This document shows positions 1 to 64,000 of a DNA stretch of 64,000 nt, piece by piece. Under the pieces are notes generated by a model. The model was not told the origin of the DNA. It did not search any database and saw only the letters and a program-made list of their open reading frames with translations. Both the position numbers and the translations under genes were made by a program. Source of the stretch: Pyrinomonadaceae bacterium (GTDB lineage: Bacteria; Acidobacteriota; Blastocatellia; Pyrinomonadales; Pyrinomonadaceae). The stretch spans positions 62,001 through 126,000 of the forward strand of contig JACMJZ010000029.1 in NCBI GenBank assembly GCA_014380365.1, read 5' to 3'. Each line of letters starts with the position of its first letter. Position 1 is the stretch's first letter.

Positions 1-723
1 AAAAACATTTCTGAAGCGAAGTTGGCCGGCATCGCGAAAGAATTGTCTGATAACGACTACTCGAGTGAACTGGTGCGCGGGTTTGCCGGCATGAAACTCG
101 TCGCGGCCTATCGAGAAGTGGGGCAGTTGCGCGCGAAGTTTGCAGCGCCGGTTGGTAAACCGGATCCGACATGCAAGGACGGAGTCGATCTAACTCTACC
201 CGTCGAGGAAGGTTTGATTTATTCGTGGGGACAGATTGACTGGGCCGGAGCAAACGCGTTGACTCCGGATCAGTTGAACGCGGCTCTGGGAACAAAACAG
301 GGCGACGTCGCCAACGGGTTGAAATTTGATAGGGGCCTCATTGATGTGTCGAAAGCTTACGGGCGCCAGGGCTACCTCGAGGCGCGAGTGAGACCGGCGG
401 CTGAGTTTGACGACAGTGCGCGGAAGGTTTCGTACAAAATTGAAGTTCGCGAGGGTCCGCAGTATCGGATGGGCGGTCTGCTCTTCAAGGGCCTTGCGGA
501 GAGAGACGCGCGAGCCCTCAGGGACGGCTGGAGAATGAAGCGCGGCGAAATCTTCGATCAAGGTTACCTGGAAGAGTTTTTCAAGCGGGATGTGGCCGGC
601 GCCATGCAACGTCTCTTCATTGAGCGACGAGACGCGGGCAAGCCGCCGCCGCGAATTGGTTTTACGCTTACTCCAAACAAACAGACCCTGACCGTAGACG
701 TCACCCTTGAACTGGCAAACTAG
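1..723 (+). CDS. POTRA-domain outer-membrane assembly-like protein (5' partial)
   Basis: The frame is open from the first base of the window, so the start lies upstream; 240 codons remain and end at TAG 721-723. The second half has the beta-alpha-alpha-beta pattern of POTRA repeats: a SWGQIDWAG segment, then the alternation of a substrate-like groove (KAYGRQGYLEARV) and a beta strand (VSYKIEVREGPQYRMGGLLFKG). POTRA modules are periplasmic and belong to BamA/TamA-type proteins that insert beta-barrels into the outer membrane. No beta-barrel follows, so this may be a stand-alone POTRA protein rather than a full BamA. It suggests a didermic cell. Family call is by pattern; the exact role is not known. 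Confidence 0.6.
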   Translation, partial: KNISEAKLAGIAKELSDNDYSSELVRGFAGMKLVAAYREVGQLRAKFAAPVGKPDPTCKDGVDLTLPVEEGLIYSWGQIDWAGANALTPDQLNAALGTKQGDVANGLKFDRGLIDVSKAYGRQGYLEARVRPAAEFDDSARKVSYKIEVREGPQYRMGGLLFKGLAERDARALRDGWRMKRGEIFDQGYLEEFFKRDVAGAMQRLFIERRDAGKPPPRIGFTLTPNKQTLTVDVTLELAN

Positions 724-726
724 AAG

Positions 727-880
727 TTCACCACAGAGGGCGCAGAGGAACACAGAGGATGAATTCGGTATATCAGGCAGTTCGCGACGGATGTTCGTCC
801 AGGATGGAATCCACCGGTTTGTCATTCATGCTATCAGTCCAAATGCAGCCTCTGTGTTCCTCTGTGTCCTCTGTGGTGAA
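727..880. repeat. inverted repeat of CACAGAGG-type words
   Basis: Arms at about 727-759 and 849-880 are built from repeated CACAGAGG / CCTCTGTG words and can pair with each other. The element fills the spacer between the POTRA gene and the hydrolase gene, starting 4 nt after the POTRA stop. The same word family recurs at 61538-61643. Confidence 0.8.
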
Positions 881-884
881 ATAG

Positions 885-1952
885 TTGCAAACGCCAATTA
901 AGCCCCCGCCCAACATCGCCACCGCCAGATCCTTCCTCGCGAGAGCCGCCAAGGCGTTTGCGAGTCATCCTTTCAAGCCACACACCTTTTTTCAGAACGG
1001 CCATGCGCAAACGCTCGCCGCGTTCGCCTGGCCCAGACGCAGGCGCTTTCGTTCGACGGGCGACGAGGAGCGTGTTTTCCAGGTTGCTCCAGACGTTCAG
1101 CTGCTGGCTCACTGCCGTTGGCAACCGAACCGGAACGAGCACCTGACGGTCGTCATCTGGCACGGCATCGAAGGCTCGAGCGCATCCACCTACATGCTGA
1201 GCACCGCGCATAAGGCGTTTCAGGCCGGTCTAAACGTGATTCGCATGAACCTGCGCTCGTGCGGCGGGACGGAACATCTGACCCCAACGATCTATCACGG
1301 GGGTTTGAGCCACGACCTCCGCGTAGTCGTCGACCAACTTATCAAACGGGATGGCCTGTCCAGGATAGTCATGGTGGGCTTCTCTTTGGGCGGGAATCAG
1401 GTATTGAAGCTGGCGGGCGAATACGGCGAGCATCCACCGCCGCAAGTGTTGGGTATCTGCGCTGTGTCGCCTTCAGTTGATCTAAGCGCGAGTGCCGACC
1501 TGATCATGAAGCGTTCCAATTGGCTCTATCATCGCGACTTCGTGCGCCGTTTGAAGAACAAAGTTCGCAGTAAAGAAAAGTTGTTTCCGGAGCTTTACGA
1601 CATTAGCCGCCTCGACGTAATTCGCACCATTAAGGAGTTTGACGATCGCTTCACTTCCCGCGCGCATGGCTTCGCTGACGCCGACGACTATTATCAACGT
1701 GCCAGCTCCCTCCGCGTCATCGATAGGATCAGCATACCGACGCTTATCATCCACGCCGAGGACGACCCCTTCATCCCCTTCGCCCCTCTGCGCGACCCGG
1801 CAGTATCGAACAATCCTTTCATACTGCTCCTGGCCCCCAAGCAAGGCGGCCACGTCGCCTTCATCCAAGCCGACGAACGAGCCGACCCCGATCGCTTCTG
1901 GGCCGAGAACCGCGCCATCCAATTCTGCAGCCTCGCAAGTGATTTCGTTTGA
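885..1952 (+). CDS. alpha/beta hydrolase, YheT (UPF0017) family
   Basis: A 355-residue protein of the YheT/EMB8 branch of the alpha/beta hydrolases, enzymes that usually act on esters or acyl substrates in the cytoplasm. Seen directly: the family's N-terminal FKPHTFFQNGHAQT block, an oxyanion-type HGIEGSS segment, the nucleophile elbow GFSLGGN with Ser near residue 167, an acid in AEDDPF near 293, and the catalytic His in GGHVAF near 323. Length is normal for the family. The only start in frame is TTG at 885, directly after the repeat arm; there is no in-frame ATG before the core, so the exact start is uncertain. It converges with the amidase gene downstream. Confidence 0.85.
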   Translation: MQTPIKPPPNIATARSFLARAAKAFASHPFKPHTFFQNGHAQTLAAFAWPRRRRFRSTGDEERVFQVAPDVQLLAHCRWQPNRNEHLTVVIWHGIEGSSASTYMLSTAHKAFQAGLNVIRMNLRSCGGTEHLTPTIYHGGLSHDLRVVVDQLIKRDGLSRIVMVGFSLGGNQVLKLAGEYGEHPPPQVLGICAVSPSVDLSASADLIMKRSNWLYHRDFVRRLKNKVRSKEKLFPELYDISRLDVIRTIKEFDDRFTSRAHGFADADDYYQRASSLRVIDRISIPTLIIHAEDDPFIPFAPLRDPAVSNNPFILLLAPKQGGHVAFIQADERADPDRFWAENRAIQFCSLASDFV

Positions 1953-2000
1953 CTAATTCCGCACCGCAAGTTCGCAATAACACGCCGGGGCGCACATCCG

Positions 2001-2100
2001 CTGGGAGCGCAGGCATCCTGCCTGCAATGAGCGCGCAGCGCGAACCTCCTGATGCCCTCCGACACGGTCAACGTGCAGGCATCAGGGCCCTTAGTTCTGG
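2001..2100. repeat. dispersed GCAGGCATCCTGCCTGC element
   Basis: A palindrome-rich spacer between two convergent genes. About 34 bases from 2001 recur exactly, in inverse orientation, at 6729-6762. A second inner pair (CCTGATGCC near 2050, GGCATCAGG near 2085) can also fold. It belongs to the same general class of short structured repeats found throughout the window. Confidence 0.75.
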
Positions 2101-2116
2101 GGCCGGTAAGGGGATT

Positions 2117-2962
2117 CTAGGGCTTAATTACCTTCACCTTATCCAACTCAAGCCACGTCTTGGGACCTATAATGCCGTCGGGCACTAGATCGTGCGCGCG
2201 CTGGAACGCGCGAACGGCGGCTTCGGTCTTTGGTCCGAAGTTACCAATAGCAGGCTGCACTTTCAGTTCCTCCTGAACGCGTTTAGTCAGATCTCCTTTC
2301 ATGCCACGCCGCAGAGTAGGCCGGCGAAGGCCACCCGGCTGAGCGGGCGGCTCGACCGGTGGGATCAAAACTGGCTTAGGTGCCGTACCTTCAAGAATTG
2401 CTTTGACGCTCGACCGAAAGGCGTTCATGTCGAGTCGGGGATCAAGAGGTTTACGCTTGGGCGCATATTCTTTGTGTCCGCAGCAAGACTCGGCCCCCCG
2501 ACCGATGTGTCTTAATATCGCCGCAACGCCGCGGTAGTAGGCGTCCAGTTGCACTTTGGGCCAGGGGAAATCATTCATCTCCCCGCCATTTTCCGCCTCG
2601 ATACCGATAAAATTGGAGTTGCCGTTTACGATGTCCTGAAAACTGCCCGCTCCGGCGTGGTTGGCCCGTCCTGCGGTAATCACATAGTAGGTGCCATCAC
2701 GAGCAAGACCGAGTTGGGCGAGAGGGCCGGGCAAGGCCCTTTTCGCCGGGCGCCCCGGGCGTGCGGGCTGCGCGGGACGCCCGTTGACGAGGACGTTGAG
2801 GCTGGGCATGTTTCCCGTTAGCCCTCCAACAGTGTGGTGGCAAATAACTCCGAAGATCCGGCCGACGTCAAGCTTCCCTCGGTTTTCCCAGCCAGGAACT
2901 TTGGACACTTTCAAGTCGGCACGCGTAAGTACTTCCGGTAACCAAATTAAGGAGTGTGCCAT
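2117..2962 (-). CDS. N-acetylmuramoyl-L-alanine amidase with C-terminal peptidoglycan-binding domain
   Basis: An Amidase_2-type zinc enzyme that would cleave the amide bond between muramic acid and L-Ala. Zinc-ligand candidates are visible in ICHHTVGG and ANHAGAG, with GHKEYAP and LDPRLDM as the third region. After a Pro-rich linker comes a PG_binding_1 domain (RGMKGDLTKRVQEEL to FGPKTEAAVRAFQRAHDLVPDG). I chose the ATG at 2962 because AAGGAGGT lies 10 nt upstream and the previous gene's TGA is only 1 nt away. A longer form from 3001 would overlap that gene. No clear signal peptide. With its neighbour it forms a two-gene unit of unknown purpose; phage lysin-like, but no phage genes are near. 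Confidence 0.85.
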   Translation of the reverse strand: MAHSLIWLPEVLTRADLKVSKVPGWENRGKLDVGRIFGVICHHTVGGLTGNMPSLNVLVNGRPAQPARPGRPAKRALPGPLAQLGLARDGTYYVITAGRANHAGAGSFQDIVNGNSNFIGIEAENGGEMNDFPWPKVQLDAYYRGVAAILRHIGRGAESCCGHKEYAPKRKPLDPRLDMNAFRSSVKAILEGTAPKPVLIPPVEPPAQPGGLRRPTLRRGMKGDLTKRVQEELKVQPAIGNFGPKTEAAVRAFQRAHDLVPDGIIGPKTWLELDKVKVIKP

Positions 2963-2963
2963 G

Positions 2964-4256
2964 TCAGCCCACACCTCCTTTCGTTGGGGGTAGATCCTCA
3001 TCCGGGGTCACGTCGTCGATCGGATCGTCGCCCTCATCAAGGAAGCTTTCGTTGTCCACAGCATCCGGCGGTGCATTGAAATCGGGCTCGGGGATTGCTG
3101 GGGGCTCGGGAAGAGTTCGGGACGCGCTGGCCAGACCAGGATCAGACACCATGCCGAACCCGGACATCGGTACGGAAGGGCTTGGGGCGCCGGCTGTTGC
3201 GAGTGTCAAATTCCTGTTTGGTTGCCGATCCTCGGAACCTTCCTCCATGCTTTTCTCATGAGGCTTAACGGTGGCCCGAATTACCAGGAACTTATTCAAG
3301 AGGTCGAACCAGAAAGGAGCGCCGAGCGAGATGGCCGAAGCGGTAAGAAGCCACCCGAGCAACGGTAATAGGAAGTGCGACCAGGTATTGTAGTTCTCAT
3401 TCTTTAGCGGATTGATGAAGTCAATACCATTGGGCCACCCGATCGGTAATCCCAGCCCTTCAAGGTCTTTTCTGTTCTTCTCGAAATCTGCGTTTTGAGC
3501 ATCGGCCCGGTTAACACGCCCCTCCGCTTGAGCCACCATTACACTGCGTAACGTGGCGTCGGTCGAGAGGCGCCTGGCAATCGTGATGGTGTTAACATTC
3601 AACAAAACGGTAAGGGTGAATCCCAAGGCAAAGATGATCCATTTAACTCGTCGCGTATACGCCCCAGAAACACGATCCATCGATCCATTAAACCAACTCT
3701 CAACATTTGCCCGCAGCGCATTGACGTCGGCCCCCGACTGCTCGGCCAGCGCTCTCAAAGCCCGCCCAGCCTGCTTGTTTCCCAGGTTCTCTCTCAACGC
3801 AGACCGTACGGCGTCCATTGAGACAGGAAGCACGGCGGAGTCGATTGCAGAAACGCGCACGCCTGCTGCATTAGCGTCATCTCGAGCAGGGTCGGTTTTG
3901 GCTTCGGCGGGTGGATGCAGCGCTATATCGATAATCGCGTAGGCAAAATTGCGGGCCGGAATATAGGAAGGTAGGTTGGTTGATTTCAGGTAGTCGCGGA
4001 ATCCCACCGCCCCATTGTTGCTATGCCCGTACTTTCCGGGAAACAAGCCATTGATCAAGGGATGGTTATAGAATTTTGCCACCAGATCGCCCCCATCCGT
4101 TTGATTGAAGAGTTCTCGGATCCCCCGCTCAAGATCAGTAGCGCGATTTTTCAGAAAGGATTCGATTATCTCGTTCGCGGCAGAGCAGATAAGACTCATC
4201 AGGAGGTAAACGAAGACCAGGCCAATACCCACCTCGATTATTGATGTAGCAAACAT
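2964..4256 (-). CDS. multi-pass membrane protein of unknown function
   Basis: A 430-residue protein I cannot assign to a named family. It has a membrane segment at about residues 6-24 (GLVFVYLLMSLICSAANE), another near 205-228 (IIFALGFTLTVLLNV), and a hydrophobic pair near 290-325, separated by soluble stretches. The last 90 residues are rich in Pro, Asp and Glu, a likely cytoplasmic or disordered tail. The start ATG at 4256 has GAAAGGAG just upstream. Its TGA is 1 nt from the amidase start (TGACATG), so the two are almost certainly co-translated. A role in envelope or peptidoglycan processes is inferred from that coupling only. Confidence 0.7.
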   Translation of the reverse strand: MFATSIIEVGIGLVFVYLLMSLICSAANEIIESFLKNRATDLERGIRELFNQTDGGDLVAKFYNHPLINGLFPGKYGHSNNGAVGFRDYLKSTNLPSYIPARNFAYAIIDIALHPPAEAKTDPARDDANAAGVRVSAIDSAVLPVSMDAVRSALRENLGNKQAGRALRALAEQSGADVNALRANVESWFNGSMDRVSGAYTRRVKWIIFALGFTLTVLLNVNTITIARRLSTDATLRSVMVAQAEGRVNRADAQNADFEKNRKDLEGLGLPIGWPNGIDFINPLKNENYNTWSHFLLPLLGWLLTASAISLGAPFWFDLLNKFLVIRATVKPHEKSMEEGSEDRQPNRNLTLATAGAPSPSVPMSGFGMVSDPGLASASRTLPEPPAIPEPDFNAPPDAVDNESFLDEGDDPIDDVTPDEDLPPTKGGVG

Positions 4257-4494
4257 TCGTGGCTCCTTTCAGAACGATGAAGTTTCATTGATAAGGTGAA
4301 CGATCCACCCTTTGTTTGTAATCTGCGGCTTGCTTCGTGCACCCCGCGACTTTGTCAGAACCGCCTGCGGTAGCCGGCGGGCCAATCAGTTCCGACGGGG
4401 GCAAATTGGGGCCAAATTCAAGGTCTCTAATACCTAATGGCTAAAAGTGAGTTTCCATTTCAGCCTCGCGATGGGCAGGAGGACTGTGTATCAC

Positions 4495-4750
4495 ACCGCT
4501 TGAGCACTCTGGCTTATCGCTCGTGCACGATGTCACTACGCTTGTGCGCTATCTCACACCGCTTGTTCATGCTGCCGCGCCACTCGTGTACTCCTGCGTA
4601 GTGACTGTGCGGTCTCCTGTATCGATTGTGCGGTCTCATGTATCGACGGTGCAGCCACGTGTAGCGGCTGCGCATTCTTGCGTACGGACAATGCACTCTG
4701 ACGTACCGGCGGCGCATTCTCTCGTGCCGACTGTGCGGGGGAGCTGCGCG
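4495..4750. repeat. degenerate 21-bp tandem repeat, about 12 copies
   Basis: Reading in 21-nt steps aligns recurring words such as GACTGTGCGGTCTCCTGTATC, GATTGTGCGGTCTCATGTATC and diverged forms of them, about twelve units in all. The period equals seven codons, so it stays open on both strands in places, but no start or codon pattern convinces me it is translated. It lies between the membrane-protein gene and the duplicated unknown gene. 4257-4494, upstream, holds nothing I can name. Confidence 0.75.
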
Positions 4751-4751
4751 T

Positions 4752-5495
4752 CTAGCCCCGCTGGCTTTTTCGTTCGAATTTCAATCCCTTGATTTGTTTG
4801 TAGAGTTGGCTCTGAGTTCCGAACGCGGCGCTGACATAAGCCTTCACCAGCAACGCCGTGTTAACCACCGAATCAGGCGCTGTGTAGAGCACTTGATCGC
4901 GTGCGCCGCGCGCCTGGCCAAGCGGCACAAAACTCGCGCTGACGGCATTGTTGGCTGCCTTCAACTCAGCCGCAAATGCTTGCAGGGCAACGACCTTTAG
5001 CTCGGCTTCATTTGGGTTGTAAGACGGAATATTACTCAAAAGTGCCACAAAGCTCTCGACGTTTCCTACTTGATTGTCGTAGCTCATTTGCGACGTGGAA
5101 TGAGTAGCACTAGTCGCGGTGGCTTCGGTTCCCGAGGTGTTTGGATCGTCCTTGGGCGGTTTCGCCTTGCGCGGACTGCTCAGTCTGCGGCGAGAGCTAT
5201 CGAGGTCGTCGAGAATGGATTTGTCCGCGCCGGAAGCTTTCGCCATCCGGAACGCGCTGCCGGTTCTACGCGGCACATCCTCGAATTTGGTCTGCCGGTT
5301 GTTAACCGCGACTTTGTACGGAGCCGATTTGGTGTTTACGTCCGTGGCCACGGCCTGCCCCGACGTGTAAAGCGTTTCGAGCGCGGTCTTGGTGATATTG
5401 GGATTCGTCGGATTGTAGGCCGGATCGACGGAAACGTGATCAATCAGTTTACGGAAGTTCCCGAGGAGCTTCATATCTCCTGATTCGGTGGGCAT
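4752..5495 (-). CDS. unknown protein with internal duplication
   Basis: A 247-residue protein of no recognised family. Two halves look homologous: residues about 14-105 around DPAYNP, and about 147-240 around IPSYNP, each followed by a helical, Ala-rich stretch and a conserved-looking Arg. The YNP motifs are 132 residues apart. The linker between them is charged then Ser/Thr-rich. No signal peptide, membrane segment or catalytic motif is visible. The ATG at 5495 is preferred over 5579 because GAGGAGGG lies about 10 nt upstream and the extra N-terminus is unlike the rest. The 21-bp repeat array starts just after the stop codon. Confidence 0.65.
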   Translation of the reverse strand: MPTESGDMKLLGNFRKLIDHVSVDPAYNPTNPNITKTALETLYTSGQAVATDVNTKSAPYKVAVNNRQTKFEDVPRRTGSAFRMAKASGADKSILDDLDSSRRRLSSPRKAKPPKDDPNTSGTEATATSATHSTSQMSYDNQVGNVESFVALLSNIPSYNPNEAELKVVALQAFAAELKAANNAVSASFVPLGQARGARDQVLYTAPDSVVNTALLVKAYVSAAFGTQSQLYKQIKGLKFERKSQRG

Positions 5496-5787
5496 AGCGT
5501 GAGTCCCTCCTCTGGTGAAGTGGGGTTTTAAGAGCCGAGGTCCGGATGAACCAAAAACTCTGGTCCCCGCAATTAGCAAAGTATTCGCACCATTAGCGAC
5601 TGGCGGTATGTGGTGGCGAATTAACGAGGCTGAATCGGCGAGTTGCGTTGAGGCAGCTTGTGGGAGTCAGCCGTTAGGGTCCATTACAAAAGAGCTGCAA
5701 GGTAAGCGGCACGATATGCCTGGAACCGTCAAAAGTCAATCAATTTTTGCGTCAATTTTTGCGGCGCAGCAGCCGGCGGCAGTTCTT

Positions 5788-6525
5788 CTACTTCTCGATC
5801 TTCTTGATCAAGCGGGCGGCGTGGTTGCGAGCGATGAGGGGGAGGTGTTCGTCGGTGGTGATGTCCTTCAAGAGCGGCAGGAGTTGTCGCGGGTCGGAGA
5901 GGCCGTTGCGTTTTAATTGCAACTCCAGCTCCTCCATCAACTTCGGACCATTCAGCGGCTGCGTCTCGCGGGCGACGGAAATATCGAATACCAGAATCGC
6001 CTGGTCGGCTACCCGCCGGTATTCAGTGACCAAAGCGAAGGCATTCGGGTTTTTCGTCCAGTTGAATTCCGCAGTTCGTTTGCGCTCATCCTCGGCCATG
6101 CTAAGCCGCATCGTGCCGAGGTGTGGATACTGCCGCTCTGATTGGTAGTTCTCTTTAGAATCGAGGAAGTGCAAGGCCTGCCATAAGCCGGAGATGCGAG
6201 CGAGCGCAGCAGGCGAGATTTCCAGGGGATCGACGATTGGCGTCTCCTGGCGTAGCCGTTCAAAAGTGATTCGGCCCTGGCCGTTTGCGTCGTGCTCGAT
6301 AGTGATGCGGCGCACGTGGAATTCAGATTGGGTAAACTCGTAAACGAATTTCGCCGAGCTCCGTTTTGTTTCGTCGGGTTTAGCCGGCGACGATGCGGGA
6401 GTTGAGACTTCGGGACGTGCGTTGTGCTTGCCGGCAGGTTGTTGCGCAATACCAAAAACCGCCGCGCTCAGAAGAACGAACGCAGCGGGAAGAAATATGA
6501 GAGGTTTGAAAGTCTGCTTTGTCAC
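5788..6525 (-). CDS. secreted hypothetical protein
   Basis: About 245 residues. A basic N-terminus is followed by a hydrophobic stretch (PLIFLPAAFVLLSAAVFG) and AQQ, a normal signal peptide for export across the inner membrane. The rest is a mixed alpha/beta domain with no motif I recognise. I place the start at GTG 6525; a longer version from ATG 6624 would put the dispersed CACGGAT repeat inside the protein ahead of the signal peptide. No strong ribosome binding site is visible, so the start is tentative. It lies downstream of smc's stop, in the same direction, with a repeat-filled gap of about 240 nt. Confidence 0.6.
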   Translation of the reverse strand: MTKQTFKPLIFLPAAFVLLSAAVFGIAQQPAGKHNARPEVSTPASSPAKPDETKRSSAKFVYEFTQSEFHVRRITIEHDANGQGRITFERLRQETPIVDPLEISPAALARISGLWQALHFLDSKENYQSERQYPHLGTMRLSMAEDERKRTAEFNWTKNPNAFALVTEYRRVADQAILVFDISVARETQPLNGPKLMEELELQLKRNGLSDPRQLLPLLKDITTDEHLPLIARNHAARLIKKIEK

Positions 6526-6598
6526 CTGGCTGTTTGTGATGCGTATTCTAGGCGAAAGAAACGCCGAAGGGAATTCAGCGGGAGAGGGCGCAGAAAGC

Positions 6599-6712
6599 AG
6601 CCACGGATTTTCACGGATAAACACGGATCAGAACCTGAAGAGGGAAAGAACGATGTGCGCCTAAGAAGGATAAACTATTTTCTGATCCGCGTTTGTCCGC
6701 GGAAATCTGCGG
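6599..6712. repeat. inverted repeat of CACGGAT-type words
   Basis: Arms 6599-6631 and 6681-6712 are built from (C/A)ACGGAT and ATCCGTG-like words and are complementary with mismatches. The same family recurs at 33779-33875. Confidence 0.8.
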
Positions 6713-6728
6713 CGGGTTCGCGCCTGCG

Positions 6729-6762
6729 GCGCTCATTGCAGGCAGGATGCCTGCGCTCCCAG
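6729..6762. repeat. second copy of the GCAGGCATCCTGCCTGC element
   Basis: An exact reverse-complement copy of bases 2001-2034, placed 5 nt past the smc stop codon. It contains a short perfect palindrome (GCAGGCATCCTGCCTGC core), so it could also form a hairpin at the end of the smc transcript. Confidence 0.85.
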
Positions 6763-6767
6763 CCTGG

Positions 6768-9700
6768 CTATTCGAATTTTACGGAGACGAGTTTTGAGAC
6801 GCCGACTTCTTCCATGGTAACGCCGTAAAGCGCGCGGGCCTGTTCCATCGTACGCTTGTTGTGAGTGATGACGATGAACTGCGTGTCGGTGGACATCTGT
6901 ACGATCTTATCGGTGAAGCGGCCGACGTTGGCTTCATCGAGCGGCGCGTCCACTTCGTCAAGCAAGCAGAAGGGCGACGGGCGGTAATGAAAGATTCCCA
7001 GAATTAATGCGAGGGCGGCCATTGCCTTCTCGCCGCCTGACAGCAGCAACACATTCTGCAGACGCTTGCCCGGAGGCTGGGCGATTACGTCGATGCCGGA
7101 TTCGAGCACGTCATCGGCTTCAATCAAACTCATCTCGCCTTTGCCGCCGCCAAAGAGTTCCTGGAATAACTCGCCGAAGTTTTTGTTGATCTGCTCGAAG
7201 GCGTGACGGAACCTCTCGCGAGAGCGGCGCTTGATTTCGCGCAACGCTTCGTCAGTGGAACTGATGCTGTCGATGATGTCCTGACGTTGCGTACTGAGGA
7301 ACAGCAAACGCTCTTCAGATTCGGAGAGTTCCTCCAGCGCCATCATGTTGACCGCGCCAAACGCTTCAATCCGCGCCCGCAGCTCTTCGACGCGAGTGTG
7401 CGCCGACTCGAGGTCGAACGTGTCTTCGATCGGCTGTTCACGCGCCAGCTCTTCGAGCGACTGATTCAATTCGGCGGCGCAGTTTTCACGGACAAATGTC
7501 AGGCGAGCTTGGGCCTCGGCACGCTGTACGTCGATGGCCGCGCGCAAGTCGCGAACTTCGGCGGCGTGCTTATTCAGATCGGAGAGCTTGGTCGCGAGCG
7601 CGTCTGCTTGTTGGCGAGCATCCTCGAGTTGAAGCGTGAGCGCGGCAATTTCCTGCTCTTCGCGCGCGCGATCTTCCTCGACGGTGCTGGCCCTGAATCC
7701 CAGGTCGTTGATCGACTCGGTCAGGATCTCGATGCGCTCGGTCATCTCAACGATTTCCATGCGATGACGCTCGACACGCGAGGCCAGGTCGGCGAACTCA
7801 ACTTCCATGCGCCGAAGTTCAGCGGCGGTACTGCGCCTTCTTTCGGCCGCGGCCGCCGCGGATGCCCGCTGCCCCGCGAGTGCATCGCTTTCCACTTCAG
7901 CAGCCCTGCGTGCCTCAGCCAAAATCGCGCTGGTCGAGGCAACAGCGTCTGATGAAGATCGCCGCGCTGACTCGGCGGCTTGGGCGTCTGTGATGGCCGC
8001 GGTGCGGCGGCGCTCAACTTCAGCTCGCTCCTGCTCGACCCGGGCGGCATCCTCTGCCACCACACGCATGTGCCGTTCGGCGCGCTCAATCTCGTGGGCC
8101 AACCCCGAGGCAGTCAGCTCGCGGGCCATGGCTTCTCGCTCTTCGCGTCCGAGGGCCTCGTTTAGAATAACGACGGCATCTTCAAGTTCAACTAAACGGG
8201 CGCTCGCCTGTTTGGCTGACGCTTCGGCGGACGTCGACTCTGTTCTTAACGCTTCCGCGCGGGCTTCCAACTCTCGCAATTCGCGTTTGAACGCCAGCAG
8301 GCCGGCGCCTTCCTCAAGCGCCCGAGCGTCGCCCGCGCTTACAAACTGTCCGCTGGCTACCCAGTCGCCGTTGAGCGTTACAAAAACTTCGCCGGTCGCC
8401 AGGGACTTTGCCATGGCGTCGTCGAGGTTGGCGGCCAGGCGTGCATTCATCTTTGCGGGCAGCGTACGCTGCAACACCGAGACAAGCTCGCGCGGCGCTC
8501 CCAGTAGATCGGAAATTCGCAGACTTTCGGATATCTCCTCGCCGGCGAAGGAGATTGACAGGGCGGGACGTTCCTCAACCTTACAGGCGAGCGCATTGAT
8601 CTCGTCGCTACCGCCGTGAAGTCCAGCTACCAGGAAACTTGCGCGACCGCCGTTGTTCTCGCGTAACCAATGCGCGGCGCGTGTCGCATCGTCAGGAGTG
8701 GGCACCACGATAGATTGCAACGATGCACCCAGCACACCCTCCACTGCTCGTTCCCATTTCGCTTCAACTTTGAGCGCGTCAGCAAGCGTGCCGATAACGT
8801 GAAAGTCGCGAGACGGGCTGTCCGCGGCATACATCATCTGCACTGCCGAAGAATAATAGGCGCGGCGGCCATCAAGCTCCTGCAGACTCTCCAGACGGTG
8901 TTGGGTTCGCGAAAACTCGTCGCGCAACCGAGTCAATTCCGCGTCGGTATCGCTAACGGCTTCATGGCCCTGGACCACGGCGTGAACAGCTTGCTCGCGT
9001 TCGGCGCTCAATCTCGAGATACGCTCCCGGGCCGTATTAATTTCATTACCGAATGCGTCCGCGTCAGCCTGACGTTCGGCGTGCTGCGTACCTGCGCGCT
9101 CGCCTTCGCGGGCCAACCCTTCCGCCTGCACCGCGAGTCGTTCAAGGGTGCCTTCCAGTTGCCGCGCTATCTCTCTAAGGCGTTCCGCTACGGCAGTGTG
9201 ACTAAGAAGGTCGGCGCGAGCGCTTTCAATCTCCGTTTCAGCCGTCGAGGCGAGCGCGAGCTTTGCGGCGTACGACTCTTCAGCCGTTCTTAAGTTTGCC
9301 GCACTCAGATCAGCTTCGCTCCTGAGCCGGACGTCGTCTTCCTGTAGACGTTTGCATTCGGCTTCGACCAGCACCAGCCGCTCGGACAACGCGTCGATTT
9401 CGGCGCCCACTGCCGTCTTTCGGTGCTCAAGTGAAATCACCTGCTCTTCCTGATAATGCAGTTCGCGCGACTGGCGGTCGCGCTGGAGAACAGCTTCAGC
9501 CGCGGCAGCTCTCGCTCCGGCCAGATCGTCTTCCGTCTTGCGCGCCTGGTGAGTGGCATTTCGAGCGGCGTCTTCCTGTTGGGTTAGTTGTTCAGCAACG
9601 CTGCGTTCGAGCGCACTCGCCTCGTTTAACTTAGTCTCTGTTTCCGTCAGGAGAAGATTGAGCTTCTGGTCCTCGGCTACATAGACGTGGCGGAGTAGCT

Positions 9701-10640
9701 CACGCAGCTCTTCACGCGAAACACGATACCGACGAGCCTTGGCGGCCTGACGGCGGAGGCTATTCACCTGACGATCGATTTCAGAAATTATGTCGGAGAT
9801 GCGGGAAAGGTTTGAGCGCGCGGATTCCAAACGCGCTTCCGTAGCACGCTGGCGCACGCGAAACTTCGTGATCCCCGCCGCCTCTTCGATGATCGTGCGA
9901 CGGTCCATCGGCTTGGCGGAAAGAATCTGGCCAATGCGGCCCTGCTCGATGATCGCGTAATGACCGCCGGCGAGTCCGGTCCCGGAGAAGAGATCCTGAA
10001 TGTCGCGCAAGCGGCAGGGCCTGTCGTTCAGGAGATACTCGCTCTCGCCCGAGCGATAGAGCCGGCGCGTAACTGAGACGGCTTCGCCCGGAGCAAACTC
10101 CAGAGCGAGGTTGCGGCGGCGCCAGTGTCGTTTGTGATGTGCTTTGGGTGTCGCGGCCGATTCGACGGCTTCGGTCGGTTCCGTCGCAACGTTGCCAGCG
10201 GCTACAACTTCAAGGACGGTCGCGTCGCTTCCATTGGCGACGCTGACCCGGTCGCTACCGCTCCCGGTACTGACTTCTTCGGGAATGACGGCGTCAATAT
10301 CGATGACGTGGTCGTCGATCTCTTCGAGCGTTGAGTCGATGTCTTCAATGTCCGGCTCGCTCTCCACGGCTTCATCGCGCACCATGTGCATGACCACTTC
10401 CGCCATGCCGCTCGGCTTACGGTTCCGCGAGCCCTGGAAGATGACATCCTGCATGGCGCCGCCGCGCAGATGCTTGACCCGTTGTTCGCCCAGAACCCAG
10501 GCAATTGCATCCGCGACGTTGCTCTTGCCGCAGCCATTCGGCCCGACAATGGCAGTAATTCCGTCACCTGTGAAGAGAATTTCTGTGTAGTCCGCGAAGG
10601 ATTTGAAACCGGTAATCTCGAGGCGTTTCAGTTTGAACAT
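6768..10640 (-). CDS. smc: chromosome segregation protein SMC
   Basis: A 1290-residue SMC ATPase, which with ScpA/ScpB compacts and separates chromosomes. Walker A is GPNGCGKSN (33-41); the ABC signature LSGGEK is at 1200-1205 and Walker B LLDEVDAP at 1226-1233. Two very long coiled coils flank a hinge near 560-720. An oddity is an extra segment of roughly 80 residues at about 90-176, first acidic then Ala/Thr-rich then basic (HHKRHWRRR), inserted in the N-terminal head before VSVTRRLYRSGESEYLLN. That makes it about 100 residues longer than common bacterial SMCs. A good promoter lies 75 nt upstream. Confidence 0.97.
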   Translation of the reverse strand: MFKLKRLEITGFKSFADYTEILFTGDGITAIVGPNGCGKSNVADAIAWVLGEQRVKHLRGGAMQDVIFQGSRNRKPSGMAEVVMHMVRDEAVESEPDIEDIDSTLEEIDDHVIDIDAVIPEEVSTGSGSDRVSVANGSDATVLEVVAAGNVATEPTEAVESAATPKAHHKRHWRRRNLALEFAPGEAVSVTRRLYRSGESEYLLNDRPCRLRDIQDLFSGTGLAGGHYAIIEQGRIGQILSAKPMDRRTIIEEAAGITKFRVRQRATEARLESARSNLSRISDIISEIDRQVNSLRRQAAKARRYRVSREELRELLRHVYVAEDQKLNLLLTETETKLNEASALERSVAEQLTQQEDAARNATHQARKTEDDLAGARAAAAEAVLQRDRQSRELHYQEEQVISLEHRKTAVGAEIDALSERLVLVEAECKRLQEDDVRLRSEADLSAANLRTAEESYAAKLALASTAETEIESARADLLSHTAVAERLREIARQLEGTLERLAVQAEGLAREGERAGTQHAERQADADAFGNEINTARERISRLSAEREQAVHAVVQGHEAVSDTDAELTRLRDEFSRTQHRLESLQELDGRRAYYSSAVQMMYAADSPSRDFHVIGTLADALKVEAKWERAVEGVLGASLQSIVVPTPDDATRAAHWLRENNGGRASFLVAGLHGGSDEINALACKVEERPALSISFAGEEISESLRISDLLGAPRELVSVLQRTLPAKMNARLAANLDDAMAKSLATGEVFVTLNGDWVASGQFVSAGDARALEEGAGLLAFKRELRELEARAEALRTESTSAEASAKQASARLVELEDAVVILNEALGREEREAMARELTASGLAHEIERAERHMRVVAEDAARVEQERAEVERRRTAAITDAQAAESARRSSSDAVASTSAILAEARRAAEVESDALAGQRASAAAAAERRRSTAAELRRMEVEFADLASRVERHRMEIVEMTERIEILTESINDLGFRASTVEEDRAREEQEIAALTLQLEDARQQADALATKLSDLNKHAAEVRDLRAAIDVQRAEAQARLTFVRENCAAELNQSLEELAREQPIEDTFDLESAHTRVEELRARIEAFGAVNMMALEELSESEERLLFLSTQRQDIIDSISSTDEALREIKRRSRERFRHAFEQINKNFGELFQELFGGGKGEMSLIEADDVLESGIDVIAQPPGKRLQNVLLLSGGEKAMAALALILGIFHYRPSPFCLLDEVDAPLDEANVGRFTDKIVQMSTDTQFIVITHNKRTMEQARALYGVTMEEVGVSKLVSVKFE

Positions 10641-10714
10641 GCGTGAATCGTCTGCATTTAGCCGCTACCTGGATCCCAAAAGCCAGGGTCACGGAAGGTG
10701 CGCACGGGCGTGCC

Positions 10715-10744
10715 AATATAATTGGGAGATGCTTAGAATGTCAA
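10715..10744 (-). promoter_or_regulatory. sigma-70-type promoter for smc
   Basis: On the minus strand, TTGACA (10739-10744), an 18-nt spacer and TATATT (10715-10720). It is an exact -35 and a 5/6 match at -10, pointing at smc whose start is 75 nt on. Confidence 0.6.
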
Positions 10745-10870
10745 CCAAAACTTGAGGTTAGCTTACTTTAATGAAGCAGATAGCATGGTTACCAAAGGTG
10801 CTTAAGGTTTGGCAATCTGGCCTGCCTCAAATGGGCTTCCTGCACGGAAGCGAAGCTCAAAATGCCAGAC

Positions 10871-10934
10871 ATCCACGAAACAACACGAAGACGACTAGTA
10901 CTTACTTAGTGCCGCTTCGTGTGGTTTCGTGGAT
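10871..10934. repeat. inverted repeat, CACGAAAC/CACGAAG type
   Basis: Arms 10871-10890 and 10915-10934 match 19 of 20 as reverse complements. It lies in the 350-nt gap between smc and the M4 peptidase, 57 nt past the peptidase stop. A related, less perfect element is at 62592-62645. Apart from this and the smc promoter, I see nothing else in 10641-10990. Confidence 0.85.
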
Positions 10935-10990
10935 CGCCTGGCCCCGCCCGCTTCCGCAGGCGATTCTGACAATCAGTAGCTGAGTTCACA

Positions 10991-13900
10991 TCATCCGGAC
11001 GACTTCGCCACGCGCAAGAACTGCAGGGCGACGTGCCGCAAGACGCTGCCAAACTCCTTTCGTGCGTTTTCCGCGGGAGTCGACGGTTCCTGCGTAGCTT
11101 GCTGATTCCCCGACGGACTCCCGGCGAACCGCTGGCGATATTCCCCCGAGATTATGAAGGATCTGACCATCTCGGCCCTTTGCACGCGTCTAAACGCCAC
11201 CGTCTCGTCGCGCGCGTCTTCCCCAGGCTGGGTAAACGAATTCAGCTTATTCAGCCAGAAATCGTAACCATTGAAGTTGTTGTCGGGCGCGTCATCCGGG
11301 TTCCTTCGCAGGTAACCGTAGTACTGCATCAGCACGAAGGCCGGGTTGTAAAGAGTGTTGAAAACGGAGCCGCTCTGGATGACCGACTTCAGCGCCTCCA
11401 CTCTTCCAGTCCTGTCCCCGCCGCCGTAAGCGTCGATCGCCGCCTGCCGCTCGGCTTGGGTCGGACTGGCTCCCGCGTTGGTGAACAACTTGCCGACGTA
11501 CCCGTCAGGCGACATGCCTGCGGGGAATTGCGCGGTAAACTCCGCCCGGGAAACGAAATCCTCCAGGTAACGCTGACGGTTATTCTCCAGCTTGGCTTCC
11601 CAGCCAGGCGCCCCAACCACTAGGCCCTCGCCTATAGCCCGCTTGTCCTTTGAGAGCACCGCATAGCGAGGTATTGATTTCGCTGCCCCGAACGCGGACT
11701 TGTGGGCCCGGATTACGAAGTAACCCGTCTGCTGAAACTCGATCGAGAGGAAGAAAGCTGCGGACACGTTGACTCGCTTCTGGTCAAGGCAACCTGCATC
11801 CGTTCCGCAAGGTTCGATCTGTCCGGTCCAGAAGTTTTCGCCTGCGTCATCAGCCTCACGGTCAAGGAAGTCATGATAATGCTGGCAGACGAACGTGCGC
11901 GCCACGTCTATCGGATTGGTGCTCGGCTCTGACGAGTCGTCAGCGATCTGAACTGTCGTCGTGGAGGCCGCACCAAGGCCCGCGTTGGTTGGGTTTGAGA
12001 GCGTCAAAGTAAACGACTCAGATCCCTCAACGTAGGCGTCTTCGCTGATTAGCACGGGCAGATCCTTCTGCGTTTCTCCGGCTTCGAACACCAGAGTGCC
12101 CGCGATGAAGGTGTAGTCGCCCTTCTGTCTGGCCGTGCCGTCGTTGCTGTTGACGTCAACGGTGGATCGAGCGGTCGTCGGACCAGTGCGCACAACCTGC
12201 GCAATGACCTGCGTGCAGTCCTCGACGCTCGGGATGAGCGTGGAGCTGAACTGGATCACGGTCGGGGTTGGCGTAGGCGTCGGGGTCGGCGTCACCGTTG
12301 GTGTCGGCGTCACCGTTGGCGTCGGCGTCACTGTGGGCGTCGGCGTTACCGTAGGCGTCGGCGTCGGCGTCGCTGAACTTGAGGCGACGGTTATGTTTTG
12401 AACATTGCTGTACGGACTCTCGACGGCCGCCGAATTGACGGTATAGGTGGTGCGCACGCGGTAGCAGTAGGTACCAACCGCCCGCGAGAGTGTCTGAGAA
12501 GTACTGCTGGTGGTTGCAACAGTTGTAAATGCGGACGCTGTAATCGCGATGTTGTCGATGTACCAGCCCGCCTGCTGCCCAACATTGAAGGGGTCGCTCG
12601 TCACGCGGAAGCGAACCTTGATTGATTGGCCTGCAAACTGTGAAAGGTTGACGGAGCGCGCCCCCGTAAAGACGTCTGCCGGAGTGAGACCCGCGGGACC
12701 GGTGTAGTTGGCGACTTCGGTGAAGGCTCCGCCATTGGCGCTCACCTCAACGTGGCCGAAGTCGAAGCCGTCCTCGAGTCCCTGCCTGGTTGTAAACGTC
12801 AGCGCCGCTGAAGCGCCGGCCGGGATCGTCACCGCGTTCTTCATCACAAGCGCGTCGTCCTGCTGGACGCCATCCGGCACATGGTATGCGGTGCTACTGT
12901 CGGTCGGGTTCGCTTGTGTGGTCCACTGTGGCGTGCCGTCCCACTTCGAATTATCTCCTGCAACAAGCACCTCCGAGGCGTCGTCCGAGAAGACTGGTCC
13001 GCAACTTGTGGATTCCTGGAGCGTGTCTGGACCGGTCGCGCCTGCCGGACGAGTCCAGTTTAGAGTGAAACTGCCGTTGGTGTCGGGGTTCTCATAATCG
13101 GCGCCGGCGGAGAGCACCGGTGCGCTGAATACCGGGCAGTTAAAGACGCGCACGGTGTCAACAAACCAGCCAAGGTTGCCATTGCAGCCGTCCTGACCGA
13201 AGTCAAAACGGATTTTGAATTTATCACCTGGGTTGGTGAGACCTGAGAGATCAACAATAGTCGTCCCCCATGAGCCGACCAACTCGCCTTCGTTAGTACC
13301 CTGCCAGGCCTGCTCGCCGGCCATCGGATTTGTGTTGCCGTCCGCGGTGCTCGCCAGTGGTGCATTGGGAGCATTGAAGACGTAGGCGCTCTGCGGCACG
13401 AGCGTGAAGGCTCCGCCATTCACACTGATCTTGAGATTGCCACCATCGAACTCAAGTTCCGTCTGTAAGAAGTGTTCGAATTTCAGCTTCAAGTCGGAGG
13501 CGCCGGCGGGGATGGTGATCTCGGGGGTATCCATCCAAAAATGTCCGCTCACGTCGCCGCCCGGCTGACAGGTTCCGCCGTCGGGCTCGCCGATTGCCGG
13601 ATTGATAGCGAAGGCTGCGGTTCCTGTGTGGGCGGTGCCGTCAAGGTTCTGCGGCAGGCCCGACGACTTGAGGGTCCAGTCAGTTCCCGGCCAGTCAGGG
13701 GTCACGCCCTCATTGCCGACCGCCCAACCGTCCATTCCCGTTTCCCAGTCTTCGGTAAAGATCGTGTTGGCGCCGTTGCAATCCGCGGGTGTATTTGGGT
13801 CGAGAATCTTTTGGAAGTTGCACTGGACGAACACGTCCTTGCTCATCTCAACAGCCTTCATTGCATTGTCCACCTGTTGACAGGTAGTGATGCTGATCGT

Positions 13901-15673
13901 CTGTCCGGAAGGTGTGCCGGTCGCCGAACTAGTTGAGAAGTTATTGAGAGGCTGCCCGATGAGATCCCTACACGAAGCCTGCAACGCCTGCTCATGCTCG
14001 GCGAAATTGGTTGTGCGCGTCTGGTATTCAGTCATCGCGCGGAAGTAGATGTGCAGAGCCCGCGTGAACCCTATGCCCGTCACCGTTACTCCGTTGAAGG
14101 TCTTTCCGTCAACCAGCATGGCAAAGGCATGATTCGGCACGCCGGAGTTAGTGTGCACACCGCCGCCGTCGGAGGCATCGCAGTGGTAGTTCGCTGACGA
14201 CACCTTGTCAGGATCGCCAAAGGCCGGCGGGAACCACATATCGCGCAGAATCCCGAGCGCCGCGGGTTGGCTCAATCCCTGCACGTCTTCACCCATCCGC
14301 CAGCGGGTTCCGTTAGCCGGATCAGCTGGAGTGACGACATAGGTACCTGAGCCGGGAGGGTTTTCAGTGTAAGTCGTGGGCTGGTTGTTGTTGAGTCCCC
14401 CCGTGCCATCCACGCCGTTGTGCAAGTCAACTATCTCGCCAAAAATGTCGGAATAGGATTCGTTCAGGGCACCCGACTGGTAGGCGTAGATCAAATTATG
14501 CGTGTGCTGCGTGTAAGCATGCCCCCACTCGTGCGCCACGATGTCGTCCTTGTCGAAGTCAGGACAATAGTTGGTGGTCTGGCCGTCCCAGTAAGCGTTG
14601 GGACAAGCATCGCTGGCGAGCAGTACGGTGCGCTGGGGCACGATGCCATCGCCGTCATAAGAATCGCGGCCAAAGGCTGATCTGAAAAGATTATAGGTAT
14701 GTCCGGTGTAGTGATAAAGGTTGTCAGGCGCGTTGGAAGGCGGCGGAAGGATTAGCGGATCACCTTCCCGGCGGACCACATTGTTATTTGGATTCGCCGG
14801 GTCATACGAGGGCGAATAGACGATGCGATTCAACGCCTGCTGCAACTGCGGAATCCGAATAATGACGTTGCCGGTGTGGGCATTGATCCATACCTGCTCG
14901 CGTGTTTGCGGACCGGCTACCTCCACGGCATACGCCAACACACTGTCGCCTTTGTAGCCTTCGAGAAGGCCCAGGCGGTAAATGGCCAGTTCGGTCTTGC
15001 CAGCCTTCAAATCTACGTTTGGTCTTTTGCTGCCAGCAGCGATGGCAATTTGGCGCGCTTTCGTCTCGGGGATCCTCGGCGTCGTGTTCACTGTGATGTT
15101 CGGCACGAAGTTACCGTTGATAGCGGTGATCCCGCTCTCGTTCATGTGCACGAACAATTGGGCGCCAAAGACACTCAGGCCTTGATGAAACTGATCGAAG
15201 CGCACGTGTGTGCTGCCGATCGCGTCGCGATTTACTCTGGCAACACGCAGGTCACTGCCCGGCGCCACCGCGTCGGATCGGTTCGCGCCGGCTTTGTAGG
15301 CGGAGCTTTGATGAGCATGAAATTCGCGATCAGCGTCGGTCATCCCAAACAAAGCGCCGTAGGTACCCACGAAAGCCAAAGCGCGCGCTTCAGGACCGTC
15401 AGCCGAATTGTCGCGGGAAAGAACCGCGCCGTGGGAAACGCGCACAAAGCTGTAATAACCAGTCTGGCGCGCGACCTGCGCCTCAACTTGCCCTTGAGTG
15501 CTCGCGCGCAGCCTCTCGAGCGTCGCGTTCGCTGCCGGGTCGGCGGCTTGAACTGCTGAGCGCCCCGTTTTCATGTCCTGGTTAATCTGCGCTGAAGAGA
15601 CGAACAGACTAAGAATGACGGCCAGGAGTATGACGGAACCAAGGAGAGCGATTCGCGTGAGATTCTTAGGCAT
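10991..15673 (-). CDS. secreted M4 (thermolysin-like) metallopeptidase with Calx-beta and DUF4214 modules
   Basis: A 1560-residue exported protease. A signal segment (about 8-28) is followed by an FTP/PepSY-type propeptide to about 280, then an M4 catalytic domain: HEWGH at 381-385, third zinc ligand Glu405 in NESYSD, and the His region GGGVHTNSGVPNHAF. Two jelly-roll-like modules follow, each ending in a GW(F/Y)(V/I)D(T/N) motif. Next come a Pro-Thr/Val linker (about 1101-1138), a Calx-beta repeat (about 1140-1235), and a DUF4214 region (about 1250-1530) that closely resembles the end of the next gene upstream. Start ATG 15673 has GAAAGGAAG upstream. Probably released to or held at the cell surface; substrate unknown. 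Confidence 0.9.
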   Translation of the reverse strand: MPKNLTRIALLGSVILLAVILSLFVSSAQINQDMKTGRSAVQAADPAANATLERLRASTQGQVEAQVARQTGYYSFVRVSHGAVLSRDNSADGPEARALAFVGTYGALFGMTDADREFHAHQSSAYKAGANRSDAVAPGSDLRVARVNRDAIGSTHVRFDQFHQGLSVFGAQLFVHMNESGITAINGNFVPNITVNTTPRIPETKARQIAIAAGSKRPNVDLKAGKTELAIYRLGLLEGYKGDSVLAYAVEVAGPQTREQVWINAHTGNVIIRIPQLQQALNRIVYSPSYDPANPNNNVVRREGDPLILPPPSNAPDNLYHYTGHTYNLFRSAFGRDSYDGDGIVPQRTVLLASDACPNAYWDGQTTNYCPDFDKDDIVAHEWGHAYTQHTHNLIYAYQSGALNESYSDIFGEIVDLHNGVDGTGGLNNNQPTTYTENPPGSGTYVVTPADPANGTRWRMGEDVQGLSQPAALGILRDMWFPPAFGDPDKVSSANYHCDASDGGGVHTNSGVPNHAFAMLVDGKTFNGVTVTGIGFTRALHIYFRAMTEYQTRTTNFAEHEQALQASCRDLIGQPLNNFSTSSATGTPSGQTISITTCQQVDNAMKAVEMSKDVFVQCNFQKILDPNTPADCNGANTIFTEDWETGMDGWAVGNEGVTPDWPGTDWTLKSSGLPQNLDGTAHTGTAAFAINPAIGEPDGGTCQPGGDVSGHFWMDTPEITIPAGASDLKLKFEHFLQTELEFDGGNLKISVNGGAFTLVPQSAYVFNAPNAPLASTADGNTNPMAGEQAWQGTNEGELVGSWGTTIVDLSGLTNPGDKFKIRFDFGQDGCNGNLGWFVDTVRVFNCPVFSAPVLSAGADYENPDTNGSFTLNWTRPAGATGPDTLQESTSCGPVFSDDASEVLVAGDNSKWDGTPQWTTQANPTDSSTAYHVPDGVQQDDALVMKNAVTIPAGASAALTFTTRQGLEDGFDFGHVEVSANGGAFTEVANYTGPAGLTPADVFTGARSVNLSQFAGQSIKVRFRVTSDPFNVGQQAGWYIDNIAITASAFTTVATTSSTSQTLSRAVGTYCYRVRTTYTVNSAAVESPYSNVQNITVASSSATPTPTPTVTPTPTVTPTPTVTPTPTVTPTPTPTPTPTVIQFSSTLIPSVEDCTQVIAQVVRTGPTTARSTVDVNSNDGTARQKGDYTFIAGTLVFEAGETQKDLPVLISEDAYVEGSESFTLTLSNPTNAGLGAASTTTVQIADDSSEPSTNPIDVARTFVCQHYHDFLDREADDAGENFWTGQIEPCGTDAGCLDQKRVNVSAAFFLSIEFQQTGYFVIRAHKSAFGAAKSIPRYAVLSKDKRAIGEGLVVGAPGWEAKLENNRQRYLEDFVSRAEFTAQFPAGMSPDGYVGKLFTNAGASPTQAERQAAIDAYGGGDRTGRVEALKSVIQSGSVFNTLYNPAFVLMQYYGYLRRNPDDAPDNNFNGYDFWLNKLNSFTQPGEDARDETVAFRRVQRAEMVRSFIISGEYRQRFAGSPSGNQQATQEPSTPAENARKEFGSVLRHVALQFLRVAKSSG
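12261..12373. repeat. 18-bp tandem repeat coding for the Pro-Thr linker
   Basis: GGCGTCACCGTTGGCGTC-type 18-nt units repeat in frame inside the M4 peptidase gene and give a PTPTVT polypeptide linker. Such arrays change length easily by slippage. Confidence 0.9.
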
Positions 15674-15796
15674 GATATTTCTTCCTTTCGGTTAGCCGAC
15701 CTGCGAGGGTAATGGGCTATTGACGCAAACACGGCATGTGTCGCGCCTCATGATTTCAATAGCGGATTCAGGGTTACCGTTTGGAGTACGCCTTCT

Positions 15797-15824
15797 AGGC
15801 GGGTATTTGCAACAAGACCCGCCT
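15797..15824 (-). terminator. hairpin after the M36 peptidase gene
   Basis: A perfect 8-bp stem (AGGCGGGT / ACCCGCCT) with a 12-nt loop begins 24 nt past the M36 gene's stop codon. There is no run of T after it, so it may stop or only protect the transcript. Confidence 0.4.
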
Positions 15825-15847
15825 GAAGGTGCTCCATACAATCCTGA

Positions 15848-18800
15848 TTAAGTCGCCACGCGTAAAAACTGCAGGGCCACGTGGCGCAAAACGCTACCAA
15901 AGTCTTGCGGCTTGCTGTCCGCGGTTTCCGTTGTGTCCTGCTTCGACTGTTGATTCCCCGAGGGACTTCCGCCAAACCGCTGGCGATATTCGCCGGAGAT
16001 GAGGAACGACCGAACCATCTCGGCCCTCTTCACCCGGTTGAACGCCACGACTTCATTCCGCACGTCCTCGCCCGGCACACTGAACTCCTCCAGCTTGTTG
16101 AGCCAGAAATCGTAGCCTGTGAAGTTATTGTCCGGCGCGTCGTCGGGGTTACGCCTGAGATAACCGTAGTACTGCATTAAGACAAACGCAGGATTGTATA
16201 GCTTCGAGTACACCGAGTTGCTATCGGCGACGCTGCGAAACGCGCCCACGCGTCCAGCCTGATCGCCGCTTCCGTAGGCTGCAATTGCCGCGTTTCTTTC
16301 TGCCGTCGTCGGTGTCGCGCCGGCGTTGGTAAACAACTTGTCCACATAGAACGCGGCTGTCGAGCCCTGCGGAAACTGAGTTACGAAGTCGGCGCGCGAA
16401 ACAAACTCATTCAGGTAACTCTGTTTGTTTTGCTCCAACAACTGCTCGGCGCCCGCCTGGCCAATGACGACCCCCTCGCCAATCTGCCGTTGGTCGCTGA
16501 GGAACACAGCGTAGCGCGGATTACTCTTGGCGCTTCCGAAGGCAGACTTCTGCACCCGGATTACAAAGTAGCCGGTGTTCTGAAACTCGATCGAGAGGAA
16601 GAAGGCCGCTGAAACGTTGACGCGCTTCTGATCAAGGCATCCCGCGTCGGAGCCGCAACTCGCCGTCTGGTTAGTCCAGAAGTCCTCACCAGCCTGGTCG
16701 GAAGGCCGAGCCAGGAAGTCATGGTAGTGCTGGCACGCGAAGATGCGCGGATCGTCGATCGGATTCCCAGCCGTTTCAGTCGGATCGTCGGCAATCTGCA
16801 CCGTCGTGGTGGCAGCCCCTCCCAGCGTGGCCCCGCCCGTCGGGTTCGACAAGGTGAGTGTGAACGACTCCGGTCCTTCGCTGTAGGAGTCTTCGCACAT
16901 GAGCACCGGCACATTTTTCTGCGTCACACCCGTCTCGAAAATGAGCCGGCTGACTGCATTTGTGTAGTCGCCCTTCTGTTTGGCCGTACCGTCGTTGCTA
17001 ATCAGATCAACTGTGATACGTCCACTGGTGGTCCCAGAGCGAATGACTTGCACGTTTATCTGTGAACAGTCTTCGGTCGCTGCATAGACCGTGGAACTGA
17101 ATTGCACGACTGCGTTCGGAAGAGGTGTCGGCGACGCGCTCGGCGTCGGCGTCACGGTTGGCGTCGGCGTCACAGTCGGTGTCGGTGTTGGTGTCGGCGT
17201 CACGGTTGGTGTCGGCGTCACAGTTGGCGTTGGCGTCGGCGTTGGTGTCGGTGTCGCATCAACTCCCATGTTATTGATGACCAGGTTGTCGACGTACCAA
17301 CCGCTGCTTGCGCCCGCGCCTGTGCCGGCGTCCGAGGACATCCGGAAACGAATGAACACCGGCGCCCCGCCAGGATTGTGCAGCCCGCCCGGGGCAAAAT
17401 TCTTGAGCGAGATCCGCACATGATCCAGATTCTTAATGCCCGTGAACGCGCGGCGTCCTTGCAGGTGGGATAAGAAAACCGGTCCAGCCAACGTGCCATT
17501 GAGATTGTCGTTGTAGCCGCCTTCAATCATATAGTCACCGAGATCGAAGGTGCTCGTGTTGTCAGGGAACGGTGTGGAGTTGAAATTCGGACCACCGATG
17601 GCAATCTCCATCACGCCGCCGTCAAAGTGGGCTTCCGTGCGGAAGAAATGATCAAAGTCCATGATGGAAGCAGCGGTTAGGGTCAGCGGCCCGATTACCG
17701 CGGGGATATCACTTGCCGCGCCGTCGGAACCGGGGTCGAAGTCGGGAGCATACATCATAGATTCGATGATGCCGCCACCGAGGTCTATTCCAGTCACACG
17801 CTGCCAAACCGGCTGATCTTCCTTGGGATCATTGCCGGATTCCGACAGCGGCGGTGCGAATCGTGTGTCCGCCGTTGAGCTTCCGAAATTCTCGTGCGGG
17901 AAGGGCGGATTGTTCTTCACTGGAATGATGGTGGGCGCACTCCATTTTGTCACCGTGTTGCCCACGTTGTTGGTGTCTTTTTTGTTGTTGGTGGTATCGC
18001 GCGCCTGCACGATGTAGTAGTAGACCTGGTTGAGGGTCAAGCTCGTGTCAACATAGGATGTTCCGGTCACGCCCTGGGCTATGCGGTTAGCCTCTGCAGG
18101 AGCGAACGTCGGATCCGGTTCCTCAACAGTGGCTGAATAGCGACTGTGATTCACGTGATCCACCCGGAAAATATCGTAAACGAGGTTGGCCGTCGGCTTC
18201 GTTGAAGTCGCGGGCTTCCAACTCACGATCAGGCGATCTCCTTCTTTCGGATCGGAGACTAAATCGATGCCGGCGAAAAGCGGGGCGGGCTCAAGCGCCA
18301 CCCCTACTATGATCGTGATGCTCTGAGTATTGGCCGTCGAGATGCATTCAGGGTTACGGCTTGCGCGCACTTGGTAGAAGTACGTCTGGCCCAGCACGAG
18401 TCCTTGTCCAGCGTTGTTGTCATCATAGGTGACTTGTGTGGCTGGAATCTCAGCGATGCGAGCAAACGGTCCGTTGGCGCTGCTGGCCCGCGAAATAATA
18501 TAAGTGGCAGCACCTACTACCGGAGTGATGGTGACTTTAACCTCATTGGGAACCAGGTTGGACAACGCAAAAGTGGGCGCTGGCAGAGGCCCCACTTGTT
18601 CACACTGCGTTACGCCTGCCGGAACGCTGAAATCCTCGACCACGGCTGGCGCCGACTGGCTGCCGGGGTCTTCGCCCGCGCCGGAAGTGGATTGAGCTAG
18701 CAGCCCGATGCCATGGCTGGCGAAGGAGCGCCAGATGACGGCTTGGTTTTCCCCACCAGTGAGTTCGCGATCGGCCAGCAGGATGGAATCTCGCGAATCC

Positions 18801-21532
18801 ACATACGAAGGGTTGCAGGGAGAGAGTTGCATCCCGCGCAACACCAGAGTGTCGGCAAGGCGGGCGCCATTGCGTACTGCTGTGGCTTTTGGCCCATTGC
18901 GATGTCCCAGGGCGTTATGTTCGACGGCGATTTCACCGGGCCGGACAATAGCCTCGGTGGGTTTGATCGATCCCGGAAGATGCTGATTTCCTGCTGGATC
19001 GTTGTTTTGAAACGAGACGCGGTAATCAATCGGGTGGTTCGCGTCCACTGATTGGACCTGACGTTCGCCGATGAAGAAATTAGTGCCGCCTCCCAGCCGG
19101 CGTGCGCCGTCGAAAAAGACACCGGGGAACGCCGCGCCTACTTTCTGTTTCATGATCATCAATTCGCGCATGTCCCATAAGGTTGCGCTCCACACTTCTC
19201 CCGTGCGATGCACGGCGAAGGGCACGTTGCCGGTACCGACGGCAGTCTCTACGTCAGGCGGCAGTTGGCGGTCGCGGCGGGTCAGGCCCCTCTGGTTAAT
19301 CGAGGCGTAAGACCAACGGAAATTCGTTGTCGGCATACGGCGGATTCCGTTATCGAACCTACCCGTGACGTAGTCTCCCGTCGTGTCATCATCGGCCATC
19401 GACTCTGCAATAGTGTCAGACCAGCCCTCACCCTGGCCTCCCGACTCGCCGACCAAAGTCACGCCGAGACAACCCGTCTCACCCTTGCCGACGGAGCGAT
19501 TCGAGACACCGTGGTAAAGCTCATGTGCCACCACGTCGAAGTCGAAGTCGCCGTCCGCGCGTCTGACCGCCGCTTCGGTCCAGAGAAACATCTGCATGCG
19601 GGGATAGCCTCCGTCAGACGGAGTGCCGAAGTTGGCATTATTGACGCCCGAACCGTCCATGACCTGACCGCTGACAGCGTCTCCGCCTGCTCCGCCTTTC
19701 CCAAAATTGTCCTGTTGAAAGTTCCACGTGGCTTCGGTGAAACCGATGCTATAGAGATAGTCGTGGAGGATGTTGATTGAGTTGAAAAGAGTTACCGTAG
19801 CCGGATAAACGTCCGGGTCAACACTCGGGGGGAACCCGGCAGGGTCCACTGCGGTGGCGTCTACGCCGCCGAACTCATAACTGTTGATGAAACTAAAGTG
19901 AGGGGCGGTGAACTGACGCGACGCCGAAAATCCCTTAATCCCATGCGTTGATTCGTTGTCGTTCTGATGATCGTCGGCGGAGATTACATTGTTGCCTTCC
20001 GTGTAGTTGGACTGGAAGACTGAACTTAAGTTGCGACCATCGGCCAATGCGACAGGACCGGGCAATGGGGTGACCGTCGCGGAAAAAGGCTGGTCGCCAC
20101 CACTCACCGGAGCGTTAGCGTTACCCGCTACCGTCGCGTTGCGCGTCTTAGCCTCTGCGGCCATGGTATAGCCGAAAGCGCGCGTCGTGGTGCGATTACC
20201 GTTGCCGGCGGTTATTTCAGCGCCAGCAGTGTCGGTGGGCAGGTAGAACCATCCGAAGGGAGATTGCGCGGTGGGATTGCTCGCATCCGGCATCCCGCGC
20301 TGCACTTGTCCAAAAGGAACGGTGTAGATCAGCGGCGTCGAGATTCTTCCAAATACGGCGCCTTGCCTGAAGCCTCGCCCGTTTCCGGTCGTTGTCGTAT
20401 CGGGAGCATAGGTCGGAGCGATACCGAGCGCTTGCCTTCCAAACCCAAATGGGCCGGAAAGCGCCGTCGGCATTACATCAAAGACTTTTCCCCTCGCGGT
20501 GCCCGCGAGATTGAATGCTTCAACCATGTCCTGGACGTCGGAACGGAAAGTGCTTCGTCTGCCTACTCCTATTCCACCCCCGCCTTGGAATGATGTGAGA
20601 CTGATCCGGCGCAGAACTTCACCGCTTTGGGCGTCTACAATGTTTTCCCACATGATGCCGGAGTATTGCGGCGTAGTTAGCACAAATTTATAAGCCGCCC
20701 GAGCTGTATCACCCATCGGGAACACGGTGCGCGTAACGACGATATTGTCGGTAAAGACGCCGCCTCCACTGAATTCCTGTCCTTCTTCAAATTCAGGTTG
20801 CAGATCACCAAAAGTCTTTGGGACGTTCCTGGTGCCGAGTCTCTGCGGCGCGAAGCTTGAGACGCCGAGCGCTGCCGCGGCATTGGCGATAGCTTGCTCG
20901 GGTGCGAGTGCAAATGAATTGGTGACCGTCAGTTGCGGAAAGCTCTCACCACCCGCATTGATGATTTGACCAGCGCGGTTGACGTTGACCAGCACTTGGC
21001 CTTTATAGACTTGTACTCCATCGACTTCTTGTCCAAAGAGGACAATAGTCGTACCCATATCGGAAACCGTTGCACGGCTCTTCAGTTTCAGGTTATTCAG
21101 ATCATTCTCGCTAAAGCGGAATACCTCTTTCCAATCCCTCAAGAACTCGCGAGCGATGGCTTCGGCGGGCGCACTCTGTCCCTTCGTCAGATAGGCCGAA
21201 TGACTGAGGATGTGGCGAGGCGTCCCAGTCAGCGCGTTTATGTAAACCCTTAGCGGGGCGCCAACGGAACTTTGCAGTGCACTGAGAGCTCTTGTCTGAC
21301 CGAAAGCGGCTACGCTCTTGGAATCACTTGCCGGACCGCTGAGGTTTTTTAGTTCAGCCGCGGTTAGCACGCGTTCGGTGCCGCCCTTGGGCACCCCGTC
21401 CACTCCGCGCGCGTCAAATTCCTTTGGAGAGAATTCCCTCTGCGCAGAAGAAGGCGCAAACAAAGTTAACGCCGATAACAAAGCGCCGATGAGGCAAAAC
21501 AATGCGACTCTGAATGGCCTGCGTACCGTCAT
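15848..21532 (-). CDS. secreted M36 (fungalysin-like) metallopeptidase with Calx-beta and DUF4214 modules
   Basis: A 1894-residue exported zinc protease. It has a signal peptide (VALFCLIGALLSALTLFAPSSAQ), an FTP-type propeptide, and the M36 catalytic core: HELYH at 670-674 and the third ligand Glu702 in GQGEGWSD. Two fibronectin-like stretches follow, then a GWYVDN jelly-roll module, a Pro-Thr linker (about 1425-1470), a Calx-beta repeat and a DUF4214 region ending in FGSVLRHVALQFLRVA. The start ATG 21532 has GAAAGGACA upstream. The last 420 residues parallel the M4 protein next door. It likely degrades external protein; both genes lie in the same direction and could be read together, although 174 nt separate them. 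Confidence 0.9.
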   Translation of the reverse strand: MTVRRPFRVALFCLIGALLSALTLFAPSSAQREFSPKEFDARGVDGVPKGGTERVLTAAELKNLSGPASDSKSVAAFGQTRALSALQSSVGAPLRVYINALTGTPRHILSHSAYLTKGQSAPAEAIAREFLRDWKEVFRFSENDLNNLKLKSRATVSDMGTTIVLFGQEVDGVQVYKGQVLVNVNRAGQIINAGGESFPQLTVTNSFALAPEQAIANAAAALGVSSFAPQRLGTRNVPKTFGDLQPEFEEGQEFSGGGVFTDNIVVTRTVFPMGDTARAAYKFVLTTPQYSGIMWENIVDAQSGEVLRRISLTSFQGGGGIGVGRRSTFRSDVQDMVEAFNLAGTARGKVFDVMPTALSGPFGFGRQALGIAPTYAPDTTTTGNGRGFRQGAVFGRISTPLIYTVPFGQVQRGMPDASNPTAQSPFGWFYLPTDTAGAEITAGNGNRTTTRAFGYTMAAEAKTRNATVAGNANAPVSGGDQPFSATVTPLPGPVALADGRNLSSVFQSNYTEGNNVISADDHQNDNESTHGIKGFSASRQFTAPHFSFINSYEFGGVDATAVDPAGFPPSVDPDVYPATVTLFNSINILHDYLYSIGFTEATWNFQQDNFGKGGAGGDAVSGQVMDGSGVNNANFGTPSDGGYPRMQMFLWTEAAVRRADGDFDFDVVAHELYHGVSNRSVGKGETGCLGVTLVGESGGQGEGWSDTIAESMADDDTTGDYVTGRFDNGIRRMPTTNFRWSYASINQRGLTRRDRQLPPDVETAVGTGNVPFAVHRTGEVWSATLWDMRELMIMKQKVGAAFPGVFFDGARRLGGGTNFFIGERQVQSVDANHPIDYRVSFQNNDPAGNQHLPGSIKPTEAIVRPGEIAVEHNALGHRNGPKATAVRNGARLADTLVLRGMQLSPCNPSYVDSRDSILLADRELTGGENQAVIWRSFASHGIGLLAQSTSGAGEDPGSQSAPAVVEDFSVPAGVTQCEQVGPLPAPTFALSNLVPNEVKVTITPVVGAATYIISRASSANGPFARIAEIPATQVTYDDNNAGQGLVLGQTYFYQVRASRNPECISTANTQSITIIVGVALEPAPLFAGIDLVSDPKEGDRLIVSWKPATSTKPTANLVYDIFRVDHVNHSRYSATVEEPDPTFAPAEANRIAQGVTGTSYVDTSLTLNQVYYYIVQARDTTNNKKDTNNVGNTVTKWSAPTIIPVKNNPPFPHENFGSSTADTRFAPPLSESGNDPKEDQPVWQRVTGIDLGGGIIESMMYAPDFDPGSDGAASDIPAVIGPLTLTAASIMDFDHFFRTEAHFDGGVMEIAIGGPNFNSTPFPDNTSTFDLGDYMIEGGYNDNLNGTLAGPVFLSHLQGRRAFTGIKNLDHVRISLKNFAPGGLHNPGGAPVFIRFRMSSDAGTGAGASSGWYVDNLVINNMGVDATPTPTPTPTPTVTPTPTVTPTPTPTPTVTPTPTVTPTPSASPTPLPNAVVQFSSTVYAATEDCSQINVQVIRSGTTSGRITVDLISNDGTAKQKGDYTNAVSRLIFETGVTQKNVPVLMCEDSYSEGPESFTLTLSNPTGGATLGGAATTTVQIADDPTETAGNPIDDPRIFACQHYHDFLARPSDQAGEDFWTNQTASCGSDAGCLDQKRVNVSAAFFLSIEFQNTGYFVIRVQKSAFGSAKSNPRYAVFLSDQRQIGEGVVIGQAGAEQLLEQNKQSYLNEFVSRADFVTQFPQGSTAAFYVDKLFTNAGATPTTAERNAAIAAYGSGDQAGRVGAFRSVADSNSVYSKLYNPAFVLMQYYGYLRRNPDDAPDNNFTGYDFWLNKLEEFSVPGEDVRNEVVAFNRVKRAEMVRSFLISGEYRQRFGGSPSGNQQSKQDTTETADSKPQDFGSVLRHVALQFLRVAT
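17125..17260. repeat. tandem repeat coding for the second Pro-Thr linker
   Basis: GGCGTCACGGTTGG- and GGTGTCGGCGTC-like units repeat in frame in the M36 gene, coding PTPT/VTPT. They are of the same make as 12261-12373, so the two genes share the linker type as well as the flanking domains. Confidence 0.9.
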
Positions 21533-22034
21533 GGTGATGTCCTTTCAAAACTGGTTGAGACAAACTGAGCAAACGGGTTAACACCGAATCCAGGTGCTGT
21601 TGCGACAAACTGACTGCGACACTCATTCCAAATCGAGATTTGAATGTGTAATGAAGTGATAACAGGTTCCTCACAACGAAAACGAGCCGAAGGGGAGATG
21701 GATAGACGCGGTTCACGATGCCGGCTAGCTTAACGCGCTGTGGTTGAGGAAAACTTGAGAACGATGCCTTGTCATCCTCTATTGAAGATCATCACGCTAA
21801 TGAATCTCAATCACAATAAAAAGAAGTTGATCATTTAGCCGGATTGGATCGGTTCTCGGGCAGCCGATAACAGCAGAGCAGCCCTATACCGCTGAGAACT
21901 GTCCACACTCACCAACCAAATTAAGGGAACGCTGTTTGAAGTCTTGGGGGGTGCAAGGAATCTACCAACGCGCTGAAGAGTTTGTCAAAGCGTTTTTGTG
22001 CGGCAGCAACTCCAACGAGACTTGGACGACGTCG
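21533..22034. other. 500-nt gap upstream of the M36 gene
   Basis: No convincing gene. It must hold the promoter of the M36 gene, but I see no clear -35/-10 pair; the best, TTGAGA-18-TTCAAT near 21780-21810 on the minus strand, is weak. An AT-rich patch (21800-21840) stands out from the local base composition. Confidence 0.4.
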
Positions 22035-23897
22035 CTAACGGACGAGCTCGCGGCGAGTGAAGAGAAGCAAGTCTACGCCCGGTCGCAACGCAAAACTACC
22101 AGCGACATTGAAACCGGAATGAACCTGTTGATAGCGGTCACCAAAAGTAGCCTCAACTTCTGCGACCTGACCTGCCGAAGCAATGATGACGGGCTCGCTT
22201 GATGGGCTCATCCGGCCGTAGTAGCCCACGCGAGTGTAGTTGCGCAGGTACCAGGGCAACGGCCAATAGTCGCCGGAAACTACTGTGATTCCCATTTGAC
22301 CTCCCTGGCGCGTGCGTTGGGCCAACTGATCAATCAGTTCGACTAGTTCTAGTGTCTCTCGACGGGTGTGTGCGTAAACGTAAACGTAATACCGAGCGTC
22401 GTTGTCGTAGTTTATGAAGTTGAGATCGACTGTCTGGTAACCAGGAATTAGCGTCTTCCAACGGGGTTCTCGTTTGATTGCCTCGAGGGCGATATCCGGA
22501 TCGAACCACTTCTCCTCGCGCATGACTCGCTCGAACGTCGCCATCAAAAATGGTAGCGGCCCGATCAGTGCCAGCAGAAGAACGGCAACCGCGCAGGCGC
22601 GCCCACCTGGACTCATGCGCCATTCTCCAAGTTCGTCATAGAGCCACTGAACTCCGACTCCACTGACGAGCGCTAACGGAACGATAAAGTTTAGTGAGAG
22701 CCACGGCGTCTTATATTTAATCAACGAGTAGGCGGCCATGAGCCCGAAAGCCCAGAACGCCGAGAAAAGCATGAAAGGCTTGACGGGTTTGAGGAGTGCG
22801 ACAAGGGCGCCCACAACTCCCAACAACAAGAGCGGCGACTCCTGCAGCAGCAGCCACCAAATGTAGGTAACGAAGGGATGAACATGGGCTGTCGCGCCGG
22901 TCTTAGTCCAAAACTCAAAAGTCTTCAGAGCATCTGTCACACCTTTCGGATAGTTCTTGAAAAAGGATGAGTAGAAAACAACGCTGACCAAAAAAAAGAC
23001 CGCGATCGCTACCGCCAGCCAGAGGATTATTTTTCCTGGCCCACCCGCTCTTTCGAGAAATTCGGTCCATCCACTTTCCGGCCGCGAACCGCGACGCTTC
23101 TTTTTCCCGGCGGTAGAAGGTGCGAAAGCCACGGAGCCGATTCCAAGTGAACGCTGGATAGCGCGGTAAATGAACGTACAAACCAGCGCGATCACCAGGA
23201 CCGCAGCGGAAATTACCGCAGTCTCTTTAGTTGCAAAGAGAAGCGCTGCCGACACCGCTCCGAGGACTAAATAAACGGGATGGGATTGCTCGTAATATCG
23301 CAGGAGAACTACAACAATGCCCAGAGTAAAGAAGACAAAGAGACTCTCATGAATAAAGTAGCGCGAGAGATAGACAGCTCCAGGGGAGATTGCCAATAGG
23401 CCCGCCGCGGTGAGCGTGGCGATCGTGCCCAGATTTCGGCGCAGAGTGAACACCAGGCCAACAGTTCCCAAGCCAAACAGCGCCGGCACGCACCTGATTG
23501 CCACCGTGGTAAGCCCATAACTGTTTTGCGCATTGGGGCCGGCAAAGAGCCTCAACAGCCAGGGAAAGACAGCCGCGAAGTAATAGAGCGTGGGCCCATG
23601 GTAGTTTCCGGGATCGTAAGTGTATTTCCCTTGGCGTACGAGCGTCAGCAGGAAATTGCCGTTTACGCCCTCGTCGTGATGAAGTGGAACCAGATCCAGA
23701 TCGTAGAAACGCAGATAAGCAGCTACGCCCAGGATCGCGACGCACGCGATCAGCCAGGTCAGTCGGGAGATGTCTGATCCGGCGGCAACGTCAGGCGAGA
23801 GTGGTTCCCCTGGGCTAGTGATCGCTCCCACTGCCCTGCTCGAACCAGGTGGACTGTCGTTCTTACCTTTGCCCGATTTTGTAGAGGCGGTACTCAC
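22035..23897 (-). CDS. GT-C-type membrane protein, Agl23-like (TIGR03663) family
   Basis: A 620-residue integral membrane protein with about 10-12 membrane segments. The luminal-facing loop after the first segment carries LVPLHHDEGVNGNFLL, the acidic DE motif typical of GT-C glycosyltransferases that use polyprenyl-linked sugars, followed by a NYHGPTLYY block typical of the group called flippase activity-associated protein Agl23. It probably transfers a sugar at the outer face of the inner membrane. Start GTG 23897 follows GGGAGA and overlaps the previous gene by 35 nt, so the pair is coupled. Substrate unknown. Confidence 0.75.
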   Translation of the reverse strand: MSTASTKSGKGKNDSPPGSSRAVGAITSPGEPLSPDVAAGSDISRLTWLIACVAILGVAAYLRFYDLDLVPLHHDEGVNGNFLLTLVRQGKYTYDPGNYHGPTLYYFAAVFPWLLRLFAGPNAQNSYGLTTVAIRCVPALFGLGTVGLVFTLRRNLGTIATLTAAGLLAISPGAVYLSRYFIHESLFVFFTLGIVVVLLRYYEQSHPVYLVLGAVSAALLFATKETAVISAAVLVIALVCTFIYRAIQRSLGIGSVAFAPSTAGKKKRRGSRPESGWTEFLERAGGPGKIILWLAVAIAVFFLVSVVFYSSFFKNYPKGVTDALKTFEFWTKTGATAHVHPFVTYIWWLLLQESPLLLLGVVGALVALLKPVKPFMLFSAFWAFGLMAAYSLIKYKTPWLSLNFIVPLALVSGVGVQWLYDELGEWRMSPGGRACAVAVLLLALIGPLPFLMATFERVMREEKWFDPDIALEAIKREPRWKTLIPGYQTVDLNFINYDNDARYYVYVYAHTRRETLELVELIDQLAQRTRQGGQMGITVVSGDYWPLPWYLRNYTRVGYYGRMSPSSEPVIIASAGQVAEVEATFGDRYQQVHSGFNVAGSFALRPGVDLLLFTRRELVR

Positions 23898-26061
23898 CTA
23901 CGTCTCCCACGATTTCAAATTTTGAAAAATACTGCTCGTTCACGATCATGATATTGCGTTCAAGTGGACTGGCCACAACATATTCGATTCCGTACTTTCG
24001 CATCAGCTCTGCCGCATCCGGACTACCCGCATAGATTCTCTTGATTTCAGATTCTCTTTGGAGGTAATCGAGACCGTGGGTCCAGATGTGCCCCGGATAA
24101 CCCATCAGAGATCTTCTTCCGGTAAGAAACACCGGATGATTATGAACCGGAGCGTGCATGACCAGCGACCTCGGCGCAGTTTGCTGTTTGATCAATTCAG
24201 CAAACTGTACTCCGGGCGAGTCAAACACCTGATACTTGCTAGATCTCCACACAATGGCCGCTACGTCCAATGCTCCGGCCGTGGTTACACACGCAAATAG
24301 AATCACGGCAAGGGCCTTCTTAAGTCCGCCCTTTTGCCACCAGCGTGCAAGGAGGATCGCCACCAGTGGCGCTGACGCAAGCCACCAGTAGAACAACACT
24401 TTTATGTTATCCCAAATCCAGGGCGCCATTTTCAAGACATTCGGAACGATGAAACACAAACTGAACGGCAACAGGAAAATCACCACTCTGCGAGAAACTA
24501 GATACTCCCTTTTGCTACGCCAAATAATTGCTGCGATAGTCAGGGGAATAAACAAACCCGTATTCTTGAGCCAGAACGCGAGCGCGGCTTCCTTTCCCCG
24601 GTCCCAGCCAAACTGCCACGCAAAAAATTTACTTGAGTCAACCGCGCTGTTGTGCGTAGACCACCACATTTGTGGCAGCGCGATTATTAGTACGGCCACG
24701 AAGAAGGCGGTCCAGGAAATCATTTGACCTCGCGGCAAAAGAATCCAGGCTACCAAAGCGCCTACTGCCGCCAACCCAAGGATCGCGATGTTTTGATTCA
24801 GCCGTGGCAACTGTGGATAGCTGTAGTAAGTAAGCGCAATCAAAGGCAAAGCGCCAATCGCGATCGCCAGCCACGAACGCCAGTGAGTTCCCAGGGCAAT
24901 GCATCCAGCCACCATCATGATCACTACGAAGCTGTGCGCGTGTACTAACGGCAGAAGTCCGGCGATGATCCCGGCCGCAATCATCCGCTGCCACGAAGAG
25001 ACGCTGAGACGCGGAGACGCGGGGACGCGGAGATCGCTCCTTCGTTTTGCAACAGCTTGCTTTTTCTTTTGAGACTTCTCGCGTTTGTTTTCCTTCGCCG
25101 CGTCTCCGTGTTCCCCCGTCTCCGCCTCAGCCGTTGCTAGCCACCATTGCGTAAAGACAATCACCGCTAGCGGCAGCCCCAACAGGAAACCGCGCTGAGG
25201 AATCAGTAACGTCGAAACTGCATTCCCCCAACGCCAAGTCGTGTCTGGAATAACGGTAAACGACGGCGGCAAGCTCTGAACGAAAGCGGCAAAGTCGCCG
25301 AAGTGCTCGTTAGCCCGCCTCCACAAAAATATCCACCCGAATCCGCCGTTAAGAATAACTAGCAATGGCGTGATGATCGCCGCCAGCCGGTCGCGCAGCA
25401 TCACCAGCGCCCAGCGATGGAGCAAACCGACGAAAGCAAGTGCGACCGCGAAGTTTTCGATAAACATCGCGTGACGCAGATCGGCGCCGCAGCGAACGAA
25501 GATGGCGGAGACAAAGTCAGTGAGAAATGGATACGTGAACCGGGCGCCCGCGAACGTCGGATCTTCCGGCAAAAAGTTATTTCCGTAGGCGAAGCTCGTG
25601 ATGACGCTAATGTGAAACGGGAGATCGCCGAAGTTGTTCAGCACGCCGGTGAATATGCCTTCAGGCGTCACAATCATCGCGCGTCGAAAAACGAGCCAAA
25701 GAATCAAGGCGACGAGCGTGTAGAAAACAATGTAGCCAATTGGAAGACGGCTGGGATCGTGAAGTCCCTGCCGAACGGCGCGAGACGTCGCCCGCAGGTC
25801 CTGCTTAACAGTTCTCCGGCGATTCGCATCCTTCAATACCAGGAGTGGCAGGACAGTTATGAAGAGCGCTGACAGCAGGATCGACAGCGGCGTCAGCCCG
25901 AGGAACGAAGCAAAGACAAAGGTAACTAATCCGAGCGCGGTGATTCCGATGCAGACTCCGCCGCAGAGCCGCGCAGCGAAATTGGCGTCTTCATCGTAGA
26001 GGTAACTGACCAATGTGCCGCCGGCGGTGGCGAGCAGCACTAGCGCAAGCGAGATGATCAC
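23863..26061 (-). CDS. multi-pass membrane protein, putative GT-C-like glycosyltransferase
   Basis: A 732-residue protein with at least 12 hydrophobic segments. Loop motifs such as NNFGDLPFHISVITSF, and a C-terminal soluble end with KYGIEYVVASPLE, recall polyprenol-phosphate-sugar-dependent transferases, but I cannot name the family. It is first in a two-gene operon with the Agl23-like gene. A feature worth notice is residues 312-355: a very charged loop (KENKREKSQKKKQ) coded by an inverted-repeat element inserted in frame. The start ATG at 26061 is supported by hydrophobic sequence directly after it. Confidence 0.7.
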   Translation of the reverse strand: MIISLALVLLATAGGTLVSYLYDEDANFAARLCGGVCIGITALGLVTFVFASFLGLTPLSILLSALFITVLPLLVLKDANRRRTVKQDLRATSRAVRQGLHDPSRLPIGYIVFYTLVALILWLVFRRAMIVTPEGIFTGVLNNFGDLPFHISVITSFAYGNNFLPEDPTFAGARFTYPFLTDFVSAIFVRCGADLRHAMFIENFAVALAFVGLLHRWALVMLRDRLAAIITPLLVILNGGFGWIFLWRRANEHFGDFAAFVQSLPPSFTVIPDTTWRWGNAVSTLLIPQRGFLLGLPLAVIVFTQWWLATAEAETGEHGDAAKENKREKSQKKKQAVAKRRSDLRVPASPRLSVSSWQRMIAAGIIAGLLPLVHAHSFVVIMMVAGCIALGTHWRSWLAIAIGALPLIALTYYSYPQLPRLNQNIAILGLAAVGALVAWILLPRGQMISWTAFFVAVLIIALPQMWWSTHNSAVDSSKFFAWQFGWDRGKEAALAFWLKNTGLFIPLTIAAIIWRSKREYLVSRRVVIFLLPFSLCFIVPNVLKMAPWIWDNIKVLFYWWLASAPLVAILLARWWQKGGLKKALAVILFACVTTAGALDVAAIVWRSSKYQVFDSPGVQFAELIKQQTAPRSLVMHAPVHNHPVFLTGRRSLMGYPGHIWTHGLDYLQRESEIKRIYAGSPDAAELMRKYGIEYVVASPLERNIMIVNEQYFSKFEIVGDVGEYRLYKIGQR
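24998..25128. repeat. in-frame inverted repeat of GAGACGCGG-type words
   Basis: Arms 24998-25033 and 25096-25128 consist of GAGACGCGGAGACGCGG-like words and their complement. They lie entirely within the membrane-protein gene without breaking its frame. The same family fills 34855-34929. Confidence 0.8.
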
Positions 26062-26332
26062 GCAATCAGCGACGGAAGGTTTCCGATGCGCGCAACTGTC
26101 TTCCGTCTAATCCTTTTCTCTTACTGTAGAGCTTGATTATGGCTGCGGGATTATACGCGAACTGCGCGCCCGTAACGCAGGCGAAGTGAAAGCAAGTAGT
26201 TCAGAGTTCAACCTTTAGGTTGCTGGCTGGGCAAGTGCAAGCCAGGGCGTCGCCCCCAAACGCGCAGCTAACTTCCACGTTTGCGCGGCTGAATATTATC
26301 GGTTAGTTTCAAGGCCAAGGGGCAAATAATAA
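26062..26332. other. divergent promoter region
   Basis: This 271-nt spacer separates the membrane-protein operon (minus) from ychF (plus), so it should hold both promoters. On the minus strand an exact TATAAT is at 26150-26155, about 90 nt before the membrane-protein start, but its -35 is poor. No clear pair is seen for ychF. Confidence 0.4.
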
Positions 26333-27433
26333 ATGTTACGTGCAGGTATTGTGGGCTTGCCAAACGTTGGCAAGTCTACGCTTTTTAACGCGCTCACAGC
26401 GCAAACCGCCGCCCTGGCGGCAAACTATCCCTTCGCGACGATTGAGCCAAACGTCGGGGTTGTAGCTGTGCCTGACGAGCGACTTGAACCGCTGGCCACG
26501 CTGGTGAAGACCACTGTCATCGTTCCGGCGACAGTGGAATTTCTCGACATCGCGGGTCTCGTCCGCGGCGCTTCCAAAGGCGAAGGACTCGGCAATCAGT
26601 TTCTGGCGAACATCCGCGAGACTGACACCGTCGTCCAGGTTGTTCGTTGTTTTGAGGACGAAGGGATTATTCACGTCGAAGGTTCGGTCGATCCGGCACG
26701 CGACATCGAGACGATTCAGATTGAACTCGCCTTGGCTGATTTAGCTACCGCCGAGCGGCGTCGTGATAAGGCACAGAAGAACATCAAGGGCGGCGACAAG
26801 AATGCGCGTGCGGAGCTGGCGGTACTGGAGAAACTGCTGCCGGCGCTGGAGCAGGGCAAGTCGGCGCGAACTGTGTCGTTGACGGATGACGAGCGCGCCG
26901 TCGCTCGCGACTTTTTCCTGCTGACCATGAAGCCGACAATCTACGCGGCAAATGTTGACGAGAATACTCTGGCAGACCCTGCGGCGAACGCACACGTCCA
27001 GGCCGTGCAAGTCATTGCCGAGAAAGAAGCGGCCGAGTGCCTGGTGATCTGCGCGCACCTCGAAGCCGAACTAGTCTCCCTGTCACCGGAAGAGCGAAAC
27101 GACTACCTGCAAAGCCTGGGCGTCTCCGGGAGTGGAGTTGATCGCCTAATCAAGAGCGCTTACCACCTGCTCGGCCTGATGTCCTTTTTGACTGCGGGTG
27201 AAAAAGAAGTCCGGGCCTGGACCATTCCGCAAGGCACGCGCGCGCAACAAGCCGCCGGCACAATTCACTCGGATATCGAAAGAGGTTTCATCCGCGCCGA
27301 AGTAGTCAGTTATGAAGATTTATTGAAGACTGGTTCCACCGTTGCCGCACGCGAGCAGGGATTAGCGAGACTTGAAGGCAAAGACTACCTCATGCAGGAA
27401 GGCGACGTCGTTCTTTTCCGCTTCAACGTTTGA
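26333..27433 (+). CDS. ychF: ribosome-binding ATPase YchF
   Basis: A 366-residue Obg-family P-loop protein that binds ribosomes and prefers ATP. Seen: G1 GLPNVGKSTLFN at the N-terminus, the NYPFATIEPN switch, DIAGLVRGASKGEGLGN (G3), a coiled-coil insert around 130-200, and the C-terminal TGS-like domain (GEKEVRAWTIPQGT to EGDVVLFRFNV). Length matches the family. AAGGGG lies before the ATG. The last 11 nt overlap the convergent small gene on the other strand. Confidence 0.97.
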   Translation: MLRAGIVGLPNVGKSTLFNALTAQTAALAANYPFATIEPNVGVVAVPDERLEPLATLVKTTVIVPATVEFLDIAGLVRGASKGEGLGNQFLANIRETDTVVQVVRCFEDEGIIHVEGSVDPARDIETIQIELALADLATAERRRDKAQKNIKGGDKNARAELAVLEKLLPALEQGKSARTVSLTDDERAVARDFFLLTMKPTIYAANVDENTLADPAANAHVQAVQVIAEKEAAECLVICAHLEAELVSLSPEERNDYLQSLGVSGSGVDRLIKSAYHLLGLMSFLTAGEKEVRAWTIPQGTRAQQAAGTIHSDIERGFIRAEVVSYEDLLKTGSTVAAREQGLARLEGKDYLMQEGDVVLFRFNV

Positions 27434-27719
27434 GATCATCCCGTACTCGATCTAGAACCTCTTGCGCTTTGCGAAGAATCTCTTGAGCCTCAGAATCTTC
27501 CGGTGTCGCGGCGAGCGCATCCTTCGCATTGTCACGTTCTTTAAGAGCTTTCACGTATGCGCCGACCTTCGCGGCGGTAATGCGACGCTCGCGCCTTTCG
27601 CGTATCGGGGTGTTCAGGAAGCGCCGCAGTGACTGCTCCAATCGATCCATTTGTTCATCCTGAGTCATCATATCCCGTGGCGAATTCTCATCTGCAGCTA
27701 ATCCACTTGTTCGAAGCAT
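27423..27719 (-). CDS. small hypothetical charged protein
   Basis: 98 residues, mostly helical and highly charged (LRRFLNTPIRERRERRI, then an Ala/Glu-rich coiled-coil-like tail). No family recognised. It may start at the inner MMTQ (about residue 17). It follows the 110-residue gene by 9 nt, so the two probably form one operon. Its 3' end overlaps ychF's end tail to tail. Confidence 0.55.
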   Translation of the reverse strand: MLRTSGLAADENSPRDMMTQDEQMDRLEQSLRRFLNTPIRERRERRITAAKVGAYVKALKERDNAKDALAATPEDSEAQEILRKAQEVLDRVRDDLKR

Positions 27720-27728
27720 ACATTGAAA

Positions 27729-28061
27729 CTATGAATGCTCGTCGCCGTGCGTGCTGTCTCCGTTCCTTCCCTCCTTGATAATTTCTATTAAAGAGTTCAG
27801 CCTTCGGTCAGTATTAGCCTGCGACTCCACAAGTAGGGCAAACCGCTTCTCGTTTCGGGCAAATCGCTCTTCGTTCCTTATGAATCGCTCCTCATACTGG
27901 GCAAACTTCCCCTCATTCGCAATTTGGAGATCAAACGCATGGTTGATCATTCTATCGTGTTCCCTCAGTTCATCACGAAACTGCTTCCGAGCACGGTAGC
28001 CCGCTCTGACTAAGAGCATTGCTACTCTTTCTAGTCTGACGAGTCCTGCTTCTGGCGTCAT
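27729..28061 (-). CDS. small hypothetical coiled-coil protein
   Basis: 110 residues. The middle holds a clear seven-residue rhythm (EERFIRNEERFARNEKRFA), as in short coiled-coil proteins sometimes found beside toxin or sensor genes. No catalytic motif or membrane segment. It is directly upstream of the 98-residue gene (9 nt), in the same direction. Function unknown. Confidence 0.6.
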   Translation of the reverse strand: MTPEAGLVRLERVAMLLVRAGYRARKQFRDELREHDRMINHAFDLQIANEGKFAQYEERFIRNEERFARNEKRFALLVESQANTDRRLNSLIEIIKEGRNGDSTHGDEHS

Positions 28062-28236
28062 TTCTCCCGAACCTCAGGATAGTGTCTGAACTTATGGTCT
28101 TCGAAGCCCTTCTACTGCTCCTGAGTTCCAGTTCTAAGACAATGTTGCGCTTGTGGTCAAGGGTGGGCAGAAGTTTTGAGATTAACTGCTAATGCAAGAA
28201 TTGCAGTAAGCCTTCTTTCGGGACGGGACGCGATAC

Positions 28237-28452
28237 CTAGCGCAGCAGCGCGCGGATGCCGACGAGGAGCAAGTAGGCGATAGCGATCACGACGGCCAGC
28301 TTAATAACCAGCACGGCGATGCCGAAGAGAATCTTGATGATGCCCAGAGTGATGCCGGCGGCGGTCAGTACGATGGGAATGCCAACTGCGAAAACAAAAA
28401 TGCCTAAGAGTATGATTCCGACTATTCTTAAAATGTCTGTTGCGTCTTTCAT
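28237..28452 (-). CDS. small two-segment membrane protein
   Basis: 71 residues, nearly all hydrophobic: one segment at about 8-40 with Gly and Pro, and a second at about 42-65, ending in Arg. GGGAGC lies upstream of the ATG at 28452, which supports translation. It stands alone between spacers and faces away from rarA. No family recognised. Confidence 0.6.
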   Translation of the reverse strand: MKDATDILRIVGIILLGIFVFAVGIPIVLTAAGITLGIIKILFGIAVLVIKLAVVIAIAYLLLVGIRALLR

Positions 28453-28654
28453 TGCTTTAGCTCCCTAAGTCTTCCCGCCACCTGCTCAAAGGTCCCGTGT
28501 GTTTAGGCGGGTTATTTGCGCTCGGCTCAATATACGAACATCCCGCGAGCGGCGTTCCCTCTAAAATCCCGCACCTTCTTGCCACCAGACCGACCTCGGC
28601 AGCAGTCGCGCGAACGACCACTTTTCGGTGATAATCGCGTACCCTTTTTTTGCA

Positions 28655-29941
28655 ATGGCGTATTCAACCACAGGAAATCTTTTTAGCAAATCGCCCGAGC
28701 CGCACAAGGCCGATGCCTCGTCGCCGCTGGCCGAACGAATGCGACCGCGTTCGTTGGCAGAGTTTGTGGGCCAGAGCCACCTCGTCGGCGAAGGCCGCAT
28801 CCTGCGCCGGCTAATCGACGGCGCAGGCAACCTTCCGTCGCTAATTCTTTGGGGAGCGCCCGGCACCGGCAAGACTACGTTGGCTGGCCTGCTCGCCGAA
28901 AGAGCCGAGGCACGCTTCGTCGCACTGTCTGCGGTGTTCTCCGGAGTGAAAGATCTCCGCGCGGCGATTACCGAAGCACGACACGAGCGTCAGTTTGGCA
29001 AGCGCACGATCCTATTCATCGATGAAATTCACCGCTTCAATAAAGGACAGCAGGATGCTCTCCTACACGCGGTGGAAGACGGAACGGTAACGTTGATTGG
29101 GGCGACGACTGAGAATCCGTCTTTCGAAGTCACCGGCGCTTTGCTGTCGCGCTGCCGCGTTCTGGTTTTGAATCCACTCACGCCAGACGAAGTGAAAACT
29201 ATTCTGGAACATGCCCTCGCCGACAGTGAGAGAGGCCTGGCGCCGCTGCAACCGGAAATCTCAGATAGCGTCCTGGAGCGTGTCGCGTCCTCAGCAGCCG
29301 GCGATGCGCGGGTCGCGCTGGCCGCTCTCGAAGCCGCAGCGGAATCCACCGTCCCCTGCGAAACGGGCGCGCGGCTCATCACTGATGAAACGATGATCGA
29401 AGCGCTTGGCCGCGCGCGCTATGCTTACGACAAAGGCGGCGAGGAGCATTACAACCTAGCTTCGGCGTTAATCAAATCGCTGCGTAACTCAGACGTGGAC
29501 GCCGCGCTCTACTGGCTGGCACGCCTGATCGAGGGCGGCGCCGATCCGATATTCATCGCGCGGCGACTCTGCATTCTCGCTTCTGAAGATATTGGGCTCG
29601 CGGATCCGCAGGCGATGGTGCAGGCGGCCGCCGCCGCGGACATCGTGCAGTTGATCGGATTGCCGGAAGGACTGTTCCCTCTTTCACAGGCGACGATTTA
29701 CCTGGCGCGTGCTCCGAAGTCCAACGCGGTCAAGAGCGCGTATCATGCGGCACAGGCTGACGCATCAGAGACCGCGCGCGAGCCGGTCCCGCTCCACTTG
29801 CGCAACGCCGTCACGCCATTAATGAAGCATGCGGGTTACGGCGAAGGCTATCGCTACGTGCACAACGACCCGAAAGCGAAGGATGAGATGGAGTGCCTGC
29901 CGGAGTCGCTGCGCGGACGGAAATACTTTGACGAGGAGTAG
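28655..29941 (+). CDS. rarA: replication-associated recombination protein A (AAA+ ATPase)
   Basis: A 428-residue RarA/MgsA/WRNIP1-family clamp-loader-like ATPase that acts at stalled forks. Seen: the typical N-terminal PLAERMRPRSLAEFVGQ, Walker A GAPGTGKTT (67-75), Walker B ILFIDEIHRF, sensor 1 TLIGATTENPSFE, and the C-terminal tetramer domain (HYNLASALIKSLR to APKSNAVKSAY). The ATG at 28655 suits the family better than the GTG at 28628; neither has a strong ribosome binding site. Its TAG stop lies inside the left arm of a dispersed repeat. Confidence 0.95.
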   Translation: MAYSTTGNLFSKSPEPHKADASSPLAERMRPRSLAEFVGQSHLVGEGRILRRLIDGAGNLPSLILWGAPGTGKTTLAGLLAERAEARFVALSAVFSGVKDLRAAITEARHERQFGKRTILFIDEIHRFNKGQQDALLHAVEDGTVTLIGATTENPSFEVTGALLSRCRVLVLNPLTPDEVKTILEHALADSERGLAPLQPEISDSVLERVASSAAGDARVALAALEAAAESTVPCETGARLITDETMIEALGRARYAYDKGGEEHYNLASALIKSLRNSDVDAALYWLARLIEGGADPIFIARRLCILASEDIGLADPQAMVQAAAAADIVQLIGLPEGLFPLSQATIYLARAPKSNAVKSAYHAAQADASETAREPVPLHLRNAVTPLMKHAGYGEGYRYVHNDPKAKDEMECLPESLRGRKYFDEE

Positions 29942-30004
29942 GACAGACCTTCCTGTCTGTCTCTTCTTAGAAACTTATTGGACAGGCAGGAATGCCTGTC
30001 CTAC
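29938..30004. repeat. inverted repeat of GGACAGGCAGGAATGCC type
   Basis: Arms about 29938-29961 and 29980-30004; each arm is itself nearly palindromic. The left arm includes the rarA stop codon. A close relative is at 37035-37123. Confidence 0.85.
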
Positions 30005-30013
30005 TGATCGATT

Positions 30014-30832
30014 ATGGTTAAAACGAACAAGGAGTTGGCATTTTTACACGAGCTTTTCGTCGCTACCGATTGGGGCGAAAGATTTGCCGAATTGGTCGAC
30101 GAGCATGTCCAGCTGCCCAGGGAAGGACGTGGGCTATACCTTGGTTCCGGCACAGGCGGCCATGCAATCGCACTCCAGGAACGCGCCGGCGACGATTTGA
30201 AGTTTCTTTGCATCGATGAAAACGAGGAGTACCTCGAACTCGCGCGCGCCAAGGCCGTAGCGGTGAAGGACGGCACAGAGTTTCGCACCGGCAGAGTTGA
30301 CGCCCTCGATCTTCCCGACAATCAGTTCGACCTCGTGTTGGGTGATGCGTCCCTGATACACGTCAAACGCGCGTCAAAGATGCTCCGCGAAATGGTGAGG
30401 GTTGCGGCACCCGGTGCGCTGGTCGCACTCAGCCTGCCCACCTTTTCCAGTTTTGGCGAATTCTTTTCAATCTACTGGGAAGCGTTGCACAACTGCGACC
30501 TGCTGGATCATGAGTCGGAAGTTGAGCAGCTGATCTCGACGCTGCCTTCAACCGCTATTGTGGAAGGGATGGCCGAGCATGCGGGGCTCGAAGAGATATC
30601 GAGCTGGACGCGCATCGAAGAATTCGACTACGAGTCAGAAAAGAGGTTTCTTAACGACCCTTTGATTTCCGATTTCCTCATGCCGATTTGGTTGGAATCG
30701 TTGTCAGCGAAGGCCAGGAAGCAGGTCGTTTCAGAAATTGCACGCTTGATAAACGAAGAGCGCCATGAGGCTGAGTTTGCGCTTTCGCTCAAGGCGACCT
30801 TGATGGTTGGTAAGAAGGCGCTGAACCACTGA
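30014..30832 (+). CDS. class I SAM-dependent methyltransferase
   Basis: 272 residues with the Rossmann-like methyltransferase fold: motif I LYLGSGTGGHAIAL (about 41-54), an acidic residue for the ribose in CIDENEEYLELA, and the post-motif LPDNQFDLVLGDASLIHV. An unusual C-terminal helical domain of about 100 residues follows. Substrate cannot be told. It starts 10 nt after the rarA-side repeat, so it may be read through from rarA. Confidence 0.8.
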   Translation: MVKTNKELAFLHELFVATDWGERFAELVDEHVQLPREGRGLYLGSGTGGHAIALQERAGDDLKFLCIDENEEYLELARAKAVAVKDGTEFRTGRVDALDLPDNQFDLVLGDASLIHVKRASKMLREMVRVAAPGALVALSLPTFSSFGEFFSIYWEALHNCDLLDHESEVEQLISTLPSTAIVEGMAEHAGLEEISSWTRIEEFDYESEKRFLNDPLISDFLMPIWLESLSAKARKQVVSEIARLINEERHEAEFALSLKATLMVGKKALNH

Positions 30833-30864
30833 CGACTAAACCGCAAGTTGAGTAAGACGCCAGA

Positions 30865-31065
30865 TCACGCGTTCTTCTCTTTGACTTCCTTTTGAGCTTC
30901 GCGCTCCGCTTCGTCTAGCCCTTCCTTAAATGCACGCTTGCTCTGCCCCAGCGATTTTGCTAGCTGGGGCAGCCGGGTAGCGCCAAAGAGCAGGAAAATA
31001 ACTACAGCAATGACAATCAGCTCAGGAGTTCCCAACCCCGCGATTCCGAAAACGATCTCGTTCAT
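30865..31065 (-). CDS. tatA: Sec-independent protein translocase TatA
   Basis: 66 residues: a short polar N-terminus, one membrane helix (LIVIAVVIFLLFG), the FG-x-RLPQLAKSLGQSKRAFKEG hinge and amphipathic helix, and a charged tail. This is the pore-forming subunit of the twin-arginine system that exports folded proteins. No tatB or tatC is adjacent. AAGAGGAAG lies just upstream of the ATG at 31065. Confidence 0.95.
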   Translation of the reverse strand: MNEIVFGIAGLGTPELIVIAVVIFLLFGATRLPQLAKSLGQSKRAFKEGLDEAEREAQKEVKEKNA

Positions 31066-31120
31066 AACTTCCTCTTTCTAATTGCATGGCCAACCAAGCC
31101 GAATCCCAAGCGTTTCGGTT

Positions 31121-31648
31121 TTAGTTGCCGTTGTTTGATTCGTAGAAGAGATATTTCCTCCACGTCTCGTCCGCGCGTCCCAGGTAACGCATGATCTGGC
31201 GATTCACATGCAACGAAAAGCCGCGTGGCCGTCGCAGCAAGTGCATGCCTGATTCGTCGGGAGTTCGGTTCCCCTTGCGATGGTTACATCGCTTGCAGCA
31301 CGCAACCAGATTGTCCCAGGAGGATTCTCCACCACGCGAGCGCGGCTGCACGTGATCCAAAGTCAGTTCTGATGGCGGGTGCTGTCGCCCGCAATACTGG
31401 CAAGTCGAATGATCCCGCAGCAGAATATTCTTGCGCGACAGCGAACGCCGCTCAAACGGAATATGAATGTATTCCGTCAACCTGATCACCGACGGCGCAT
31501 GAATTGTTAACTTCGCAGAGTGCAGCATGTGGCCGTTGTGCTCCTCCACGCGCGCTACGCCTTTAAAGATCATTACCACTGCGCGCCTTTCGTTGCACAC
31601 ATTGATCGGCTCAAACGATGCATTCAGCACTAGGACTCGGCCCGTCAT
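31121..31648 (-). CDS. HNH endonuclease
   Basis: 175 residues. The C-terminal half has the HNH/zinc-finger fold: CQYCGRQ, then the [13 protein letters not shown] segment with the first His, [17 protein letters not shown] with the Asn and second His, and a C-x2-C pair. The first 70 residues ([21 protein letters not shown]) are typical of a widespread stand-alone HNH family found in many non-mobile contexts. Function in vivo unknown; no intein or intron is seen around it. Confidence 0.88.
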
Positions 31649-31775
31649 ACAAGGCCGATATTACGCGAGCGGTTCGGGTAGTGACAAGCTCCCGCGAGGA
31701 ATAGGCCGCAAATAAGGGATTCCTGCGTGGGTGACACCATTGTGTGAGCACGGACCCATTCAAGTGGAGCCACAA

Positions 31776-31861
31776 AATCAGAACCGGGAGCAGTAGCGAC
31801 CGGGTTGGGGCGACTATTATCACCCTGTCCTACCCGTTCGCTACTACTCCCGGTTCTGATT
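31776..31861. repeat. 30-nt-arm inverted repeat at the end of the peptidase gene
   Basis: Arms 31776-31805 and 31832-31861 match 28 of 30 as reverse complements. The right arm ends at the base next to the peptidase's TAG. It could act as a strong transcript-end hairpin. The rest of 31649-31775 holds nothing I can name. Confidence 0.9.
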
Positions 31862-32857
31862 CTATCTGGCGTCAGTCGAAAGTGACGCTCCAGTCGCGCC
31901 CTGCTGTTGACGGCTAGTGGCAAAGTAGTCGGTGGCATCGACCAACGCGTCAATGATTCCAGGCTCGGTGATTGAGTGTCCCGCATCCTGAATAATTCGC
32001 AGCTCGGCTTCCGGCCACGCTCGATGAAGGTCCCAGGCGCTCGTCATCGGACAGACGACATCGTAACGCCCCTGCACGATACGGCCGGGGATGTGTCTAA
32101 TCTTGGAGACATTCTCAATTAGATAATTGTCCGTCGGGAAGAATGAGTTGTTCATGAAGTAGTGGCACTCGATCCGCGCGAAGGCGAGCGCGAACTGCGG
32201 ATCAGCAAATCTCTCAATTGAGGCGGAATCAAAAAAGAGCTTGGAAGTGCTGCCCTCCCAAATACTCCAGGCGCGTGCTGCCTCAACGCGAGTGGCAGCA
32301 TCGTCGCTGGTCAACCGCCGGTGATAGGCGCTCACCATGTCGTCGCGTTCCGCTTCCGGAATCACTTTCAAATACTCTTCCCACACATCGGCGAAAATCT
32401 CGCTCGCGCCTTCCTGATAGAACCACTTGATCTCTTTCGGGCGGCAAAGAAAGATCCCGCGCAGCACCAGTTCAGTGACTCGCGCGGGATGCGTCTCCGC
32501 GTAGGCCAGCGCGAGGGTGCTGCCCCATGAACCACCAAAGACTTGCCAGCGATCGATGCCGAGATGCTCCCGCAGATGTTCGATGTCGGCCACAAGGTCC
32601 CAGGTAGTGTTCTCTTCAATGCTCGCGTGTGGAGTGCTCTTCCCTGCGCCGCGTTGATCAAAAAGTACGACTCGATAAACCTCAGGATCGAAGTAACGAC
32701 GATAGTCGGGTGATATGCCGCCTCCCGGCCCACCATGCAAAAACACGGCGGGCTTACCATTCGCCTTGCCACACTGCTCGTAGTAAAGCTCGTGAACCGG
32801 CGAGACCTTCAGCCGTCCGATATCGTACGGCTCAATCTGGGGATAAAGAGTTTTCAT
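31862..32857 (-). CDS. pip: proline iminopeptidase
   Basis: A 331-residue S33 alpha/beta hydrolase that removes N-terminal proline from peptides in the cytoplasm. Seen: oxyanion HGGPGGG, RRYFDPEVYRVVLFDQRGAGKSTPH, the nucleophile motif GGSWGSTLAL, the acid in GRYDVVCPM and the His in AGHSITE. Length is as usual. A short C-terminal tail after TDYFA is variable. Transcribed alone, with a large hairpin right after its stop. Confidence 0.95.
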   Translation of the reverse strand: MKTLYPQIEPYDIGRLKVSPVHELYYEQCGKANGKPAVFLHGGPGGGISPDYRRYFDPEVYRVVLFDQRGAGKSTPHASIEENTTWDLVADIEHLREHLGIDRWQVFGGSWGSTLALAYAETHPARVTELVLRGIFLCRPKEIKWFYQEGASEIFADVWEEYLKVIPEAERDDMVSAYHRRLTSDDAATRVEAARAWSIWEGSTSKLFFDSASIERFADPQFALAFARIECHYFMNNSFFPTDNYLIENVSKIRHIPGRIVQGRYDVVCPMTSAWDLHRAWPEAELRIIQDAGHSITEPGIIDALVDATDYFATSRQQQGATGASLSTDAR

Positions 32858-33005
32858 GAGTGCATCATACGAAGTCTCGACCCTTCTTTGCTAGCACGTG
32901 AAATAACCTGAGACGCCCCCATCGAACACGCAACGCCGTCCGGGGCAGTAGCCCTCCCTTACGGTCGGGCGTCATAATCGCGCAAATTAGACACCGGGCT
33001 TGATA

Positions 33006-33758
33006 TCAGTAGCGCACCGGCCGGGCGATAGTAAGAACAAAGACTTCCGCAGCACCTGCCGCCAGCAAAACCTTCGCACAAGAAGAGACGGTGGCGCCGG
33101 TGGTGAAGACGTCATCAACCAACAGCACGCGTTCATCCGCGACCAGCGCCGGGTAGGAGACTAGAAAAGCTTCAGCGACAGTCGCACGACGATCCTTTGC
33201 GTCCATACCAGCGCGATGGCGATCCGTGTGATGCGATCGAATCAGGCTGACCTCATCGCAGGGCAGTCCGCTTGCGCGGGAAAGTGCGCGGCCAATTACC
33301 GCAGCCTGATTAAACCCTCTGGCTTGCTCCCGCTCCGGATGCAGCGGCACCGGAACAATGCGCGTCGCCCGATGGAGAGGTGACCGCGTTTGGGTTTCAG
33401 AAAGGAGTTCTACCAATCGGCCGCAAACGTGAGGACTGTGTTTCAGCGCCAGAATTGATGCGCGCAGTGCTCCTTCATAAACTCCGCAGGCCCGGGCCGC
33501 TGCGAAGGCGTCTGCATCGCAAAGCCGGCATCGCACCTCCTCTCTTTTCTCGTCGGGCACATTCCCGAGAGAGGGTAATCCGCACTTCCAACAAATCGTT
33601 TCCGTTCCGGTAAATATATGGGTCTGTTGCCAGCAGTCAGCGCAAGTCACGCCTAATGCTCGCGACTCGACACTGCCGTTGCACACCGCGCACGCCTCTG
33701 GATAGACAAGCGCGAGCAGCGAGTCGTAAGCGATGGTGGCGACGCCCGTCAGGTGCAT
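33006..33758 (-). CDS. ComF family phosphoribosyltransferase-like protein
   Basis: 250 residues. N-terminal zinc ribbons carry Cys pairs (CAVC, CADC, CWKC, CRLC); the C-terminus is a phosphoribosyltransferase domain with the PRPP loop VLLVDDVFTTGAT and the family block PVPLHPEREQARGFNQA. ComF proteins support DNA uptake or late recombination steps in competent bacteria, but no other competence gene is in the window, so the role here is not proven. The ATG at 33758 gives the usual length. Confidence 0.9.
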   Translation of the reverse strand: MHLTGVATIAYDSLLALVYPEACAVCNGSVESRALGVTCADCWQQTHIFTGTETICWKCGLPSLGNVPDEKREEVRCRLCDADAFAAARACGVYEGALRASILALKHSPHVCGRLVELLSETQTRSPLHRATRIVPVPLHPEREQARGFNQAAVIGRALSRASGLPCDEVSLIRSHHTDRHRAGMDAKDRRATVAEAFLVSYPALVADERVLLVDDVFTTGATVSSCAKVLLAAGAAEVFVLTIARPVRY

Positions 33759-33778
33759 GGTTTATTAGGTAAGCTCTG

Positions 33779-33875
33779 CCACAGATTTGCACAGATGAAC
33801 ACTGATAGGAATTCAAATCATTGACGCTCAAGTAGTCGTCTTTCCGATCCGTGTGAATCCGTGTTTATCTGTGAC
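33779..33875. repeat. second CACGGAT/CACAGAT-type inverted repeat
   Basis: Arms 33779-33811 (CACAGATTTGCACAGATGAA-like) and about 33848-33875 (ATCCGTGTTTATCTGTG-like) are complementary with mismatches. Same family as 6599-6712. Confidence 0.75.
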
Positions 33876-33900
33876 TGCTTCTGATGAATTCAAAACCAAC

Positions 33901-33928
33901 GGCCTCCTGAGCTGTAACCCAGGAGGCC
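33901..33928 (-). terminator. hairpin terminator after the DksA-like gene
   Basis: A perfect 9-bp stem (GGCCTCCTG / CAGGAGGCC) with a 10-nt loop, 29 nt past the stop. On the minus strand a weak T-rich stretch (GTTGGTTTTG) follows. It would end the long ribosomal/obg block before the comF-like gene. Confidence 0.6.
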
Positions 33929-33957
33929 GCATTATGTCATCACTTCTGGAGGGACTT

Positions 33958-34326
33958 CTACTCGTCGTCGTCAACCAATAAACCTCGTTCCTGCATTTCC
34001 TGACAACTCACACAGTGACGCGCCCAGGGCACAGCTTCCAGTCGCTTTTCCGGCACGGCCTGTCCGCAACGGATGCACTTGCCGTAACCACTGTCGTCCA
34101 TGCGCACGAGGGCCTCGTCGATCAGGTTGAGCATTTGCCGGTCGTTGTCCGACATCGAGACCAACAGTTCTTTGGTATAGGCGTTTGCCGCCATGTCTGC
34201 CGGGTCTTGCGTGGCCTCAGCATCGCGTTCGCGACTATAGAGTTCAGCTTGCTGGACCTGGCCAACAAGGCTCTCCCGCCGGTCCATTAACTTGTCGCGA
34301 AAAACTCTTACTCGTCTCTTATCCAT
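33958..34326 (-). CDS. DksA/TraR-type zinc-finger protein
   Basis: 122 residues: a coiled-coil N-terminus and a C4 zinc finger (CIRCGQAVPEKRLEAVPWARHC to CVSC). DksA-like proteins bind RNA polymerase in its secondary channel with ppGpp. Compared with E. coli DksA (151 residues) it is shorter, and the coiled-coil tip lacks an obvious DxxDxA pair, so a related family with another role is possible. GGTGGAGG lies about 13 nt before the ATG. Confidence 0.8.
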   Translation of the reverse strand: MDKRRVRVFRDKLMDRRESLVGQVQQAELYSRERDAEATQDPADMAANAYTKELLVSMSDNDRQMLNLIDEALVRMDDSGYGKCIRCGQAVPEKRLEAVPWARHCVSCQEMQERGLLVDDDE

Positions 34327-34380
34327 TGTGCGTTAATTTCCTCCACCCTACTTGAAATAAGATCGTTGAGCGCTACTTCA

Positions 34381-34842
34381 TTACTTCTGATACGGCAGCC
34401 CGTGAATAATTGTGTAGGCCCGATACAATTGCTCCAGCAAAACTACCCGCGCCATCTCGTGCGTCAAGGTCAACCGCGAAAGACTCCAGCGCTTGCTCAC
34501 GCGCGCCGAGAGTGCGCTCGAAACTCCGTTGGGACCACCAACGATAAAAGTCACTTCCTTTGTGCCACCGTCCTGCCAACGCTGCATCTCTTCTGCTAAC
34601 TGCTCCGATGTCCATTCTGTGCCCTGCGGATCCAACAGAACATTGACAGCGCCTTCATGCAGCCCGTCTGAGATGCGCCTGGAATCCTTATCGATGTCTA
34701 CCTTTTTGTCACCACTACGGCTTTCACCAAGCACGGCAATTTCGCACTTTACGAAGCGTGACAGGCGTTTTAGATAGTCATCTGCCAGCGCCCGCAAATG
34801 CGCATCTCTGGTTTTCCCCGTCCAAATAACTCGCAAGCGCAT
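34381..34842 (-). CDS. rlmH: 23S rRNA pseudouridine-1915 N3-methyltransferase RlmH
   Basis: 153 residues, a small SPOUT methyltransferase that acts on helix 69 of 23S rRNA in the full ribosome. Seen: LLDPQGTEWTSEQLAEEM, the SAM-binding knot loop FIVGGPNGVSS, and the C-terminal LLEQLYRAYTIIHGLPYQK. The family end is usually PYHK/PYHR; here the His is Gln. It sits among ribosome-linked genes (rsfS, obg), consistent with its role. Confidence 0.93.
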   Translation of the reverse strand: MRLRVIWTGKTRDAHLRALADDYLKRLSRFVKCEIAVLGESRSGDKKVDIDKDSRRISDGLHEGAVNVLLDPQGTEWTSEQLAEEMQRWQDGGTKEVTFIVGGPNGVSSALSARVSKRWSLSRLTLTHEMARVVLLEQLYRAYTIIHGLPYQK

Positions 34843-34854
34843 CGTACGAGAGAA

Positions 34855-34929
34855 GAGACGCGGAGAGTGGGCGACGCGGGGAAACGGAGATCTTATTCTC
34901 TCCCCGCGTCGCCGCGTCTCACTGTCTCC
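34855..34929. repeat. GAGACGCGG-type inverted repeat
   Basis: Arms about 34855-34890 and 34899-34929. The right arm extends into the last codons of the sigma-54-type regulator, so that gene's C-terminal tail ([12 protein letters not shown]) is coded by the repeat. Confidence 0.8.
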
Positions 34930-35879
34930 CCTTCAGTTTCATCCTCTCCCGATGATCCTTTCCTTCGTCGCGCCAGCTTCTCGTAGAGATTCTTGCGACT
35001 GATGCCGAGTATGCGCGCGGCTTCCGTCTTGTTCCCGTTGGAGGCTGCCAGTATTTCCTCGACATACTCCGCTTCAACTTCGGCGAGCGACGGTGGCTGC
35101 GCTCGTCGACTTTGCATGAGCACGGTTGCTCGAATTGGCTCCGGCAAGTCTCTCACTTCTATTCGCGGTCCAGCCGCGATGATCACGGCCCGCTCAATAG
35201 TGTTGGCGAGCTCGCGCACGTTTCCGGGAAACTCATACTTGCCGAGCAGCGACAGCGCCTCAGCCGACACAGCGTCTACCTGCCGTCCATGCTTTGCGGC
35301 GTAGGACGTGACAAAGGCATCGGCCAATTCGGCTAAATCTTCGGTGCGTTCGCGCAACGGCGGCACCTGAATGTGGACTACGTTCAACCGGTAATACAGG
35401 TCTTCGCGAAAATTTTGGCGCTTGACCGCATCGCTCAAGTCCACATTGGTCAGGGCAATCAAACGCGCGTCCACTTTGATTGTTCGCCTGCCGCCCAATC
35501 GCTCAAACTCCCGCGTCTCGATCACCCGCAGGAGTTTCGCCTGCGAATCGTTGGACAGATAGGCAATTTCGTCGAGGACCAAAGTTCCTCGATGGGCAGC
35601 TTCGAGTCGCCCCGGCTTCTCTTCGCTCGCGCCGGTGAAAGCCCCGCGCTCGTATCCGAAGAGCTCGGCTTCCAGCAAACCGCTTGGAAGCGTAGCGCAG
35701 TCGATCTTCACAAACGACTGGGTGGCGCGATTTGATTTCGAGTGAATGTGAAACGCCAGCACGTCTTTACCCGCGCCGGATTCTCCCGTCACCAAAACGT
35801 TCGCATCCGTCGCAGCAACCCGCTCGGCGAGACTGACCGCCTCACGCATCGCTTCAGAACGCGCCACCAGCTCAATCAC
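34893..35879 (-). CDS. sigma-54-dependent-type transcriptional regulator without sensor domain
   Basis: 328 residues. The AAA+ activator domain starts at once: Walker [12 protein letters not shown] (about 33-43), [10 protein letters not shown] (the GAFTGA loop that contacts sigma-54), Walker [11 protein letters not shown], and the [12 protein letters not shown] and GNVREL blocks. A Fis-type helix-turn-helix ([20 protein letters not shown]) follows. There is no receiver or GAF domain, so control must come from elsewhere. Its ATG overlaps rsfS's stop by 4 nt (ATGA), so it is coupled to ribosome-linked genes. No rpoN is in this window. Confidence 0.9.
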
Positions 35880-36355
35880 GATTCAGTTCTCGAAGAACCA
35901 TTTGCGCCGCCCGCAGGTCCAGCCGGCAACTCGACCCGCTTCGATTCCCGCCAGAGTCTCTCCAGGTCATAAAACTTCCGCGCCTTGTCGTCGAACACAT
36001 GAACTACGAAATCGCCGTAGTCGAGCAGGATCCATTCGGCGGTCTTGTAGCCTTCCACACGCGCGGCGGGCGTGCCGGCCTTCTTAAGCGTGTCGACCAC
36101 GCCGTCAGAAATTGCCTGGACCTGGCGTTCGTTTGTACCGCTGGCTATCACGAAGTAGTCAGTAAACGTGGCGATCTCGCGCAAGTCGAGCACCACGATA
36201 TCAATAGCCTTCTTTTCCCCGGCGGCGTGAATAGCCGTTAGGACTCTTTCGTCGATCTCCCCGCTTGCCGGTTCCTTCGGTAAAGGCTTGAGTTGAAGAC
36301 TTCCGCTGATCGCGGGCTGTAGCGATTGTTCCTTGATAGTTGAATTATTGTTCAT
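35876..36355 (-). CDS. rsfS: ribosome silencing factor RsfS
   Basis: 159 residues; the core matches RsfS/Iojap, which binds L14 and blocks joining of subunits when nutrients run low. Seen: [53 protein letters not shown] and FYDLERLW. Both ends are longer than in E. coli (105 residues). It overlaps nadD by 11 nt and the downstream regulator by 4 nt: a tight operon. Confidence 0.95.
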
Positions 36356-37031
36356 TCGTATTTCTATAGAGCCTGTATTTAGTTATGTACTCAGCCACTG
36401 CTGGCGTTGTTAGCCTACTCAAATCATCGAGTCGATTCTCGCGGGCCGCGCGGCGTACAGCGGTTGCCGAGACTTCGCACATCGCTGCATCTGTTACAAA
36501 AATTTTCGGTCTGCCGGGTTCAATCAGTTCGGAGACGCCGGTTCCTGACATGCCGCGCACATCGGCGACTCGCGCTGCCAACTCAGGACCAACATGCTCA
36601 GCGGAAAAACTATAGCCGGGCCTTGTTACAACGATGTGGTTGACCAGCGACAGCACCGTCTCCCAATCCCGCCAACTCGTAATCTCCGTCCATGAGTCAG
36701 CGCCCATGACAAAGAACAAATCAGCAAACTCTTCAAACTGCGCTCGAAAGTGGCGGAGCGTATCAACCGTGTACTGCGTGGCCTGTCCTTCGAGTTCGAA
36801 AGTCGAGATACAGAGTTTCGGATCGCCCTGGGTACCTAAGGCCAACATCGCGTAACGAGCGATTGCGGATGAGACCTGCGCGTCCTGCTTGTGCGGCGCT
36901 ACCCGCGCCGGGACAAATAGGAATTCGTCAATTGCAAACAACTGCGAGACGCTTCTGGCAACTTCGAGATGGCCAGAATGGACCGGATCAAAGGTTCCGC
37001 CGTAAATCGCAATACGCTTTCGCTGGTCCAT
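36345..37031 (-). CDS. nadD: nicotinate-nucleotide adenylyltransferase NadD
   Basis: 228 residues, the NAD-synthesis enzyme that adenylates nicotinate mononucleotide. Seen: GGTFDPVHSGHL with the HxGH nucleotide motif, FVPARVAPHK, FVMGADSW, and the C-terminal CEVSATAVRRAAREN block (family ISST-x-IR). ATG 37031 is preferred; the longer reading from 37097 would run through a dispersed repeat. obg-nadD-rsfS is a common bacterial order. Confidence 0.95.
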   Translation of the reverse strand: MDQRKRIAIYGGTFDPVHSGHLEVARSVSQLFAIDEFLFVPARVAPHKQDAQVSSAIARYAMLALGTQGDPKLCISTFELEGQATQYTVDTLRHFRAQFEEFADLFFVMGADSWTEITSWRDWETVLSLVNHIVVTRPGYSFSAEHVGPELAARVADVRGMSGTGVSELIEPGRPKIFVTDAAMCEVSATAVRRAARENRLDDLSRLTTPAVAEYITKYRLYRNTNEQ

Positions 37032-37034
37032 CTT

Positions 37035-37123
37035 GTAGGACAGACATTCCTGTCTGTCCAACCTCTCCGCGGATCGCGCTTCGACGCGACCAAACAAGGG
37101 ACAGGCAGGAATGCCTGTCCTAC
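37035..37123. repeat. inverted repeat of GGACAGGCAGGAATGCC type
   Basis: Arms 37035-37059 and 37099-37123 match 23 of 25 as reverse complements. The element spans the obg-nadD spacer: its right arm ends at the base before obg's stop and its left arm lies 3 nt from nadD's ATG. Confidence 0.9.
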
Positions 37124-38164
37124 TTACAACGCAAACTCAATCGGCTCGGCCTGTCGAGCCGCCTCGGTAAGCTCATCCAGTTGCACGGCGATAGCGGCAA
37201 CTAACTCCTTCGTGCCTTTGTTTGTTACCGAAGAGATCGCATAAAACGGTATTCCTTCAGTGGCAACTTGCTGCTTCAGCGATTCAAGTCGCTCAGGATC
37301 GTCGAGCGCATCAATCTTCGTCGCTACCACCATCTGTGGCCGGCTGGCCAGGTCCGGGTTGTACGCGCGCAACTCGCGGTTCACCGCCAGGTAGTCGTTT
37401 ACCGGTTCGCGTCCTGAGAACGACGAAACGTCAACCAGGTGCAGCAGCAGTTTTGTTCGCTCGATATGGCGAAGAAAACGATCGCCCAAACCTGCCCCGG
37501 TGTGCGCGCCTTCGATCAAGCCAGGAATATCAGCCATCACAAACGTGCGAAAGTCTCCGAGATCAACGACGCCGAGATGCGGCTCCAGCGTAGTAAACGG
37601 GTAATCCGCGATCTTCGGCTTGGCCGCTGAGACAGTGGATATCAACGTTGACTTCCCGGCGTTTGGAAATCCCACCAGACCTACGTCAGCCAACAATTTG
37701 AGTTCGAGCTGCAACTCGAATTCTTCGCCTTCGCTGCCGCTTTGGTGGTAGCGGGGCGCACGATTTGTTGAAGTGGCAAAGTGGGAATTACCAAAACCTC
37801 CACGTCCACCTTTGGCCGCGCGCCAGCGAAACCCGTCGACAGCCAGGTCCTGCAAAGGTTCGCCTGAGACGCTGTCAAAGATCTGCGTGCCAACCGGCAC
37901 CCGCACTGTCAGGTCTTCGCCTTCCCGACCCGATCGATTCGATCCTTCTCCATGCCGTCCGCGCTCAGCAATGTGTTCGGGGTTGTATCTGAGATGAAGC
38001 AGAGTGTTGAGAGACGAATCTGCAACTATCCAAACGTCGCCACCGCGTCCGCCCTCGCCACCAGATGGCCCACCACGAGGAACAAACTTCTCCCGCCGAA
38101 ACGCCGTTACGCCATTCCCTCCGTGACCGCCCTGGATGCGGATTTTTGCCCTATCGATAAACAT
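37124..38164 (-). CDS. obg: GTPase Obg/CgtA
   Basis: 346 residues. The Gly-rich Obg fold (1-158; [25 protein letters not shown]) is followed by the G domain: G1 [10 protein letters not shown]2 [13 protein letters not shown]3 [11 protein letters not shown]4 TKID. The optional C-terminal OCT domain is absent, normal for many Gram-negative phyla. Obg helps 50S assembly and stress signalling. It follows rplU and rpmA, the usual order. Confidence 0.97.
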
Positions 38165-38257
38165 TCATTCAAACACTTAAATCGAAAGCGACGCCCTGCG
38201 CTAAGTCTCAGACTTGGCTCAGGCGTCGCGTCATAGCGATCTTGGGGTTGCACTGGC

Positions 38258-38530
38258 CTATGCTGAAGACGCCTGCTCCTGCGCATAGACACTAATGAAC
38301 TTTCCGCTGCGACCTTTGTCTTCAAACTTCACCACACCGGAGATTAGCGCGAAAAGCGTATCGTCCTTACCTCGCCCGACATTCTTTCCGGGTTTCCACT
38401 TCGTGCCGCGCTGCCGCGCCAGGATGTTCCCACCAAGGACACTCTCTCCGCCAAACTTCTTGAGACCTAAGCGCTGCGAATTAGAGTCGCGGCCGTTGCG
38501 TGATGAACCAACTCCCTTTTTATGTGCCAT
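38258..38530 (-). CDS. rpmA: 50S ribosomal protein L27
   Basis: 90 residues. Seen: the [20 protein letters not shown] start and [10 protein letters not shown] to [10 protein letters not shown], all typical. L27 reaches the peptidyl-transferase centre with its N-terminus. No N-terminal extension to be cut off, unlike in Firmicutes. Part of rplU-rpmA-obg. Confidence 0.98.
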
Positions 38531-38624
38531 AAAAAACTCCGTGTCGGGTGTCGGGTATCAGGTTTCAGGTTTCAGGTTTCAGTAAGAACCGAAACCCGGC
38601 ACCTGAAACCCGGTACCTGTTCCC
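38531..38624. repeat. spacer element, GGTTTCAG/CGGGT words (rplU-rpmA)
   Basis: GTGTCGGGTATCAGG and three GGTTTCA words on the left face GAAACCCGGCACCTG-type words on the right; the arms pair imperfectly. Relatives fill the spacers at 44467, 51328, 53039 and 56127. Confidence 0.75.
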
Positions 38625-38921
38625 CTATCCTATTGAATCTATCGTGATCGTCGTATATCCCTGGCGGTGACCCTGTTTGCGTTTGTATTGTTTACGACGC
38701 TTCTTTTTGAAGACGACAATCTTGGCGCCGCGACCATGATCGACGACTGTCGCGGACACTGTCGCGTCTCCCACGACCGCAGTTGCACCGTCTCCCGCCG
38801 TCAGCAGAGCAGCTATCTCAATGGACTTGCCAGCCTCAGCATCGATTGAGGGAACACGTATTGTGTTTCCTTTGGTTACGACAAACTGCTTGCCGCCGGT
38901 TCTGATTACTGCGTATGACAT
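38625..38921 (-). CDS. rplU: 50S ribosomal protein L21
   Basis: 98 residues. Seen: YAVIRTGGKQFVV start, VVDHGRGAKIVVFKKKRRKQYKRKQGHRQ and a YTTITIDSI end, as in the family. It binds 23S rRNA. GAGAGGA lies upstream of ATG 38921, and a good promoter sits 47 nt before it, so rplU-rpmA-obg can be transcribed apart from accC. Confidence 0.98.
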   Translation of the reverse strand: MSYAVIRTGGKQFVVTKGNTIRVPSIDAEAGKSIEIAALLTAGDGATAVVGDATVSATVVDHGRGAKIVVFKKKRRKQYKRKQGHRQGYTTITIDSIG

Positions 38922-38967
38922 CTCGTTATCCTCTCAGACAAGCCAACTCGCCATAGAAAAGTCGAAT

Positions 38968-38996
38968 ATTATAGGCATCCCGCTCTCAAACGGCAA
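38968..38996 (-). promoter_or_regulatory. sigma-70-type promoter for rplU-rpmA-obg
   Basis: On the minus strand TTGCCG (38991-38996), a 17-nt spacer and an exact TATAAT (38968-38973), with rplU's ATG 47 nt downstream. Confidence 0.6.
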
Positions 38997-39096
38997 CCGC
39001 CGCCGATGGTGGCTGAGTTTAGCTGTGGCACGCGCATCTTGCGCGTGATTCACGGTCGGGACGCCCGGGCCACTTTTCAAACGCAACCGCTCCCGA

Positions 39097-40506
39097 CTAA
39101 GTCGCCGGCGCCACCACTCCGGCTTGAGTTTTGGCTACCTTTGCGCCATTTTGCGTCAGGAAATGCTCCATGAAACTGGTCGAGATATCGCCCGCCCTAA
39201 ACTTCGGATCGTCCATGATCTTCAGATGCAGCGGAATCGTCGTCTTGATTCCCTCGATCACCATCGCATCAAGTGCGCGTTTCATGCGCGCTATCGCCAG
39301 CTCACGGGTTCTAGCGTGCACAATCACCTTGGCGATCATCGAATCGTAAAACGGCGGTACTGAGTAACCGGAATAGACATATGTGTCAACGCGCACACCC
39401 GGTCCGCCCGGAAGATTGAAGGCTGTAATCTTGCCCGGGGAAGGCGCGAATGTCTCCGGGTTCTCGGCGTTGATGCGACACTCGATCGCGTGACCCACGA
39501 TTAACAGGTCGTTCTGGGTAAACCCGAGCGGTTCTCCTTCGGCAATCCTGATTTGATTACGCACGATGTCGGCCAGCGTCACCATCTCGGTGACGGCGTG
39601 CTCAACCTGAATGCGCGTATTCATCTCCATGAAATAGAACTTGTTGTCCTTATCGAGCAGAAATTCGACCGTCCCAGCACTCGCATAGCCCAACTTTTTG
39701 CAGGCGGCAACGGCAGCGTCGCCCATTTGGTTGCGCAACTCGGGTGATAGGACCGGCGAAGGCGCTTCTTCCAACAACTTCTGATGACGCCTCTGAATCG
39801 AACATTCACGTTCGCCCAAATGAATGCACTCTCCATACTCGTCGGCCAGCACCTGGATCTCGATATGACGAGGGGCTTCAAGATAGCGTTCGATATAGAC
39901 ACTGCCATCCTTAAAAGCTGCCGCGGCCTCAGTGGATGCTGTTTCCAAAGCTTTCCCAAGTTCGCCTTCGGTGCGCACAATGCGCATTCCCCGGCCACCG
40001 CCACCCGCAGACGCCTTGACGATCACTGGAAAACCGATCTCACGAGCCAACCGCATGCCTTCGTCTTCCGAAGTTATTGGCTCTGGACTACCCGGCAAAA
40101 CGGGCAACCCTGCTTCGGTCATCGCGCGACGCGCCTCCACCTTGTCGCCCATCAACCGGATCATCTTTGCCGGCGGTCCGATAAACTTGATATTGCAAGC
40201 TTCGCAAATTTCAGCAAACTTGGAGGACTCGGCGAGGAAGCCATAGCCCGGGTGAATAGCATCGACATTGAAAATCTCGGCCGTGCTGATGATTGCCGGA
40301 ATGTTCAGATAACTTTGAGCGGAAGGCGCCGGGCCAATGCAAGCAGCTTCGTCAGCATAACGCACATGCAGCGAATCTCGGTCGACATCGCTATGGACAG
40401 CGACTGTGCGAATCCCCATTTCCTTGCACGTCCAAATAATACGGCAAGCGATCTCGCCGCGATTGGCGATCAGTATCTTCTTAAACTTTCTAGTTTCCGG
40501 CTTCAT
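39097..40506 (-). CDS. accC: acetyl-CoA carboxylase, biotin carboxylase subunit
   Basis: 469 residues. It carboxylates biotin on AccB with ATP and bicarbonate, the first step of fatty acid synthesis. Seen: [14 protein letters not shown], the ATP-grasp loop [44 protein letters not shown], and the usual C-terminal cap. The inner ATG 40506 is chosen: the longer form from 40644 would translate the AAAGTCC repeat and overlap accB. Confidence 0.96.
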
Positions 40507-40594
40507 CTTTTGTCCATAGTCCGAAGCCCAATGTCTAAAGTCCAAAGTCGTTCTGTCCTGGCGGACTTTGGACTTTGGACTTTTTACTTGGGAC
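40507..40594. repeat. spacer element, AAAGTCC words (accB-accC)
   Basis: A perfect 13-nt pair, AAAGTCCAAAGTC (40537-40549) and GACTTTGGACTTT (40564-40576), within a larger imperfect palindrome that covers the whole accB-accC spacer. Confidence 0.85.
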
Positions 40595-41260
40595 CTACTT
40601 CTTAATGCCGAAGAGTGGTTGTCCGTATTCGACTGGCTGGCCATTCTCCACGTAAATCTTCGCCACTTCGCCGCTCGTCTCGGCCGTAATTTCGTTCATC
40701 AACTTCATCGCCTCGATGATGCAGACCACGGTTTCGGAATCAACCTGGCTGCCAATTTTCACAAACGATTCGGCGTTTGGCGACGCAGCGCGATAGAAGG
40801 TGCCCACGATTGGAGAAGGAATAATGTAAAGGTCCTGATCTTCGGAGGCGGCTGTTTGCGCCTTTGCTCCAGGATGAATGGGAGCTGCGGGAGTCGTCCC
40901 TGCAGATTCGCTACCGACGGAACTAGTCGCCCCTGCCGATGGCCCGGCCGCCGATTGACCTGGGCCGGTTGGGCCCATTTCACTGATATCGGCTTCGGTC
41001 CCGCGTCTGAACCGGACCCGGAAACCCTCACGCTCAAGCTCAAACTCGGTGAAGTCGTTTTCGCGTATCAACTCGATGATCTCGCGCAGCTCGTCCATGT
41101 TCACCGAAGCGTCGGTAGCGGCAGGTTTAGTACGACGACGTCGACCACGAACCCGTTCAACCACACCCTCTATTTCTGGTTGCGTGTCGACTTCCACTTT
41201 GGGGCTTTCAGAATCGTCCATCTTTTTCACGGTTCCTGTGGGGCTAGGGGCCAAGGCCAT
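40595..41260 (-). CDS. accB: acetyl-CoA carboxylase biotin carboxyl carrier protein
   Basis: 221 residues. The C-terminal biotinyl domain carries the biotin-acceptor motif EAMKLMNEI with Lys186; before it comes a Pro/Ala/Ser linker, and a helical N-terminal part ([22 protein letters not shown]) typical of AccB. About 50 extra residues with RGRRRR lie in front, so translation may start later at ATG 41221. Followed by accC, the normal order. Confidence 0.95.
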
Positions 41261-41376
41261 AACACTCCATCAAAGCGTTGAGCCCCAAAAGACTCTGGAT
41301 GGTCGATTGGGGCGTTCCTGCCGAGCTTTGCTATATCCGCAACCCGGCCGTTTCAAGGCTCAAATCAAACTGTTCG

Positions 41377-42072
41377 CTAGCTCGCTTTACCAGCTCCAGG
41401 CTCTGCCTCGGCAGCGTCACTCTCACTTACCGGCTCTTCGGTGATCGCGTCTGGCTCAGGCGCCTTGTCGGCCGCCTTCATCTCACCTTCTTTTTTGGAG
41501 GAGCTGGCGGCTGGGGATGTCTTCGAGGATGTTCCCTTCGAATCAGTTTTTTTCTTCTTCGTAGTCGTCTGCTTGCGCTTCTTCGCCGCCTCGAGGGCTT
41601 CGAGTTCGCCTGGATTGTCGACCAGCTCAATTATGGCCAACTCCGCGTTGTCACCCGCCCGGCGCCCGAGCTTGAAGATGCGGGTGTAGCCACCGGGTCG
41701 ATCCTTGTAACGCTCTCCGAGTTCATCAAACAAGCGCTTCAATGCTGCCACGCCGGAAGTGCGTGGCGGACGCACTTGTCCACGCTTGCCGGTCAGCACT
41801 GCCATCTGCATGTTGCCCGCATGGAAGAATCCCGCAGCTTGCCGGCGAAGGTGCAGCGCGCGCGGGCCAGAGTCTTCCCCGTGAAGGTTACTGGCCTTAC
41901 GCGAGAGCGTGATAGCGCGCTCCACGAAGGGCCGTAGCTCTTTGGCTTTCGGCAGAGTAGTAACGATGCGCTCAGAGCGCGAATTGATGAGCGAGACAGC
42001 GAGATTACGAAGCATTGACATGCGATGCTCGCTGGTTCGACCAAGTTTGCGATGTGCTTTTTGATGCCGCAT
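41377..42072 (-). CDS. rplQ: 50S ribosomal protein L17, extended
   Basis: 231 residues, against about 120-130 in most bacteria. The start (MRHQKAHRKLGRTSEHRM, then LRNLAVSLI) is typical. Around residues 60-110 there are about 30 extra residues (HGEDSGPRAL to AVLTGKRGQVRPP) before VAALKRLFDEL. After the family core ends near LAIIELV, a low-complexity Lys/Ser/Ala/Glu tail of about 75 residues follows. It is last in the alpha operon. Confidence 0.95.
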   Translation of the reverse strand: MRHQKAHRKLGRTSEHRMSMLRNLAVSLINSRSERIVTTLPKAKELRPFVERAITLSRKASNLHGEDSGPRALHLRRQAAGFFHAGNMQMAVLTGKRGQVRPPRTSGVAALKRLFDELGERYKDRPGGYTRIFKLGRRAGDNAELAIIELVDNPGELEALEAAKKRKQTTTKKKKTDSKGTSSKTSPAASSSKKEGEMKAADKAPEPDAITEEPVSESDAAEAEPGAGKAS

Positions 42073-42151
42073 GACTCTAGAAACCTGATGACTTAATAAC
42101 CGGATTACTAACCGGACCGTATCTGTGTGTTGGCTCCGGGAAACTTAAATA

Positions 42152-43219
42152 CTAATCTTCGTCTCCGTCGTCCCCGTCCCCATCTAAGTCGCTGAGATCG
42201 ACGCCGTCGCGGCCGCCGGTGCCGGGAATCGGATTCCCCTGCTCGTCAAACTCCATTCCAAAATCTAATCCTATCCCGTTCAGGATTTCCTTGATTTCGT
42301 TAAGCGACTTCTTGCCAAAGTTCTTGGTGGCCAGCATTTCACGCTCGCTACGCTGAACCAAATCGCGCAAGGTTCGAATATCGGCGTTCTTCAGACAATT
42401 GTATGAACGAACCGACAATTCGAGTTCGTCGACCGAACGATCCAGCTGATCGTTACGTGGCAGTGGTGGTCGCTCAATCTTGGAGTAAGCGAAATCGTCT
42501 GTGTCCTCCTCGAAGTTGATAAAAATGGACATGTGGTCCTTGATCAACTTCGCCGCGAGGCCGATTGAATCTTCCGGCTTAACCGAGCCATCCGTCCAAA
42601 CTTCAATCGTGAGTTTGTCGAATTCGGTGTTCTGCCCGAGGCGCGCCGCCTCAACTGTATAATTAACTTTCTTAACGGGAGTGTGCACAGCATCGATCGG
42701 GATGTAACCGAGCGACAAGTCTTCGTCGAAATTTCGGTCAGCGGAGACATAACCACGTCCGCGCTTCAAACGCATCTCGACTTTCAGCGACCCGCCTTCA
42801 CTTACCGTTGCGATGTGCACAGTGTCGTCCAACACCTCCACGTCTGCATCAGTCTCGATGTCGGCCGCAGTTACTTCTCCGGCCGACTCTTTTGAAATTC
42901 TGAGCGTCTTCGCTTCACTGCCGTGCAACTTAAACGGCACTTGCTTGAGATTCAGAATTACGTCAGTCGCATCTTCGACTACACCTTTGATTGAGGAGAA
43001 CTCATGTTCGACTCCCTCAATCTTCACGGCCGTGACGGCTGCACCTTCGATAGAAGAAAGAAGTGCCCGGCGAAGTGAATTTCCAACCGTGGTGCCGAAC
43101 CCGCGCTCGAAAGGCTGCGCGGAAAACCTTCCGTAGCGCTCCGTGAGTGTCTCATTGTCGGCCGCCAGACGGCGCGGCATCTGAAATCCGGTCCAGAGAT
43201 TATTTTGATCGATAGCCAT
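42152..43219 (-). CDS. rpoA: DNA-directed RNA polymerase alpha subunit
   Basis: 355 residues. The N-terminal assembly domain includes [21 protein letters not shown]; the C-terminal DNA- and activator-binding domain has [20 protein letters not shown] and [14 protein letters not shown] short acidic tail (GDGDDGDED) is extra. The ATG at 43219 is chosen: the longer reading from 43348 overlaps rpsD and has no family similarity. Confidence 0.97.
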
Positions 43220-43249
43220 AGCGTTAGAGTCCCGGTCCTTAGAAATGCA

Positions 43250-43286
43250 GTTATCCGCAGTCTGCGACAAGCGCAGTCTGCGGGTT
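43250..43286. repeat. short repeat in the rpsD-rpoA spacer
   Basis: The words CCGCAGTCTGCG and GCGCAGTCTGCGGG lie either side of ACAA; they repeat directly and also pair as a hairpin. This is smaller than the other spacer elements. Confidence 0.65.
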
Positions 43287-43289
43287 TCG

Positions 43290-43928
43290 TTACTTGCTAT
43301 AAAGCTCAACGATGAGCTGTTCGTTAATTGAGCGATCGATATCTTCACGGGAAGGCAAGCCGCTGATCTGGGCCGACATTTCCGCGCCGCCTTGCGAGAT
43401 CCATGAGGGACGTCCGCGCCCTGACGCAGTTTGCCACGCGCCTTCGATGTGCGGATTCTTTCGGCTGCCCTCTTTGATATCGATTATTTCGCCGGCTCTT
43501 ACTTGATACGAGGGAATATCGACCTTGCGTCCGTTGACCTGGACGTGGCCGTGATTCACCAACTGCCGAGCCTGTCTGCGAGAAGTCGAAAATCCCGCGC
43601 GGTAGACCGCGTTATCGAGACGACGTTCGAGCAGGAACAGCAGGTTCTCGCCCGTGATGCCCTTCATGCGGGCCGCGCGCTCGAAGTAGTTGCGGAACTG
43701 TCCTTCAAGGACGAAGTAAATGCGTTTAACTTTTTGCTTTTCTCGAAGCTGCAGGCCGTAACCCACCAGCGCTTTGCCGCGCCGCATGGTGTTGCCGTGT
43801 TGTCCGGGCGGCTGTGTGCCGCGCTTCTCGATCGGACAAGAAGGCTTGTAACACCTGTCACCTTTGAGGAAAAGCTTTGCACCTTCACGGCGGCACAAAC
43901 GGCACACCGCATCTCTATACCTAGCCAA
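43290..43928 (-). CDS. rpsD: 30S ribosomal protein S4
   Basis: 212 residues. A zinc-binding N-terminus has Cys residues at 9, 12, 26 and 31 (CRLC, then CYKPSC), so this is the C+ form. The S4 RNA-binding domain is clear ([37 protein letters not shown]). S4 starts 30S assembly. Confidence 0.98.
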
Positions 43929-44067
43929 CTGTTTCTGCCTCCAGTCTTAATTCGACGGAAAAGTTTACAGGCTGTTCTTTTTGAAATTTCAATCTCAGAT
44001 CTGAGATCAGATATTTGAAATCTCCGAAAACTGGCCCTTCGTCCTTTAGGTTAATTCAACTTCAAAA
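43929..44067. repeat. spacer element, AAATTTCA/CAGATCTGA words (rpsK-rpsD)
   Basis: Around 43980-44024 the words TGAAATTTCAATCTCAG and CTGAGATCAGATATTTGAAA pair around CAGATCTG. Related words are found at 55165-55220. Confidence 0.75.
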
Positions 44068-44466
44068 CTAAACTCGACGACGCTTCGGCGGACGACATCC
44101 ATTGTGTGGAATGGGAGTCGAATCGCGGATCGTAGTCACTCTGATTCCTGCGTTGGCAATGGCCCGAATCGCTGACTCGCGGCCGCCGCCTGGTCCCTTA
44201 ACGCGAACCTCACACTGCTGCATCCCGGCTTCATGGGCTTTCTTCGCCGCTTCATAGGCCGCCTGCTGCGCTGCGAAAGGCGTTCCTTTGCGTGAACCGC
44301 GGAACCCGCGCGCGCCCGCCGACGACTGTGCGATCAGATTGCCCGCCAGGTCGGTAATCGAAATCATCGTATTGTTGAAAGAGGCAGCCACATGGGCAAT
44401 GCCCACAGGTATGTGCTTCTTCTCTTTCTTACGAAAAACTTTTTTCTTGCCGGTAGCTTTTGCCAT
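44068..44466 (-). CDS. rpsK: 30S ribosomal protein S11
   Basis: 132 residues. Seen: [49 protein letters not shown] and the [13 protein letters not shown] end, all as in the family. The ATG at 44466 follows the spacer element at close range. Confidence 0.98.
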
Positions 44467-44554
44467 AAATCCTCGGGTGTCTGGTATCGGGTGTCGGGTG
44501 TCGGTTAGAGCGGGTTGTTAACCGGCACCTGAGACCTGAGACCCGGCACCAATT
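44467..44554. repeat. spacer element, CGGGTGTC words (rpsM-rpsK)
   Basis: CGGGTGTC/GGTATCGGGTGTCGG words face CCGGCACCTGAGACCTGAG words. Arms pair imperfectly. Confidence 0.75.
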
Positions 44555-44938
44555 CTATTTCTTCCCTGGCGCCTTCTTCTTGGCGATAGTCGCACGCCTT
44601 GGGCCTTTGCGAGTGCGAGCGTTCGTATGTGTGCGCTGGCCGCGAACGGGTAACGCTCTGCGGTGGCGCAGTCCCCGATAACATCCAATGTCCATCAAGC
44701 GCTTGATGTCCATCTGGATTCGCTTACGCAGGTCGCCTTCAATTTCACCTTGCGCTTCCAGGATGGCCCGGATGCGACTCAGCTCATCCTCATTCAAATC
44801 CTTAACGCGTGTGTCGAGGCTCACCGCAGCTTCGTTAAGAACCGAGCTCGCGCGCGAACGACCGATGCCATAGATATAAGTCAGCCCGACTTCTGCCCGT
44901 TTGTTCGGTGGAAGATCGACGCCAGCGATACGTGCCAT
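44555..44938 (-). CDS. rpsM: 30S ribosomal protein S13
   Basis: 127 residues. Seen: [56 protein letters not shown], typical. A short Lys-rich end (AKKKAPGKK). It contacts the head and tRNAs. Confidence 0.98.
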
Positions 44939-45028
44939 TCTCTTACTCTCTCTTCAACTATGATCTCGTTTATGGTTTGATCGAAGATTTGCCAAACTGG
45001 AAATCACCAATCGAACAATTTCAACGCC

Positions 45029-45142
45029 TTAGCCCTGGCGCTGTTTGTGTTTTGGGTTGACGCAAATTACCCGCACGACGCCCTTGCGGTGGATAACCTT
45101 GCACTTGTCACACATCTTCTTAACCGAAGCACGGACTTTCAT
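45029..45142 (-). CDS. rpmJ: 50S ribosomal protein L36
   Basis: 37 residues, too short for ordinary ORF lists: [14 protein letters not shown], then [12 protein letters not shown] and NPKHKQRQG. Zinc ligands Cys11, Cys14, Cys27 and His32 are present, so it is the C+ form. It lies between the infA stump and rpsM, exactly where the alpha operon has it. Confidence 0.95.
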
Positions 45143-45197
45143 TTCGACAACCCTCAAATCTTCTCAGCCGAAACCGCATGGCTGCTATTTTTAACGG

Positions 45198-45278
45198 TCA
45201 GTAATTCAAGCGAAACATAGCGTTAGGCAAAGTTTCAAAGGACTTCAGCCGAAGATCCTTGGCTTCTTCCTTCGCCAT
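45198..45278 (-). pseudogene. infA: truncated infA (initiation factor IF-1), 26 codons
   Basis: The minus-strand frame codes 26 residues, starting MAKEEAKDL and ending FETLPNAMFRLNY, then TGA. It aligns without gaps with residues 1-26 of IF-1 (E. coli: MAKEDNIEM to LETLPNTMFRVEL). IF-1 should go on for about 46 more residues; only 55 nt lie between this stop and rpmJ, and no frame there resembles the rest. Place and order (map-infA-rpmJ) are as in other bacteria. It is therefore a remnant in situ. IF-1 is normally essential, so a second copy is expected elsewhere. Confidence 0.85.
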
Positions 45279-45375
45279 ATCCGCTCAGAATGAATTTTGC
45301 CTGTACCGACAAACTGCAAATAGTAACACGACCCCTTGCCTTTGCCAAGCCGCGCTCGGCGTTGGGGTTACGGAT

Positions 45376-46164
45376 TCAGTTGGACGCCGCAATGCTGCCT
45401 CCAACGGGCTGTTTTTGGGCGATTCGGGTCAGGACTTCCGGGCCTTCCTCGGTGATTGCTATGGTGTGCTCGGCGTGGGCACTGGGCTGCCCATCGAGCG
45501 TGACCACCGTCCAGCCGTCCGCCAAAACCTTAGTATGATGGGCTCCCAGATTTATCATTGGCTCCACCGCGAACACGTATCCAGCCTTGATTTTCGGGCC
45601 CTGACCAGGCTTTCCGTAGTTTGGTATCTGCGGGTCTTCGTGCATTCGGCGACCAATTCCATGTCCCACATAGTCACGCACGATTGAATAGCCATGCGCC
45701 TCGGCGTGTTGCTGTACCGCAGCCCCGATATCACCCAGATGATTGCCGGGCCGGCACTCTTCGATCGCGAGATCGAGACACTCCTCGGTCACCCGCACCA
45801 AGTCCAACCACGTAGTGCTGACTGTCCCGACGGGGACGGTTATCGCACTGTCGCCAACAAAACCATCCAGCGTCGCGCCGCAATCGATTGAGAAGATGTC
45901 GCCTTCCTGCAACTCGTAGTTTGACGGAAACCCGTGAACGACCTGCTCATTTACCGACGCGCAAATCGAATAGGGAAAGCCGTGATAGCCCTTGAACGTC
46001 GGCAGCGCGCCGGCGTCGCGGATCATCCTCTCGGCTGCGCGATCGATTTCGATCGTAGTCACACCCGGCTTGACCATACTCCTCAGTTCTTGAAGCACGC
46101 GACCTACCAGTTGGCCGGCGGCGCGCATCTTCTCTAACTCTCTTTTCGACTTTCCGATGATCAT
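45376..46164 (-). CDS. map: methionine aminopeptidase, type I
   Basis: 262 residues. It removes the initiator Met. Seen: [24 protein letters not shown] (first metal ligands follow in [16 protein letters not shown]), [17 protein letters not shown], the Glu in FAVEPMIN, and [30 protein letters not shown] at 46164 is the usual start; a longer form from 46209 would overlap adk's stop (TGATG) and cannot be excluded. Confidence 0.96.
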
Positions 46165-46208
46165 AGACGCAACTGTTTTGGAAGAGACCGGCCACGCCCC
46201 AGGCAACA

Positions 46209-46868
46209 TCAGTCACCGTCGCTCGTCACTATCTCTTCAATATCTTTATAGATCGCTTCCGCTTCTCTCGTTCCGTCCACAACATGCAGAAGGTTCGCGG
46301 CCTTGTAGTAGTCGAGCAAAGGACGCGTCTGTTCCTCATAGGTAGTGAGACGCGCCTGCACAGTGTCCAGGTTATCGTCGGAGCGATGATTAAGCTGCAC
46401 CTCGGGATGCAGGTCGCAAACGCTGTCAAACTTCGGCGGTTTGAAATAGAGATTGTAGATTTCCCCGCAGACGGGACAGTTGCGGCGTCCCACCATGCGT
46501 TGCGCCAACAACTCGCGCGGAACCTCAATCTCAATCGCCTGAATCTTCTTGTCCTGCTCGGTGGCTAGCGTCTCGAGCATCGCTGCTTGTACCGGCGTAC
46601 GCGGATAGCCGTCGAGAATGTACCCTTCGCGGCAGTCGTCACGCGCGGTTCGCTCGCGTACTACGCGAATCGTCACATCGTCAGGTACCAGTTGCCCGGC
46701 TTCCATCAAAGCGCGCACTTCAGCGGCCAGCGGAGTCTGAGCATCCTTCAGCGCACGAAACATGTCGCCAGTGGATATCTGTGGCAAATTCAGACGCCCG
46801 TGAAGCAAACGCGCCTGCGTGCCTTTACCAGCACCAGGCGCCCCCATCAAGACGATTATCTTCGACAT
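46209..46868 (-). CDS. adk: adenylate kinase
   Basis: 219 residues. It balances AMP, ADP and ATP. Seen: [12 protein letters not shown]-loop, [19 protein letters not shown], and the long lid with a zinc knuckle (CPVCG, then VCDLH). Between secY and map, as usual for spc operons. Confidence 0.97.
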
Positions 46869-46947
46869 AGAAAAGATGCTGATGTTAGATGTTAGAGGCT
46901 AGAGAAGCGGAACCAACACCTAGCATCTGACGTCCAGCATCTGCCGT
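46869..46947. repeat. spacer element, GATGTTAGA words (secY-adk)
   Basis: AGATGCTGATGTTAGATG-type words face TAGCATCTGACGTCCAGCATC; imperfect arms filling the whole secY-adk spacer. Confidence 0.75.
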
Positions 46948-48366
46948 TTAGGCTCTGCGGCCTCGCAGACGTCCGCCACCGCCGAGGAATCCTTCGTAGT
47001 TCCGCATCACGAGTTGGGCCTCGATCTGGGCCACCGTATCCATCGCCACGCCCACCAGGATCAAAAGTGAAGTGCCGCCAAAGTAAAACTGATAGCCCAT
47101 ACCTGTGGGAATCCATGCCAGCCCTGGCGTTCCGCTCACGAAGGTGTCGAGCCACGTTCCAATCAGTGGCAAGCGCGCAACCTTGAATCCACTTAACATG
47201 AACTGCGGGAAAAATGCCACCATCGCCAGGTAAAGAGCGCCGACTACAGTCAACCGCGTCAGGATCCCATTAAGATACTCCGCCGTTGCGCGGCCGGGTC
47301 GAATGCCCGGCATGAATCCGCCGTGCTTGCGCAGGTTGTCAGCCACTTCTTCGACGTTAAATACGATCGAAACGTAAAAGAAGGTGAAGAACACGATCAG
47401 TGAAAGAAAAATCAACTCGTAATAAGGATCGCTGGCATGGAACGTCTGGAAGAACGTCCAAACTTTGCCCCAGGTCGTATTGGGGTTGGCTGGGTCTGGC
47501 GGGAACGCTGCAAAGAGACTCTGCGGCATCGAGAGAACTGACGACGCAAAGATAACCGGGATAACGCCACCCATATTGATCTTGAGCGGCATCGTCGTCT
47601 GCTGACCACCCACCAACTGCCGGCCGACATGACGCTTGGCATAACTAACCGGGACTTTGCGCCGTGCGGCTTCGACAAAAACAATGAAAGCAATTATCAG
47701 GACGATCGCCACCACCAGGCCGATGACGCCGATGATTTCCATCGTGTCGCCCCCGCGCACCTTTTCAAACACCTGCGTCACGCCGTTCGGCAATCCAATT
47801 ACGATGCCCGCGAAGATCAGCAGCGAGATTCCATTGCCTACTCCGCGTTCAGTAATCTGCTCACCCAGCCACATCACGAAGATGGTGCCGGTCGTCAAGG
47901 TGAGTATCGTAGTGAAAAGAAAGGCCTTCGTGGGTGCGCCTACCCCATTAACCTGCAGCCAGTGCGCAACAAACCCAGTCTGAATACAGGCCAGGAGAAC
48001 AGTCAGATATCTCGTCCACTGGTTGATCTTCTGCCGGCCCATCTCGCCCTCTTCCTGCAGTTTCTTTAACTGCGGCGAGACAACTGTCATGAGCTGCAAA
48101 ATAATCGAGGCCGTAATGTAAGGGGTAACGCCGAGCGCAAAGATGGAAATCGTCCGGAAGTTGCCGCCTGAGAAAAGATCCAGAACGCCCAAGAGCGTGC
48201 CGGCAACATCCTGCCAAACCTGGTCGAGCCTCTCCTTGTTGATGCCTGGGGCGCCGATGTGTGCCCCCAGGCGATACACGGCGAGCATTCCGAGCGTAAA
48301 CAAAATGCGCCGGCGAAGATCCGGCACATTGAACATATTACGAACAGCCGCGAAAAACTTTTCCAT
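46948..48366 (-). CDS. secY: preprotein translocase subunit SecY
   Basis: 472 residues with ten membrane segments, the core of the Sec channel in the inner membrane. Seen: [20 protein letters not shown], the plug-side [20 protein letters not shown], and [26 protein letters not shown]. Longer than E. coli (443), mostly by extra residues in the loop holding [13 protein letters not shown]. Confidence 0.98.
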
Positions 48367-48393
48367 TTATCCCTCTCGCGAGCCCACTGCCAC

Positions 48394-48879
48394 CTACTTA
48401 GTTGCCTGCCGGCTAAAGGTCGCCTTGGCGGCAATCTCTGTGATCGCGCCTCCGGCTTTTTCGATCTTCTCGCGCGCGCTCTTAGTGAAACGGTGCGCCG
48501 AAATACGGAGCGGCTTCGACAGCTCGCCATTACCCAGCACTACGACATCGTGCTTAGCTTTCTTGATAATCCCGCGGTCGTGCAAAAGTTCCGGAGTAAC
48601 TTCCTCGTTTTCCTTGAAAGCTTTATCCAGCGCGCCCAAACTTACTTCGAGCCAGCGCTTCTTGAAAATGTTGGTGAAGCCACGCTTGGGCAAGCGGCGA
48701 TGGAGAGGCATCTGACCGCCCTCGAAGCCAATCTTTGCCGAATAGCCAGAGCGAGACTTCTGACCCTTCTCTCCGCGTCCGGCGGTCTTACCCAAGCCGG
48801 AGCCGGGACCTCGACCAACACGTTTCTTTCTATGAACTGAACCCTTCGCGGGCTTTAGATTGTTGAGACTTAATGCCAT
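48394..48879 (-). CDS. rplO: 50S ribosomal protein L15
   Basis: 161 residues. Seen: [58 protein letters not shown], typical. Close spacing (27 nt) to secY without a spacer element. Confidence 0.98.
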
Positions 48880-48912
48880 GACAGTTTGCCTTCGACCTTT
48901 GTGCAGAATTCG

Positions 48913-49140
48913 CTATTCGATAATTCGCAGCAGATGCGGGATGCGCGCAACGGCGCCGCGCGTTGAATCGTTATCGGGACGTTCAACTATCTGATTCAGT
49001 TTAGTAAGACCGAGACTGCGTACCATCTGCTTATGCGTTTTCGGCGTCGCGATGAAGCTTCGATAGTACTGAATGCGAATCTTAGCATCGCTCGCTGAAC
49101 TCGCTGCCTTTGCGGCTGGGCTCTTTGCTTTTCTGGGCAT
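48913..49140 (-). CDS. rpmD: 50S ribosomal protein L30
   Basis: 75 residues. The core (KIRIQYYRSFIATPKTHKQ, then RSLGLTKLNQIVERPD) is clear. About 17 Ala/Ser/Lys residues precede it. ATG 49140 (MPRKAKS) is preferred over 49179, which would enter the spacer element. Confidence 0.95.
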   Translation of the reverse strand: MPRKAKSPAAKAASSASDAKIRIQYYRSFIATPKTHKQMVRSLGLTKLNQIVERPDNDSTRGAVARIPHLLRIIE

Positions 49141-49205
49141 AACACTGAAACCTCGCGAATCGTGAACCGCTCTCTTCACGATTCACTATTTACTATTCAC
49201 CGTTC
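49141..49205. repeat. spacer element, TTCACGATTC hairpin (rpsE-rpmD)
   Basis: A perfect 10-bp stem, GAATCGTGAA (49157-49166) and TTCACGATTC (49175-49184), with further ATTCACTATTTAC-type words up to the rpsE stop. Confidence 0.85.
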
Positions 49206-49712
49206 TTAGATTTCTTCAACTTGCTTCCCGCGCAACCGCGCCAGCTCCATTGGATCCTTCATTCGCAGCAGGGCATCAAACGTCGCGCGTACCACATTGT
49301 GCGGGTTGGTAGACCCGAGCACCTTAGTGCGCACGTCATGCACGCCTACCGCCTGCATTACCGCTCGCACTACGCCACCGGCAATAACTCCCGTTCCTTC
49401 CGAAGCAGGTTTTACGAGCACGCGGCCAGCGCCGAACTTTCCGATCAACTGGTGCGGGAGGGTGTTCTTGATCAAAGGCACGCGAATCAGATTCTTCTTG
49501 GCGGCTTCAATCCCCTTCTTAATGGCCAGAGGAACTTCACGCGCCTTACCCGTACCAAACCCTACATGACCACTCGCGTCGCCCACGACGACCAGGGCTG
49601 CGAATGACATGTTCTTGCCACCCTTCACCACTTTCGTTACACGATTGATGGAGATGACTTGATCTTTTAGATCCAGACCTGCTGAAAGGATACGTTGCTT
49701 AGGTTGTCTCAT
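49206..49712 (-). CDS. rpsE: 30S ribosomal protein S5
   Basis: 168 residues. Seen: [38 protein letters not shown], and [20 protein letters not shown]. It overlaps rplR's stop by 4 nt. Confidence 0.98.
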
Positions 49713-50191
49713 TTCTTTGCTTTTTTCTCACGCGGCTTCTTCTCTTTCGCCGTTTTCTCCGGCTTCTGCTCCGAATCGCTCACCGCATTTTCTTCCGCCG
49801 CAGCAGCTTCTGCCGCTTGGGCCTCTAACTCATGTTTGTTCAGACCTGCTTCGCGCGCCGCTTCAGTTAACGCCTTGATGCGCCCGTGATACAGGTAACC
49901 ACCGCGGTCGAACACTACGCTGCTGATCCCTTTCTCCAGCGCGCGTTCAGCAATGGCCTTACCAATCCGGCGTGCCGCTTCGATATTGCCGCCCGTCGTT
50001 CCACGCAGATCTTTCTCAGTAGTTGATGCGGACACGATCGTCCGACCGAGCTCGTCATCGACTATCTGCGCGGAAATATGATTCAGGCTGCGATAGAGGG
50101 CCAGCCGTGGCCGTTCGCCGCTGCCTCTCACTTTGCGACGGATCCTGCGATGAATCGCTTCGCGAACTACTGCTCTGCTCGTGTTTGCCAT
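49709..50191 (-). CDS. rplR: 50S ribosomal protein L18, extended
   Basis: 160 residues, about 40 more than usual. The core ([22 protein letters not shown]-type helix, [26 protein letters not shown]) is typical; the C-terminus adds an Ala/Glu then Lys-rich tail. ATG 50191 (MANTSR) is preferred over 50212, inside the spacer element. Binds 5S rRNA. Confidence 0.95.
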
Positions 50192-50282
50192 CTTGATATT
50201 TCCAATTTCCAATTTCCGATTGCCAATCTCTTTTTCGCCGACGTGGTTTTAATCGGCATTCGGCAATCGCAATCGGCAATGT
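50192..50282. repeat. spacer element, TTTCCAAT/CAATCGG words (rplF-rplR)
   Basis: CCAATTTCCAATTTCCGATTGCC on the left and CGGCAATCGCAATCGGCAATG on the right; partly complementary. Confidence 0.75.
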
Positions 50283-50843
50283 TTATTTACCGGTCTTCCC
50301 AGGTTTCAACTTAATCGGCACGTCGGCGTAACGAATGCCTTTGCCTTTGTAAGCGTCAGGCTTGCGCAGTCTGTACATCTCCGCCGCCACCTGCCCGAGC
50401 CTCTGCTTGTCGATGCTCGTTAACGTCAACGTTGTTTGATACTGCTGAATGCTGGCCTTGGTCGTCATTTTCTCGGCTTTGGCCTCAACCCCTTCAGGCA
50501 AGGGAAACTCGATCGGATGTGAATAGCCGAGCGAAAAAACTATCCGCTTCGCCTGCACGTCTGCCTTGTAACCAACGCCGACTACATCCATCTGCCGGGT
50601 AAAGCCTTCGGTGACGCCGACAATTGCATTATTCGCCAGCGCGCGCGCCAGGCCATGCAGCGGCGCCAGATCGTCAGAAGTGCGCTCAGCGCGCAGCTCA
50701 TCGCCTTCGAGCTTGAAGCTGATGCCCGACGGGACCGGAGTCGTCAATTTGCCTTTCGGGCCCTTCACCTCGAGCGACTGCTCGTGAATGGTTACTGAGA
50801 CGCCTTTTGGCAGCGTTATTATTTTCTTACCTATGCGCGACAT
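50283..50843 (-). CDS. rplF: 50S ribosomal protein L6
   Basis: 186 residues. Seen: [24 protein letters not shown], the second L6 fold with [17 protein letters not shown], and the C-terminal [16 protein letters not shown]. Typical length. Confidence 0.98.
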
Positions 50844-50934
50844 AATTTCCTCAGGGATGAAGTCGGAAGGATGAAGGATGAAAACATTTGTTTCATCTCG
50901 ACCGCTTCATCCCTCATCCTTCATCCTTCATCCT
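50844..50934. repeat. spacer element, GGATGAA words (rpsH-rplF)
   Basis: GGAAGGATGAAGGATGAAA words face CATCCTTCATCCTTCATCC; strongly complementary. A sister element sits between tRNAs at 60860-60945. Confidence 0.85.
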
Positions 50935-51327
50935 TTAATAAATCTGCGCCAACAATTCCCCACCTACATTTTCACGTCGAGCAGCCTTGCCGCTCATCAG
51001 CCCCTTGGAAGTAGACACGATGTTAACGCCATAACCATTGAGCACTTTCGGAATCTCACCGGAGCCCACGTAAACACGACGTCCGGGTCGCGACACCCGT
51101 TCCAACTTGGTGATCGAAGAAGTGCCACGCGCATCGTAGCGAAGAAAAATGCGGATGGTGCGCTTAACGCCCTCGCCCTTGATGACGAAGTTATTGATAT
51201 AGCCTTCTTCTTTGAGAATGCGGGCAATCTCGAGCTTCAATCTCGAGGCCGGGATATCCGCACGCGTGTGCTTCGCCGCAATCGCATTGCGGATTCGCGT
51301 CAACATATCGGCGATAGGATCAGTCAT
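50935..51327 (-). CDS. rpsH: 30S ribosomal protein S8
   Basis: 130 residues. Seen: TDPIADMLTRIRNA, KGEGVKRTIRIFLRYD, RVSRPGRRVYVG and VSTSKGLMSGKAARRENVGGELLAQI, all typical. S8 binds 16S rRNA and, in E. coli, its own spc mRNA. Confidence 0.98.
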   Translation of the reverse strand: MTDPIADMLTRIRNAIAAKHTRADIPASRLKLEIARILKEEGYINNFVIKGEGVKRTIRIFLRYDARGTSSITKLERVSRPGRRVYVGSGEIPKVLNGYGVNIVSTSKGLMSGKAARRENVGGELLAQIY

Positions 51328-51421
51328 CTATAGAACTCCAAATCAGGTGTCGGGTGCCAGGGACCGGGTGCCGGTTTTGGTTCCTTCTGGAACCCGACAC
51401 CTGAAACCTGTCACCTGTTTC
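51328..51421. repeat. spacer element, GGTGTCGGGTGCC words (rpsN-rpsH)
   Basis: GGTGTCGGGTGCCAGGG and CCGGGTGCCGG words face CCGACACCTGAAACCTG; the right arm ends next to rpsN's stop codon. Confidence 0.8.
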
Positions 51422-51607
51422 TTACCAGCTAGACTTAATGACGCCGGGAATTTGCCCCTGGAGCGCCAACTCGCGAAAACAGATACGGCACAAATTAAAC
51501 TTTCGCAGGTAGGCCCGCGACCTGCCGCACCTTTTGCAGCGCGTGTAAGCGCGTACCGCAAATTTCGGTTTCCGCTCCGATTTCGCAATCAATGATTTCT
51601 TTGCCAT
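51422..51607 (-). CDS. rpsN: 30S ribosomal protein S14, zinc (type Z)
   Basis: 61 residues with C-x2-C-x12-C-x2-C (Cys24, 27, 40, 43), the short zinc-binding form. A full-length zinc-free S14 is not needed if this is used. Typical start MAKKSLIAK. Confidence 0.97.
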
Positions 51608-51698
51608 AACAATTCAGAAGTCAGATGTCAGAGATCAGAGGTCCGTAAAAAAGGTCACTTCAGGGCCAGTCTGACCTCTGATATCTGACCTCTGACCT
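51608..51698. repeat. spacer element, GTCAGATATCAGAGG words (rplE-rpsN)
   Basis: GTCAGATGTCAGAGATCAG words face CTGATATCTGACCTCTGACC; a 16-nt core pairs 15 of 16. Confidence 0.85.
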
Positions 51699-52238
51699 CT
51701 ATTGTCTAAAAGGCATTCCCAAACCCTTCAAAAGTGCCCGAGCTTGTTCGTCGTCTCGGGCCGTCGTAATAATCGTGATGTTCATTCCACGCAGCTTTTC
51801 GACTTTGTTGAAATCGATTTCAGGGAAAATCAACTGCTCGCGCACGCCAATCGTGTAATTACCGCGCCCGTCAAATGCCTTTGGTGAAATACCTCGAAAG
51901 TCTCTAACGCGAGGTAGCGCGATGGATACCAGCCGATCCAGAAACTCGTACATGCGCTCGCCGCGCAGCGTAACCATCACTCCAATCGGCATCCCCTGAC
52001 GCAGTTTGAAGGAGGCGATCGATTTCTTCGCCTTCGTGATAACCGGCTTTTGACCACTGATGACGCGCAGCTCGTCGGCAGCCGTGTCGAGAATCTTGGC
52101 GTTGGCGACTGCTTCGCCCATACCCATATTCAGGACGACCTTTGTGACGCGCGGTATCGCCATGGGATTAGTAATCCCAAACTCTTTCGCCACCGCCGGC
52201 GCCACTTCCTTTTGATACCGCTCTTTTAGTCTTGCCAT
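51699..52238 (-). CDS. rplE: 50S ribosomal protein L5
   Basis: 179 residues. Seen: [73 protein letters not shown]. Typical. Binds 5S rRNA with L18. Confidence 0.98.
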
Positions 52239-52330
52239 CTCAATCCTCGTCTTTGCCTGTCCGACAAACTTTAGTTTGTCGTGCCTTCCATCGGCTTGGC
52301 GCGCGACAAACTAAAGTTTGTCGGACTTCA
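52239..52330. repeat. perfect 23-nt inverted repeat (rplX-rplE)
   Basis: Arms 52259-52281 and 52304-52326 are perfect reverse complements (23 of 23), and each arm is itself almost a palindrome around CAAACTTTAGTTTG. The right arm ends 4 nt from rplX's stop. Confidence 0.95.
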
Positions 52331-52666
52331 CTATTTCTCCAGCGAGTGTCCGCTGCCGGACGCCACGCGAATCTTGGTTCCATCGCCTTCGATCTTGTAT
52401 CGGGCTCGCGTCGGCTTGCCAGACTGCGGATCGATTAGCTGCACGTTGGAAATATTGATGAACGCTTCCTTTTCGATAATTCCGCCGCCGCGATTGCTCT
52501 GCGGGTTTGCCTTTTGATGGCGCTTAATCATTCCCGCACCTTCAACTTTTACCTTGCCGGTCGCTGGAGACACCTCCAGCACACGGCCCCGCTTGCCCTT
52601 GTCACGCCCGGCGATAACCGCCACCTGATCGTTCTTCTTTATTTTCGGCCGCTTTGTCGTCGCCAT
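52331..52666 (-). CDS. rplX: 50S ribosomal protein L24
   Basis: 111 residues. Seen: [25 protein letters not shown] (KOW motif), [26 protein letters not shown], typical. Starts 3 nt after rplN's stop. Confidence 0.98.
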
Positions 52667-52669
52667 TCC

Positions 52670-53038
52670 TCAAATAACCTCCGGCGCGAGTGAAACAATT
52701 TTCATGAAGTTCTTATCGCGCAGTTCACGGGCCACCGGACCAAACACTCGGGTCCCGATCGGAGTACCGTCTTCCTTTATCAGCACCGCCGCGTTCTGAT
52801 CGAATCGAATATATGTTCCATCCTTGCGGCGCGTTTCCTTGCGGGTGCGCACGATCACGGCATCCTGGACCGTCCCCTTTTTGATCGTGCCATCGGGAGA
52901 CGCTTCCTTGACGGTCACCTTAATCCGATCACCCAGGCGGGCAATCTTGCCGGTCGATCCACCAATCGGCATGATCATCTCAACGCGTCTCGCACCTGAA
53001 TTGTCGGCGACATCCAGGGATGTCTGCATCTGTATCAT
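52670..53038 (-). CDS. rplN: 50S ribosomal protein L14
   Basis: 122 residues. Seen: [77 protein letters not shown], as in the family. It is also the docking site for RsfS, coded further on. Confidence 0.98.
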
Positions 53039-53136
53039 TGCTCACTCCGTTCGAAGGCTCACTACGTTCGCGGTCTCGGGTTTCGGGTCTCAGGTTTCAG
53101 TTCCTACTTGGCACCCGGTCCCTGACACCCGGCACC
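53039..53136. repeat. spacer element, GGTTTCGGGTCTC words (rpsQ-rplN)
   Basis: CGGGTTTCGGGTCTCAGG words face CACCCGGTCCCTGACACC; imperfect pairing. Preceded by two CACT(C)CGTTCG-like words at 53042-53070. Confidence 0.7.
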
Positions 53137-53523
53137 CTACTTGGCTGCCTTCTGCACTATCTCAATTACGCGCCAACGCTTCCGCGCCGACATCGGTCGC
53201 GTTTCAACAATTCGCACCTTGTCGCCCACCGTCGAGCCCAGCTCATCATGGGCCATGAACTTCGAAGTCCGGCGAACGTAGCGGCGGTATTTCGTGTGAC
53301 GCACCAGACGGTCGACGCGAACGACCACCGTCTTCTGCATCTTGTCCGACGTAATCACGCCGACTTTCTGCGAACGATGCGCGCGCTTAACCTCGGCGCC
53401 GCCTGCGGCACTGGCCGAAGCGCTAGCGTCATTGGCGCTGCTATCACTGTTATCATCGGTAGCGACTTCGCTAGTCTCCCCTGGAGCGTCGACGTTGCTT
53501 TCTTCTTGATTCTCTTCTGCCAT
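53137..53523 (-). CDS. rpsQ: 30S ribosomal protein S17, N-terminally extended
   Basis: 128 residues against about 85 usually. The core (KVGVITSDKMQKTVVVRVDR, HTKYRRYVRRTSKFMAHDE, GDKVRIVETRPMSARKRWRV) is clear. In front are about 48 Ser/Asp/Ala/Glu-rich residues. ATG 53523 begins MAEEN. Confidence 0.96.
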   Translation of the reverse strand: MAEENQEESNVDAPGETSEVATDDNSDSSANDASASASAAGGAEVKRAHRSQKVGVITSDKMQKTVVVRVDRLVRHTKYRRYVRRTSKFMAHDELGSTVGDKVRIVETRPMSARKRWRVIEIVQKAAK

Positions 53524-53603
53524 TCTTTTCACTCAAACAGACCAGGGGTCTGTAATTCCTGCTATTTATCCGCGACTTATTCGAGACCTCGCCGCGGCCC
53601 AAA

Positions 53604-53813
53604 CTATTCAGCTTGCGAATCCTGTTGCTTCTTCAGCGTATGCAGACGCGCCAGCGATTTCTTCTCTTCACGAATGCGCTTCACTGCGTCCACTTCGCCG
53701 AGGGCAAGCTTAAACTTCAAACGAAAGAGCGATTCCTTCAAACGGGCGGTTTCCCCCTTTAACTCTTCTGCGGAAAAATCGCGGTACTTGTCTAACTCTT
53801 CGCGGCGTTTCAT
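53604..53813 (-). CDS. rpmC: 50S ribosomal protein L29
   Basis: 69 residues, two helices: LDKYRDFSAEELKGETARLKES, LFRLKFKLALGEVDAVKRIRE. Lies 2 nt after rplP. The spacer towards rpsQ (53524-53603) has no strong element. Confidence 0.96.
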   Translation of the reverse strand: MKRREELDKYRDFSAEELKGETARLKESLFRLKFKLALGEVDAVKRIREEKKSLARLHTLKKQQDSQAE

Positions 53814-53815
53814 AT

Positions 53816-54244
53816 CTAGATCGCGCCTCCTTCTTGATCCGCGCGGGTCACAAATTTGGTCTTCACGGGCAGTTTCGCAGCCGCGAGTCGCATTGCATCC
53901 CGTGCTGTCTTCTCGTCAACTCCCTCAATCTCGTAAAGAATCCTGCCGGGCTTAACGACAGCTACCCAGTATTCCGGAGCACCCTTGCCTTTACCCATGC
54001 GTGTTTCCGCCGGCTTCTTGGTCACCGGTTTGTCGGGGAACATGCGAATCCAGACTTTGCCGCCGCGTTTGATATGACGCGTCATCGCAATACGCGCAGC
54101 TTCAATCTGGCGATCCGTGATCCACGCGGGCTCCAAACACTTGAGCCCGTACTCACCGAAGCTGACCTCGCTGCCACGAGTCGCGAGACCAGACATGCGT
54201 CCGCGCATCTGCTTTCGGTGCTTAACTTTCTTCGGCATCAACAT
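53816..54244 (-). CDS. rplP: 50S ribosomal protein L16
   Basis: 142 residues. Seen: [60 protein letters not shown]. Typical length and ends. Confidence 0.98.
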
Positions 54245-54342
54245 AGCTAATAATCCTGTCCGTAGTCAGTGGTCCGTAGTTAGTGGTCCTGCCCGGTCAG
54301 CATTCTTAAACAACTGACCACCGGCCACTGACAACTGACTTC
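54245..54342. repeat. spacer element, GTCAGTGGTC words (rpsC-rplP)
   Basis: GTAGTCAGTGGTCCG and TAGTTAGTGGTC on the left, GACCACCGGCCACTGACAAC on the right; the arms pair well. Confidence 0.8.
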
Positions 54343-55113
54343 CTAAGCGTTTTCTCCGCGCGGCCGTCGTCCATCTGAACCGCCGCCGCCTTCTCGCTCA
54401 CGTCGCGTACGCGGACGACGCTCGCGTTCACCCATGCGAGTTTCGTTAATCGGGTCCGATCCGGTGCCGCGGGCCATGGCCGCTTTCGCGTCAAGAATCT
54501 CGCCGCGGTAGATCCAAACCTTCACGCCAATCTGGCCAAAGGTTGTCTTTGCTTCAGCCAGGCCGTAATCGATGTCAGCTCTCAACGTGTGCAGAGGAAG
54601 CCGGCCCTGGAGGTGCCACTCGCTGCGGGCGATTTCAGCGCCGTTGAGACGGCCGCTGACTTTCACTTTGATCCCCTGCGCGCCAAACCGGAGCGACTCT
54701 TCAACTGCCTTGCGCATCGCCCGGCGAAACGCAATACGCTTCTCAAGCTGGGCCGCAATCTTTTCCGCCTGCAACTGCGCGTTCAGTTCCGGCTTATGAA
54801 TTTCCTGGATCGAAACCAGAACTTCGCGGCCCGTCTTAGCCGAAAGATCGCTCTTCAGCTTGTCGATCTCGGCGCCCTTGCGACCGATGATGATTCCCGG
54901 ACGCGAGGTGTAGATAATGATCTTGAGCCGGTTGGCGGCGCGCTCGATATCAACATGTGAAACGCCCGCGCCTGCAAAACGGAATTTCAGATTCGCCTTG
55001 AGCTTCAGATCCTCTAACAAGAATTCGCCATACTGCTTCTTCGCGAACCAGTGCGAATGCCAATCCTTGTTGTAGCCGAGGCGGAATCCGTATGGATGGA
55101 CTTTCTGACCCAC
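54343..55113 (-). CDS. rpsC: 30S ribosomal protein S3
   Basis: 256 residues. Seen: [19 protein letters not shown], the KH domain [19 protein letters not shown], and [12 protein letters not shown]-like ending with [14 protein letters not shown]. An Arg/Gly-rich tail of about 35 residues follows. Confidence 0.98.
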
Positions 55114-55229
55114 AATCTTCTCCAGTTCTTTGCGTGAAACCCAGGGGTTTCTTTTTCGGTCGTTTCAGGATCTCTGTTTGAGATCTCAGATTTCAAATTT
55201 CAGATTTCAAATTTCAGATCAATGACGCA
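55114..55229. repeat. spacer element, CAGATTTCAAATTT direct repeat (rplV-rpsC)
   Basis: The word CAGATTTCAAATTT is repeated directly at about 55187-55216, after GAGATCTCAG. Close to the element at 43980-44024. Confidence 0.8.
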
Positions 55230-55790
55230 CTACTTAGTCGTCTTCTTCTCGCCATCGTTCGCATCCGCGTTCTTGTTCTTCCGGCCCTCAACCTTGGGCG
55301 CAACTTTCTTCGCTCTCGGAGCAGCTGCCGCTCCACCGCGTTTCCGACCCTTGCTCTCAGCCAGCTTTGCCGGTTTCGCTTCAGCCACCTTCACGTTCTT
55401 GCCATCGCCATGTCGCGCGGCCTTCGGTGCGGGCCGATCGTCGTTAGAAAGGAGAATCGTAATGTGACAGAAGTGGCGCTGCTCGCGATACGCACGCCCC
55501 TGCGGAGCCGGACGTACGCGGCGTCGGTTCTTTGTCGGTCCGCGATCCACGAACGCCGTCTTCACCCACAGATCATCCGGATCGATTGCGATGTTCGCTT
55601 TCTCGGCCGCCTCGTTAGCATTGGCGACCGCCGAACGCACACACTTCTCAATTCCGGTCGCCGCGCGTTTGTTTGCGTAGCGCAGAATTGCCAGCGCCTG
55701 ATTGACGTCCTTGCCGCGAATCATATCCACAACCAGCCGCGCCTTCTGCGCAGACCCTCGAAGATATTTTGCACTTGCTGTCGATTCCAT
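55230..55790 (-). CDS. rplV: 50S ribosomal protein L22, extended
   Basis: 186 residues. The core (AKYLRGSAQKARLVVDMIRGK, ALAILRYANKRAA, AFVDRGPTKNRRRVRPAPQGRA) ends near residue 115; a basic Lys/Ala-rich tail of about 70 residues follows. Its loop lines the exit tunnel. Confidence 0.97.
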   Translation of the reverse strand: MESTASAKYLRGSAQKARLVVDMIRGKDVNQALAILRYANKRAATGIEKCVRSAVANANEAAEKANIAIDPDDLWVKTAFVDRGPTKNRRRVRPAPQGRAYREQRHFCHITILLSNDDRPAPKAARHGDGKNVKVAEAKPAKLAESKGRKRGGAAAAPRAKKVAPKVEGRKNKNADANDGEKKTTK

Positions 55791-55832
55791 ACTGTCCTCA
55801 AGTTTCGCTTCTTCGAAACTACTTCGATACCA

Positions 55833-56126
55833 CTACTTCGATACCTTCGTCGCCTTTTCCACCTTGGTGCCGGAGTGCCCCTTAAAAGTTCGCGTCGGAG
55901 CAAACTCACCGAGCTTATGTCCGACCATGTTTTCCGTGACATAGACCGGCAGATGGCGCTTGCCATTGTGGACGCCAAACGTCAGCCCAACCATGTCCGG
56001 CGAAATCGTCGAACGCCGCGACCAGGTCTTGATCACCGGCGGGCGCTGATCGCCCGCGCGCGCGCGATCCACCGCCCTCTGAACGCTGCCGTCAATAAAC
56101 GGTCCCTTTTTAACTGAACGTGCCAT
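55833..56126 (-). CDS. rpsS: 30S ribosomal protein S19
   Basis: 97 residues. Seen: [55 protein letters not shown] end. Typical. Confidence 0.98.
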
Positions 56127-56219
56127 ATTCGTCTCGCTTCGCTCGACTCTGGGTTTCGGGTGCCGGGTTTCAGGTCTCGGCGAAATCCGGCACCCGACAC
56201 CTGGTACCCGATACCTGTC
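56127..56219. repeat. spacer element, GGGTTTCGGGTGCC words (rplB-rpsS)
   Basis: GGGTTTCGGGTGCCGGG words face CCGGCACCCGACACC; imperfect arms. It also begins with a CTCGCTTCGCTCGA palindrome. Confidence 0.8.
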
Positions 56220-57050
56220 TTATTTCGTTCTTCGATCGCGCAGAATCATTCTCTGCGTTCGCTTATTACTTCTCGTCTTGTAACCGCGCGTCGGCTGTCC
56301 CCATGGCGTCACCGGATTGCGGCCGCCCGAAGTCTTACCTTCGCCACCACCGTGCGGATGGTCCACCGGATTCATCGCCACGCCGCGTACATGCGGGCGG
56401 ATGCCTTTCCAGCGAGACCTCCCGGCCTTACCGAGCGAAACGTTTTCGTGCTCGATGTTGCCGACCTGGCCGATCGTGGCCCTGCAAACCAATGGAACTC
56501 GTCGAACTTCACCCGACGGCATGCGCAGCTGAGCGTAGTCACCTTCCTTGGCGACCAACTGTGCGAACGCACCAGCCGAGCGCGCCATCTGTCCACCCTT
56601 GCCGGGGCGCAATTCAATATTGTGAATCTGCGTGCCGAGCGGAATATTAATTAGCGGCAGCGAATTGCCCGGGAGAATGTCAGCCTCAGGCCCGCTCATG
56701 ATCGTCTTGCCCACTTCCAGACCGCTCGCCGCGATGATGTATCGCTTCTCACCGTCGAGATAAGTAATCAAGGCGATGTGCGCCGAGCGATTCGGATCGT
56801 ATTCAATCTGCGTGATCCGGCCCGGCACGCCTTCCTTGTCGCGCTTGAAATCAACGATGCGATAAAAACGCTTGTGGCCACCGCCACGCCGTCTCACGGT
56901 GATGCGGCCATCGTTGTTGCGTCCCGAGATCCGCTTCTTCGGTTCCAGCAGCGACTTCTCAGGCACGGCGCCGGCAGTCAGCTCATCTCGGGTAAGATAA
57001 GTCTGGTAACGGCGCGCCGGAGATGTTGGTTTTAGCTTCTTAATTCCCAT
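56220..57050 (-). CDS. rplB: 50S ribosomal protein L2
   Basis: 276 residues. Seen: [38 protein letters not shown], and the catalytic-site loop [25 protein letters not shown]. Typical length. Confidence 0.98.
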
Positions 57051-57059
57051 AGCTTAAAA

Positions 57060-57145
57060 AGTTTCGAGTTTCAAGTTTCGGGTTTCAAGTTTTCATCGTC
57101 CCGAGTTTCTCTTAACTTGAAACTCGAAACTTGAAACTCGAAACT
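57060..57145. repeat. inverted repeat, GTTTCGAGTTTCAA words (rplW-rplB)
   Basis: Arms 57060-57091 and 57114-57145 match 31 of 32 as reverse complements. The right arm runs into rplW's stop codon (57144-57146). Confidence 0.95.
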
Positions 57146-57449
57146 AAATGCTTTCGCCGTAATCGACCGGCTTCTCGCCCTGCTTCAGCGTCACGTAAGC
57201 TTTCTTCCACGCCGGCTTGCGGCCTTCGTGGCGTCCGCGCCGCGCCATCTTGCCCATGAAATTGATCGTGCGCACCCGGTCAACTTTCACCTGAAAGATT
57301 GATTCGATGGCCGACTTGATTTCAGGCTTCGTCGCCCGCCGATCCACCCGGAAGGTCAACAACTGACCCGTATCCTGAGTCTCTTCCTTCGCAACCAAAG
57401 CCTTCTCGGTAATTACCGGCGACCTGATGATGTCCCAAACCGTTCTCAT
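57144..57449 (-). CDS. rplW: 50S ribosomal protein L23
   Basis: 101 residues. Seen: [62 protein letters not shown], as usual. Exit-tunnel protein that docks trigger factor and SRP. Its start overlaps rplD's stop by 4 nt. Confidence 0.98.
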
Positions 57450-58285
57450 TTTTCGTCGCCTCCTTCCGAAACTTCAGCTTCGCTCTCTGCAGGTTCAGCA
57501 GCTTTCGTAACTTCTGCTTTTGGCTTACGCACTCGCTTTGGCTTCACCGGCGCTGTTTCTACTGAAGCTGCTTCCGCGGGATCCGCTTCTGCTGAAGCTG
57601 CTTCAACTTTTTCTTCAGCCGGCTCGCCATCAGAAACTTCGGTCGCGTCTGCGTCCTTCTTTGGTCCCAGTAACTGCTCGAGCTCCTTTACCGCCGCCTC
57701 AGAAATAATCAACTTCTCGTGATAGAGCAGGTCGTAGATATTCAACGCAAAGCTGTTAACCACTTTCGTGGTTCGCACGTTTCTCGTCGAAAGCATCAGG
57801 TTTTCGTTGTCCAGGGAATCAACGATGAGCGTTTTGCCCTCGTGGCCCAAACCCTTCAACGAGGCTACGAAATCTTTCGTCTTCGGCTTGTCGATCTGCC
57901 AGCCATCCACCAGAATCACGCGGCCTTCACGAACGCGCTCCGAAAGCGCCGAGCGCAAGGCGCCCTGGCGCATTTTCTTCGGCATGTTGTAGGACCAGTC
58001 TCGCGGCTGCGGTCCATGGACATTACCGCCGCCCTTCCAAAGTGGTGAACGAATCGAGGCGATGCGGGCGCGGCCGGTGCCCTTCTGCTTCCAGAGTTTG
58101 CGACCAGAACCGGAAACGTCGCCGCGCGTTTTGGTGGCCGATGTTCCCTGACGACCGTTGGCCATGTAATTTCTGACGGCCGCGTGAATCAGCGCCTCAT
58201 TGAAAGGCGCGTCAAATACGGCGTCAGACAATTCGACTTCGCCAACTTCTTCGTTCTTTAAGTTGCGCACCTTAACGGTAGGCAT
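57446..58285 (-). CDS. rplD: 50S ribosomal protein L4, extended
   Basis: 279 residues, about 70 more than usual. The core ([42 protein letters not shown]) is typical; a Glu/Ala/Lys-rich tail follows residue 205 or so. ATG 58285 is chosen because TTGGAG lies about 9 nt upstream. Confidence 0.97.
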
Positions 58286-58363
58286 ATTTTCAACTCCAAG
58301 CCGACCGAGGACCGGCAACCGCAGACCGCAGAGAAACTTCGGTCATCGGTCGTCCGTCTCCGG
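58286..58363. repeat. spacer element, GACCGAGGACCGG words (rplC-rplD)
   Basis: GACCGAGGACCGGCAACCGCAGACC faces GGTCATCGGTCGTCC; imperfect arms. Confidence 0.65.
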
Positions 58364-59023
58364 TCATTTTCTTCGCTGTCTGTCAGCCTTGCTGACAATC
58401 ACGACGCTTCCATTTGCTCCCGGAACGGCGCCCCGAATCATCAAGAGATTATTTTCCGTGTCGACCCGGGCAATCGTGAGCCCTTTGATCGTAATTCGCG
58501 CGTCGCCCATGTGACCCGAAGACCGCATGCCCTTGAAAACTCGCGACGGATAAGCCGACTGGCCAATCGAACCCGGCGCGCGCACGTTCATCGAACCATG
58601 CGATTCCGGTCCGCGACTAAAATGGTGACGCTTGACGGTGCCGGCGAACCCGCGACCTTTCGACTTGCCCACCACATGGACTACGTCGCCTTCGGCAAAC
58701 TGATCCACCAGGATCTTGTCGCCCACATTCGTCTCGCTGGAGGATTCCTCCAAACGAAACTCCTTGAGAATGCGCGTGGGCGGCACACCGCCGCCGGTCT
58801 TCTCAAAATGGCCGCGCATCGGCTTGGTGACGTTTTTCAACTTGGGTGGCCGCTCATCAACAAGTCCGACCTGCACTGCGTCGTACCCATCTGCTCCGGC
58901 GGCAGACTTCTTTTGCACCACGACGCACGGCCCAGCCTTGATGACGGTCACCGGCGTAACTCTGCCGTCTGCCGCGAAAAGCTGCGTCATACCGATTTTT
59001 CTTCCGATGATTCCGTTAATCAT
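58364..59023 (-). CDS. rplC: 50S ribosomal protein L3
   Basis: 219 residues. Seen: [57 protein letters not shown], and GRVFKGM-type end. ATG 59023 fits the family start; 59062 would enter the spacer. Confidence 0.97.
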
Positions 59024-59071
59024 TGGTTCAATTCCAATCTCAAATCGCTGAATGCCACTCAAGGAGTTTAG

Positions 59072-59133
59072 AGTCCAACCTTCAGGTTGTGCTTTTCCGC
59101 TGCAAGCTAAAGCTTGTCCTCTGAACTGCTGGC
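59072..59133. repeat. spacer element, CAAGCTAAAGCTTG words (rpsJ-rplC)
   Basis: CCAACCTTCAGGTTG and CAAGCTAAAGCTTG are two small palindromes of the same make as the arms at 52259-52326. Confidence 0.75.
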
Positions 59134-59454
59134 CTATTGTCTGCCGAAAGCCTTAATTTCCACGTCAACGCCGGCCGGAAGATCCAGCTTCATCAGCGCA
59201 TCTACGGTCTGCGGCGTGGGATCCAGAATGTCCATCAGACGCTTGTGCGTTCTGATTTCAAACTGCTCCCGCGACTTCTTGTCGACGTGGGGCGAACGCA
59301 GCACCGTCCACTTATTCTTTACCGTCGGCAGAGGTATTGGCCCAGCCACGCGCGCGCCAGTCCGCTTCGCAGTCTCCACAATCTCCGCAGTCGACTGATC
59401 CAGAACGCGGTGATCGTAAGCCTTCAATCTGATTCGAATTTTTTCGTTCAGCAT
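59134..59454 (-). CDS. rpsJ: 30S ribosomal protein S10
   Basis: 106 residues. Seen: [53 protein letters not shown]. First gene of the S10 series; also the NusE transcription factor. Confidence 0.98.
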
Positions 59455-59519
59455 AGATTTGTCCGTAGTTCGTTGTTCGTAGTCAGTCGGTTTTTCCTGC
59501 CGACTGCTCCTGCCGACTG
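59455..59519. repeat. spacer element, GTAGTTCGTTGTTC words (tuf-rpsJ)
   Basis: GTAGTCAGTCGG faces CCGACTGCTCCTGCCGACTG; reaches tuf's stop codon. Short and imperfect. Confidence 0.65.
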
Positions 59520-60707
<1,188 letters not shown>

Positions 60708-60783
60708 TCTTAATCGCCTCTTTAATGAATAATTGCACTACTTTGCAGGCCTCGCTGATTCTGTCGGCGCGAGCCGCAATAAA

Positions 60784-60858
60784 TGGAGCCCGCGATGAGA
60801 TTTGAACTCATGACCTCCTCCTTACCAAGGAGGCGCTCTACCCCTGAGCTACGCGGGC
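60784..60858 (-). tRNA. tRNA-Thr (GGT)
   Basis: Full cloverleaf on the minus strand: acceptor GCCCGCG, anticodon loop TTGGTAA, T-arm ATGAG-TTCAAAT-CTCAT, CCA coded. Fourth of the cluster, next to tuf. Confidence 0.97.
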
Positions 60859-60859
60859 G

Positions 60860-60945
60860 CAGCCAAGGATGAGGGATGAAGGCTGAGGGATGAATAAAAC
60901 CTCACTGCACTTCATCTTCATCCTTCCTACTTCATCCTTTTCAAA
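60860..60945. repeat. spacer element, GGATGAA words (tRNA-Gly to tRNA-Thr)
   Basis: GGATGAGGGATGAAGGC faces CTTCATCTTCATCC. Same make as 50844-50934, here between two tRNAs. Confidence 0.8.
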
Positions 60946-60947
60946 CC

Positions 60948-61023
60948 TGGAGCGGGCGACGAGATTCGAACTCGCGACCCTCAGCTTGGAAGGCTGATGC
61001 TCTACCAACTGAGCTACACCCGC
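60948..61023 (-). tRNA. tRNA-Gly (TCC)
   Basis: Full cloverleaf: acceptor GCGGGTG/CGCCCGC, anticodon loop CTTCCAA, T-loop TTCGAAT, CCA coded. Confidence 0.97.
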
Positions 61024-61120
61024 CCACGAAAATTTCGAATTGCGGATTTCGGATTGCAATGAGCCAGTTGTTGCCGTCTTTTCAATCCCAAATCCGCATT
61101 CCGAAATCCGAAATTCCTTT
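61024..61120. repeat. spacer element, TTTCGGATTG words (tRNA-Tyr to tRNA-Gly)
   Basis: AATTTCGAATTGCGGATTTC faces AATCCGCATTCCGAAATCC; arms pair well. Third type of spacer element in the tRNA cluster. Confidence 0.8.
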
Positions 61121-61208
61121 TGGTGCAGGGGGCAGGATTTGAACCTGCGTAGGGCGTTAGCCCGCCGGGTTTACAGCCCGGTGCCATTAACCACTCGACC
61201 ACCCCTGC
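61121..61208 (-). tRNA. tRNA-Tyr (GTA)
   Basis: A long tRNA with a large variable arm (GGGCTAACGCCC), anticodon loop CTGTAAA, acceptor GCAGGGG/CCCCTGC, CCA coded. Confidence 0.97.
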
Positions 61209-61228
61209 ATTTCTTGCCAAGTGCTTAG

Positions 61229-61304
61229 TGGAGCCGGCGAAGGGACTTGAACCCCCGACCCTCTGATTACAAATCAGATGCTCTACCAACTGAGCTACGC
61301 CGGC
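61229..61304 (-). tRNA. tRNA-Thr (TGT)
   Basis: Full cloverleaf: acceptor GCCGGCG/CGCCGGC, anticodon loop TTTGTAA, T-loop TTCAAGT, CCA coded. First of the cluster. Confidence 0.97.
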
Positions 61305-61344
61305 CCGCTACAGACAACAAATAGCGCATTCCGACAAAATGCGG

Positions 61345-61373
61345 ATATTACCAACCCGTATACGAAAACGCAA
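61345..61373 (-). promoter_or_regulatory. sigma-70-type promoter for the tRNA-tuf cluster
   Basis: On the minus strand TTGCGT (61368-61373), 17-nt spacer, TAATAT (61345-61350), then a GC-rich CCGC stretch as in stringently controlled tRNA promoters. It is 41 nt ahead of tRNA-Thr(TGT). Confidence 0.55.
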
Positions 61374-61537
61374 GTCGCAGTGGAAATTGCAGATACCTCA
61401 GCACCTTCCACTGTTCACTCAAGCGCGGAGTCGGATGAATCTGAGTTTCTTTGGTTGTGCGCCAGCCAGGATTGAGTATCGGTGAAACGTCTTCGAACTG
61501 CAAACGCGGCGGAAGGAAACGTAGCAGTTTGTCTTCT

Positions 61538-61643
61538 TCTCTGTGCGTCCTCTGTGTCCTCTGTGCCTCTGTGGTGAGTCTTTATTCCGATTATTCACCA
61601 CCGAGACACAGTGGACACAGAGGACACAGAGGACGCACAGAGA
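61538..61643. repeat. inverted repeat of CACAGAGG-type words
   Basis: Arms about 61538-61577 and 61595-61643 consist of CCTCTGTG and CACAGAGG words. It lies between the tRNA cluster promoter and pgsA's 3' end; the remaining part of 61374-61690 holds nothing I can name. Confidence 0.85.
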
Positions 61644-61690
61644 AAACCGGCAGTCAGGAGCGATCGAGCCTGGGCTGTCGCAGATTTAAG

Positions 61691-62461
61691 CTAATCGCGC
61701 ACGGCTGGAATCTCCGGCGAGTTGGAAACAAAGCCCTCCCGGTTCGCGAGGACCGACCGATAAAACGACGTGAAGTAACCGTACATGGAAAGACACGCCG
61801 AGATAACCACTAACCAGAGCATCGCTCGCCCGGCAGTGTAAAGCAGAACCTGCCAGTCGCTTGCCGTGGTAGCGCCTGCGCCAAGAAGATGATGCCCGGC
61901 GGCCCTAAGTTCAGGCACTGTCCAAAACTTAATCGCCGGGAACGGCAAACCAAAGTTTGCTACCGGCGGTTTGCCGCCAACGCTTGAGACAATGAGCAGC
62001 GCCACGGTCAACACCTGCAGCATCATCTTAAACTTCCCCATCTTCGACGCAGCAATCACGACCCCGTCAGTCGCCGCTATTGAACGCAATCCTGTCACCG
62101 CAAACTCGCGGCCAATAATGATCACCACGGCCCACGCCGGCGCTAATTGGTTTTCTACAAGTGAAATCAAGGCGGCGGAAATCAGCAGTTTGTCTGCAAT
62201 TGGATCGAGGAGTTGGCCCAGGCGCGTCACCTGTCCGCGGCTGCGTGCGAAGTGTCCATCAAGATAATCAGTGAGCGCAGCCCCGAGAAAAAGTGCAACG
62301 CCGAAAATGTGGCGCGGCAGTCCAAACCAGTCTTCGGAAAACGGCGTGAGCAGAACCACCACGAGAAGCGGAACGATGAAGATACGCAGCAGCGTTAAAG
62401 CATTCGGAAGGTTCAATGTTGGCACCGCCTCAGAGCAACCCGGAGCGCAGAGTTCTGTCAA
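61691..62461 (-). CDS. pgsA: CDP-diacylglycerol-glycerol-3-phosphate 3-phosphatidyltransferase
   Basis: 256 residues, an inner-membrane enzyme of phosphatidylglycerol synthesis. The CDP-alcohol phosphotransferase motif is complete: DYLDGHFARSRG then LGQLLDPIADK. The start (NLPNALTLLRIFIVP) fits PgsA. Between the last two membrane segments there are about 50 extra residues. The first codon here is TTG 62461; GTG 62425 is a possible start as well. No strong ribosome binding site. Confidence 0.9.
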   Translation of the reverse strand: MTELCAPGCSEAVPTLNLPNALTLLRIFIVPLLVVVLLTPFSEDWFGLPRHIFGVALFLGAALTDYLDGHFARSRGQVTRLGQLLDPIADKLLISAALISLVENQLAPAWAVVIIIGREFAVTGLRSIAATDGVVIAASKMGKFKMMLQVLTVALLIVSSVGGKPPVANFGLPFPAIKFWTVPELRAAGHHLLGAGATTASDWQVLLYTAGRAMLWLVVISACLSMYGYFTSFYRSVLANREGFVSNSPEIPAVRD

Positions 62462-62591
62462 TCAGAAGCTGAGCGCGTAAACATCGCGGGCTCGAAGTCT
62501 AGGAGTTGCCTTCAATTAGGTCAAGACACTCTGTTGCTTTTGTGCTTTTGTGCCCTCGGTTCTTTGTGGCGGTGATTCTGCCATCTCATCC

Positions 62592-62645
62592 GCCACGAAA
62601 CCTCACGAACGAACACGAAGCCTTTGTTTGTGAGATTTCGTGGAT
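62592..62645. repeat. inverted repeat, CACGAAAC/CACGAAG type
   Basis: Imperfect arms about 62592-62612 and 62621-62645, relatives of 10871-10934. The spacer 62462-62745 separates two divergent genes. Confidence 0.7.
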
Positions 62646-62745
62646 ATTCCTTACGGTTTGCCCATCGTATTTCGCTGGGTTAAGATAACTGGTTCGCTAC
62701 TCTCCCATATTCGCTTCTGTAGCGCTCTATTTCGTTTTTTGCCCC

Positions 62746-64000
62746 ATGACCATTGATCGCATTACAGTTCGTGGTGCTCGCCAGCATAATCTCAAGGACA
62801 TCAACGTCGAGATACCGCGTGAGCGTTTTACCGTAATCACCGGCCTCTCAGGCTCAGGAAAATCCTCCCTTGCATTTGACACCATTTATGCCGAGGGCCA
62901 GCGACGTTACGTTGAGTCCCTGTCCGCATATGCCCGCCAGTTCTTGGATCAACTTGAAAAGCCAGACGTCGATTCTATTGACGGTCTGTCACCGGCAATC
63001 TCGATTGAACAAAAAACTGTCTCGCGCAGCCCGCGTTCAACCGTCGGCACTGTGACAGAAATCTACGACTACATGCGCCTGCTTTTCTCCTCAATCGGGC
63101 AGCCGCACTGTCACGTTTGCGGTGCGGCAATCACTCGCCAAAGCGTCGATCAAATCGTGCAGAATGTGCTCGGCCTGCCTGAAGGCGAGCGGGTAATGAT
63201 CCTGGCGCCGATAGTGCGCGGACGAAAAGGCGAATTCAAGAGTGAACTCGAGAAACTCGCGAAGGACGGATTCCTGCGCGCCCGCGTAGACGGTGAACTC
63301 CTGTCGCTCGACGAGGAGATTCGGCTCGACAAGCGTCGCAATCACACCATCGAAGCCGTCGTCGATCGACTCTTAATTAAGCCCGGGATCAACGAGCGCC
63401 TGGCGGAGTCGGTTCGCACTGCGCTCAAATTAACTAACGGCGCCGTGCTCGTCTCGATAGTTGATGGCGAAGAGAAGCTGTATTCGGAAAAAATGGCGTG
63501 CGTTATTTGCGGCATCAACGTCCCGCCGCTTGAGCCGCGTTCGTTTTCTTTCAACTCAGCTTACGGCGCCTGCAAGCGTTGTCATGGACTCGGGACAGTG
63601 CTCGAGGTCAATCCGGCCAAACTTATTCCTGATGCAACCATCGCGGCCGACAAACTCGAATTTATGGGGCCGGCGGACAAACAGGGATCGGCATATCTGA
63701 GAAGCGCTCTGCTCGCTGTTATCAAACACTTCAATGCCAACGCGAAGCTTCCGTTCGCAGAGCTATCAAAGGAAGTCGCCGATGGGTTCTTCCACGGCGT
63801 AAGCGGTCAGATCGCTTTTCGCCAGGGTCTTTACTCCTATCAGAGTCCGTGGAAGGGCGCGCTGCTTTGGCTTCGTGATCGGCTTAATGAAGCGCCGACC
63901 GAAAAAGCCAGCGCGGCTTTGGGAGAACTGGTTTCCCCCACGCGCTGTCCGGATTGCAAGGGGAAACGCCTGCGGTCTGATTCGCTCTCAGTGCGCCTGG
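62746..64000 (+). CDS. uvrA: excinuclease ABC subunit A (3' partial)
   Basis: 418 codons up to the window's edge. Seen: the UvrA start ([14 protein letters not shown]), Walker [34 protein letters not shown], and the zinc module starting with CVICG and closing with [10 protein letters not shown]. It finds DNA damage for nucleotide excision repair. The rest of the first ATPase half and the second half lie outside. Confidence 0.97.

Follow-up and report, generated by a model that had tools for sequence, protein, structure and literature searches.

Genes of one nameless protein family, here called FAM, are regularly associated across Bacteroidota and Acidobacteriota with a non-coding tandem array in which the period is fixed and the letters are free. 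The association of gene and array, the 21-nt period, the non-coding character of the arrays, the rarity of indels in them, the internal duplication and basic charge of the protein, the solo arrays, and the attC-like sites at 13 loci are all obtained by calculation. What we infer is that FAM binds the array, with which stoichiometry it does so, that DNA and not RNA is its target, and that it may also act in trans. In the reading that we tentatively prefer, and hold to be quite possible though short of probable, gene and array form a compact, horizontally spreading two-part element in which FAM would bind the array as DNA, with one monomer per 21-bp unit. The element is small and occurs in cultured type strains. 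Literature searches with most subscription journals outside their scope found no description of the FAM family or of such arrays. Non-coding satellite families that have spread and have long repeats, over 30 nt in the table concerned, are reported for only two of the species covered by a survey of prokaryotic satellites from 2019 (PMC6749651).

The FAM gene of the window (the whole 64-kb stretch of DNA that was analyzed) begins with an ATG at 5495 and ends with a stop codon at 4752-4754 (Table 1). A sequence-only reading of this DNA had described about twelve diverged 21-nt units beside a gene for a 247-residue protein. The array was indeed recovered as a segment at ~4486-4735 with a score of 83, the sole lag-21 segment in the 64-kb window, and Tandem Repeats Finder (TRF), the check proposed at the time, returned 21-nt pieces at 4518-4566 and 4598-4670. 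The array comprises ~11.9 copies of mutually diverged 21-nt units and begins 15 nt past the FAM stop codon; it adjoins the gene directly, as had been said, with the correction that it lies on the 3′ side of the gene, at lower window coordinates. No second copy of it was found at the DNA level in its own genome, and no Rfam family matches it at E 0.1. At the other lags from 15 to 27, the window has segments at 18 and 24 only, arising from repeats near 12.2 and 17.1 kb. At 12261-12372 and 17124-17258 lie repeats of 18-nt and 6-nt period, the former being the in-frame, PTPTVTP-rich linker of a 1560-aa gene.

Table 1. Features of the FAM locus, in window coordinates
Feature	Position	Strand	Basis
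FAM gene, 247-aa protein	4752-5495	minus	ORF; homologs; AlphaFold2 model; homologous halves
Degenerate non-coding array, ~12 units of 21 nt, 3′ of FAM gene	4486-4741	minus (gene orientation)	Lag-21 score 83 and TRF pieces
5′ flank of FAM gene, up to same-strand ORF at 5788-6624	5496-5787	minus	Gene map
Membrane-protein/amidase pair near the array	2964-4256 and 2117-3001		ORF map; family search

In terms of surroundings, the promoter and leader of the FAM gene would fall in its 5′ flank, where one sigma-70-like site was found, at chance level. The membrane-protein/amidase pair that the sequence-only reading had placed just beyond the array is present but incidental; it is taken to lie outside the unit because no neighbor family recurs widely at homologous loci (the commonest is found at 6–8), and no conserved operon partner of FAM emerged across these loci. 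Comparison with the genus of the window gave no element boundary; the flanking SMC-side genes are 67–79% identical in the main matches. The source genome (4.98 Mb) has two further FAM paralogs, 51–54% identical, both with a 21-nt array 3′ of the gene that starts 35 and 308 nt past the stop codon, respectively, and has a quite different unit sequence. Near the array of one FAM paralog (L003, 637-825), a pair of Acido-Lenti-1 RNAs (Rfam RF01687) is found, one oriented opposite to the other. Elsewhere in the window, ~6715-6763 is a 48-bp intergenic repeat, probably REP-like, that is dispersed through its own genome and the genus at 80–100% identity, and the region 38400-61700 contains many short tandem repeats of 7-nt period, composed of hairpin-forming heptamers and arranged as neighboring pairs, some of them clearly inverted copies (for example, 50855-50882 with 50905-50935 and 57059-57092 with 57114-57145).

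The sequence-only reading had suggested a search for arrays of the same period behind homologs of the protein, and most homologs have one. Loci were picked by protein alone, in a scan of a species-genome collection with a five-row alignment as query that yielded 76 loci, mostly from Bacteroidota. A lag-21 score of at least 32 was reached in the 3′ flank of 73 of the 78 family loci scored, versus a maximum of 17.7 in a control of one mononucleotide shuffle per 3′ flank; L052 and L084, with less than 120 nt of 3′ DNA, were left out of this scoring. Among 76 5′ flanks, 17 exceed 17.7, three score at least 30, and two at least 40, the largest value being 68.7. By TRF and autocorrelation, lags of 21, 42, and 63 lead in most of the 3′ flanks and seldom in the 5′ ones. 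With a score cut-off of 40, a lag-21 array is present in the first 700 nt past the gene at 64 of 76 loci, lags of 15, 20, and 25 occur once each in that interval, and the remaining lags of 15–27 are absent (the window, scored apart, is excluded from these counts). The distal sequence of the family loci, 459 kb in all, contains 8 lag-21 arrays and 1–8 arrays at other lags, from which ~0.9 loci would be expected by chance to have a lag-21 array within 700 nt.

The five low scorers among the 78 loci are L029, L039, L048, L051, and L099. The contig of L029 stops 129 nt past the gene, and at L048 a 21-nt array of 19.7 copies sits 1.4 kb further downstream. Full-length relatives without a 21-nt array are L039/L011, L051/L012 (which has 22- and 44-nt repeats further downstream instead), L014, L024, L027, and L028; homologs without any array, named by the sequence-only reading as what would speak against it, thus form a minority. 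In the array-less L039, the next gene (4872-5907) is, judged by eye, DNA cytosine methyltransferase-like, and a similar gene is present in the L084 locus. A search of the acidobacterial phylum gave 13 full-length loci, a set in which L013 has just 105 nt of 3′ sequence and L011 and L012 repeat L039 and L051; six of the 13 have a 21-nt array (L015, L016, L021, L022, L025, and L026), with lag 14 outscoring lag 21 in L021 and the array beginning 779 nt past the stop codon in L025. The array is absent from all four truncated acidobacterial copies. A 5.7-kb IMG/VR “viral” contig, L105, carries a FAM gene and the same array as the Bacteroidetes contig L072, and may be a mislabeled bacterial piece.

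Arrays have a median length of 12 units (10–90% range 9.5 to 17). Their phase is held far more strictly than their letters: 2 phase shifts were counted in 18,137 array positions, alongside 5,412 mismatches. A simulated single central indel was detected in 149 of 325 trials, with 4 false positives in 325, which indicates that the true number of indels is small; indels at array ends can escape the scored segment, as in L064. The similarity of unit profiles between arrays is at chance level below ~35% protein identity and reaches 0.50 at 60–80% identity and 0.78 above 80%, so that distant arrays have no common unit sequence, yet keep the period of 21. From ~35% protein identity upward, forward similarity of the units exceeds that of the reverse complement (compared without a significance test). 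Within a protein clade, a unit motif recurs across species and genera, one example being AATTCCTATTAACGCATC, common to Flavobacterium, Chryseobacterium, and Polaribacter loci; the phases and windows of this comparison were picked to fit, which favors agreement. In F. croceum and its relatives, the first and last units are recognizable across copies and species, so that they appear to be of some age and not the product of recent slippage; the arrays of L092 and L064 are nearly homogeneous. A check for palindromic units gave best dyad scores of 4–8 of 9 (without a control). Directly behind the 29-unit array of L087 starts a Flavo-1 RNA (5361-5437; Rfam RF01705). For the coding, hairpin, lag, indel, fold, power, and spacer-block tests, the duplicates L100, L105, and L058 were removed, L095 was also excluded from the indel/fold, power, and spacer-block tests, and arrays of fewer than 8 units were excluded from some tests.

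Conservation of the array was compared with that of the gene and of the DNA after the array in eight locus pairs. In four pairs, array and gene are conserved to about the same degree, and the DNA beyond the array has diverged: L041/L049 (array.892, gene.891, after.645), L043/L050 (.891,.901,.66), L093/L095 (.856,.91,.679), and L034/L050 (.767,.758,.565). In the other four, the gene is clearly better conserved than the array. The array is the least conserved of the three parts in L041/L043 (.689,.904,.92) and L063/L104 (.817,.936,.964) and intermediate in L093/L096 (.637,.889,.528) and L091/L092 (.654,.807,.569). Between L041/L049 and L043/L050, the proteins hardly differ, a C-terminal GQA being the only consistent residue difference, yet the array types do, with units that are partly common and otherwise distinct; a tight, sequence-specific coevolution of protein and unit is therefore unsupported.

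The FAM protein is basic (median pI 9.38; 5–95% range 8.95–9.68), and its AlphaFold2 model, made with 69 sequences, has a mean pLDDT of 90 and is all helix. The sequence-only reading had noted a shared (D/I)P-x-YNP motif in the two halves and had proposed structure prediction as a check. Both points stand: the motif occurs as DPAYNP and IPSYNP, one per half, with its YNP / YxPN core kept in the 69 members (Y27, P29, Y159, P161, and N162 are each present in all of them or in no fewer than 90%), profiles from the family alignment identify the halves as homologous (hhalign probability 96.8%, E 2.3e-10, 79 columns), and the model has a similar helix order in both. The statement that no family explains protein or array was likewise upheld by searches of Pfam, NCBIfam, PHROGs, PADLOC, and Rfam. 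Among the matches listed, no scanned member is above a curated cut-off in Pfam, NCBIfam, PHROGs, or PADLOC, and no named family is common to more than four of the 69 members (for Pfam, among the matches listed, which give 25 of 49 families). The window protein matches DUF6261 (PF19775) weakly, at approximately residues 134–189 (16.2 bits, E 0.01); membership was rejected, as the curated cut-off is 27 and one of 69 members matches at E ≤ 0.1. No DNA-binding domain and no nuclease domain was recognized in FAM.

Foldseek searches with the model against the PDB and viral models gave no match at E ≤ 0.001, and of two PDB sequence searches one gave a single match, at E 1.4, and the other none. Among the VIA-align neighbors of the model, the S23-family chain 2rld_C ranks first (Z 10.6, rmsd 2.8, 107 residues), and a chain from a retroelement complex, 8ub7_C, which we take to be Avd of the diversity-generating retroelement complex, is near the top (Z 8.7, rmsd 3.7, 105 residues). 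A Z under ~13 for helical bundles may reflect a common arrangement only, and the predicted resemblance of FAM to S23 and Avd is a lead only.

The distribution of FAM is patchy. Homologs were found in 10 of 396 genomes of the phylum, including that of the window (three of the 10 with fragments only), and in 26 of 150 Flavobacterium genomes; the gene was found in none of 15 other genomes of the genus of the window. Twenty genomes chosen as carriers have 1–11 matches each, and the copies, several in number, sit in varied surroundings, in some cases on contigs that measure hundreds of kb. Phage and plasmid records (72,556 plasmid records) gave no match with one Bacteroidota member, L098, as query. 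With neighboring ORFs called mechanically at ≥110 aa, the closest ORF upstream shares the strand of the gene at 58 of 71 loci (p 6e-8) and is of varied kinds, and the downstream ORF shares it at 42 of 62.

In several Flavobacterium copies, the shared sequence runs from approximately 55 nt ahead of the ATG through gene and array into a tail, which consists of a long imperfect stem and a terminal ACGTT. The attC sites of integrons have a stem with the same kind of ending. A covariance model from five tails found 22 sites in 78 sources, and one round of refinement raised this to 28, in both cases all on the strand of the gene. An attC-like site lies past the array in 13 of the 78 sources, 277–519 nt behind the FAM stop codon; five of these 13 loci trained the first model, and eight are outside the first training set. 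Such a site was not found in the window. An integron integrase above the TIGR02249 cut-off is present in none of 18 genomes, so that clusters of attC without an integrase are possible; weaker tyrosine-recombinase matches occur in all 18 and in 13 of 14 controls. Cassette-type loci without FAM have attC-like sites, and a 21-nt array in 0 of 11. The Flavobacterium loci L156, L158, and L159 (G439, G435) contain runs of attC-like folded sites, ~470–1300 nt apart and in one orientation, as cassette arrays with no integrase over the NCBIfam cut-off.

Arrays are also found away from the gene. They were searched for with a model of three clade-7 units that uses sequence only, and were termed solo if no FAM gene lies within the stretches fetched. 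Four are present in F. bernardetii (G439), three, first detected by DNA search, in F. terrigena (G430), and others elsewhere. Solo units resemble the gene-linked array of their own genome in G453, G430, G455, and G451, and in G453 the consensus of the solo array, which sits at a contig start, is identical to that of the gene-linked one. The solo units of G439 are closer to the gene-linked type of F. terrigena than to the array of its own intact gene, and the solo arrays of G550 are of a type absent from its only detected FAM gene. Three of the four solo arrays of G439 contain blocks of two unit subtypes that share a core; in L204, L206, and L207, from this species, the blocks read ...CTCCGACAA... 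and ...TATCGGGAA... around one core.

A scan of 150 Flavobacterium genomes with stricter filters found clade-7 arrays, linked or solo, in 7 of 26 genomes with the gene versus 2 of 124 without it (p 6e-5), and in 4 of 23 versus 2 of 124 when the three training genomes are omitted (p 0.006). For solo-only arrays, the counts are 4 of 26 versus 2 of 124 (p 0.009), and 2 of 23 versus 2 of 124 without the training genomes (p 0.12). The loss of significance in this last comparison makes a trans link between FAM and the solo arrays weak, and we regard such a link as suggestive only. Both gene-less genomes contain real 21-nt arrays, of ~10 and ~6 units (L226 and L227), which are hardly of the clade-7 motif; arrays can therefore stand without a detected gene.

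A length of 21 bp corresponds to two turns of B-DNA (2 x 10.5). The element can be pictured as a basic, pseudo-twofold helical protein and, on the 3′ side of its gene, an array of 21-bp DNA sites in cis. Each of the homologous halves of FAM would face one helical turn, all sites would share one face of the helix, and the bound proteins would stack into a nucleoprotein cluster; solo arrays elsewhere would be bound in trans. An action of FAM on DNA fits the duplicated basic protein, the two-turn spacing, the rare indels with tolerated substitutions, and the distant sites. As the role of the complex, we favor maintenance or autoregulation of a selfish cassette, with local silencing and insulation as alternatives. 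A further reading, which we consider unlikely but worth stating, is that of a new kind of bacterial nucleoprotein element, in which a pseudo-dimeric FAM would pick its sites mainly by their 21-bp spacing and less by any single fixed sequence, and would serve as a self-spreading chromatin- or centromere-like organizer with beside-gene and solo arrays, partly cassette-borne and present in at least two phyla. If FAM reads spacing more than sequence, this would be an unusual mode of bacterial site recognition.

Other explanations of the arrays have to be weighed against binding as DNA. The sequence-only reading had offered two, a former coding region or selection on the array as DNA or RNA. A heptapeptide repeat protein, former or present, would fit the period, as 21 is 3 x 7, and the 67-aa open frame that covers much of the window array, but over 70 arrays neither open frames nor mod-3 variability depart from the controls: a fully open sense frame is present in 19 (17.7 expected from column-permuted units), an open antisense frame in 18 (16.3 expected), and the variation has no 3-periodicity. 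Coding is thereby refuted as a general explanation and is scarcely credible otherwise, which leaves selection as DNA or RNA as the favored half of that alternative. Units that carry short variable guides for the adjacent protein, in a TIGR-like or CRISPR-like manner, would match the layout of a single protein and a downstream array with a locus-specific repeat that is described for TIGR-Tas (PMC12045711). Such an array is nevertheless very unlikely: at p<0.05, variable columns form spacer-like blocks in 4 of 65 arrays, where 3.25 would be expected, with a mean blocking of.149 versus.131 in the control, a slight but consistent excess; some arrays are nearly homogeneous, the period is 21 rather than 36, and FAM has neither a recognized nuclease domain nor a family found in more than four of 69 members. 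The array could also be passive, or a selfish repeat: a mobile element would end in a minisatellite-like tail that FAM does not bind and that has spread with the gene, by integron-like cassettes and by other routes, with 21 inherited from one ancestral array. The patchy distribution and 1–11 matches per genome, the attC-like sites behind 13 arrays with every model match in gene orientation, and the solo arrays even where no matching gene or no gene is detected are all consistent with this notion; drift, however, should add indels, of which the phase shifts are so few beside the mismatches, and neither the retention of period 21 by distant arrays without a common unit nor the gene-like conservation of the array in four of eight pairs is what it predicts, so that we judge it rather improbable.

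Another reading is at the level of RNA. The array would be transcribed, as a 3′ UTR or a separate RNA, and bound by FAM, to act as a sponge, an antitoxin-like RNA, or a source of ~21-nt small RNA. In many loci the array lies within a few nt of the stop codon, a terminator-like hairpin follows the array at 17 of 70 loci, the units hold one orientation relative to the gene, and the fold neighbors include S23 (2rld) and, presumably, Avd (8ub7 chain C), although at Z values that for helical bundles may mean a common arrangement only. Both strands fold somewhat better than column-permuted copies, which counts for this reading; against it, the sense strand is no more stable than the antisense strand (z -0.87 sense, -0.86 antisense). 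A terminator-like hairpin also separates gene and array at a minimum of 22 of 70 loci (27 including five within 83 nt of the stop codon), by a rule that allows 35 nt of overlap and gives counts without a shuffled control, and at those loci the array is probably off the main transcript of the gene. Together with the lack of an Rfam family on the window array, these points make action on RNA doubtful, and binding of the array as DNA is the reading that we prefer.

In comparison with known systems, TIGR-Tas combines a single protein with a downstream array whose repeats are constant within a locus and variable between loci, and its units contain two spacers and yield 36-nt RNAs (PMC12045711). FAM arrays differ from this description in their period of 21 and in lacking clear spacer blocks, and a dual-spacer unit was rejected, as most arrays have no spacer-like block. 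No Nop family is among the Pfam matches listed (25 of 49 families) or in six members scanned separately, and no Nop fold is among the best 50 Foldseek and VIA rows. A CRISPR array, whose near-identical repeats alternate with unique spacers and which is accompanied by cas genes, was rejected as well: the units run head to tail without spacers, Cas models match one member each, weakly, and no neighbor recurs widely.

Type III toxin–antitoxin systems (ToxIN, CptIN, TenpIN) have an array 5′ of the toxin gene, a longer structured RNA unit, and a beta-rich endoribonuclease. The FAM element resembles them in a gene beside a tandem array, a terminator often between the two, and a patchy distribution; it is not one of them, with an array that is 3′, a 21-nt unit, no strand-specific fold signal, and an all-helical model. 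The S23/Avd four-helix bundles are among the best VIA-align neighbors of the FAM model, but there is no sequence match, the matched part (residues 58–190) extends across both halves, and unrelated bundles reach such Z values. Integron cassettes are similar in that 13 of 78 sources have an attC-like folded site past the array and neighboring cassettes have such sites too, and dissimilar in that no attC-like site was found in the window and 0 of 18 genomes have an integrase over the cut-off.

ParR/parC and similar centromeres consist of a small DNA-binding protein and adjacent tandem repeats of 10–21 bp. A small protein gene with adjoining tandem repeats is common to these and to FAM; in contrast to them, FAM is predicted to be an all-helical bundle and has no recurring partner motor gene, and no ParR or ribbon-helix-helix family is among its matches listed. 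The centromere systems are set apart by family searches alone, whereas for iteron origins, type III systems, and TIGR-Tas a defining feature of each was checked and found to differ. At iteron origins, plasmid Rep proteins act together with iterons of 17–22 bp. An iteron plasmid with its Rep protein was rejected, since no Rep family is among the Pfam, NCBIfam, or PHROGs matches listed and no plasmid record matched the one member used as query; the FAM array is moreover 3′ of the gene, its unit is not conserved family-wide, and the gene occurs in several copies at varied sites, in part on contigs that reach hundreds of kb. What the two have in common is the arrangement itself: next to the gene of a protein lie tandem sites with a spacing of about two helical turns, with the protein as the trans component and the array as the cis component.

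Follow-up and report, generated by a model that had tools for sequence, protein, structure and literature searches.

An in-frame palindromic element in a membrane-protein gene

Can dispersed palindromic DNA enter a protein-coding gene and supply it with a new loop? This question arises from a 64,000-nt stretch of a Pyrinomonadaceae genome (phylum Acidobacteriota; the stretch is hereafter the window), where an inverted repeat lies inside a gene for a 732-amino-acid multi-helix membrane protein (23863–26061, minus strand, GTG start). The element, here called type 1, occupies 24998–25128 and is a degenerate inverted repeat built from 8-nt GAGACGCG-like units. As the open reading frame runs uninterrupted from 26061 to 23863, the sequence-only reading of this locus, that a palindromic element sits in frame within a membrane-protein gene, is confirmed. 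Counting codons from 26061, bases 25128 to 24998 correspond to residues 312–355, with neither a stop codon nor a frameshift.

The arms at 25008–25033 and 25103–25128 are 26 nt long, 85% complementary and 69 nt apart (alternative arms of the same element, 24998–25025 and 25095–25122, are 28 nt long and 79% complementary), and this imperfection suggests that the copy has decayed or never was perfect. Self-complementarity of the element is nonetheless far above that of shuffles of each half (inverted-repeat z 9.0), the fold predicted for the mRNA strand has an energy of −62.1 kcal/mol (z −3.6 vs. shuffles), and the period-8 tandem score is 20.5, with at most 6.0 in the remainder of the gene. Read along the mRNA, the purine-rich arm (25103–25128) comes first and codes the loop start EAETGEHGD, the 69-nt spacer (25034–25102) codes a K/R-rich loop centre, and the pyrimidine-rich arm (25008–25033), in which 8-nt tandem units are visible, codes LRVPASPRL beside the following helix. 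On inspection of the sequence, the element carries no GTAG tetranucleotide at its hairpin foot.

The unit is over-represented across the window, with eight copies of GAGACGCGG for 1.4 expected (0 of 100 shuffles reach eight), three of which fall in 24998–25128 and two in a second type-1 copy at 34855–34929 (arms of 28 nt, 79% complementary, 18 nt apart). This second copy had been described as filling a spacer, which does not hold for its right half: the latter codes the C-terminal tail of a sigma-54-type activator (34893–35879, minus strand), whose stop codon (34893–34895) lies within the type-1 element that supplies its last residues. Unrelated palindromic families also occur at 727–880, 31776–31861, 52259–52326, 57060–57145 and 61537–61644, most of them with arms made of 7–8-nt arrays (CACAGAG, GAGTTTC and others), and many such families are found in the source genome. 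As for the broader proposal that these elements can move into coding DNA and thereby provide a route to new protein loops, such DNA is indeed present in coding sequence, a charged loop being encoded here, in frame, by one member of a palindromic family that is dispersed; no movement was observed, and that the elements can move is deduced.

The loop across orthologs and its repeat classes

The membrane protein matched no Pfam or NCBIfam family. Matches to it were detected in 67 of 97 related genomes (every genome compared is a draft or metagenome assembly), with orthologs in nearly all same-family genomes searched. Its loop is flanked by an invariant ...FTQWW (the helix end reads ...FTQWWLAT here) and a conserved RRMIAAG. 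The loop segment is net positive in 51 of the 67 aligned homologs, which, under the positive-inside rule, suggests a cytoplasmic location; a structure model of the protein (mean pLDDT 53.6) was too poor to place the loop.

If the element had created the loop, orthologs without it should lack exactly this loop. This prediction fails, since nearly all same-family orthologs have a loop, with an interval of 30–90 residues. Where the closest relatives lack an inverted repeat, 37–43 loop residues are still present vs. 55 in the source genome, and on these lengths a single simple insertion into an empty loop is rejected for this gene. We saw no empty version of the site, as even these relatives keep a loop of their own. 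In orthologs of another bacterial family and in most paralogs, the interval is short (16–23 residues). Judging from these alignments, a long loop is typical of this bacterial family, and its content is variable. The outcome comes close to the one that the sequence-only reading had named as contrary to its own view, a loop retained with unrelated DNA, except that the unrelated DNA consists mostly of other palindromic or tandem repeats. The site thus looks repeatedly refilled, rather than being the product of one insertion.

Significant inverted repeats (z ≥ 4.6, where z is the number of standard deviations above shuffles of each loop half) were detected in 19 of the 52 long loops (18 orthologs and one paralog), with z from 4.6 to 17. 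To control for the purine-then-pyrimidine make-up of these loops, right halves were swapped among homologs: the pairing of each loop's own left and right halves summed to 619, vs. 404 ± 19 for swapped right halves (maximum 503.5 over 20,000 permutations, which, like our other permutation tests, ignore shared ancestry), so that within each species the two arms match each other. In 25 of 52 genes, the loop has a higher tandem score than any other window. The remaining 33 long loops, including those of a whole subclade (G003, G015, G005 and G011), lack a significant inverted repeat; in some loops the two arms differ in type, or one of them is missing.

Overall, 34 of 54 loops could be assigned to 13 repeat-unit classes (20 fit none), about eight of which are clearly distinct, some classes being interrelated. 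Inverted repeats of other sequence make up the loop DNA in many species: AAAAGGGG-like units are found in G006, G007 and G029, GCGCAAA-like ones in G017, AAAAGGC-like ones in G026 and G044, GGGACAA-like ones in G020 and AAGTGAAA-like ones in G046 and G051, and G058 has a 30-nt hairpin type. Sister species often differ: three members of one genus (G017, G044 and G058) carry types 3, 4 and 5, respectively, type 4 in G026 contrasts with a type-1/10-like array in G050, and type 1 in G000 with type 2 in G006. Mapped on the tree, the classes change at least 25 times, vs. 32.5 for shuffled labels. A GGGGAGAC-type inverted repeat also occupies the equivalent loop of a paralog in G048 (L095), which makes this a hot site among the paralogs as well.

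Two other features of this gene were observed. A 46-residue helical hairpin (24718–24855, residues 403–448) is missing in almost all orthologs, only G017 (L044) having a comparable one, of 54 residues, at nearly that place; this hairpin is not repeat-derived. In the G008 ortholog (L049), the upstream frame stops within the loop, beyond which the gene continues in another frame, an apparent frameshift that is either a real break or an assembly error.

Repeat stock of the genomes and rarity inside genes

The loop class tends to be one that is common in its own genome. A longer type-1 pattern was found at 14 places in the 5.0-Mb source genome (0 in the control), and relatives have as many as 345 such places; reversed-pattern controls were at or near zero in this bacterial family. 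Types 4 and 5 are dispersed too, again with controls near zero. Copy numbers were higher in species whose loop is of the same type, for type 1 (p-value 0.009), type 4 (0.002) and type 2 (0.001), as estimated by one-sided Mann-Whitney tests that ignore relatedness; the control offers no information on type 2, whose AAAGGGGAA... pattern, when reversed, is nearly the same repeat. Similarly, type 3 occurs at 36 places in G017 (vs. 2 in the control), and the type of the G058 loop at 23 places in the G058 genome.

Insertions into coding sequence are otherwise rare, inverted repeats lying mainly between genes. Sampling 464 kb of the source genome and 400 kb of G029, with genes called by a simple codon-usage script, we detected 69 and 149 strong inverted repeats, respectively, and none in locally shuffled sequence. 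Only 3 of the 69 lay wholly within predicted genes (70% expected by chance, P about 1e-30), and 0 of the 149 did so in G029 (64% expected, P about 1e-67). No preference for sites between convergent genes, as a terminator role would lead one to expect, was seen, the context of the elements tracking the intergenic share of bases.

Recurrence is seen at further protein segments. In another clade, a second loop of the membrane protein (around residues 513–528) is occupied by arrays that fall into at least seven classes, with inverted-repeat z of 7.2–7.6 in G038, G053 and G059 and one-armed arrays in others. In the source genome, the few coding cases besides the membrane protein are a BchH/CobN-like gene and a PBP2-SpoIID/LytB-like gene. 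The latter (C33:235258-238041, or L231:15258-18041) contains an in-frame palindromic element, which makes up most of a segment of ~55–60 residues near residue 640 that is missing from the nearest orthologs (G004, G006 and G012). Two linkers of this protein carry different in-frame palindromic elements in G000, G001, G007, G013, G017, G067 and G068, and are short in others (L252–L264 compared). Orthologs without an element lack the extra residues in the second of these linkers, which is not so for the membrane-protein loop, and the PBP2-SpoIID-like gene is the cleanest case of palindromic DNA that has entered coding sequence.

Origin of the loop repeats and related systems

The element lies in frame, repeats of its kind are dispersed, different types recur at the one loop, and such repeats are rare in genes elsewhere; together, these observations are very probably best described as repeated acquisition of repeat DNA at a tolerated loop site. 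We infer that each switch of type was a separate acquisition, and that tolerance rather than function explains the site. The source would be the many short, dispersed and mainly intergenic inverted-repeat families, with arms of 7- or 8-nt tandem units, whose landings in genes would tend to be kept only if the reading frame stays intact and the protein can accommodate a flexible segment at that point. The loop between ...FTQWWLAT and RRMIAAG would be such a place: in the course of the family's history, it would have been filled, have lost part of its content and been filled again with unrelated types, each taken from the common stock of the genome concerned.

The build of the repeats may ease this process. 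Since neither 7 nor 8 is divisible by three, a pure array of such units yields one and the same periodic peptide whichever frame is read, and the most frequent loop types contain no stop in any of the six frames; both properties would make an insertion easier to survive. The inverted repeat also reads purine arm first on either strand, hence the peptide always runs from charged residues (E, K, R, G, D) to an S/P/L/F-rich stretch. Arms were fully open in 10 of 19 loops vs. 30 of 131 intergenic elements (15/83 in G029 and 15/48 in the source genome), a suggestive excess among loop copies that is not corrected for ancestry. The idea that intergenic elements are adapted as open reading frames is not supported, as these have fewer open frames than random intergenic DNA; with no enrichment for open frames overall, the frame advantage appears to be a filter and not a design.

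Simple transplantation does not, however, cover every case. Spacers in the loops have a median of 67 nt vs. 26–32 nt between genes, which indicates that loop copies are not simple transplants of intergenic elements, and loops with mixed types or one arm likewise fall outside whole-element insertion. Within families the arms are alike, while the spacers are near shuffled-sequence similarity in most families of the source genome (several G029 families have spacers more alike than shuffled ones). Shared arms with mostly unshared spacers argue against the copying of a complete unit and recall either REPINs or palindromes formed in place.

The most serious rival to repeated acquisition is a single ancient insertion, after which template switching between the arms of the quasi-palindrome, together with slippage, changed both arms in concert. 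This would account for arms that match within a species yet differ between sister species, and for intergenic arms of one family that flank unrelated spacers, which is not what the copying of an entire mobile unit would give. For coding palindromes of nematomorph mitochondria, template-switch conversion has been proposed (PMC6649704). Slippage and arm-to-arm copying cannot, however, import a new unit type that matches the stock of the genome. Moreover, the G058 loop holds a nearly canonical type-5 element whose 73–78 nt layout recurs many times in G029, spacers differ between types, and the similarity of spacers in several G029 families also speaks against this process. We consider it unlikely as the whole explanation, although arm conversion in place may contribute to repeated acquisition too.

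REP/REPIN-type elements mobilised by a RAYT (Y1_Tnp) transposase are a less probable source. Paired inverted arms around a variable spacer do resemble REPINs, type 5 is hairpin-like and paired, and Y1_Tnp genes occur in the source genome (7 matches) and in most relatives. Type 1, on the other hand, is an 8-mer array without the GTAG tag, and no Y1_Tnp match was found in G011, which has 117 type-1 places, in G024, which has 142 type-4 places, or in G021 and G025 (assemblies 87–93% complete). RAYT thus appears not to be required, and as a general mobiliser it is unlikely given these type-1- and type-4-rich genomes, at that level of completeness. Still less credit goes to a palindrome kept for an mRNA or DNA hairpin function (e.g., translational pausing at membrane insertion) with the peptide as a by-product: recurrence at the same place beside helix ends and an RNA hairpin predicted to be stronger than in shuffles would fit, but 33 of 52 long loops, among them the whole G003, G015, G005 and G011 subclade, have no significant inverted repeat and many have a single arm only. 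Finally, an ordinary low-complexity, K/E-rich disordered loop that only seems repetitive is very improbable, for although simple composition is common in disordered loops and no repeat is seen in some of the loops studied here, arm matching survives both shuffling within halves and swapping between homologs (which contradicts this reading for the 19 inverted-repeat loops), the loop units are dispersed through the same genomes, and in 25 of 52 genes no other window equals the tandem score of the loop.

Returning to repeated acquisition, it is tempting to speculate that tolerant loops and linkers of these bacteria are standing landing sites, at which an undescribed DNA-level process, involving neither RAYT nor the copying of a conserved unit, flanks a segment with matching arms. 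We put this forward tentatively and regard it as improbable so far; if true, protein loops would be continually rewritten from the repeat stock of the genome.

By analogy, the elements appear to be of the same kind as the Rickettsia palindromic elements (RPE) and intragenic REPs. RPE-1 and others (Ogata et al., 2000, 2002) occur in frame in genes and also between them (PMC2996958). They and similar Wolbachia elements resemble ours in being dispersed, in frame and a few tens of residues long at tolerated, unstructured places, and here too an inverted repeat in many copies lies in frame inside a gene conserved on both sides. The likeness is one of behaviour alone: our elements belong to a different phylum, comprise many unrelated families per genome with arms of 7–8-nt arrays, present about eight clearly different types at one loop across species, and are strongly depleted from genes elsewhere. 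GTAG/CGTC REPs located inside ORFs encode 20–82 residues, and the different REPs found at about the same recB site in two Xanthomonas species (Di Nocera et al., 2013, PMC3733652) are a direct precedent for recurrence at one site; unlike these, type 1 has no GTAG tag and looks RAYT-independent, and recurrence here extends across dozens of species and a dozen unit classes.

Other coding repeats are more distant. Enterobacterial RU sequences (small, mobile and MITE-like), with open frames fused into ORFs, have been proposed as a source of new peptides (Delihas, 2007, PMC2759123), but have conserved bodies of 103–168 bp, whereas spacers are mostly not conserved here. Palindromic amphipathic repeat coding elements (PARCEL), membrane-protein-associated and with coding dyad symmetry (PMC2996958), form tandem 25-residue domains conserved as protein, while in our case conservation, within a genome, is that of the DNA repeat, with the peptide as an incidental product. 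Nematomorph mitochondrial genes gain and lose coding inverted repeats between species (PMC6649704), these being long, perfect and located in conserved protein regions, and ours imperfect, dispersed and confined to variable loops. New features are the phylum, the build from 7–8-nt arrays, a single loop with this many types and species, and second and third protein segments that behave alike. A literature search, with most subscription journals outside its reach, found no published account of these Blastocatellia repeats.

In-frame palindromic elements were already known, for the most part as isolated cases spread across a genome. In the present family, dispersed and mostly non-coding repeats repeatedly become protein sequence at one spot, species after species, and by following this one loop through about 60 genomes one can measure how often protein sequence is derived from repeats, in what spectrum and with what fate. 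The loop offers a natural series on how new protein segments arise from dispersed DNA and on whether sites are chosen by tolerance or by targeting, and bears as well on the process that spreads repeats with conserved arms and unconserved spacers.

Two more genes of the source genome deserve mention. A BchH/CobN-like gene (C20:259962-262235, minus strand; identity by eye from the sequence) contains, in frame, an inverted repeat of GTCCAAA type (ASKVQSPKSKV...WTLDIGL), along with a second array that is single. The gene next to that of the membrane protein (22035–23897, minus strand), which matches TIGR03663 (Agl23-like membrane protein), likewise encodes a K/R-rich stretch (GKKKRRGSRPE), for which the same repeat test may be worthwhile.
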